Assembly (NCBI GenBank): GCA_022842285.1
Contig: JALHPV010000039.1
Location: forward strand, 1-35,891
Direction: 5' to 3'
Length of the DNA stretch: 35,891 nucleotides
Source: Kofleriaceae bacterium
GTDB taxonomy: Bacteria; Myxococcota_A; Polyangia; Haliangiales; Haliangiaceae
Position 1 is the first letter of the stretch, and every line of letters begins with the position of its first letter. Both the position numbers and the translations under genes were made by a program. The notes beneath the pieces are model-generated. The model was given only the letters and a program-made list of their open reading frames with translations. It ran no database searches and was not told the origin of the DNA. Positions 1-35,891 of the stretch are shown piece by piece.

Positions 1-235
1 CCCGCGTCCCTGCGTCCTGGAACGACCAGTCCTGGTTCGGCCCCGGGCGAGAGATGGTGACCTGCGTGCCGTCGGACAGCGTCCACGCGAGGGCGGTGAT
101 CGTGTCCGCGTCCACGCCGGACAGCAGCGCACGGTCGACGACGGTCGGAGCCCGCGGAGCATCGGTGACTACGATCGCGGCCAGCGCGATCGCGACGACC
201 GCGAGACCGGCGAGCACGAGGCGCGAGCCGGTCAC
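1..235 (-). CDS. DUF4340-like protein, N-terminal part (cut by window edge)
   Basis: The gene runs off the left edge; only about the first 78 residues are visible. A GTG start at 235-233 overlaps the TGA of the permease-GldG gene (GTGA), so translation is probably coupled. The visible part has one hydrophobic N-terminal segment (VLAGLAVVAIALAAIVV) followed by a soluble stretch with ITALAWTLSDGTQVTI and a W-S-F pattern, as in DUF4340 proteins, which usually follow GldG-type auxiliary ABC genes. Family assignment therefore rests on position plus a short match. It is probably a membrane-anchored periplasmic partner of the exporter encoded just upstream. GTG is chosen because no ATG lies near and the overlap is typical of this operon. 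Confidence 0.6.
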   Translation of the reverse strand, partial: MTGSRLVLAGLAVVAIALAAIVVTDAPRAPTVVDRALLSGVDADTITALAWTLSDGTQVTISRPGPNQDWSFQDAGTR

Positions 236-2574
236 TCCGACCTCCGCAGCCGCCGGCGGCGCACGAGCAGCACGAGCCCCCCGCCGACGGTCCACGCGAG
301 GGGGATGAGGCCTGCACACAGGATGACGATCGCGCTGCGGTCGCCCGCCGACAGGACGAGGCGAACCTGTTCCGGGGCGTGCCCGCGGCCGGGCGCGGTG
401 TCGAGCGCGCCGCCCGCGAAGCGCACCGCACGCAACAGCCAGAGGTCACCCGCCGACGCACCGCCGCCGAGCACCGCCCCGGATAGCGACTCCGCGGACC
501 CGAGCGCGACGACCCGCCCCGAGCGTCCGAGCGCCGCCAACGCGACTGGACCGGCGAGGTCATCGACGTCCTGCTTCGGTGTCTGGACGAGGTCCAGCTC
601 GCCCCAGCTCGTCCGGCTCGCGGACACGAGGGGCCCCGCCCCACGCTGCACGACGACGGCGCGCGGCTGGTACCAGACGATGGCGCGCGCCCGCGGGAAG
701 CCCATGTTGATCGGGTGCGAGGCGTAGCCGTCGACGACGTACAGCGCTCCCGGGACATCGCGCATCGCGAGCGTACGATCGACCACGATCGCATCGCTGA
801 GGCCGAGTCCATCTGCGGCCAGGACCCCGCCGAGCCCCGTGCCCGCGAGCGCGCCGGTAGTCGGCACCGGTCGACTGGCCGCGGCGACGACGAGCGCTCC
901 GCCAGCCTGCACGTACGACTGGATCGCGAGCGCACGCTCGGGAGCGAGGGGACTCAGCGGCCCCGCGACGAGCACCACGCGACACGTGCGGGGAATGTCG
1001 GGCTCCGCCGAGAGGACCCGCACGAGCATGCCGTCTCCGCGCAAGCGCGCCGCGACCGTCGTCCAGTCGGCACCGTTCGGGTCAACCTCCTCGAGCGAGA
1101 GCTCACCGTTGTCGATCGTCGCGCAGACCTCGAAGTCCTCGACGCGCGTGAGCGTCACGAGCGCCCCCACGAGCGCTTGCTCGATCGCGAGGCTCTCGAC
1201 CGTCGGCGCGTCGCCAGGACCTCGCGCGATGCTCGCGATGGCGAGGAGGTCGACAACGCGGCGACGCTCGCCCACCTCCACGATGACCGCCCCTCCGGCG
1301 GCCAGATCCGTCGGCGTCAGGCCGGCCGCGCGCGCGATCGCCGCGAGCCCACCCGGCGCCTCCGCCGGATCGACGTGCTTCATCTGGATCGGCGCGATCT
1401 CGCGCATGCGCTGTGCGACGCGGTCGACCTCCTCGTACACGACCCCGACGCCGGCGAGCGTGGGGCGCACGATCGTGAATCGCAGGGGGCGTCCCGAGGC
1501 CGCCGCGACGGCGAGCGCCTCCGAGGTCGCTGGATCGAGCGTGTTGCGCGCGCGATCGCTCACATCCCAGCGCAGCGGATGCCGCAGCGCGAGGATGCCG
1601 AGCAGCACCGCGATCACGGCCAGCACGATCGTGCTCCCGAGCCGCGTGCGGACCTCGGATGCGCGACGGCGGCCAAGGCCGGCGAGCGCGATGGCCAGCG
1701 AGAGGCCCGTGACCGCGAGTCCGCCGAGCAGCGCGGCCGCACTCGCCGTGACCTCGCCGCGCGCGAACGCCATGGCCGTCCCCCGCAGGGACAGCGCGCC
1801 GAACGCCGACGCGAGCGTGGGATGCTCCGTCGCGAGGCCGGGCCACAGCGCGGGGACCTCACCGACGAGCAGGAAGCCGAGCAGCAGCGCGAACGCGAGG
1901 CCACCGGCGACGAGCAACGAGCTGGTCGCCGCACTCGCGGCGATCGCCCACGCGAGCAAGGCGGCCCCGATCGCGATCGCCCCCACGTATCCGCTCACGA
2001 TGGCCCCGACGTCCCAGCCGGTGGCGTCGGCGCGATAGATCGCGACGACGGCGAGATATGCGAGCGTCGGGATCCAGAGGAGCGCATACACGACGGTCGC
2101 CGCGAGCCACTTCCCGATGACGGCGTTCGCCTCGCTCACCTGCGCCGTGAGCAAGAGCTCCCACGTTCCGGCCCGCCGATCTTCGGCGATGGCGCGCATG
2201 CCCAGGAGCGCGAGCACGGCGAGCCCGAGGACCCACGTGAGCAGCGAACCGCCGAGCTGGCCCTCGAGCAAGGCACCGACCGGCGCGGGTCGCTGTGGAT
2301 CCGACAGGGCGCTGACGAGCGCGGCGAACGCGATTCCCTGCACGGCGAGGAAGCCCCCGCCGAGCACGTAGAGGAGCGGCGCCCGCACGAGCGCATGCAG
2401 CTCGCGGCGCGTCACCCAGTATGTCGCCCCGAGGGCGCGACGACGTCGCACCGTCACGGTCGGGGGCTCGCGGCGAGCGGGCTCCGCCGGGGACGGGGCC
2501 TCCCCCTTCCCGCCTCCGCGCACCGTCTTCTGCTCGGAGCGCTCCACGACCGTATCGTCCGGCACCTCGCTCAT
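232..2574 (-). CDS. ABC-2 type permease fused to GldG-like auxiliary domain
   Basis: A 780-residue membrane protein. After a charged N-terminus, six or so hydrophobic segments (roughly residues 60-330) match an ABC-2/GldF-type permease, including the EDRRAGTWELLLTAQVS loop typical of that family. The C-terminal half (about 340-750) is a soluble extracytoplasmic region resembling the GldG/IFT52-like auxiliary domain, closed by a last membrane helix and an Arg-rich tail. In Bacteroidetes GldF and GldG are separate proteins; here they form one chain. The ATG at 2574 is preferred over upstream starts because it forms an ATGA overlap with the ATPase stop and the upstream in-frame sequence is Arg-rich shadow. 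With the ATPase it should form an exporter; the substrate is unknown. Confidence 0.85.
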   Translation of the reverse strand: MSEVPDDTVVERSEQKTVRGGGKGEAPSPAEPARREPPTVTVRRRRALGATYWVTRRELHALVRAPLLYVLGGGFLAVQGIAFAALVSALSDPQRPAPVGALLEGQLGGSLLTWVLGLAVLALLGMRAIAEDRRAGTWELLLTAQVSEANAVIGKWLAATVVYALLWIPTLAYLAVVAIYRADATGWDVGAIVSGYVGAIAIGAALLAWAIAASAATSSLLVAGGLAFALLLGFLLVGEVPALWPGLATEHPTLASAFGALSLRGTAMAFARGEVTASAAALLGGLAVTGLSLAIALAGLGRRRASEVRTRLGSTIVLAVIAVLLGILALRHPLRWDVSDRARNTLDPATSEALAVAAASGRPLRFTIVRPTLAGVGVVYEEVDRVAQRMREIAPIQMKHVDPAEAPGGLAAIARAAGLTPTDLAAGGAVIVEVGERRRVVDLLAIASIARGPGDAPTVESLAIEQALVGALVTLTRVEDFEVCATIDNGELSLEEVDPNGADWTTVAARLRGDGMLVRVLSAEPDIPRTCRVVLVAGPLSPLAPERALAIQSYVQAGGALVVAAASRPVPTTGALAGTGLGGVLAADGLGLSDAIVVDRTLAMRDVPGALYVVDGYASHPINMGFPRARAIVWYQPRAVVVQRGAGPLVSASRTSWGELDLVQTPKQDVDDLAGPVALAALGRSGRVVALGSAESLSGAVLGGGASAGDLWLLRAVRFAGGALDTAPGRGHAPEQVRLVLSAGDRSAIVILCAGLIPLAWTVGGGLVLLVRRRRLRRSE

Positions 2575-3302
2575 GCGGCCTCGGGGGCACGTGAGGGCTC
2601 GTCGAGGAGCGCGACCACGGCCTCGTCGAGGGTCTCGCAGCCGGTGCGCGTGAGCAGGGCGTCGGGCGTATCGCACGCGACGAGGACCCCGTTGCGCAGG
2701 ACGGCCACCCGGTCAGCGAGCGCGCGCAGATCGGACACGGCGTGACTCGACACGAGGACGGCCCGGTTCGACGCGATGGCGCGCAGGTGCGCACGCAGCT
2801 CCTTCACCTGGATCGGATCCATCCCGCTCGTCGGCTCGTCGAGAATGAGGAGCGGCGGATCGCCGAGCAGGGCGTCCGCGAGCCCGACCCGCTGACGAAA
2901 GCCCTTCGACAGGTTGCCGATGCGACGCGGCAGGACGTCGGTGATCGCGGCCACCATGGCCGCATGGTCGACATCGGCCCGGGGCTTCGCGCAGCCCTTC
3001 TGCTGGGCGCGCAGGACGAGGTGCTCGCGCACCGTCAGCTCGAGCGGCGCGGGCGCGTGCTCCGGCAAGTAGCCGAGGCGAGCTTGAGCCGCCCCGCGCG
3101 CATTTGCCATCGCGATCCCATCCACCGTGACGGTGCCGCCATCGGGATCGAGGAACCCGGTCGCGATGCGCAGGAGCGTGGTCTTGCCCGCCCCATTGCG
3201 CCCGACGAGCAGCACTGCCTCGCCGGCTGGCACCTCGAAGCCGACGGAGCGCAACACGCGGCGCGTTCCGTAGCTCTTCACGATCCCGCGCAGAGCGAGC
3301 AT
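2571..3302 (-). CDS. ABC transporter ATP-binding protein, GldA-like
   Basis: A 243-residue cytoplasmic ATPase subunit. Walker A is GRNGAGKTT (residues 34-42), the Q-loop position reads YLPEHAP, the signature is NLSKGFRQRVGLA, Walker B is LLILDEPTSGMD and the H-loop is VSSH. The YLPE loop and the 'SGMDP' continuation fit ATPases that pair with ABC-2 permeases (GldA, NatA, CcmA-like). It starts 9 bases after the histidine kinase ends and overlaps the permease gene by 4 bases, so it is the energising subunit of that exporter. Nothing is missing from the nucleotide-binding motifs. Confidence 0.92.
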   Translation of the reverse strand: MLALRGIVKSYGTRRVLRSVGFEVPAGEAVLLVGRNGAGKTTLLRIATGFLDPDGGTVTVDGIAMANARGAAQARLGYLPEHAPAPLELTVREHLVLRAQQKGCAKPRADVDHAAMVAAITDVLPRRIGNLSKGFRQRVGLADALLGDPPLLILDEPTSGMDPIQVKELRAHLRAIASNRAVLVSSHAVSDLRALADRVAVLRNGVLVACDTPDALLTRTGCETLDEAVVALLDEPSRAPEAA

Positions 3303-3311
3303 GCCGGTGAG

Positions 3312-5177
3312 TCAATCGGCTTCGGTGGAGGGACGCTGGCTCGGCATGCGGATGACGAACGTCGTTCCCGTGGGACCGGTGTCGCAGCGGATGGTGCCGC
3401 GGTGATCCTCGACGATGCGCTTCACGATCGCGAGCCCAAGGCCCGTGCCGCCCTTGCGTCCGGTGGCGAAGAGCTCGAACAGGCGCGCGTGCACCGCCGC
3501 CGGAATGCCAGGGCCGGTGTCCTTCACCGACCACACGAGCTCGTTGCCTTCCTTGTCGACGGTCACGCGCAGCTTGCCGCCGGTCGGCATCGCCTCGACC
3601 GCGTTGCTCGTCAGGTTGTGGAAGACGCGCATGAACTTCTGCTCGTCGAAGTACGCGATACCGTCGTAGTGAGCCTCGACCGCGAAGTCGATGCCGCGGC
3701 CGGCGACGGCCGCCCCGAGCTGCGTCGTGAGCTCCTCGGTGAACTTGTTCACGTAGACCTTGCGCGTAACGAGGTCGGTGTCGCCGCGCGCGAAGGCGAC
3801 GACTTCGCGGGTCATGCCGGCGAGGAGATCGAACTGTCGCTGGATCTGGTCGACGTACTTCTCGCGCTGCTCCGCCTCGTCGGACGACGCCATCAGCTGC
3901 GCGTAGCCCGAGATGATCGTCATCGGCGTCTTCAGATCGTGGAGCAGACCGGCGAGCATCCGCCCGATCGACGCGAGTCGATCACGGTTACCCGCCTCGC
4001 TCCGGCGCTGCGCGAGACCGATCGCATTCGCGGTCTGGGCGGCGATGAGCACGAGCAGCTTGAGATCCTCGTCGTTCCACTTGCCGTCGCCATCGCGGGC
4101 CGCGCGACGCTGGTCGATGATCTCGATGCCACCGATGACCTGATCGCCCTCGACGAGCGGCGCGATCAGGAGGTGCTGCGGGCGCACGCCGGCTTCCTTC
4201 GCGACCTCCGCCGCGTGGCGCGGATCATTCGTCGGATCGTCGATGACGAGCGGGGTGCGATGCGCGATGGACCAGCCGAGGAGGCCCGTGCCGTGTGGCA
4301 GGGTGCGCTCGATCAGCTTCGGCGCGGCCGGGCCCTGCACGGTGCGGAAGCGCAGCGCACCATCGGGTTCGACGAGCGCGATCGACCCGGCGCCCCCGCC
4401 GAGTACGGTGATCGCCTGCGCGAGGATGCGCGACAGCAGGTCATCGAGATCGAGGGCCTGGGCCGACTCCTTCTCGACCTCGTAGAGCGCGTTCAGCTCG
4501 CGGTTGCGGCGATCGAGGTCACGGCGCGCGCGGGACAGCTCCTGGTTCTGCTCGACGATCGAGTGGTAGAGGCGCGCATTCTCGATCGCGATGGCCGCCT
4601 GTGCACCGAGGGCGAGCAAGAGCTCCTCGTCGGCATGCGTGAATACGCCCTCCGACTTGTTCAGCACCTGCACGACGCCGACGAGCGGCCCCTGCGCCCC
4701 CAGCATCGGCACGCACAGGATCGAGCGCGTGCGGAAGCCGCTCTTCAGATCCACGGACGGCTGGAAGCGCTGATCGGCGTACGCGTCCGGGATGTTCACG
4801 ATCTCGCGCGTCTCCGCGACCCACCCCGCGATGCCCTCGCCGACCTCGAGCCGGATCTCGACGCGCTCGCCCCCCTGCACGACCTTGGACCAGAGCGAGC
4901 GACCGCTGTCGGTGAGGAGGTACAGCGTCGCGCGCTCGGCCTCCATGAGCTCGCGCACCTTGGCCATGATGAGGGCCAGCAGCGAGTCGAGGTCCGTGGA
5001 CTCGGTCAGCGCGCGCGAGACCTCCTGGACGAGCGCGACCTTCTTCTGTTCGCGCCGGAGGGACTCCTCGAGGGTGCGCATGGCCTGGGACGGCGCGGCC
5101 TCACCCGCCTCGCCCACGGGCTCGGCTTCGCGCCCCCGTTCGGCGACGCTCGTGGCCAGCCCCGTGCCGTCCGACAT
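3312..5177 (-). CDS. GAF-GAF sensor histidine kinase
   Basis: A 621-residue soluble kinase with no membrane segment. Order: short coiled coil, GAF domain (about 55-200), coiled coil, second GAF (about 230-380), HisKA dimerisation domain with phospho-acceptor His in LLHDLKTPM, and HATPase_c with N-box HNLTSNAVEAM, G1 box DTGPGIP and G2 box GTGLGLAIVKRI. It should sense a cytoplasmic ligand or redox state and pass phosphate to an unidentified response regulator; none is adjacent. The ATG at 5177 is preferred to a TTG six codons earlier. It sits 9 bases upstream of the ABC ATPase, so kinase and exporter are probably co-transcribed, which hints that it controls or is served by that transporter (inference). 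Confidence 0.9.
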   Translation of the reverse strand: MSDGTGLATSVAERGREAEPVGEAGEAAPSQAMRTLEESLRREQKKVALVQEVSRALTESTDLDSLLALIMAKVRELMEAERATLYLLTDSGRSLWSKVVQGGERVEIRLEVGEGIAGWVAETREIVNIPDAYADQRFQPSVDLKSGFRTRSILCVPMLGAQGPLVGVVQVLNKSEGVFTHADEELLLALGAQAAIAIENARLYHSIVEQNQELSRARRDLDRRNRELNALYEVEKESAQALDLDDLLSRILAQAITVLGGGAGSIALVEPDGALRFRTVQGPAAPKLIERTLPHGTGLLGWSIAHRTPLVIDDPTNDPRHAAEVAKEAGVRPQHLLIAPLVEGDQVIGGIEIIDQRRAARDGDGKWNDEDLKLLVLIAAQTANAIGLAQRRSEAGNRDRLASIGRMLAGLLHDLKTPMTIISGYAQLMASSDEAEQREKYVDQIQRQFDLLAGMTREVVAFARGDTDLVTRKVYVNKFTEELTTQLGAAVAGRGIDFAVEAHYDGIAYFDEQKFMRVFHNLTSNAVEAMPTGGKLRVTVDKEGNELVWSVKDTGPGIPAAVHARLFELFATGRKGGTGLGLAIVKRIVEDHRGTIRCDTGPTGTTFVIRMPSQRPSTEAD

Positions 5178-5212
5178 GTGCGCATCGTACCCCAACGGGG
5201 GGGCGCAGCGGA

Positions 5213-6514
5213 TCAGTCCATGCCGCGGCGGCGCAGGTCGTCCTCGTCGAGTCCCTCGAGGTGCCCGATCTCGTGGAGCAGCGTGTCGCGAATCTGTTCG
5301 GACAGCTCCGCGCGCGTGCGCACGGCCCGCCCCAGGTTCTTGCGGTACAGGACGATCGAAGGGGCCTCGTCACCGTGTCCCCCCGTGGGGACATGGCCGT
5401 GGATCCCCGCGCCGACGGGCCCGCGGTAGAGCCCGAGGATCGTCGGCGGAAACGGCGGCGTGACCGCCGAGAGATCCGCGGGATCGGGCAGGTCGGCGAC
5501 CTCGATGGCCACCGCCCGCACGCGCGCCGCCCGGTCGGCCGGCAGCGCCGCGATGATGCTCTCGATCTCGGCGCGGAACTCGTCGACCGGGATGAGGACC
5601 GGAGCATAGAGCTCGTCGGGGGCGAGCTCGATCGCGGTCGCGAGCTCCTGCTGCGCGCTGACCTCGTCGCCGAGCTGCTCGAGTGTCAGGCCGTAGAGCT
5701 GATGCGTGTAGGGGTCCTCCGGCTGCAACGCGAGGGCGCGCACGAAGGTCGACTTCGCATCGGTGAACCGCGAGAGGTCGAACAGCGCCACGCCGCGTTC
5801 GTGCAGCGCATCGCCGCGGTTCGGCGCGAGCGTGAGGGCTGCGTCGATCCGCGTGAGCGCTTCGTCGCTACGACCGAGATCGTTCAGCGCCTGCGCCTCG
5901 AGGATCGCGAGGTCGGCCGCGAGGGGCGACGCCTTCAGATCGCGTCGCCGCCGCTGCGTGACGCGCCGGGTACCGCGCTGCGCGAGCTCGAGCCCGAGGC
6001 GCAACGAGTCGCGCCCCCGGTCCCCCTTGCCGTTGATGTAGAAGTCGGCCACGGCACGCAGCGTCTCCGGATCGTCGGGATCGAGGGCGAGCGCGAGCTG
6101 ATACGCGACCTGGGCATCCGGGTCGCGACCGAGCCCGGCCAGGGCCGCGCCCCGGAGGTGATGCGCTTCGACGGACGTGGGCGCGAGGTCCGACGCGCGA
6201 TCCGCACACGTCCATGCGGACGCGTACGCCCCCTTCACGATCTCCTTGTTCGCGGCATCGAGGAGCACGGACAGGAGCTCATCGTCGTCATCCGGCATCG
6301 CGGCGACGGGACACTCGACGACCGGCTCCTCGCGGTGCGGGCGAAGCACGGTGGCTTCCTCGTGGGAGGCCACCTTCTGCTTCGACTCGGTCGGCAGGTT
6401 CGTCGTGGCCCGCGCCGCTTCTCCCGGTGCCGGCGCCGGCGCGGCGATGGGCTCGCGACGCTCGCTACATCCCGCGAGCACGCTCACGAGCACCAGGCCC
6501 CCGACCAGCCGCAT
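5213..6514 (-). CDS. TPR lipoprotein with C-terminal zincin-type metallopeptidase domain
   Basis: 433 residues. The start MRLVGGLVLVSVLAGC is a lipoprotein signal with lipobox LAGC. After a Pro/Ala linker come several tetratricopeptide repeats (about 75-310) with the spaced A, G, Y/L, A, P pattern (LDPDDPETLRAVADFY, LAPNRGDALHERG, LQPEDPYTHQLYG). The last ~110 residues match the small 'zincin_1' metallopeptidase family, ending in HEIGHLEGLDEDDLRRRG, with the HExxH zinc site and the Asp-rich follow-up of that family. Such domains are usually free proteins of about 120 residues, so a lipid-anchored TPR fusion is uncommon. The gene ends 35 bases before the histidine kinase gene and may share its transcript. 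ATG 6514 is chosen because the signal peptide begins there. Confidence 0.82.
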   Translation of the reverse strand: MRLVGGLVLVSVLAGCSERREPIAAPAPAPGEAARATTNLPTESKQKVASHEEATVLRPHREEPVVECPVAAMPDDDDELLSVLLDAANKEIVKGAYASAWTCADRASDLAPTSVEAHHLRGAALAGLGRDPDAQVAYQLALALDPDDPETLRAVADFYINGKGDRGRDSLRLGLELAQRGTRRVTQRRRRDLKASPLAADLAILEAQALNDLGRSDEALTRIDAALTLAPNRGDALHERGVALFDLSRFTDAKSTFVRALALQPEDPYTHQLYGLTLEQLGDEVSAQQELATAIELAPDELYAPVLIPVDEFRAEIESIIAALPADRAARVRAVAIEVADLPDPADLSAVTPPFPPTILGLYRGPVGAGIHGHVPTGGHGDEAPSIVLYRKNLGRAVRTRAELSEQIRDTLLHEIGHLEGLDEDDLRRRGMD

Positions 6515-6686
6515 CGCCCACAGGATAACAGCGCCGCATGGGCGGTGCGACCTTCGTTCCAGCGGGTGGTACGGAAGGGGTTCTATAGCCAGGACCGGGC
6601 CCGGCCCGCGGTCCGACCGCAGAGCGAGGGCGATGATCGTGGGTCGCGTGACGGATTTGGGGGGGAGGCCGCACCAAGCCCGGACG
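6515..6686. promoter_or_regulatory. Divergent intergenic region between the TPR-zincin and VWA lipoprotein genes
   Basis: These 172 bases separate two genes that point away from each other, so both promoters should lie here. I could not assign -35/-10 boxes with confidence. The placement rests on gene orientation only. Confidence 0.4.
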
Positions 6687-8045
6687 ATGCGTACATCGAT
6701 CTGCCTCCTCCTCGTGGCCACTGCCTGTTCGGAGACCTCGGACCCGCCGATCGGATCGGTCGAGCTCCAGGAGGTCGTCGAGATGACGGCCTTGCCGAAT
6801 CCCGATCTCGACATCCTGTTCGTCATCGACAACTCGGGCTCGATGCTCGAGGAGCAGGCGCAGCTCGTGGCGAGCTTCCCGCGGATGATGGACGTGCTGG
6901 GCGAGCTCGAGGGCGGCGTGCCGAACCTGCACGTCGCCGTCGTCACCTCGGACCTCGGGGCGGCCACGCTGGCCGATCCAGCGGGGGGCATGCCCGGCAT
7001 CCACGGTTGCGCCCACGCGGGCGACGCCGGTCGCTTTCACACCGGCGCGCTCTCGTTGTCCGAGCCCTACCTGATCGATGTCGATGACGGCCAGGGCGGC
7101 CGAACGCGCAACTACGAGGGCACGCTCCGCGATGCCTTCTCCGAGCTCGCGAACGTCGGGGGATCGGGGTGCGGCTTCGAGCAGCACCTCGGGGCGATGC
7201 AGCGCGCGCTCACCGAGCCCGGCAACGGCGCCTTCCTCCGCCAGGACGCGAATCTCGCCGTGATCTTCCTCGCCGACGAGGACGACTGCACGCTCGCGAC
7301 GGACGACGTGTTCGCCGAGACCAACGCGACGCTGGGGGTGCGCGAGAGCTTCCGCTGCACGCGCTTCGGCCTCACGTGCGATCAAGACGTGAACGAGCCC
7401 GGCGCGAAGACGAACTGCGTGCCGAAGGCTGATTCGCCGTTCGTCGCCGACACCCAGCCGTTCATCGACAGCCTGCTCGCCCTCAAGGAGGATCCGCGGC
7501 AGGTGATGGTCGCGGCCATCATCGGTCCGTCCGATCCGGTCGTGGTCGAGATGCGTCCGCCTCCCTCGAGCACGGACCCCATCCCGACCCTCGCGGCGAG
7601 CTGTACCGTCAGCATCGCGCCGACCGACGACACCGCCGCGGGACTCTCGACGGCGCAACCCGCAGTCCGGATCGCGGCCTTCGCGAACGCCTTCGAGGAC
7701 CGCAGCTTCGTCTCGACGATCTGCGCCGCGGACCTCTCGCAGGGGCTCATCGGCGTCGGGGCCACGGCCAAGAAGCTGGTCGGCGATCCGTGCATCGACA
7801 CGTCTGCCCTCGCCGACGCGTCGCCCGCGCCGGGCACCCAGCCGACCTGCGAGGTGGTGGACATCGCCGGGAACATCGAGACCACCCTGCCCGCCTGCGC
7901 CGACGGGGGCGGTGACTGCTACGAGCTCGTGCGCGACGCGACGGCATGTCCGCGCCAGGCGGAGAACCTCCGGGTGGTGCTCCGCCGTCGCACGGCAGCG
8001 ACCGCGGAGACGTGGACCCACGTGCGCTGCTTGCCGCGTCAGTAG
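6687..8045 (+). CDS. Von Willebrand factor A domain lipoprotein
   Basis: 452 residues. A short signal (MRTSICLLLVATAC) precedes the likely lipid-anchored Cys; the lipobox is weak (ATAC). The VWA domain begins near residue 35 with LDILFVIDNSGSM, giving the D-x-S-x-S MIDAS motif that binds a divalent metal and mediates adhesion or protein contacts. Later conserved pieces include VAVVTSDLG, NLAVIFLADEDDC and ALKEDPRQVMVAAIIG. There are many Cys residues in the second half, suggesting periplasmic or surface disulfides. Similar VWA lipoproteins of unknown role are common in myxobacteria. The upstream in-frame start MIVGRV would add 18 residues in front of the signal and is less likely. It overlaps the convergent glycine-rich gene by 7 bases at the stops. 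Confidence 0.85.
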   Translation: MRTSICLLLVATACSETSDPPIGSVELQEVVEMTALPNPDLDILFVIDNSGSMLEEQAQLVASFPRMMDVLGELEGGVPNLHVAVVTSDLGAATLADPAGGMPGIHGCAHAGDAGRFHTGALSLSEPYLIDVDDGQGGRTRNYEGTLRDAFSELANVGGSGCGFEQHLGAMQRALTEPGNGAFLRQDANLAVIFLADEDDCTLATDDVFAETNATLGVRESFRCTRFGLTCDQDVNEPGAKTNCVPKADSPFVADTQPFIDSLLALKEDPRQVMVAAIIGPSDPVVVEMRPPPSSTDPIPTLAASCTVSIAPTDDTAAGLSTAQPAVRIAAFANAFEDRSFVSTICAADLSQGLIGVGATAKKLVGDPCIDTSALADASPAPGTQPTCEVVDIAGNIETTLPACADGGGDCYELVRDATACPRQAENLRVVLRRRTAATAETWTHVRCLPRQ

Positions 8046-9292
8046 TGGTCGTAGACGGCCGGCGGGCTCGCCGGCACGATCGGTTGGATGCCGACCGGGG
8101 TGCGGACGATGATCCAGCCAACGGCGCCGCCGCCCCCGCCGCCGTTCGTCACGTCCTGGCCGTCGCCCGGCGCCGTCGTGTTGGCGCCGCCCGCGCCGCC
8201 GCGCCCCCCGATACTGCCGCCGCCCATGCCTCCGAGCGCGACGGTGGTGTCGTCACGACCATCCTCGCCGGGGACGCCGGCCGCGGCTGACATCGCGCCC
8301 GCACTACCGCCCCCACCATTCGCCGTCAGGATCGCCCCCGTACTGAACGTCAGCCCCGCGGCCATGACCACCAGCGTACCGCCCGCGCCGCCGCCCGCCC
8401 CCGACAACGAGCTCACGGGACATGGGGGAGCAGCCGGGCCCCCGCCGCCGTTCACCTCGATCCGCCCCGTGAGCGAGACGGCTCCACGCGCGACCAGCAC
8501 GAGCGCGCCGCCGCCCCCGCCGCCAAACGTGGGAGCCGGGCAGCCGTTGCGCATCGTATGCGTGCCGCCCGCGCCGCCGCCGCGGAGCACCATCGTGGCG
8601 AGGGCCACGCCGCCCAGGCCCCCCGGGGCCGGGCCCGACGTGCCGCCCGCCGCGCCCATCGTGCCGTTGCCGCCGCCGCCGCCGCCGCTATCGTCCGGAC
8701 CATCCGTGATGCCGGCGAGGCCCGCACCCGCACCGAGCATGGCGTTGCCGCCCGGTCCTGATGCTCCCAACCGGGCGCTCGCATTGATGACCCCAGCCAC
8801 GCTGATGTCGCCCGCCGCCACGATGACGAGCGGCCGCGTGCCCGTGACCCGGATCTCGGCTCCGGGCATGATCTGAAGCGAACCGACCTGGATGACGGCG
8901 AGCTCCGGCCCGTCGCTGTCCAGCTGAGGCGTCGCGACGACCTCGATCTCCGACGAGGACGAGGAGAGCATCGTGGTGTCGACCGTGACGTCGGTCGCGA
9001 CCACCCAGGCGACGGTGCCGCCCTCCTGAAACGCGGGCGGCAGATAGGGCGCGAGCGGCAACCCGGTGCCATCCGGCGCCGCGTCGGGCATCTCGGCGTC
9101 GAGCAGCTCGTCGCCGCTGTCAGCCATGGCGGCGTCGATCACGTCATCGCCGTCACTCTCGTCGACGCAGATCTCGTTCACGCAGGTGAAGGGCGCAGGG
9201 CAATCACCGTCGGGGTTGCAGGGCGCACCCGGGGCTGGACGGGGTGAGTAACACCCCGCGACCATCACTGCGATCACGCCCAGGCCCCGCAT
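8039..9292 (-). CDS. Glycine-rich lipoprotein
   Basis: 417 residues. The signal MRGLGVIAVMVAGC has lipobox VAGC. Then comes a Cys-rich segment (CNPDGDCPAPFTCVNEIC), an Asp/Ala-rich linker, a beta-rich region (about 95-185; GAEIRVTGTRPLVIVAAGDISVAG is the sort of repeat seen in right-handed beta-solenoids), and a long region of Gly runs (up to six Gly) broken by short hydrophobic strands such as ALVLVARGAVSLTGRIEVNG and LVVMAAGLTF. This looks like an envelope or surface protein of the glycine-rich type seen repeatedly in myxobacteria; no enzyme motif is visible. Gly codons make the other strand look Pro-rich, which is a shadow. Function unknown. Confidence 0.8.
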   Translation of the reverse strand: MRGLGVIAVMVAGCYSPRPAPGAPCNPDGDCPAPFTCVNEICVDESDGDDVIDAAMADSGDELLDAEMPDAAPDGTGLPLAPYLPPAFQEGGTVAWVVATDVTVDTTMLSSSSSEIEVVATPQLDSDGPELAVIQVGSLQIMPGAEIRVTGTRPLVIVAAGDISVAGVINASARLGASGPGGNAMLGAGAGLAGITDGPDDSGGGGGGNGTMGAAGGTSGPAPGGLGGVALATMVLRGGGAGGTHTMRNGCPAPTFGGGGGGALVLVARGAVSLTGRIEVNGGGGPAAPPCPVSSLSGAGGGAGGTLVVMAAGLTFSTGAILTANGGGGSAGAMSAAAGVPGEDGRDDTTVALGGMGGGSIGGRGGAGGANTTAPGDGQDVTNGGGGGGAVGWIIVRTPVGIQPIVPASPPAVYDHY

Positions 9293-9353
9293 CGGCGGCT
9301 CGAGTGTACCGCGTCAGGCTGCGGAACCAGGAGACGAACGCCCGCCCTACGCG

Positions 9354-12128
9354 CTACGCGTCGGCCCAGTTGGCCGCGATCCCGATGTCGACCTCGAGCG
9401 GCACGGCGAGCTGATAGACGCGCTCCATCTCGTCCTTCAGCGCGGCGCCGACGGTCTCCGCGATCGCGGGTGGCGACTCGAACACGAGCTCGTCGTGCAC
9501 GGTGAGCAGCATCTTGACCGGCCACTTCTCGGCGGCGATGCGCTTGCTCGTCGCGAGCATGGCGAGCTTGATGATGTCGGCGCCGGCGCCCTGCATGGGG
9601 GTGTTTTGCGCGACGCGTTCGGCGGCATGCCGTGCCTGCGGCGACTTCGACATGAGGTTCGCGATCGGACGCCACCGGCCGAGCAACGTGCGCGCCCCGC
9701 CCTGCGCTCGCGCCAGCGCGACGATGTCGTCCATGAACTTGTGGATGGTCGGGAAGCGCTGGAAGTACGCGCGCGAGTACTGCGCGGCCTGCTGCCGGGT
9801 GATCTCGAGCGTGCGCGCGAGGCCGAAATCGCTCTGACCGTACGAGAGGCCGTAGTTGACGGCCTTGGCGATGCGGCGCTGCTCGGGCGTGACCGCGTCG
9901 CGCGCGACATCGAAGACCTGCGACGCGGTCTCGGTGTGCACGTCCACTCGATCGCGGAACGCGGCCCCGAGCTTCGGATCGCCCGAGAGGTGCGCGAGGA
10001 TGCGGAGCTCGATCTGCGAATAGTCGGCCGCGATCAGCACGTGGCCCGGCGCGGCGATGAAGCCCTTGCGGATCCGCATCCCGAGCTCGCTGCGGATGGG
10101 GATGTTCTGGAGGTTCGGATCCTGCGACGAGATGCGGCCCGTCTCGGCGACGACCTGGTTGAACGTCGTGTGAACGCGGCCCGTCTTGGGATCGACGAGC
10201 GGCGGGAGCGCGTCGAGGTAGGTGCCCTTGAGCTTGCTGATCTCGCGGTGCTCGAGGATGGGCTTGATGATCGGATGCGCGTCGATCAGCGCCTCGAGGG
10301 TCTCGGCCTCCGTCGACCACCCCGTCTTCGTACGACGCACGCCCTTCGTGTCCAGGCCGAGCTTGTCGAACAAGAGCTCGCCTAGCTGCTTGGGTGACCC
10401 GATGTTGAAGTCCTGGCCGGCGGCCTCGTAGACGACCCGCTCTAGCTCGGCGAGCTTCGCGCCCACCTCGGCCGAGAGCTTCTGGAAGTGCGGAACATCG
10501 ATATGGATCCCGATCCGCTCGATGTCGGCGAGGAGCAGCGCGACGGGGAGCTCGACCTGGCGGTACAGCGCATCGAGTCCGCTCGCGGCCAGGCGCTTCG
10601 GCAGCTCGTCGGCGACGGAGAGCACCGCATGCACGATCGCCCCGGCCCACGGCGCCGCGCGCTCCACGGCCACACTCTCGAGGGACGCCTGCGTGTACGA
10701 CTTGGCCTTGCCCGCGATCGTCGCGCGCTTCGGCAGCACCACGCCCGCGAGGCGCTCGGCCACCGCCTCCCCCGGCTCGGCTTCCGCCGTCGGATCGAGC
10801 AAGAACGCAGCGAGCATCGTGTCGTCGACGATGCCGTTCACCCGCACGTGGATGCCCGCGAGCGTCCGCACGAGGGTCTTCGCGTCGTGGACGATCTTCG
10901 AGATGGCGGGATCGGCCAGCACATCGAAGAGCGGAATGAGGTCACTCGGCGGCGGTGGAGCCGGAGCGCCGATGTAGCGATGCCCGATGGGGACGTACGC
11001 AGGCGGCTGCCCCGGCACGGCGATCGCGAGGGCGACGAGCCCTGCCCGCTCGGGCCGCTCCGGGTCGACCTCGGCGAGGATGGCCACCTTGCCTGCGGCC
11101 CGCGCGCTCTCGGCCAGCTCGCGGATGGCGGCGCCACCAATGATGCGGGTGTCCTCGGTCGGGGCCGTCGTGGCAACGACCGCCTTCGTCTCCGGCGCCG
11201 GCACGATCTCGACGCCTTCCTCGGGCGGCATGCGCATCTTCACCTTGTCGACGAGGAGCTGGAACTCGAGCTCCGTGAACAGGTCGAAGAGCCCCTTCAG
11301 ATTCCAGTCACGCACGACGAGATCCTCGAGGGCGATCGGCAGCGGCACGTCGCGGCGTAGCTCCACCAGCTGGCGCGAGACCTTGATGCGCGCGAGCTGC
11401 TCGGGGTCGCCGAACGGCTGCTTGATCTGGATGCGCGGCACCACGGGGTTCTGCTCGATGAGCGCATCAAGCGAGCCGTACTTCTCCAGGAGGCCGGCCG
11501 CCGTCTTGTCACCGACACCGCGGATGCCGGGGATGTTGTCGCTGGTGTCCCCGACGAGGGCGAGGAAGTCCGGGATCTTCTCGGGCGGCACGCCCATCTT
11601 CTTGATGACTTCTTCGCGCGTGTACGTCTTCTGGTGGAGGGCGTCGATCATCGTCACGCCCTCGCCCACCATCTGCATGATGTCCTTGTCGGCGCTGTAG
11701 ATGACGACCTCCCAGCCCTTGGCACGCGCCTGCTCGACGAGCGTCGCGATGACGTCGTCCGCCTCGACGCGGGGCACGGTGATCACCGGCCAGCCGAGCC
11801 CGTCGACGATCTTCGGGAAGTACTCCATCTGGACCTGGAGCTCGTCGGGGGGGGCCTTCCGGGTCGCCTTGTACTCGGGGTACAGCTCCGCCCGGTAGGA
11901 CTTCTCCTCCCCGCCCTTGTGGTCGAACACCACGGCCATGCGGGCCGGCTGGTTGTCCTCCTCGAGGCGCATCAGCATCCGCGCGAACACGTAGAGGGCG
12001 CCCGTGGGCATGCCCTCGCTCGTGGACAGGCGGACCTCACGGCGTTCGCCGCGAGACACGTTCATCAGGCCGTAGTGCGCCCGGAAGATGTAACCGTGGC
12101 CATCAACGATGTAGAGCCGCTCCGGCAC
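9354..12128 (-). CDS. polA: DNA polymerase I
   Basis: 924 residues, normal length for Pol I. It fills gaps and removes RNA primers during replication and repair. The 5' nuclease domain (about 1-290) has VDGHGYIFRAHYG, EADDVIA, SADKDIMQM and GDTSDNIPGIRGVGDKTA. The middle domain (about 330-510) has the 3'-5' exonuclease fold position, but its catalytic acids are not visible (AILAEVDPE where DxE is expected, HDAKTLVRTL and VERAAPWAG for the later motifs), so proofreading is probably lost. The polymerase domain carries motif A DYSQIELRIL (D702), motif B KAVNYGLSYG (Tyr759, where E. coli has Phe762) and motif C TVHDELVFE (D879). The GTG start at 12128 begins at the conserved N-terminus (PERLYIVDGHG). 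plsX starts 39 bases away on the other strand. Confidence 0.97.
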   Translation of the reverse strand: MPERLYIVDGHGYIFRAHYGLMNVSRGERREVRLSTSEGMPTGALYVFARMLMRLEEDNQPARMAVVFDHKGGEEKSYRAELYPEYKATRKAPPDELQVQMEYFPKIVDGLGWPVITVPRVEADDVIATLVEQARAKGWEVVIYSADKDIMQMVGEGVTMIDALHQKTYTREEVIKKMGVPPEKIPDFLALVGDTSDNIPGIRGVGDKTAAGLLEKYGSLDALIEQNPVVPRIQIKQPFGDPEQLARIKVSRQLVELRRDVPLPIALEDLVVRDWNLKGLFDLFTELEFQLLVDKVKMRMPPEEGVEIVPAPETKAVVATTAPTEDTRIIGGAAIRELAESARAAGKVAILAEVDPERPERAGLVALAIAVPGQPPAYVPIGHRYIGAPAPPPPSDLIPLFDVLADPAISKIVHDAKTLVRTLAGIHVRVNGIVDDTMLAAFLLDPTAEAEPGEAVAERLAGVVLPKRATIAGKAKSYTQASLESVAVERAAPWAGAIVHAVLSVADELPKRLAASGLDALYRQVELPVALLLADIERIGIHIDVPHFQKLSAEVGAKLAELERVVYEAAGQDFNIGSPKQLGELLFDKLGLDTKGVRRTKTGWSTEAETLEALIDAHPIIKPILEHREISKLKGTYLDALPPLVDPKTGRVHTTFNQVVAETGRISSQDPNLQNIPIRSELGMRIRKGFIAAPGHVLIAADYSQIELRILAHLSGDPKLGAAFRDRVDVHTETASQVFDVARDAVTPEQRRIAKAVNYGLSYGQSDFGLARTLEITRQQAAQYSRAYFQRFPTIHKFMDDIVALARAQGGARTLLGRWRPIANLMSKSPQARHAAERVAQNTPMQGAGADIIKLAMLATSKRIAAEKWPVKMLLTVHDELVFESPPAIAETVGAALKDEMERVYQLAVPLEVDIGIAANWADA

Positions 12129-12167
12129 GCGGCGCACCCTATCGCATCCATGGCAAGATGCGAGCGC
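12129..12167. promoter_or_regulatory. 39-bp divergent gap between polA and plsX
   Basis: Only 39 bases separate the polA GTG and the plsX ATG on opposite strands. Two complete non-overlapping promoters with leaders cannot fit, so at least one promoter must overlap the other gene's coding region, or one transcript is nearly leaderless. No clear -10/-35 boxes or Shine-Dalgarno sites were recognised here. Confidence 0.35.
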
Positions 12168-13196
12168 ATGCACCGCATCGTCGTCGACGCCATGGGAGGC
12201 GACCACGCTCCGGACGAGATTGTCCGAGGCGCGGCCGAGGCGTCGCTATCGCTCCCCGGGGCCGAAATCATTCTGGTGGGCGATGCCAAGGCGCTCGGGC
12301 GACTGTTGCCCAGCATGCGCCACGACGGCGCGCGCGTCCGCGTGGAGAACGCGGCGAGCTACGTCGACATGGACGAGAAGCCCGGCGAGGCCCTCGCCGC
12401 CAAGCCCGATGCGTCGATCCTCGTGGCCGCCAAGCTGGTCGCGGCCGGCGAAGGCGACGCCCTGGTCTCGGCGGGCAACACCGGGGCGAGCGTCCTGGCC
12501 TGTGCGAAGCAATGGAAGCTCCTGCCCGGGGTGAAGAAGGCGGCGCTGGCCGCGGTCTATCCGACGGAGCTGCGGCGCGGCGAGAAGGACGATCCATTCT
12601 CGCTGATCCTCGATGTCGGAGCGACGGTCGAGGCGACTGCCGAGGACCTCGTCGGCTTCGCGGTGATGGGCTCGGCCTACGCCAAGCTGGTCTCGAGCAA
12701 CAAGCGCCCGCGCGTGGCCCTCCTGTCCAACGGCACCGAGCCCAACAAGGGCCCGGCGTCGATCGTCGGGGCGCACCAGTCCCTCCTGGCGGCGGCCGAC
12801 ATCAACTTCATCGGCAACATCGAGGGCCTCGACATCCCGCGCGGCGTCGCCGACGTCGTGGTGACCGCCGGCTTCACGGGCAACGTGGTGCTGAAGATGC
12901 TCGAGGGCGTCTCGGAGACCGTCGTGCGGCTCGCCCGATATGCGCACAAGGAGCGCCTCGCGTGGCGCCTGGGCCTCATCGCGCTCTCCTCGGCGATCGA
13001 CCAGCTGAAGTCGATCACGGACTGGCAGCAGTACGGCGGGGCTCCCCTGCTCGGCTTCGCGCACCCGTTCATCAAGGCGCACGGTCGCAGCAATGCCCGC
13101 GCGGTGACGAACGCGATCAAGGTCGCCCACAAGGCGCTGTCAGGCGACCTGTGTGGTGCGATCGCGAAGACGATGAACGAGCTAGGAGCCACCTAG
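12168..13196 (+). CDS. plsX: Phosphate acyltransferase PlsX
   Basis: 342 residues, typical of PlsX, a peripheral membrane enzyme that converts acyl-ACP plus phosphate to acyl-phosphate, the acyl donor for PlsY in phosphatidic acid synthesis. The start HRIVVDAMGGDHAPDEIV is the family N-terminus. Other conserved pieces are DALVSAGNTGA, VALLSNGTEPNKG, FIGNIEGLDIPRG and DVVVTAGFTGNVVLKMLEG, and the C-terminal GGAPLLGF. The ATG at 12168 is chosen because it lies right at the family N-terminus; an in-frame ATG at 12150 would add six residues. The usual fabH partner does not follow; instead a HAD phosphatase gene begins on the next base. Confidence 0.96.
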   Translation: MHRIVVDAMGGDHAPDEIVRGAAEASLSLPGAEIILVGDAKALGRLLPSMRHDGARVRVENAASYVDMDEKPGEALAAKPDASILVAAKLVAAGEGDALVSAGNTGASVLACAKQWKLLPGVKKAALAAVYPTELRRGEKDDPFSLILDVGATVEATAEDLVGFAVMGSAYAKLVSSNKRPRVALLSNGTEPNKGPASIVGAHQSLLAAADINFIGNIEGLDIPRGVADVVVTAGFTGNVVLKMLEGVSETVVRLARYAHKERLAWRLGLIALSSAIDQLKSITDWQQYGGAPLLGFAHPFIKAHGRSNARAVTNAIKVAHKALSGDLCGAIAKTMNELGAT

Positions 13197-14351
13197 GTGG
13201 CCAGGCGGTCGCTGTTCGAGCGCGTCGCGCGGCTATCGACGCTCCCGGTGCGCGTCGGCGAGCGCATCGGCCTCTTCGATCACGTCCCGCCCGGGCTCCC
13301 CGACGGGGCCCCGCCGCCCAAGCACACCTTCCGCTGGGACCTCGACAAGACGTACCTGCGGACGGAGTTCGACTCGTTCGCCGACCTCGCGAAGAGCGCC
13401 TTCGAGACCGCCGCGGACAAGTCGGCGTTTCCGGGCTCGCCAGCGCTCCTGCGCTCGCTCCGGCAGGACGGCCATCGCATCTGTATCGTCTCGGGATCTC
13501 CCACGCAGATGCGCCAGGTGCTCACGGCGAAGCTCGCCCTCGACGGCGTCGAGTTCGACGAGTTCGTCCTGAAGAACAACCTGAAGAACATCCTGCGCGG
13601 CCGGTTCCGTTCGATGCGCGCGCAGATTCCCTACAAGCTGCCGGCGATGCTGCGCTCGCGGATCGGCGCGACGGCCCCCGCGGAGACCCTGTTCGGCGAC
13701 GACGCCGAGGCCGACGCGATCATCTATTGCCTCTACGCCGACATCTGCGCCGGGCGCGTCTCGTTGCAAGACCTCGAGCGCGTGCTCGAGGCCTCGCGGG
13801 CCTACGACGACGACGCGGCGATCGTGCTCGACTTCGCGCGGCGCGTCCCCAAGGGCGATGCGGTGCGCCGGATGTTCATCCACCTCGATCGCAAGAGCCC
13901 GTCGCTGCCGTTCCGCCGCTTCGGGCGCCGCCTCGTGCCGGTGTTCAACTATTTCCAGGCGGCGCTGGTGCTCTACGCCGACGGCGTGCTCACCGCGCGG
14001 CAGGTGATCTTCGTCGCCCTCGAGATGCTGGACTCCAAGCAGTACGAGCTGGGGCACCTCGCGACGAGCCTGCAGGACATGATGCGCCGCGGCCGCATGA
14101 CCCGCGAAGACGCCCTCCGCCTGGTGGCCGACGCGACCGAAGCGGCCGCCTCGGGGGCCCTCGCCGAGCGCTCCGACCTGCCGCCCTTCGAGACGATGGC
14201 CGAGGCCTTCCGCGCCCGCGTGCGCTCGCTGGGTAACGCCGAGCCGCCGGCCTGGGACCCGGAGGAGCCGCTCGATTACGTCCGGCTCGTCGACGAGGAG
14301 CACGAGCACCGGCGTACCCGCCGCAAGGCCGGGCTCTCCGGCGCCGGCTAG
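13197..14351 (+). CDS. HAD-superfamily phosphatase, App1/LNS2-like
   Basis: 384 residues. The GTG start is the base directly after the plsX TAG, so translation is probably coupled. HAD motifs: motif I WDLDKTYL (D48 and D50), motif II VSGSP, a motif III Lys candidate in KNNLKNIL, and motif IV GDDAEADAI. The spacing and the PGSPALLRSL segment resemble the App1 phosphatidate phosphatase (DUF2183/LNS2) fold. The C-terminal ~200 residues, including a hydrophobic stretch around VPVFNYFQAALVLYADGVL, have no family I recognise. Context beside plsX suggests a phosphatidate or lysophospholipid phosphatase acting in membrane lipid synthesis, but the substrate is inferred. Confidence 0.75.
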   Translation: MARRSLFERVARLSTLPVRVGERIGLFDHVPPGLPDGAPPPKHTFRWDLDKTYLRTEFDSFADLAKSAFETAADKSAFPGSPALLRSLRQDGHRICIVSGSPTQMRQVLTAKLALDGVEFDEFVLKNNLKNILRGRFRSMRAQIPYKLPAMLRSRIGATAPAETLFGDDAEADAIIYCLYADICAGRVSLQDLERVLEASRAYDDDAAIVLDFARRVPKGDAVRRMFIHLDRKSPSLPFRRFGRRLVPVFNYFQAALVLYADGVLTARQVIFVALEMLDSKQYELGHLATSLQDMMRRGRMTREDALRLVADATEAAASGALAERSDLPPFETMAEAFRARVRSLGNAEPPAWDPEEPLDYVRLVDEEHEHRRTRRKAGLSGAG

Positions 14352-14365
14352 TCCCCGGTCGGAGG

Positions 14366-14380
14366 ACTAGCAGTGCTAGT
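14366..14380. promoter_or_regulatory. 15-bp palindrome upstream of the NtrC-type regulator
   Basis: ACTAGCA-G-TGCTAGT is a perfect inverted repeat with 7-base arms ending 11 bases before the response regulator ATG. It is AT-richer than its surroundings, so it may be a protein-binding site, possibly autoregulatory. Only one copy was seen. Confidence 0.3.
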
Positions 14381-14391
14381 GTCCCTGCGTC

Positions 14392-15798
<1,407 letters not shown>

Positions 15799-15844
15799 CG
15801 CGTCGCACCCCGGCCAGCGCCCGTCAGGCGGTTTGGACTTGGGC

Positions 15845-15859
15845 GGGAGCGCGGTTTGC
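15845..15859 (+). promoter_or_regulatory. Weak sigma-54-like -24/-12 element
   Basis: GGGAGCGCGGTTTGC has GG and GC separated by exactly 10 bases and keeps the TTGC of the -12 box, just after an NtrC-type gene. Against it, the start site it predicts lies only a few bases before the ATG at 15876, and such matches are easy to find by chance in GC-rich DNA. Confidence 0.2.
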
Positions 15860-15875
15860 GTATTCTCGCCCGGCA

Positions 15876-16658
<783 letters not shown>

Positions 16659-16670
16659 CGCTCCCGCGCG

Positions 16671-17684
16671 ATGCGCCGCCTGTTCGCCCTGTTCCTGCTG
16701 ATCGGTTGCGGTAAGAGCGAATCGTCCAGGCCGCCACCGACGCCGGTCGCGCCCCCGCCGAGCCCGCCCTCGAAGGCCAACGCGCACGCGGATGCGGGCG
16801 ACGCCAAGGCCCTGCCCGCGTCCGGCATGGTGTGCCGCGGAACCAAGGTCCACGTGTGGACCGAGGACGACACGGTGGGACCGCTGCGCGCGATTCGCCC
16901 CACCCCCGGTCGAGACGGTCAGGTCTACGAGACGTACGAGAGCGTGCACTCGCTGACGCCCGGCGGGAAGCCGGTGAAGTACCAGGCCGGGGGCAAGTCT
17001 CCTCGCGTGTTCATCACCGATGGAACGTCGCTGCTCGTCCAAGCCTCCGAGACGCGCGTCGACGTGTTCCGCGACGGTGCGTGGAAGGAGGTCACGCTGC
17101 CGAGCCCGATCCTCGAGGTGCAGGCCGCCGAGGCGGGAGCCGACTGGTGGATCGCCGGTGGCGACGTGCTGCTCCGGGTGACCGCTGCCGGTGCGGTGGA
17201 GCCCGTCGCGACGCCGAAGGGTACGGTGCGAGGGATCCTGCCCGTCGGGGATGTGCTGTGGGCGGTCACGACGCGCGACACGGGTGGCACGTCCACGGTC
17301 GGCTTCTCCCGGCGCGACGCCACAGGCTCGTTCACGCACGTGGTCGAGCTGCCGGACTCCACGACCGATCATGCGCAGCACGCGATCGGCCCGAACCGCG
17401 CGGCCATTCTCCTGACCGTCACCAAGCGCCCCGGGGGGCTGTATCTGATCGACGCGACCAACCCGCCGGCGAAGATCGCCGACGGAGTCGAGGCGCTCGG
17501 CACGTTCGACGCCGCGGGCCGCCTCTGGTACCGCACGCCGACCGCCATCGTCGCCCGCGCCGCGGACGGGACGGTCACGGAGTACGCGATCGCGAGCAAA
17601 CCCATGTTCGAGGGCCCGCTCGGGTCGATCTGTTACCCGTTCGGCGGCGGCTTCGCCAGGCTGCCGCGGGCGGGCTCGCGGTAG
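16671..17684 (+). CDS. Lipoprotein of unknown function, propeller-like
   Basis: 337 residues. MRRLFALFLLIGC is a signal with lipobox LIGC, followed by a Pro/Ala/Asp linker (about 20-45). The rest is a string of short beta-type segments with W, G and D turns (VRGILPVGDVLWAVTTRDT, GGLYLIDATNPPAKIADGV, ALGTFDAAGRLWYRTPTAIVARA), as in beta-propeller proteins. No catalytic motif was recognised. It follows the previous lipoprotein after 12 bases in the same direction, so the two are probably co-transcribed. It converges on the metallo-beta-lactamase-fold gene with 3 bases between stops. Confidence 0.72.
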   Translation: MRRLFALFLLIGCGKSESSRPPPTPVAPPPSPPSKANAHADAGDAKALPASGMVCRGTKVHVWTEDDTVGPLRAIRPTPGRDGQVYETYESVHSLTPGGKPVKYQAGGKSPRVFITDGTSLLVQASETRVDVFRDGAWKEVTLPSPILEVQAAEAGADWWIAGGDVLLRVTAAGAVEPVATPKGTVRGILPVGDVLWAVTTRDTGGTSTVGFSRRDATGSFTHVVELPDSTTDHAQHAIGPNRAAILLTVTKRPGGLYLIDATNPPAKIADGVEALGTFDAAGRLWYRTPTAIVARAADGTVTEYAIASKPMFEGPLGSICYPFGGGFARLPRAGSR

Positions 17685-17687
17685 TCG

Positions 17688-18650
17688 CTACTCGATGACG
17701 ATCGGCTTCCACCGCTCGGGCGTCGTCACCACGGTGGACGGTGCGCACGCATGGATCTCCGCCTCGAAGGCCGCCAGATCCGCCCGCGTCTCGGCGTCGA
17801 GGGGCGGCGTCGGCTCCAAGGGCTCGCGCCAGGCGTCGAAGTGCGTCGTCAGCACGTGCGCCGGAGAGCCAGTCGCGCGCATGAGCCGACACGAGTAGTC
17901 GTACAGCTCCTGCCGCAGCCCCGTCGCGACGATGGCGATGTCGGGCGTGAGCCCCACCAGCTCGCGCTCGATGTAGTTCGCCGTGGAGAGCACCAGCACC
18001 TCGTGGCCGCCGATGCGAATCAGGTAGCCGAAGGTGCCGCCGGCGGCAAAGCCGTCGAACGTCAGCGGCAGCTTCGGGTCCGCGGCGATCTCCGTGCGCT
18101 GACCATCCCAGTGCTTCTCGTCGAGCGCACTGTGCAGGCTCGGGAGCACGCGCACCGAAACCGCCCCGAAGTCGTAGTCCTCGCCGCCCTGCACCGGAAT
18201 CACGCGGTCCTCCGGCATGCCGACCGCGCGCGCGTACCGGGTCGTGCTGATCGATCCCATGATCTGCGCGCCCGACTTGAGGGCCACGGCCGGGGCGTCG
18301 AGCAGGTGGTCGACGTGCGAATGCCCGACGACCACGAGGTCCGCCTTCGCGGGGGCATGCTTGGCCACCGCGGCCGGATCGCTCGCCATCGCGGCATCGA
18401 GCGTGGGCCGCGAGAAGTACGGATCGACGAGCACCGTGGTCGTGCCGTCGGTGATCTGCCAGCCCGCGACGCCGAGGTACGTCAGCGTCAGCGGCTTCCG
18501 CGGAGTGCGCGGGGTGCCTCGGGACGGTGCCGTCCCTGCGTCCTGCGCCGCGACGGCGCTGCCCGCGCCGGTGGCCACGGAGTCGAGCTTCGAGGCGGAC
18601 GTCGAGCACGCACTCGCCGCTGCGATCAGGCCTAGCCATAGCCGCTTCAT
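17688..18650 (-). CDS. Metallo-beta-lactamase-fold lipoprotein hydrolase
   Basis: 320 residues. MKRLWLGLIAAASAC gives a lipoprotein signal (lipobox ASAC), then a variable linker of about 35 residues. The hydrolase domain starts at LTLTYLGVAGWQITDGTTTVLVDPYFSR and carries the metal site GHSHVDHLLDAP (HxHxDH); LPSLHSA and TTHFDAW are probable later metal ligands. This resembles the UlaG/NAPE-PLD-like branch of the fold. The substrate cannot be told from the sequence; an envelope phospholipid or N-acyl lipid is one possibility because the enzyme is lipid-anchored. ATG 18650 is chosen because the signal begins there; sequence further upstream is a shadow of the divergent region. Confidence 0.85.
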   Translation of the reverse strand: MKRLWLGLIAAASACSTSASKLDSVATGAGSAVAAQDAGTAPSRGTPRTPRKPLTLTYLGVAGWQITDGTTTVLVDPYFSRPTLDAAMASDPAAVAKHAPAKADLVVVGHSHVDHLLDAPAVALKSGAQIMGSISTTRYARAVGMPEDRVIPVQGGEDYDFGAVSVRVLPSLHSALDEKHWDGQRTEIAADPKLPLTFDGFAAGGTFGYLIRIGGHEVLVLSTANYIERELVGLTPDIAIVATGLRQELYDYSCRLMRATGSPAHVLTTHFDAWREPLEPTPPLDAETRADLAAFEAEIHACAPSTVVTTPERWKPIVIE

Positions 18651-18660
18651 GGCAGCGAGT

Positions 18661-18831
18661 ATGGTCCAACACGCGATGCCCCGCGCGGTGGGGTGCACCG
18701 GCGCACCGGGCACGTCCACGTTCGAGGACAACGCGCTCGTTCTGATCGATGGGATGGGCTTCCCGGGCACCGAGCGGATGGGGCACACTTTCCGCATGAC
18801 GACCACCATCGACTGCCTGGTCGTTCCGTGA
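18661..18831 (+). CDS. Possible small protein (56 aa) coupled to the next lipoprotein gene
   Basis: An ATG-to-TGA frame of 56 codons fills the gap between two divergent lipoprotein genes. Nearly all its third positions are G or C, as in the real genes around it, and its TGA overlaps the GTG of the next gene (GTGA), a coupling pattern used elsewhere in the window. The peptide includes FEDNALVLIDGMGFP and ends MTTTIDCLVVP; it has no signal, membrane helix or family I recognise. A shorter version could start at the ATG at 18797. It could equally be an untranslated leader, so the call is tentative. Confidence 0.3.
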   Translation: MVQHAMPRAVGCTGAPGTSTFEDNALVLIDGMGFPGTERMGHTFRMTTTIDCLVVP

Positions 18832-19739
18832 CGGGCACGGCCTCCAGGCTTGCGGCAGCCCTGTTCGTCGTCGGATGTGGCGGCCCGACGACGGATCCGG
18901 TCGCGCCGAGGACCGGCCCGGGTGCGGCAGTGCAGGACGAGGTGGCGCAGGAGAGCTCGATGACGGCAGAGCAGCGGAATGCGATGCAGCCTCTGCTGCT
19001 GAACTACGGATCGGGGTGGGGCCTCGAGGTGCTCGAGCGGCACTACACGATCGCGGTCGAGGAGACGCCCGCCGAGTACATGATGACGCTGACCGCGCGC
19101 GGCGCCTCGGGTGTCACCGGGGTCCGTCGCCTGGGCAAGCAGGGCGCATTCACCGGCGAGCAGCCGCAGGTGCCAGGCGGGGCCACGCTGACGCCCGCGC
19201 AGCAGACCGAGGCCGAGGACATCATCCGCGGCACCAAGACCATCTGGATGGTGACGCGTGAGGGTCGCGCCGAGCCGGTCGATGTCACACAGGGGGTCCC
19301 CGCACTCAACGCCACCCGCGCCCGCGAGTCACGACTGCGCGGGGGGCGGGCCGTGCTGTACGGGCGCGAGGACGAGTCCACGATCGTCGCGGTCGTCGTC
19401 GATCTCGCTACGCGCGCGATCACGGAGGTCACGTGGCACGAGATCCCGCCGAACGACGCCGGGCTCGTGCCGGCCGCGGACATCACCGCGATCGACGAGG
19501 CGATGCGCATGCATGGTGACTTCGGCGTCTACGGCAACGTGACCCCGGGCCTCGACGCGCTCGCGAAGGACTTCGGCATCACGCTGCGGAAGGATGGGGG
19601 CACCTACCAGGTCGGCGTGTTCCCTCGCGACGGCATGGGGCACGAGCTCTCGTTCACGGTCGATCTCGCGGCGCGGACGATCGGCAACATGGCGGCCGGT
19701 CATAGCGTCGAGATGCCGGCGCCTGACGACCAGCACTGA
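18828..19739 (+). CDS. Lipoprotein of unknown function
   Basis: 303 residues from a GTG at 18828, chosen because the signal TGTASRLAAALFVVGC with lipobox VVGC starts there. The upstream in-frame sequence is His/Arg-rich and not protein-like. The mature protein is alpha/beta mixed with many charged residues; recognisable pieces are SMTAEQRNAMQPLLLNYGSGWGL, LYGREDESTIVAVVVDLATRAITEVTWHEIPP and LSFTVDLAARTIGNMAAGHSV, two similar '(V)VDLA-R-I' strands that hint at an internal duplication of about 120 residues in the second half. No catalytic motif was found. It converges on the RCC1-like gene with 27 bases between. Confidence 0.7.
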   Translation: MTGTASRLAAALFVVGCGGPTTDPVAPRTGPGAAVQDEVAQESSMTAEQRNAMQPLLLNYGSGWGLEVLERHYTIAVEETPAEYMMTLTARGASGVTGVRRLGKQGAFTGEQPQVPGGATLTPAQQTEAEDIIRGTKTIWMVTREGRAEPVDVTQGVPALNATRARESRLRGGRAVLYGREDESTIVAVVVDLATRAITEVTWHEIPPNDAGLVPAADITAIDEAMRMHGDFGVYGNVTPGLDALAKDFGITLRKDGGTYQVGVFPRDGMGHELSFTVDLAARTIGNMAAGHSVEMPAPDDQH

Positions 19740-19766
19740 CCCGTACCGACGAAGTGCCCGGTCGGG

Positions 19767-20915
19767 TCAGCGGCACAGGCCGGTGATCTGGCCGTCATTG
19801 ACGGTGGTCCCGTTGCCGAGCTCGCCGTGCTCGTTCCACCCGAAGCACTCCCAGCCCTCGCTCGTGAGCCCACATGCGTGATGGCCACCGACGGCGAACT
19901 CGAGATAGGTCGCCGCGAGCTTCACCGGGGACGGCGCGGCCGGCTGGAGCGGGACGACGAACCCGCCGTACGTATCCGCGCCCCAGCAGTACACGTCACC
20001 GGCGGCCGTGCCGGCGCACGACCGCTCCCAGTCCACCTGGAGCCACTCGAACACGACGTTCGGGGCGTCGATGGGCGTCGGCGTCCCCGCCACGTTCACG
20101 CCCGCGGTCCCGGTGTAGAGCGGGTTGCCCCAGCACCAGACCTTGCCGCTCGTGTCGAGCGCACACGTGAACGCGCGCTCGGGATTCACGCGGCTCCCGA
20201 CCCCGACCGAGCGCCACGCACCAGGAATCTCGACGGGGTTCGCGCTCGCGATCGGCCCGAGCGCGCCGTCCCGATCCATGCCCCAGCAGTAGAGCGAGTT
20301 GTCGTCCTTCACGCCGCACTGATGAAACGTCCCCGCCGCGAACGCCCGGAACGAGAAGCCCGAGCCCCCGTCGCAGGCCGGGACGGTGCCGTCCTGGTAC
20401 CAGAGGCACTGGCTGTAGAGGTCACCGACCACCTCCTTGAGGGTCGATCCGTCGCCCACGAGCACGGGGGACAGGAGCGGGGTCGCGCCTGGCCCCCACT
20501 CCCACAGCTCGCCGTCGCGCAGCCCGTAGGAGCGCCCGTAGTACTGGAGGAAGATCTTGTCCCACTCGCCGCCGTCGTCGACGCGGGTGGGAACGAGGAC
20601 GGTGTTGTCGTGGCCGACGCCGAGCACGCCATCGACGTTCTCCCCCCAGCACCAGCGATCACCGACGCTGTCGATGTAGCAATTCCCGCGATGGCCGAGC
20701 CACAAGCTCGCGATCGTGCTGCCGCCGCACCCCACCGCCGACGCATCGGGCGTGGTCGACGCATCGGGCATGGTCGACGCATCGGCACCACTGCCTGCGC
20801 CGTCGGCTCCACCGTCCTGCGCCGACGCGTCGCCCCCGGGCTCGAGCGCGGTCGCGTCGAATCCCAGGCGCCCGCATGCGCAGGCGAGACCGGCGAGGCC
20901 GGCGAGGAACCTCAT
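19767..20915 (-). CDS. RCC1-repeat lipoprotein
   Basis: 382 residues. The signal MRFLAGLAGLACAC precedes the anchored Cys, followed by an Asp/Ala/Ser linker with three similar DAST(M/T)PDAS units (about 40-58). The body has RCC1-type seven-bladed propeller repeats, seen as spaced C-x-W-G-x-N/D motifs: WCWGENVDGVLGVG, LYCWGMDRDGALG, VWCWGNPLYTG, VYCWGADTYGG and ECFGWNEHGELGNGT. Cys pairs in most blades suggest an oxidising compartment. Such lipoproteins are abundant in myxobacteria; their targets are unknown. ATG 20915 is the only start placed before a proper signal. Confidence 0.88.
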   Translation of the reverse strand: MRFLAGLAGLACACGRLGFDATALEPGGDASAQDGGADGAGSGADASTMPDASTTPDASAVGCGGSTIASLWLGHRGNCYIDSVGDRWCWGENVDGVLGVGHDNTVLVPTRVDDGGEWDKIFLQYYGRSYGLRDGELWEWGPGATPLLSPVLVGDGSTLKEVVGDLYSQCLWYQDGTVPACDGGSGFSFRAFAAGTFHQCGVKDDNSLYCWGMDRDGALGPIASANPVEIPGAWRSVGVGSRVNPERAFTCALDTSGKVWCWGNPLYTGTAGVNVAGTPTPIDAPNVVFEWLQVDWERSCAGTAAGDVYCWGADTYGGFVVPLQPAAPSPVKLAATYLEFAVGGHHACGLTSEGWECFGWNEHGELGNGTTVNDGQITGLCR

Positions 20916-21131
20916 CCACGAAGGATACCTCTCGCCGCGGACGTCGGGAGAACTTCCGGAGGCCGGCTAGAGCAGGGAAGAACGGGCATGCCCGCGCCGC
21001 GTGAAGCTATCGAGGAGCCGCCACGACGCGCTGACCTACACCGGACAGCATCGACTTCGATGCGCAGGCGGGCACGCTGGGCATCACGCTCGGGCAGAGG
21101 GCGTCGTGCGTGAGCTGCGTGAGGCCGCTGG
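20916..21131. other. Intergenic region, nothing assigned
   Basis: These 216 bases lie between two leftward genes. They contain a 12-base palindrome, CGGGCATGCCCG at 20983-20994, but no hairpin followed by a T run and no convincing reading frame. It should hold the promoter of the RCC1-like gene. Confidence 0.4.
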
Positions 21132-21896
21132 TCACTCGCACGCCGGCGCGCCGACGAGCGAGCCGTAGTCGCACACCGGGATCCCGCATGGCAGCTCGAT
21201 CCGGTCTTGATCGGGCACGTTGACGGGGCACGCCACGGCGTTGCAGACCGTCTCGCACGCAGGACTATCCTCCGTACAGAAGCACGACGGATGGCACAGG
21301 TTCTCGCAGAGCAGCCCCGCCGCCGCATCACAGGTGCACGCGTGGCACTCACTCACGAAGGCCTGCGCACCGATGGGGATCTCGCGGTCTCCAAGCTTGC
21401 ATCCGTCCGTCGGGCAGGGCGCCTCGGTGCGGCGGCGACAGGCCGGCCCATCGTCCGTGCATGCACAGTCGAAGCAGGTCGCGACGACCGTCTCCGCTCC
21501 CGGCGACAATACCTGGCCATCGATGAACACGCATCGTGCATCGGGACAGGTCGCGCGCTTGCGGCACCGGAACCCATAGGTCGTGCACTGGCACTCGACA
21601 CAGTCATCGACGATCACGCGCTCGCCGTATTCGACCAGGGTTCCCGCCAGCATGCAGGCCCCGAAGCCGGGGATGTGCCCCTTCGCGTTCAGCGCGATGG
21701 TGGCCGGTGCCCACGCGCCGGCGGGCACGAACGGTCCCGCATCGGGCGCATCGACGCCCCCATCGAGGGCGACGTCGATCCCCGCATCGAGTGAAGTCGC
21801 ATCCGCGGCCGGCGAGTCGATGACGATCGCGACGTCCTGCCCGCACCCCACGCCCAAGGCCACGCCCAAGGCCACGACGACGAGCAGCGTTCGCAT
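21132..21896 (-). CDS. Cysteine-rich lipoprotein
   Basis: 254 residues from the ATG at 21896. The signal MRTLLVVVALGVALGVGC has lipobox GVGC, followed by an Asp/Ala linker. From about residue 75 the protein has roughly 25 Cys in a repeated pattern: a Gly-x-Gly-Ala-Cys or Asp-Cys start, then CVECQCTTYGFRC, CFDCACTDDGPAC, CHACTCDAAAGLLC. This resembles von Willebrand C / antistasin-like disulfide modules, each about 40 residues, three copies in tandem. It should be an extracytoplasmic binding protein held together by disulfides. No enzyme motif is present. A start five codons earlier (MIRGV) is possible. Confidence 0.78.
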   Translation of the reverse strand: MRTLLVVVALGVALGVGCGQDVAIVIDSPAADATSLDAGIDVALDGGVDAPDAGPFVPAGAWAPATIALNAKGHIPGFGACMLAGTLVEYGERVIVDDCVECQCTTYGFRCRKRATCPDARCVFIDGQVLSPGAETVVATCFDCACTDDGPACRRRTEAPCPTDGCKLGDREIPIGAQAFVSECHACTCDAAAGLLCENLCHPSCFCTEDSPACETVCNAVACPVNVPDQDRIELPCGIPVCDYGSLVGAPACE

Positions 21897-21914
21897 CACG
21901 CCCCGTATCATCTG

Positions 21915-22388
21915 CTACGGCCGCGGGGCGCGGTAGCGCTTCGACGACGGCAGGATCTTCTCCCAGAGGCCGAACGTCGCGGCGATGACGTAGTCGAGCT
22001 CGAGGGTGGCCTTCGTGCGGCGGAGCTCGGGGCGCTGCGGGAGGCAGGCCGCGGCATGGCGCGATGCTTCGAGCTGGTGGAGGACGCCCCGCGACCAGCC
22101 ATTGCCGGCGTAGACGAGGACGCCGGCCATCCAGAGCGCGGCGAGGTCCTCGAGCGCGTAGTGCATCTTCTCGTCGGCGGTGCCCTGGCTATCCTGGTAC
22201 TTGCACTCGATGGCGAGGGCCTTCTGCTCGCGGACACACAGGATGTCGATGCGCCGGTCCTTGCCGATGATGGTCTTGCCGAGGCTGACCTCCCGGTACA
22301 CGACGAGGCCGCTATCGGAGAAGTTGTGGTGGACGTACGCAGCGACGAGGTCGCGGTACTGGTGACCGGTCAGCTCGAGCTTGGCCAT
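21915..22388 (-). CDS. Type II restriction endonuclease, PD-(D/E)XK fold
   Basis: 157 residues. The catalytic core is D48 in GKDRRIDILCV and E61-C-K63 in ALAIECKYQ, the D-x(12)-E-x-K arrangement of the PD-(D/E)XK nuclease superfamily; a Glu in YREVSLGK may be a further ligand. The ATG lies 3 bases after the methyltransferase TAG, so the pair forms one operon with the methyltransferase first, the order that protects the host DNA before the nuclease is made. Recognition sequence cannot be predicted. An orphan nuclease of other function (for example a Vsr-like or Holliday-type role) is unlikely given the neighbour. Confidence 0.78.
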   Translation of the reverse strand: MAKLELTGHQYRDLVAAYVHHNFSDSGLVVYREVSLGKTIIGKDRRIDILCVREQKALAIECKYQDSQGTADEKMHYALEDLAALWMAGVLVYAGNGWSRGVLHQLEASRHAAACLPQRPELRRTKATLELDYVIAATFGLWEKILPSSKRYRAPRP

Positions 22389-22391
22389 GCC

Positions 22392-23531
22392 CTAGACCTG
22401 GAGGCCGAGCTGACCGGGGCTCGCCGAGGTGGAGGCGGTGACGGTGGCGAGCTCCTGGGCCTTGGCGTCGAGCAGGCGAGCGCGGGCGATGTCGACCGCC
22501 TCCAGACACAGGTCGTTGCCGAGGAAGCGACGGTGGTTGGTGACGGCGGCGACCCCGACCGAGCCCGAGCCCATGAAGGGGTCGATGACGAGGTCCCCCG
22601 GATCGGTGGACTGGGTGATGAGCGTGCCGCTGATCACCGGCGGCTTCTCCGCGGGGTAGCCGCCGGAGATGCGCGGGGCCTGGAGGACATCGGCGATGCC
22701 GAGGTCAGCGAGCTTCCGCTTGCCCTTCTCGAAGAAGAGGATGCATTCGTAGCGGGCGCGGTAGTGGTAGCCCATTCCGATCTTGCAGTTGTGGGTAACG
22801 ACGCCGTTGGCGAGCACGAACAGCTCGGCTGCATCCTCGACGGAGATGTCGACCAGGTCGCGCTCGCCGACATCCTCGATGCCGGTGATGGCGACGGTCG
22901 ACGAGGCGGTACCGAAGCGACGGATGAGGAGCTCGTCAGCGATGCGGAAGGTGAGCGCCTCGGCCAGAGATCCGTCGCGACGCATGAACCGGTGGTCGCG
23001 CGAGGCGATCATCGACGTGCCATCGGCGAGCGTGAGGCGCAGGGACGGAGCGCGGGTGCGACGGGTGGCGCGAACGCGGGTGGAGCCACCCTCCGGGATG
23101 CGGACCCGATCGCCGACAGCGATGTCCGCGATCCGGACACTACCGAGGTCCGTGGCGACGAGCGTATCGGGGCCGAGGCACTTGTCCCAGATGAGCGGTT
23201 TCCAGAACTTGAAGCCGGCGGCCTCGGCGAGCGGCTTCGCGACGAACATCGTCTCGGGGTCGCAGTAGAGATAGAAGTGCGAGTTCTTGCGAAGGACGCG
23301 ATAGACCTCGGTGAAGAGCTCGGGGAACCGCGAGTTCGGAAAGATCGAGAACCAGTCGTTGCTCGACGCCTTGCTGTGCTTCAGGCGCGTGGTGGTGCCG
23401 ATCGCACGGTGCTTCTCGAGCGACTCGTACGGTGGATCGGTGACGACGAGATCGATCGACTCGGACGGCAGCGCGCGCAACCAGGCGACGGCGTCGCTCT
23501 GGGTGAGGTGGAACGTGGGAGGACCGTCCAT
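22392..23531 (-). CDS. Beta-class DNA methyltransferase precursor containing a mini-intein
   Basis: 379-residue precursor. The N-extein (1-117) has catalytic motif IV TDPPY and FYLYCDPETMFVAKPL; the C-extein (249-379) has IGMGYHYRARYECILFFEKG and the SAM-binding motif I DPFMGSGSVGVAA. Catalytic motif before SAM motif marks the beta class, which makes N4-methylcytosine or N6-methyladenine. Residues 118-248 are a complete intein inserted in the conserved junction WDK/CKIGMG; joining the flanks restores an uninterrupted methyltransferase of 248 residues. ATG 23531 is preferred over a TTG ten codons upstream because GAGG lies about 10 bases before it. The nuclease gene follows after 3 bases. Until splicing occurs the two halves of the active site are separated. 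Confidence 0.9.
   Translation of the reverse strand: MDGPPTFHLTQSDAVAWLRALPSESIDLVVTDPPYESLEKHRAIGTTTRLKHSKASSNDWFSIFPNSRFPELFTEVYRVLRKNSHFYLYCDPETMFVAKPLAEAAGFKFWKPLIWDKCLGPDTLVATDLGSVRIADIAVGDRVRIPEGGSTRVRATRRTRAPSLRLTLADGTSMIASRDHRFMRRDGSLAEALTFRIADELLIRRFGTASSTVAITGIEDVGERDLVDISVEDAAELFVLANGVVTHNCKIGMGYHYRARYECILFFEKGKRKLADLGIADVLQAPRISGGYPAEKPPVISGTLITQSTDPGDLVIDPFMGSGSVGVAAVTNHRRFLGNDLCLEAVDIARARLLDAKAQELATVTASTSASPGQLGLQV
22788..23180 (-). other. Mini-intein (131 residues) within the methyltransferase gene
   Basis: Block A begins at Cys1 with CLGPDTLVAT. Block B reads GTSMIASRDHRF, with the catalytic His preserved and Ser in place of the usual Thr of TxxH. Block F is VDISVEDAAELFVLANG, lacking the common His, and block G is VVTHN followed by the +1 Cys, so the penultimate His, terminal Asn and nucleophilic Cys are all present. 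There is no homing endonuclease: blocks B and F are joined by about 40 residues. At 131 residues it is near the lower size limit of known natural inteins. It could also be classed as an A-type bacterial intein-like domain. Splicing is predicted, not shown. Confidence 0.9.
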
Positions 23532-23563
23532 GGAGAGCAACCTCGCACGTGGGTCTGACAATC

Positions 23564-23585
23564 TGTTCAGTGTCCGTGTTCAGTG
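23564..23585. promoter_or_regulatory. Tandem TGTTCAGTG repeats upstream of the restriction-modification operon
   Basis: TGTTCAGTG occurs at 23564-23572 and again at 23577-23585, a 13-base spacing, in the 57-base gap before the methyltransferase gene and 33 bases from its ATG. On the coding strand they read CACTGAACA twice. The spacing of just over one helical turn would suit a protein bound to one face of DNA. No controller gene (C protein) is adjacent. Confidence 0.4.
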
Positions 23586-23588
23586 GTC

Positions 23589-24497
23589 CTAGAGCCGCTC
23601 TCGCTCGAGATCGACCACGCGCTCGCGCTCCGTGGTGAGCGACGCCTCGGCATCGCGCATCGCCCGTTCGTGGCCCCGGAGATCCGACATCAGGGTGGCC
23701 AGATCGGCTTTCAGGCGTCGCAGCTCGGAGGTGGCGAGCGCCAGATCGGCGCGTGATGCCGGCGTTCGCTTGAGCGCCAGCTCGAGGCCGCGCACGCGCT
23801 CGACCGCGATCCCCGGGATGATCGCGGCCGCACCGAGCGCGGCGCGCCGAACCTCCGACAGCGCATCACTCACGAGCTCGAGATCCGACCACAGCGCCAT
23901 CGCCGCCCACGACAGGAGCGCCCCGGCACTGTACTCGGCGCCCGCGGTCCGCTTCTCGAGGCGGGTCGATACCGTCTCCACCAGGCGCTTTGCCGCGTAG
24001 CCCGTCGCCATCGCCGCCACCAGCGCCCCGCGCGCCGCGGCCAGTCGCCCCGCGCTCGCGGCGAACGCCACCAGCGCCTGCGCGTGTGGGCTATTGCTCG
24101 CGACGGCGGCCAGCTCCAGCTCGGCGAGCAGCTCCGCGTAGCGCGCCTCGACGTCGCCCATCGGTTCGAGCGTCGCATCGAGCGTGGTGATGCGCGTGTC
24201 GAAGACGCGGAGCTCTGCCATCAAGCCGTCGTGCTCGGTGCGCGCGGCCTCGAGAGCCGTGGCCGCCTCCGTCACGCCGGCCACCCGTCCGAGGCGCTGC
24301 CGGAGCCAGCCCCGCATGCCCCGCGTCAGGCGATCGTATGCGCGCTGCGTCTCGCGGAGGTGCTCGGCCGCCGAGTCGACCTCGCCGAGAAGGCGACTCC
24401 GGGCCGCGCGGGCATCGAGGCGCTGTTCGAGCAAGCGGGCTCGCTCGCGCACGCTCGCCCGCACGCGCACGAGGTCGGCGCGGCGCGACGCGTCCAC
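23589..24497 (-). CDS. Coiled-coil protein of unknown function
   Basis: 302 residues from a GTG at 24497-24495 that shares one base with the Nudix TAG (TAGTG). The protein is mostly alpha-helical with long Leu/Ala/Arg/Glu heptads at both ends (residues about 5-135 and 245-302; for example [22 protein letters not shown]). A central, more hydrophobic and Ala-rich part (about 135-235) contains [16 protein letters not shown] and [18 protein letters not shown], which could be a helical bundle. No known domain was recognised. An ATG further upstream would overlap the Nudix gene by 73 bases with Arg-rich sequence, so it is rejected. Coupling to the Nudix gene suggests a shared process, not identified. 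Confidence 0.65.
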
Positions 24498-25156
24498 TAC
24501 CGCAGCCAATCTCGCAGGCGGCGCAGACCGAGCTCGGTCTTGAGGTCCGCGATCTCGCCGCGCATGCACGCCGCGAGCGCGTCATCGAGGGGCATCCACC
24601 ACGTGCTCGCGCCCTCCTCCATCGGCGAGCCATCCCCCGCGAGCGGCTGCTGCGCCTGCGGATCCACCTCCACCGCGACGAAGTAGAACTTCTCGACCAT
24701 CGCCCCCGGGGACGGCAGCGAGCCCGCACCGAGCACGACGATCGTCGCCGGATCGACGACGAAGCCACCTTCTTCGAGCGTCTCGTGCGCCGCCCGCACG
24801 CGCAGGCCCGCCTCGCCGTGATCGCCAGCTTCGAGGATCCCGGCCACGAGCTCGGTCACGAACAGGGTGGGCGGAGGCTCGGGGAGCGGCGCGACCTGGG
24901 CATCCCGACCGAATAGCAGCGCGGGGCGCATCCCCGAGCGCAGCAGGACCTCGATGCCGCGAGCGGTCCGCGCGAACACCACGACGATGACGGCGTCCTG
25001 CCCGTACGGCCGCGCGATCGAATCCGAGACGAACGGCTCCGACAGCGAGCCATCAGCGCGGCGGTTGCGCAGGCGCAGGCGCCTGATCTCGAGGAACCCG
25101 CCACCCCCCACACGCTCGTCGGAATCGACGACGAGCTCGATCACCTGCATGCTCAT
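24497..25156 (-). CDS. Nudix hydrolase
   Basis: 219 residues. The Nudix region is [20 protein letters not shown] followed by ETLEEGG: it keeps the Glu residues of the RE-x2-EE-x-GU core but has His where Arg is usual (HETLEEGG). Preceding sequence [21 protein letters not shown] and the LVAGILE lead-in resemble ADP-ribose/ADP-sugar pyrophosphatases, which cleave nucleoside diphosphate-X into NMP plus X-phosphate with Mg2+. The likely role is clearing ADP-ribose or another nucleotide sugar. The His substitution may tune or weaken activity. The gene ends one base into the start of the coiled-coil gene, and starts 16 bases after the upstream lipoprotein gene. Confidence 0.82.
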
Positions 25157-25172
25157 CCCGGGTTCGCTTCGC

Positions 25173-25787
25173 TCATGGGGGGAGGGCGCTGCCCTCGGCC
25201 GGCGTCATGGGCGGAGGCGGCGGCGGGGCTGGTATAGGGTCCCCCCCCGGCGGCGGCTCGTCCGGATCGACGGGCGGGCGCTCGGCGGGCGGCGGCGCGA
25301 TGTTGCCGCTCGGCTCGGGGACCTCGTACTCGCGGAGCGCCTCGTAGATTTCGTACTGGAGCTGATCGACCTTGCCCGGGATCCAGCCGGGGAGGATCTC
25401 GTTCGGGAAGATGCGGTCCGGCGCTGTCTGGCCCACGCGGAACCGCACCATCTCCGCCCGCACCTGAACGACCCAGTCCTTGTCGACGGGCAGGAGCTCG
25501 GCCACGAGCGCCATGCGGATGCTGCGGTCAGGAATGTTGAAGACGTTGATGTCGCCGGCGGCGCTGATGCCCTGCCCCTCCGGGTTGTACCAGCGAGCGA
25601 TCGTCTGGAGCTTGAGGGCCGGCTGGTCGATGCGCGCGAGCTTGTACTTGGACTCGACCGCCGAGACCATGCGCTGGAAGAGCACCATCTCGTTCCCGCG
25701 GTAGCGCGCCGTCTTGGCGAGCGCCGTCTCCCGCAGGGAGGGCCCGCACCCGAAGACCACCGCTACGACCAGCCACAGAAGCCGCAT
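25173..25787 (-). CDS. Lipoprotein, paralogue of the upstream gene, with Pro-rich tail
   Basis: 204 residues. MRLLWLVVAVVFGC is a signal with lipobox VFGC. The domain (about 20-155) matches the next upstream protein: ALAKTARYRGNEMVLFQRM, a YN-x-(E/D)-G strand (ARWYNPEGQG), INVFNIPDRSIRMALVAELLPVDK, and LPGWIPGKVDQLQYEIYEAL. The C-terminal 45 residues are a Pro/Glu-rich tail absent from the paralogue, likely disordered. No catalytic residue pattern was seen. The two genes are 3 bases apart, so they form an operon and may make a hetero-oligomer in the envelope. Confidence 0.75.
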   Translation of the reverse strand: MRLLWLVVAVVFGCGPSLRETALAKTARYRGNEMVLFQRMVSAVESKYKLARIDQPALKLQTIARWYNPEGQGISAAGDINVFNIPDRSIRMALVAELLPVDKDWVVQVRAEMVRFRVGQTAPDRIFPNEILPGWIPGKVDQLQYEIYEALREYEVPEPSGNIAPPPAERPPVDPDEPPPGGDPIPAPPPPPPMTPAEGSALPP

Positions 25788-25790
25788 GGA

Positions 25791-26318
25791 TCAGGCCTTA
25801 CCACTAACCGGCTGAGGCGCATCCGGAACCAGCTTGTTGGCCTTCGCCGCCTCGTAAATCTCGACCGTCAGGGTGTCGACGCGCCCCAGCACGAACCCGG
25901 GCATGTACGGGTCATCCGGCTTCAGCTCGCGGGGCTTGGGGCTGTCACCGACGACCTGCGTCACCACCGGCGTGACCACGATCAGGTGCTTGCCACCCTC
26001 GGTCGGGACGATCTCGACGAGCATCTGCAGCGAGATGCTGCCGTCGCTCATGTTGATGAAGTCGCCCGCCCCCACCGACTGGCGGCCGCCGTCGCGGTTG
26101 TAGAACTGCACCGCGGTGACGAAGCGGCGCCCCGGGGGATCCGTCTCGCCGATCGTGTAGGACTGCTGCGTGACCTGCAGCGCGAGGTCGAACAGCTGGG
26201 TTTCCGCGCCGTTGTACTCCGTGGCCTTCGCCATGGCGACCTGGTGGTCGGTGCCGCCGCAGGCGGCGAGCGGTGCAGACAGTGCGACGAGGAGCGCGAG
26301 CGCGCGGAGGGCCTTCAT
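25791..26318 (-). CDS. Lipoprotein, first of two tandem paralogues
   Basis: 175 residues. MKALRALALLVALSAPLAAC is a strong signal with lipobox LAAC. The mature part shares with the downstream protein an N-terminal MAKATEYNGAETQLFDLAL segment, AVQFYNRDGG, a strand pair around ISLQMLVEIVPTEGGKHLIVV, and a closing YMPGFVLGRVDTLTVEIYEA. This is a duplication that has diverged strongly. Function unknown; an envelope structural or assembly role is a guess. The SDR gene starts 53 bases away on the other strand. Confidence 0.75.
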   Translation of the reverse strand: MKALRALALLVALSAPLAACGGTDHQVAMAKATEYNGAETQLFDLALQVTQQSYTIGETDPPGRRFVTAVQFYNRDGGRQSVGAGDFINMSDGSISLQMLVEIVPTEGGKHLIVVTPVVTQVVGDSPKPRELKPDDPYMPGFVLGRVDTLTVEIYEAAKANKLVPDAPQPVSGKA

Positions 26319-26371
26319 TCGCCTCTCATCGCAGAAGGACTCGATACGATCAAGCTGATAGCCTGCTTCCC

Positions 26372-27184
26372 ATGGCGCAGCTCACGGGGATGCGCGCGCT
26401 GGTCACCGGCGCGTCGAGCGGAATCGGGGCACGGATCGCGGTCCGGCTGGCGGCCCTCGGGGCTCACGTCATCCTCACCGCGCGGCGCAAGAGCGCTCTC
26501 GAGGCCGTGGCCAAGGAATGCGGCGGCTCCACCGAGATCCTCGTGGCGGATCTGGGACAGCCCGGCATCGCCACATCCCTCTTCGAGCAGGCGGGGACCG
26601 TCGACATCCTCGTCAACAACGCCGGCTTCGGCTACTTCAAGGCCTTCGCCGACGCGGACTGGGAGCGCGACGCCGAGCTCATCCAGCTGAACGTCACGGC
26701 GCTGGTCGAGCTGTCGCGGCGCTTCATCGATGCCCGCGCCGGCAAGACGGGCCACGCCTACCTCCTGAACGTCGCCTCGACGGCGGCGTATCAAGCCGTG
26801 CCGAACTTCGCCGTGTACGCGGCGAGCAAGGTCTTCGTCCGCAACTTCACCGAGGCGCTGCACGACGAGCTCGTCCACGCGAAGTCGCCCGTGTCGGCCA
26901 CGTGCATCTGCCCCGGAGGCACGCATACCGAGTTCCACGAGCTCGCGGGCGCCGGCGACTACTCGTGGATCGCGAACCGCTCGATGCTGCCCGCCGATCA
27001 TGTCGCCGCGCTCGCCGTGCGCGCGATGCTGAAGCGAAAACGCAACGTCATGCCCGGCTTCCTCAACAACCTGTCGAGCTTCATGACCCGCCTCGCTCCG
27101 CGCTGGCTCGCATCGTTCATGGCGACGCGCGTGATGGGCAAACCCAAGCGGCCGCTGCCGGCCCGTACGAGGAGTGCAGCGTGA
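26372..27184 (+). CDS. Short-chain dehydrogenase/reductase
   Basis: 270 residues, classical SDR length. The cofactor site is TGASSGIG (12-19), the NNAG motif is in VDILVNNAGFGYF, and the catalytic Ser is in VASTAAYQ with Y149-x3-K153 in YAASK. A Arg after the Rossmann strand (TARRKSALE) suggests NADP(H) preference. Sequence character, including ICPGGTHTEF and the C-terminal region with a hydrophobic stretch, resembles the DltE/3-oxoacyl reductase-like SDRs that act on lipids. ATG 26372 lies just before the fold; sequence upstream is Arg-rich shadow. It overlaps the next gene by GTGA, so the two are co-translated and probably act in one pathway. Confidence 0.92.
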   Translation: MAQLTGMRALVTGASSGIGARIAVRLAALGAHVILTARRKSALEAVAKECGGSTEILVADLGQPGIATSLFEQAGTVDILVNNAGFGYFKAFADADWERDAELIQLNVTALVELSRRFIDARAGKTGHAYLLNVASTAAYQAVPNFAVYAASKVFVRNFTEALHDELVHAKSPVSATCICPGGTHTEFHELAGAGDYSWIANRSMLPADHVAALAVRAMLKRKRNVMPGFLNNLSSFMTRLAPRWLASFMATRVMGKPKRPLPARTRSAA

Positions 27185-28200
27185 AGGACAACGTCCAGAA
27201 GCAAGGGGCCCGGCCGGGCACGTACGAGGTCTGGTACGTCACCTGGAATCACCCCAACGGCCAGGGCTACTGGCTGCGCTACATCATCAAGGCGCCGCTG
27301 CGCACCGACGGGCGCGGCGACCACGAGCCACCGCGCGGCGAGCTCTGGTTCGCGCGGATGGATCCCGAGGATCCCGCGCAGACGTTCGGCATCCACGAGC
27401 ACTACCCGATCGATCAGGTGAAGACCGACGCGGAGCCCTTCGCCGTGACGATCGCGGGCTGCCTGCTCACGGACCGGCGCGCGTTCGGCGAGCTCGCTGG
27501 TGCCGGGCACGCGATCCGGTGGGACCTGCGCTGGGAGCCCTCCCCGGCCACGCTGCTGATGCTGCCGGATGCGATGTACGCGCGCGGCGGCATCGGCGAC
27601 ACCTCGGTGCTCTCGCCCAACCCCCAGATCGCGATCAGCGGCACCGTCACGATCGACGGCGTCGAGCTCAGCTTCGACGGGGTGCCAGGCGAGCAATCGC
27701 ACGTGTGGGGGAAGAAGCACGCGTACTCGTGGGCCTGGGCCCACTGCGCCGACTTCGACGAGGCGCCCGGCGCGACCTTCGTGATGCTCGGAGCGCGGCT
27801 ACAGCGGCGCGGTATCACCCTCCCTCCGCTCACGATCATGACGCTCGACCTCGATGGCGAGCGCCATCGCCTGAGCAACTTCCGGAACGTGCTCGGCAAC
27901 CGGTCTACGTGGGACACGGGCGTGATTCGCTTCTCGTCCTGGTCACCGACGCTCCGGCTCGAGGGCTCGTTCACGTGCAGCCCCGAGCAGATGGTGAGTT
28001 GCCCGTACGTCGATCCCGACGGTCAGGAGCTGACCTGCGTGAACAGCGAGATCGGCGACGTCGAGATCATCGTGCAGCGGCGGCGCGGCCTCCGGTGGGC
28101 GGAAGAGCGGCAGCTGATCTCGACCGGCCGCGGTCACTTCGAGATCGGGAGTCGTGCGCGCGACCCGGCCGTCACGCGGCGCCACGTACTCGTCAAATAG
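27181..28200 (+). CDS. AttH/CrtC-like lipocalin-fold protein
   Basis: 339 residues from a GTG overlapping the SDR stop (GTGA). The fold looks like the AttH/CrtC/tocopherol-cyclase-like double lipocalin family: an N-terminal strand set with [27 protein letters not shown], a [18 protein letters not shown] strand, and the conserved [19 protein letters not shown], where H-x-W-G and W-x-W-x-H-C mark the family. Some members act on long isoprenoids or lipids (hydration or cyclisation), others have no known reaction. With the SDR it may process a hydrophobic metabolite. Substrate unknown. gcvT follows after 19 bases but is probably unrelated in function. Confidence 0.7.
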
Positions 28201-28219
28201 AGTAAGGTCGCGCGCGCCT

Positions 28220-29326
28220 ATGGACCGCAGGAAGACTCCGCTCTGGGACGCCCACAAGCAGCTTGGAGCCCGCCTGATCGACTTCGGCGGCTGGGACATG
28301 CCGGTCTCGTACCCGGCCGGGACCATCAAGGAGCACAAGGCCGTGCGCGAGGCCGTCGGCCTGTTCGACGTATCGCACATGGGCGAGTGCTACCTGCGCG
28401 GCCCCCGGGTCCGCGAGGCCGTCGAGAAGCTGACGACGAACGCCGTCGCCGCGGCCCCGATCGGCAAGGCCGTCTACACGCTCCTGTGCACGCCGTCGGG
28501 CGGCGTCGTCGACGACTGTATCTTCTACAAGCGGAGCGACGAGGAGTTCTTCGTCATCGTCAACGCGTCGAACACGGCGAAGGACCTCGCGTGGTTCCGC
28601 GAGCACACGCACTCGCTATGTGATGTCGTCGACGTCTCGGACGACACGGCGCTCATCGCGGTGCAGGGCCCGAAGGCGCTCGCCATGGTCGACGCGCTCG
28701 CGAACGGCGCGCTCGCCGGCATGACCAGCTTCACGTTCCGCGACGCCGTCGTGGCCGGGGTCTCCTGCGTGGCTGCGCGCACCGGCTACACCGGCGAGGA
28801 TGGCTTCGAGCTCGCGTGCGCGAACCAGGATGCGCCCGCCCTCTGGGCTGCGCTCCTCGAGGCGGCCACGCCGCTGGGAGGGCTCGCCGTGGGCCTGGGC
28901 GCGCGCGATTCGCTGCGCCTCGAGGCGAAGCTCCCTCTGTACGGCAATGACCTCGACGACGATCACACGCCCCTCGAGGCCGGCCTCGGCTGGGCCGTGA
29001 AGCTCGACAACCGCGAGTTCCTCGGCAGCGACGTGCTGCGCAGGCAGAAGGCCGAGGGCGTGAAGCGCCAGCTCGTTGGCTTCCGGATCGACGACGGCGC
29101 CCGCGCCATCGCTCGCCAGGGCTACGGCGTGAAGGCCGCGCCCGGCCCCGGCAAGGAGATCGGCGTCGTCACCAGTGGCGGCCCCGGCATCGTCGTCGGC
29201 GGCGCCATCGGCCTCGCGTACGTGCCGTCGACGCACGCGAGCGCCGGCTCGACCCTCACCATCGACTGCCGCGGCAAGGACGTCACGGCCACCGTCGTCT
29301 CCGGCAAGTTCTACAAGCGGAGCTAG
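28220..29326 (+). CDS. gcvT: Glycine cleavage system aminomethyltransferase (T protein)
   Basis: 368 residues, normal GcvT length. It moves the methylene group from the aminomethyl-lipoyl arm of H protein to tetrahydrofolate, releasing ammonia. The N-terminus [63 protein letters not shown] and [29 protein letters not shown] are family motifs, including the catalytic Asp in the FDVSHMGE region. ATG 28220 fits the family start. gcvH follows after 6 bases. gcvP is not in the window, so the P-protein genes must be elsewhere or split. Confidence 0.96.
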
Positions 29327-29332
29327 AGAACC

Positions 29333-29719
29333 ATGAGCAACTTCCCCGGCAATCTGAAGTACACGAACGACCACGAGTGGCTCGAAGCGAAGGGCTCGGC
29401 CTGGCGCGTGGGCATCACGCAGTTCGCCGTCGACGCGCTCGGTGACATCACCATCGTGTCGCTGCCGAACGTCGGTGACCTCGTCACCAAGGGCCAGCGC
29501 TTCGGCACCATCGAGAGCGTGAAGAGCGTCTCCGACCTCTACGCCCCCGTCTCGGGCAAGGTCACGGCGATCAACGGCGACCTCGACGGCAAGCCGGAGC
29601 TCGTCAACAGCGAGCCGTACGCTGGCGGCTGGATGATCGAGCTCGAGCCGACCGAGGCCTCCGAGCTCGATGAGCTCATGTCGCCCGACGACTACGGCAA
29701 GCACGTCGCAGCGCAGTAG
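29333..29719 (+). CDS. gcvH: Glycine cleavage system H protein
   Basis: 128 residues, standard length. It carries the lipoyl arm that shuttles the aminomethyl intermediate between P, T and L proteins. The lipoylation site is K64 in GTIESVKSVSDLYAPVSG; other family pieces are YTNDHEWLE, VGITQFAVDALGDI and ELVNSEPYAGGWMIEL. ATG 29333 is 6 bases after the gcvT TAG, so one transcript serves both. It converges with the XRE regulator gene, 18 bases between stops. Confidence 0.97.
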   Translation: MSNFPGNLKYTNDHEWLEAKGSAWRVGITQFAVDALGDITIVSLPNVGDLVTKGQRFGTIESVKSVSDLYAPVSGKVTAINGDLDGKPELVNSEPYAGGWMIELEPTEASELDELMSPDDYGKHVAAQ

Positions 29720-29737
29720 CGACCGCCGGCCGGCGCT

Positions 29738-30538
29738 TCACGAGTGCCCTCCTCGATCGGCGCGGAACCAGCGCTCGGTGTCCCTGTCCGCGGGGAAGAA
29801 TGACTCGATCGTGAGCTCCTGCACCGTGACATCGATCGGCGTCCCGATCGTCGTAAGCAGGGTGACCAACCGCAGCTCGAGGTCGCCGCGGCGCAGGTGC
29901 AGCACGGCGACAGGGGCGCTGGTCGTCGGCGAGACAGACGCGAATGGGTGCACCTCCGGGTAGCTGCGGAGCTCGGCGAGGAGCGACCGCTGCGCCTCGT
30001 CGCTCGGACGCGCCAGAAGCTCGCGCTCGATGCGCTCGTGCAGCACCGCGACCAGCTCGGCCCAGTTAACGATGTAGGGGCGCAGCCCATCGGGGTGAAG
30101 CATCGCGCGGACCAGGTTCGAGGTGATGCCCACCGCGGACTCCCCCCCGGCCAGGAACGTGGCGAACAGGCGGCGCGCACCGGCGTTCGCGCGCAGGAGG
30201 TTCCATGACCGGTCGATGAGGACGGCCCCGTACGGTTCTTGCTGCGCGAGCAAGCGATCGACCGCGCGGTCGACCGGCTCGAGCGCCGCGCCCCCGAGGG
30301 GGGTGGTCGGATAGACGGCCGCGAATCCAGCGCTCACGAGAAGCGAGTTGCGGTCGCGCAGTGCCAGGTCGAGGACTCGCGCGAGGCGCAGCACCATCTC
30401 GCGGCTCGGGCGCGCCTTGCCCGTCTCGAGGTAGCTGACATGGCGCGCCGATACCTCGGCCTCGAGAGCGAGGCTCTCCTGGCTCCAGCGGCGGCGGGTG
30501 CGGTGCTCGCGAAGGAGGCGATGAAATTCCTCGGCCAC
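29738..30538 (-). CDS. XRE-family regulator with MmyB-like C-terminal domain
   Basis: 266 residues from a GTG. The N-terminal helix-turn-helix (about 5-65) reads LREHRTRRRWSQESLALEAEVSARHVSYLETGKARPSREMVLRLARVLDL. The C-terminal domain (about 90-265) matches the MmyB-like ligand-binding family: GAVLIDRSWNLLRANAGARRLF, NLVRAMLHPDGLRP and a final strand set with LELRLVTLLTTIGTPIDVTVQELTIESFFPADRDTERWF, a PAS-like fold thought to bind a fatty-acid-like ligand. Such proteins usually control a divergent neighbour. Here the neighbour is a small membrane protein, with a perfect palindrome between the two genes. Confidence 0.92.
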   Translation of the reverse strand: MAEEFHRLLREHRTRRRWSQESLALEAEVSARHVSYLETGKARPSREMVLRLARVLDLALRDRNSLLVSAGFAAVYPTTPLGGAALEPVDRAVDRLLAQQEPYGAVLIDRSWNLLRANAGARRLFATFLAGGESAVGITSNLVRAMLHPDGLRPYIVNWAELVAVLHERIERELLARPSDEAQRSLLAELRSYPEVHPFASVSPTTSAPVAVLHLRRGDLELRLVTLLTTIGTPIDVTVQELTIESFFPADRDTERWFRADRGGHS

Positions 30539-30571
30539 GGCAGCACTGTGCCAGGCGCGCGTGTGACGTGC

Positions 30572-30592
30572 CCATGACCTGTGAGGTCATGG
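30572..30592. promoter_or_regulatory. Perfect 9-bp-arm palindrome, probable operator of the XRE/MmyB regulator
   Basis: CCATGACCT and its exact complement AGGTCATGG flank a 3-base spacer (GTG). The site lies in the 107-base divergent gap, 33 bases from the regulator GTG and 53 from the membrane protein ATG, where it could control both promoters. Perfect symmetry of this length is far beyond chance for one gap. Confidence 0.7.
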
Positions 30593-30645
30593 ACGCGATG
30601 CCCCGAGCGGCGCACGGTGCCAAGCAGTCCAGAAGGAGGACGCTC

Positions 30646-31107
30646 ATGACTCACGCGACTCACAAGCGGTGGCTCGGCATCTCGGCCATCGTGATCGCTT
30701 CGTTCGCCCCGGTATTTTTTCTCGGCACGATGGCCGCCACCTCGGAGCCGGCGCGCCTCACGCTCGACCTCTTGAGCTGGCCGCTCGACGGGGCGACCAC
30801 GTTCGCTCACCCCGATACGCACTTCCTGTCGGCACTCACGGGCGGCTTCCTGTTCGGGTGGGGGATCACGGTCTGGTGCTTGCGGACGATGGTGTTCGAC
30901 CTGGCGCCCGACCCGGTGCGACGCGTGGTGCTCATCGGCATCTGCGCCTGGTTCGGCCTCGACACGGCGGGCTCGATCGCCTCGGGCAACGCCTCCAACG
31001 CCGTCTTCAACGTGCTCGTGCTCGCGCTCGCCACGGGGCCGCTGTGGATCCGGGCCTCGGACCTCGCTCCTCGCCCTCCCCTCGCAGCCCCCGGCAGCGC
31101 CAGGTGA
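30646..31107 (+). CDS. Small membrane protein divergent from the MmyB-type regulator
   Basis: 153 residues from the ATG at 30646, which has AAGGAGGA as a strong Shine-Dalgarno site 5-8 bases upstream; starts further upstream lack one. Four hydrophobic segments are visible: ISAIVIASFAPVFFLGTMAA, LSALTGGFLFGWGITVWCL, VVLIGICAWFGLDTAGSIA and AVFNVLVLALATGPLWI, so it is an inner-membrane protein with little outside the helices. I do not recognise the family. Its position and the operator suggest it is the regulator's target, perhaps in uptake or handling of the same lipophilic ligand (inference). Confidence 0.75.
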   Translation: MTHATHKRWLGISAIVIASFAPVFFLGTMAATSEPARLTLDLLSWPLDGATTFAHPDTHFLSALTGGFLFGWGITVWCLRTMVFDLAPDPVRRVVLIGICAWFGLDTAGSIASGNASNAVFNVLVLALATGPLWIRASDLAPRPPLAAPGSAR

Positions 31108-31132
31108 ACGCGCCGCCGCCTCGAGGTGGTCG

Positions 31133-31735
31133 CTACCGGCGCAGCGGCATGCCGATATAGACCCCGAGCGCGCTCGGGATCCGCACCGAGACGCCTGCCG
31201 ACGCCACGAACGCGGCGCCCTCCGGGGTCCACGCGGGCCCCGCTTCCGCGTAGAGGCCGATGCCCGGCGAGCCGTGGTAGACGCCAGCGGCGATGGCGGT
31301 GCGGTCGTGGCCTTCGAACGATCCAGACCCCGGCACCACCACCTCCGCCTCGATCCGGGCCTTCGTGGCCATCACCAGGCCGAGCGCCGTATCCCGCACC
31401 TCCACCCGCCCCCCGACGCTCAGGCGCTTGGGCCCGTTGCGAAGCACGAACATGGCGCCCTCCGCGTACCCGCCCTTCACCATCGCGCCTTCGCCGGACG
31501 TCTCCACCAACGCACCAGCCCCGACATCGAACGGCAGGTCGGTGTTCGGACTGCCGCTCGCCGCGCTCACCCCGACCGCCACGTGCATCGCCACCCCCGA
31601 CCGTGCGGGCTCGGTCGGCGCATTCACGTGAGCCACCGGAGTAGCGGCGCCAAGGTCGGCCTTCAGCGGCGGGATCGCGAACGGGACGATGCACCCTGTG
31701 GCCCCGGCCACGATCCCGACTAGCACCAGCCGCAC
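31133..31735 (-). CDS. Beta-rich envelope lipoprotein
   Basis: 200 residues from a GTG at 31735, chosen because RLVLVGIVAGATGC, a plausible lipoprotein signal, starts there. The mature part is a chain of Gly-rich alternating strands (GVAMHVAVGVSAA, FDVGAGALVETSGEGAMVKGGYAEGAMFVL, RLSVGGRVEVR, GVYHGSPGIGLYAEAGPAW, VSVRIPSALGVYIGMPLR), the pattern of a small outer-membrane barrel or beta-sandwich. No enzyme motif. An in-frame start in the upstream hexamer repeats would give His-Glu and Ala-Arg runs; that is rejected because the signal would then lie inside the protein. Confidence 0.65.
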   Translation of the reverse strand: MRLVLVGIVAGATGCIVPFAIPPLKADLGAATPVAHVNAPTEPARSGVAMHVAVGVSAASGSPNTDLPFDVGAGALVETSGEGAMVKGGYAEGAMFVLRNGPKRLSVGGRVEVRDTALGLVMATKARIEAEVVVPGSGSFEGHDRTAIAAGVYHGSPGIGLYAEAGPAWTPEGAAFVASAGVSVRIPSALGVYIGMPLRR

Positions 31736-31859
31736 CGGCGAGAACTGAGCAACGGGCGGGCCACGCCGACCGGGTGACCACTCCAGCAGTTCCGTCCCTC
31801 GTTCCGCCTTCGAGCGTGCCGCCGGCTCACACCCGTGCCGGTCCTGCGTCGGTTCATGC

Positions 31860-31901
<42 letters not shown>

Positions 31902-31975
31902 CGCAGAATTTCACCGCCAAGGCTCGGAGGACGCCAAGGGAACGGTTCGGGGAGCGCAGGAGTGGTTCCGTTCGT

Positions 31976-32058
<83 letters not shown>

Positions 32059-32327
32059 AGTTCGAACGCCAAGACGCCCCAGACGCCAAGGGGAGGTTCG
32101 GGGAAAGAAGTGGTTCCGTTCCTGGCTCGTGCTCGTGCCGCCGAATTTCACCGCCAAGGCGCCGGAGACGCCAAGGGGAGTTTTCGGGGAGCGCAGGAGT
32201 GGTTCCGTTCGTGGCTCGGTGCTCGTGCCCGGTGCTGTGTTCCAGTGCTCGTGCCCCGGATGGTCACCGCCAAGGCTCGGAGGACGCCAAGGGAACGGTT
32301 CGGAGAGCACCGGGTGACTCCACCCGG

Positions 32328-33149
32328 TCAGTTAGCGTCGACGAGTGCTCGGACCTTCGCCATGAGGCCGGCGATGCCGCCCGACGAGGCGCTCTGCTCG
32401 AGGACCTTCTTCTTGCGGGCGTCGTAGACCTTCAGGTGGGGCAGCGCGAAGCCGCCGGGCACGAGGTGCTTCTCGGCGCCGGGGGTGTCCATGTCCTCGA
32501 TGTCGATGCGCCGGATGGCCACACGATCCGGGTTCGCCTTCGCGAGGGCAGCCAGCTCGCGGTCGACCTCTTTACACGGGGTGCACCACGACGCGTGGAA
32601 GTCGAAGACCGTGACCTTGCCCGCCACGGGTACGAGCGTGACGGCCTCGCCGGGCTCACCCACGTCCTTGATGTCGGCCTTCACCGCGACAGCGTCGACC
32701 GGTGCGGCGGCATCGGGCCCAGGAGCATCGATCGCGGCGGCATCAGGCACGGCGGCATCAGGCACGGCAGCGTCCACGGCGCGAGGCCGCGGGGGCGCAT
32801 CGACGGCCAACGCTGCGTCCGGTGTTCCCTTGGCGTCTGGGGCGTCTTGGCGTCCAACTTCCGGGGCACCCGCGTCGCCCGCGAGCGAATCTGCCGAACC
32901 AGAACCCTTGGCGTCTGGGGCGTCCTGGCGTCCAGCTTCCGGGGTACCCGCGTCCCCCGCGATCACGCCGGCGTCCTGGCGTTCGAGCTCCGGGCCCCCC
33001 GCGTCGCCCGCGAACGAACCGGTCCCCGCCCCCGATCCCTTGGCGTCCTCTGTGCCTTGGCGGTGAGGATCTCCGGTTCCGGCTCCTGCGTTCTCGCGCG
33101 AGCTACAGGCCACCACGAGCGCGACAACCAGCACCGCGAACCGCCTCAT
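32328..33149 (-). CDS. Thioredoxin-fold lipoprotein with repeat-derived linker
   Basis: 273 residues. MRRFAVLVVALVVAC is a signal with lipobox VVAC. Residues about 20-160 are a low-complexity linker. Its first part (about 27-108) repeats ERQDA / GRQDAPDAKG units encoded by the CGCCAAGACGCC-type repeat of the adjacent intergenic DNA; its second part is an Ala/Asp/Pro run. The C-terminal domain (about 165-273) is thioredoxin-like, with the redox motif WCTPC at 188-192, a VTVFDFHASWC strand and GFALPHLKVYDARKK containing the cis-Pro loop. It is likely a periplasmic disulfide or cytochrome-maturation-type reductase held at the membrane. A GT-C glycosyltransferase gene starts 31 bases away on the other strand. 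Confidence 0.85.
   Translation of the reverse strand: MRRFAVLVVALVVACSSRENAGAGTGDPHRQGTEDAKGSGAGTGSFAGDAGGPELERQDAGVIAGDAGTPEAGRQDAPDAKGSGSADSLAGDAGAPEVGRQDAPDAKGTPDAALAVDAPPRPRAVDAAVPDAAVPDAAAIDAPGPDAAAPVDAVAVKADIKDVGEPGEAVTLVPVAGKVTVFDFHASWCTPCKEVDRELAALAKANPDRVAIRRIDIEDMDTPGAEKHLVPGGFALPHLKVYDARKKKVLEQSASSGGIAGLMAKVRALVDAN
32827..33069 (-). repeat. In-frame copies of the CGCCAAGG repeat in the thioredoxin gene
   Basis: Four copies are visible on the minus strand at about 33069-33036, 32990-32967, 32939-32905 and 32862-32827. The last reads nearly as intergenic unit 2 (GAAGTT, then CGCCAAGACGCCCCAGACGC), and the first resembles unit 4 (CACCGCCAAGGC...GACGCCAAGGGA). All are in the same frame, giving HRQGTEDAKG, ERQDAG and RQDAPDAKG. 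Confidence 0.85.
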
Positions 33150-33180
33150 CAGGGCGTCGATATCATGTAGGTTTGGCGCC

Positions 33181-35891
33181 GTGCAGCCCGCTGTACGTGA
33201 AGAGCCGAGTTTGCCGGTCGTCAGGCGGTCTCTCGCGTTCGAGCTGGTGCTCGTGGTGATCGTGGCGTTCGCGACGTTCGTGCCCGGCGTGACGAAGTAC
33301 TCGCTGGTCGACCCGTGGGAGACGCACTACGGCGAGGTCGCCCGCACGATGCTGCAGGACAACGACTTCGTGCACACGGAGTGGCGCGGCACCTACGTCG
33401 GCGGGATGACCGACAACGAAGGGTTTCGCAGCAAGCCGGTGCTGATGTTCTGGCTGATGGCGGCCGGGCTCGAGCTCACGGGCGTCGCCACCGATGGTGG
33501 GTACAGCGGCGAGATGACGGAGACGGGCACGGTGATGCTCGCGATCCGGTTGCCCTTCATCGTGTGTGCGGTCTGCGGGCTCGTGCTCGTGTGGTGGATG
33601 CTCGCGCGGCTGGTCAGCCGGCGGCTCGCGTGGCTAACGCTGCTGGTCGTCGGCACGACGCCGATGTTCTGCTTGATCGCGCGCAACGCGATACCCGACA
33701 TGCCCCTCGTGGCGTGCACGATGGGGGCGATCGCCCTCTTCGTGATGGCCGCCGAGGACGGCGAGCGCCCCTTCTCGCGCATCGCGACCTTCTGGCGCGG
33801 GAAGCTCACGATCGACGCGCGGCACGTGACGTTCGCGCTCGTCGGATTCGTGGTGCTGATCCAGGCCGCGTACTACCTCGTGTACTTCGCGACGACGCAG
33901 AACCTCGGCGTGCGCGGCATCGGATTCCCGCCGGCCGTCTGGCTGCCCCTCTTGATGGTCGTGGTGCTGGCGGCGCTCTCGCACGACGGCTGGCTCCTCG
34001 TGCGCATTCCGTTCGTGCTGATCGGCGGCATCGTCGCCGCGATCAAGAACGATCCGCTGCCGTATCGCCAGCCGGGTCAGTCGATGTGGCGGCACGCCTT
34101 CGACGACATCCTCGGCACGTGGGATCGGCGCGCCGCCGACCGCTACGTCGTGCGCGCCCTCGTGTTCCCGTTCGTGTGGGCGAGCGGCCAGTCGTGGGCC
34201 GAGACCGACGCCGTCGCCCACCGGATCGTACGCCTCGAGCCCATCACGACGATGCGGCAACTCTACCTGCTCGGCTGCTACACGCTCCTCGGCGTCAGCA
34301 TCCTCGCGAAGGGGCCGCCCGGCATCACGGTGGTCGGCCTCGTGTGCACGCTCTACGTCGTGCTGTTCGCGCGGTGGCGCGCGCTGTACGACGGGATGTT
34401 CGAGCTCAAGCGCGCGATCGTGACGATCATCGTCGTCGCGATCCCGTGGCACATCGCGATGTACCTGAAGGACGGCAAGGGCTTCATCAACGAGTACGTC
34501 TATCAGCACATCCTGAATCGCGCCGCGTCAGGCGTGGACAACTCCGAGGGCACGTTCGCGCGCCTCGCCGGTGGCGTCGGCGGCTACACGTCGATCATGG
34601 GCCACGGCATGTACCTGTGGGCCGCGCTGTTGCCGGCGGCGCTGGCCGTGGCCTTCGCCCGCTCCGATCGCACCACCCGAGAGGGCCGCGTGCGCTTCGT
34701 GATGGTGCTGTGGGCGATCACGGCCGTGGCGCTGTTCTGTCTCGTCGAGACCAAGTTCAACCACTACTTCCTGCCGGCCATCCCCCCGCTCGCCATCGTC
34801 GTCGCGTTCTTCCTCGATGACATCGTCGCGGGCCGCGAGCGGCTGCACCCCGTGATGGCCGCTCTCGGTGCGGGCATCGTCCTCCTCGTCACGCGCGATC
34901 TCATGTTCGAGCCCGAGCGCTGGATCGAGATGTTCGTGTTCCGCTACGACCGTCCGTGGCCCAGCGCCGAGCCGTACCGGATCGACGTGTCCGATGCGTT
35001 CCTCGGCCTTGGCCTCGCCGGTGTCGTCGCGCTCGTCGCCGCCTCCACGCGCTACCGCCGCCTCGGTGTGGCCCTCATCGGCGCCGTGGGCTTCGCCATC
35101 TGTGTCTGGGCACTCCAGATCTACATGCCCATCGCCGGCACGCACTGGGGCATGCGCGACGCGTCGCGCATCTACTACCAGCAGCGCACGATCTACGGTG
35201 AGAAGCGCGTCTACTTCGGGGCCGGCCAGTGCGTCGACCACCTCGCGCGCAAGAGCAACCAGTGGTCCTTCGAGACCATGATCCCCGACACGCTCTACCT
35301 CGGTCAGCCGATGACGGTCACGGTCCAGGTCAACAAGGCGAGTGACTTCCGCTCCCCGGTACGCTCCCTCGCGATGAACGGCACCGCGACCAGCATCGGC
35401 GATCACTCCGTGACGATCACGGTCCCGCCCGCCGAGCACGCGAAGCTCGAGGGCTTTGTCGAGGAGTGCCGCAAGGAAGTCGCGGCCTACCCCGCGGCAC
35501 TCAAGGCGTACAAGGCGACGTCCGCCGAGGACAAGAAGTCGGGCAAGGCGCGGCCACCCGAAGGGCTCCGGGGGCGCCGGCCGGTGGACTTCGTCGATGC
35601 CGATGTCCTCATCGCGTACCAGCTGTACTGGCGCGGCGAGAACTTCTGGTCGGGCGGCGAGATCTGGGGCCCGCTCCTCGAGCAGCGGACCGCGTTTCCG
35701 AACCCCGACAACAAGGAGTTCAACAAGTACATCAACGATCCGAGCCGGGCGCGCCCGGGCCGGCGGTACTTCATGTTGACCGATACGGGGCGCGCCACCG
35801 CGGCGAAGGGCATCCTGCCGTCGCAGCGCGCGAAGGACACGTATCAGGTGCTCGACATGACGTCGAACAAGTTCGCGATCAGCGCCTTCTA
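33181..35891 (+). CDS. GT-C glycosyltransferase, PMT/ArnT-like (right end at window edge)
   Basis: An open frame of 903 codons from a GTG at 33181 to the edge; the last two bases, TA, may begin its stop codon. It is a polytopic inner-membrane protein of the PMT_2/ArnT type, which moves sugars from polyprenyl-phosphate carriers to lipid or protein outside the cytoplasm. The first periplasmic loop has the family's acidic site DPWETHYGEVARTM and the following FRSKPVLMFWLMA; ARNAIPDMPLV fits the next loop. About eleven to thirteen hydrophobic segments lie within residues 19-650, including ETKFNHYFLPAIPPLAIVV. The last ~250 residues are soluble and may bind acceptor. GTG 33181 is the first start before the first helix; it is 31 bases from the divergent thioredoxin-fold gene. 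Confidence 0.9.
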   Translation, partial: MQPAVREEPSLPVVRRSLAFELVLVVIVAFATFVPGVTKYSLVDPWETHYGEVARTMLQDNDFVHTEWRGTYVGGMTDNEGFRSKPVLMFWLMAAGLELTGVATDGGYSGEMTETGTVMLAIRLPFIVCAVCGLVLVWWMLARLVSRRLAWLTLLVVGTTPMFCLIARNAIPDMPLVACTMGAIALFVMAAEDGERPFSRIATFWRGKLTIDARHVTFALVGFVVLIQAAYYLVYFATTQNLGVRGIGFPPAVWLPLLMVVVLAALSHDGWLLVRIPFVLIGGIVAAIKNDPLPYRQPGQSMWRHAFDDILGTWDRRAADRYVVRALVFPFVWASGQSWAETDAVAHRIVRLEPITTMRQLYLLGCYTLLGVSILAKGPPGITVVGLVCTLYVVLFARWRALYDGMFELKRAIVTIIVVAIPWHIAMYLKDGKGFINEYVYQHILNRAASGVDNSEGTFARLAGGVGGYTSIMGHGMYLWAALLPAALAVAFARSDRTTREGRVRFVMVLWAITAVALFCLVETKFNHYFLPAIPPLAIVVAFFLDDIVAGRERLHPVMAALGAGIVLLVTRDLMFEPERWIEMFVFRYDRPWPSAEPYRIDVSDAFLGLGLAGVVALVAASTRYRRLGVALIGAVGFAICVWALQIYMPIAGTHWGMRDASRIYYQQRTIYGEKRVYFGAGQCVDHLARKSNQWSFETMIPDTLYLGQPMTVTVQVNKASDFRSPVRSLAMNGTATSIGDHSVTITVPPAEHAKLEGFVEECRKEVAAYPAALKAYKATSAEDKKSGKARPPEGLRGRRPVDFVDADVLIAYQLYWRGENFWSGGEIWGPLLEQRTAFPNPDNKEFNKYINDPSRARPGRRYFMLTDTGRATAAKGILPSQRAKDTYQVLDMTSNKFAISAF

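Follow-up and report, generated by a model that had tools for sequence, protein, structure and literature searches.

Described inteins and the Kofleriaceae locus

Inteins in N6/N4 DNA methyltransferases have been published from mycobacteriophages, as the DNMT-1/DNMT-2 and Dorothy_75 methylase inteins (PMC5050341, PMC9957025). The insert described here interrupts a methyltransferase gene of a Kofleriaceae bacterium, within a stretch of 35,891 nucleotides that was analysed as a whole (the window; Table 1), and in view of the phage examples the statement of the first-pass annotation that such a host protein is unusual was too strong. The phage and Kofleriaceae inteins share the N6/N4 methyltransferase host and a patchy distribution, and the full-length LAGLIDADG form of the former has its counterpart in full-length alleles of Kofleriaceae relatives. 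However, Dorothy_75-type inteins differ in residing in a phage orphan methylase and in having Ser at +1, Gly at the penultimate position and a length of 327 aa. The Dorothy_75 site (SIAWLYG^SGFPKS) and the window site (LIWDK^CKIGMG) both follow soon after the I-x-W strand and, as a lead obtained by eye, two unrelated inteins may occupy positions no more than one or two residues apart in distantly related methyltransferases, though automatic alignment failed to fix the register. No description of a chromosomal nuclease-linked or myxobacterial methyltransferase intein was found in the open-access literature, and what we report is a new intein allele and host setting of a kind that is already known.

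The gp41-1 intein (PDB 6qaz, 6riz) resembles the window intein in fold, in its SxxH block B and in the length of the splicing domain, with Z scores of 19.5-19.7 and 28-30% identity for these structures, but it belongs to another host protein and site. The gp41-1 intein is split in nature. The best family-level match of the window intein is to the Rv2578c-type radical SAM inteins (NCBIfam NF038136, 1.3e-10), which differ in host gene and in site (AYC^...HN^CYARP). Radical SAM inteins of this type also form a second same-site series in Kofleriaceae, with full-length, decayed-endonuclease and mini forms (loci L183, L184, L185, L186, L187; genomes G001, G003, G027, G029, G010). Among beta-class methyltransferases, CcrM, MboIIA and RsrI are similar to the window gene in fold and in the motif order IV to I, with Z of about 22, but they carry no intein.

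Table 1. Features of the interrupted methyltransferase locus (positions in the window)
Feature	Position	Strand	Description
Precursor: intein-interrupted beta-class N6/N4 DNA methyltransferase	22392..23531	minus	379 aa; open frame from ATG
N-extein	23181..23531	minus	117 aa; catalytic motif IV DPPY; ends ...LIWDK; aligned to intein-free homologues
Mini-intein, class 1	22788..23180	minus	131 aa; precursor residues 118-248; C1, S60-x-x-H63, D111, H130, N131
+1 Cys codon TGC	22785..22787	minus	Val, Arg or Lys codon in 9 intein-free Kofleriaceae
C-extein	22392..22787	minus	Starts at +1 Cys (CKIGMGYHYR...); SAM-binding motif I DPFMGSGS; stop codon; alignment and Pfam
PD-(D/E)XK nuclease (PDDEXK_11), putative restriction partner	21915..22388	minus	157 aa; Pfam 4.8e-34

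The interrupted methyltransferase and its splicing domain

The flanks of the insert match Pfam N6_N4_Mtase (E 4.5e-27), the methyltransferase is matched by PADLOC MTase_II (E 6.9e-27), and the precursor model superposes on CcrM with a Z of 22.7 and an rmsd of 2.1 over 187 residues. The coordinates first proposed for the ORF-internal insert (22788-23180) proved exact to the residue. Its placement between motifs IV and I also held and could be refined, since the insertion lies precisely at the IxWxK / IGMGYHYR boundary, which aligns to WRK|SNPM of CcrM. The joined exteins are predicted to form a protein of 248 aa (379-131).

The insert starts with CLGPDT, contains block B as S60-R-D-H63 and ends with H130-N131, followed by the +1 Cys, and all the splicing residues named by the first-pass annotation (Cys1, block B His, THN and the +1 Cys) were found in the sequence. 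Block B has the SxxH form seen in gp41-1 and not TxxH, and at block F the window intein has Glu versus His in gp41-1. The complete class 1 nucleophile set (C1, SxxH block B, His-Asn, C+1) is invariant in the seven same-site copies discussed below.

Profile searches and structure prediction, both proposed earlier as checks, point in the same direction. Pfam Hint_2 matched the insert with an E of 7.4e-6 (26.8 bits, slightly below the 28.4-bit cutoff), the TIGR01443 model of the intein C-terminus gave 22.4 bits, above its cutoff of 15.6, and the PDB sequence match was the gp41-1 intein (E 7.9e-8) over nearly the whole length. AlphaFold2 modelled the intein alone with a pLDDT of 95.4, and residues 116-248 of the precursor model superposed on the gp41-1 intein with a Z of 19.7 and an rmsd of 1.5 A over 125 residues and with both termini in register. 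By Hint_2, TIGR01443 and this Z score, the host protein contains an in-frame splicing domain of the Hint fold. Its size had been described as close to the lower natural limit, which is fair but not exceptional, as the gp41-1 chain in the PDB has 128 aa.

Of the seven same-site copies, that of the window has diverged furthest, which could suggest a degenerating relic without activity, in a methyltransferase that has itself lost function. However, the frame is open, substitutions favour the third codon position (shares of 0.27/0.20/0.53 by position), and the catalytic residues of the methyltransferase, of the intein and of the neighbouring nuclease are all kept, so that a relic is highly improbable. 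Among the seven inteins, 44 of the 131 positions are invariant, including all splicing residues.

No homing endonuclease domain is present in the 131 residues of the window copy. The absence of such a domain was stated correctly for this copy, but not for the same-site inteins of four relatives, which have one; the window copy is therefore a mini-intein, allelic to a homing intein without being one. The 131 residues are almost certainly a class 1 cis-splicing mini-intein, the endonuclease-free allele of a homing intein at WDK^C of a Kofleriaceae type II methyltransferase. We infer that splicing takes place: after in-frame translation the insert would fold as a Hint domain, the Lys117-Cys118 peptide bond would shift to a thioester on Cys1 of the intein, the N-extein would be passed to Cys+1, and cyclisation of Asn131, assisted by His130, would release the intein and leave the 248-aa methyltransferase.

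Allele states at one codon boundary in Kofleriaceae

The gene was surveyed in 30 genomes of Kofleriaceae (Myxococcota), those of the relatives being draft metagenome assemblies, and it occurs in the family in three states: intein-free, with a mini-intein, and with a full-length intein. Mini-inteins are found in the window genome (G000, 131 aa), G004 (149 aa) and G012 (148 aa), and full-length inteins of 405-407 aa in G002, G014, G005 and G024, the last of which belongs to another genus. The seven inteins are about 60-69% identical and share C1, S60, H63, D111, H130 and N131. In the nine intein-free species compared, WDK-[VRK]-x-IGMGYHYR is continuous, with no gap, and alignment places all intein-bearing and intein-free genes at a single, identical codon boundary, where these close homologues have an empty site. 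When an even draw of 379 genomes, which samples the species of the phylum, was searched using the mini-intein as query, matches came from G000 and G024 only.

It is the relatives, with empty, mini and full-length states at one codon boundary, that decide the identity of the insert. A search for homologues carrying the 131 residues as a native part of the enzyme turned up the contrary, namely empty sites; the reading of the insert as an intein is thus borne out by sequence models and structure, and chiefly by these sites. The Hint fold also matches the structure of a bacterial intein-like (BIL) domain (2lwy, Z 18.9), and the insert could be read as a BIL domain that leaves its flanks unligated, or as a native methyltransferase subdomain. 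Neither is credible beyond a very small chance, because among 80 named loci from genome contigs the intein is present in six (those of the six relatives named above, the window locus not being counted) and the sequence of the other 73 with a readable site continues straight across it, as does that of the plasmid and viral homologues inspected, while Asn131 and Cys+1 are present in 7/7 copies. The native domain was rejected on this continuity. BIL domains usually belong to other kinds of protein and often miss the +1 nucleophile, which also counts against them here.

We also considered, and rejected, an intein at the equivalent site in phages or plasmids. Phage records searched with the full-length intein showed no detectable similarity, the plasmid and viral methyltransferase homologues inspected have no insert at the site, and the mini-intein gave merely weak matches to phages (24-28% identity, in Salicola and Lak phages). 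A betaproteobacterial locus (L070, 38% over most of the query) was likewise set aside as a candidate bearer, since it has an unrelated, Cys-containing insertion further downstream. In this homologue (L070, 4001-5119) the insertion lies between VPRVRG and YPTEKP, is considerably longer than 100 residues, has CxxC pairs near both ends and by eye is not an intein. In G011 the methyltransferase gene is split over contigs C21 (L045/L102) and C217 (L153), which overlap by about 127 nt, with the break five codons short of the intein site. The population may be mixed at this position, or the assembly graph may simply be interrupted there.

In the full-length alleles, a C2HC zinc-finger-like motif (C-x2-C-x12-H-x4-C, conserved), an HTH-like segment and a LAGLIDADG endonuclease lie between the same two Hint halves. 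The G002 intein matches LAGLIDADG_3 above cutoff (4.1e-6) and HTH_17 weakly, and the acidic motifs LGKxIGLxAAEG and GxxxGxxEGDGHW are conserved in the alignment of all four copies. The endonuclease part has a dN of about 0.23-0.32 against a dS of 1.4-2.5, so high that the ratio is rough. The minis of G004 and G012 retain CTRPV, the seam found ahead of the endonuclease in full-length copies, which makes loss of the endonuclease the likelier direction, and the mini forms appear to have arisen by such loss; comparison of one loss with several gave an AU p of 0.38. In the relatives, the endonuclease would cut intein-free alleles and so drive copying of the intein; the patchy distribution of the intein and the +1 Cys pattern described below are indirect indications of such homing.

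The +1 codon is TGC (Cys) in all seven intein-bearing genes, whereas the nine intein-free Kofleriaceae have Val, Arg or Lys at this position and none has Cys, Ser or Thr. Since one of these three residues is required at +1 for splicing, either Cys was co-converted with the intein or only Cys alleles were invaded, and in the latter case the invaded alleles are no longer seen intein-free in the family. In several more distant homologues, from Acidobacteria, Paraglaciecola, Vibrio and Polyangiaceae, Cys occurs without an intein and is therefore tolerated at this position. A sign test of +1 Cys against intein presence was concordant but not significant, with just two to five independent pairs. Going by these codons, the contrast between 7/7 Cys and the Val, Arg or Lys of the intein-free genes suggests that the intein probably supplies its own nucleophile when homing, through co-conversion of flanking sequence. 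A splicing-friendly residue brought in with the conversion tract has already been discussed for a phage methylase insertion in a 2025 paper (PMC11855218).

On the extein tree a single clade of intein-bearing genes was rejected (AU p 0.0004) and five changes of intein state are needed. The intein tree is weak and compatible with the extein topologies (AU p 0.10-0.45), therefore it does not decide between lateral spread and old vertical descent with losses, and an argument for lateral spread from tree conflict was dropped. It is possible, though we hold it somewhat doubtful, that the intein is ancestral in Kofleriaceae and was inherited vertically with repeated loss rather than homing between species. 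This would agree with intein distances that exceed extein distances among the copies, so that recent transfer is not seen, and with the extein topologies that the intein data leave standing. On the other hand, the state changes and the rejected clade speak against it, the endonuclease of the full-length copies is under purifying constraint, and precise loss should leave the +1 Cys behind, yet 0/9 intein-free Kofleriaceae have Cys, Ser or Thr there.

Probable restriction-modification setting and significance for the family

The PD-(D/E)XK gene starts 3 nt past the methyltransferase stop (junction TAG ggc ATG). Of 79 homologous loci, 52 have this nuclease gene next to the methyltransferase and in the same orientation, and the pairing recurs in five phyla (Myxococcota, Cyanobacteriota, Acidobacteriota, Actinomycetota and Pseudomonadota). 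Among the loci without an adjacent nuclease, several are contig ends or proteobacterial members; the nuclease is absent beside most proteobacterial and the plasmid and prophage methyltransferases inspected. Its residues D48, E61 and K63 are nearly invariant. This conserved adjacency makes a two-gene restriction-modification operon the best reading of the pair, and the type II assignment of the first-pass annotation, judged by gene content, gains support from the MTase_II match, from methyltransferase motifs IV and I and from the linked endonuclease gene. The nuclease found no match among PADLOC and NCBIfam models, and PDDEXK_11 is apparently an unlisted restriction partner. Further downstream are two Cys-rich lipoprotein-like ORFs (19767-20915 and 21132-21911), one with RCC1-type repeats by eye and the other VWC-like (Pfam VWC 7.9e-6, just below cutoff).

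An intein that failed to splice would take away the antidote and leave the nuclease in place, which would strongly favour the maintenance of splicing. It could also be proposed that the intein is kept as a regulator, with conditional splicing (for example by redox state or temperature) timing active methyltransferase against nuclease. Mini-inteins without endonuclease do persist under constraint, and the site is at a conserved methyltransferase loop. However, constraint is expected regardless of regulation, since the methyltransferase would be inactivated by any copy that does not splice, no feature that senses conditions was found, and presence of the intein is patchy, all of which makes a regulatory role unlikely.

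With relatives that have either no insert or a bigger, nuclease-encoding one, the insert is genuine but can be regarded as a rather ordinary selfish element in a new location. More tentatively, one selfish element may be nested in another, with a homing intein in the antidote gene of a restriction-modification system, where its loss or failed splicing would expose the genome to the nuclease, and with the native Val, Arg or Lys overwritten by its own +1 Cys through co-conversion. If this is true, the intein could invade alleles that are unable to splice it as they stand. The 131-aa form may, in addition, be useful to protein engineers as a compact splicing domain. Within Kofleriaceae alone, a single intein site can be studied empty, with a full-length intein and with a form that lacks the endonuclease, in a host gene whose failure should be costly. 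Two questions thereby become testable, namely whether an intein entering a site that has no +1 nucleophile brings its own, and whether inteins are protected from loss when their host gene is of the addiction type.
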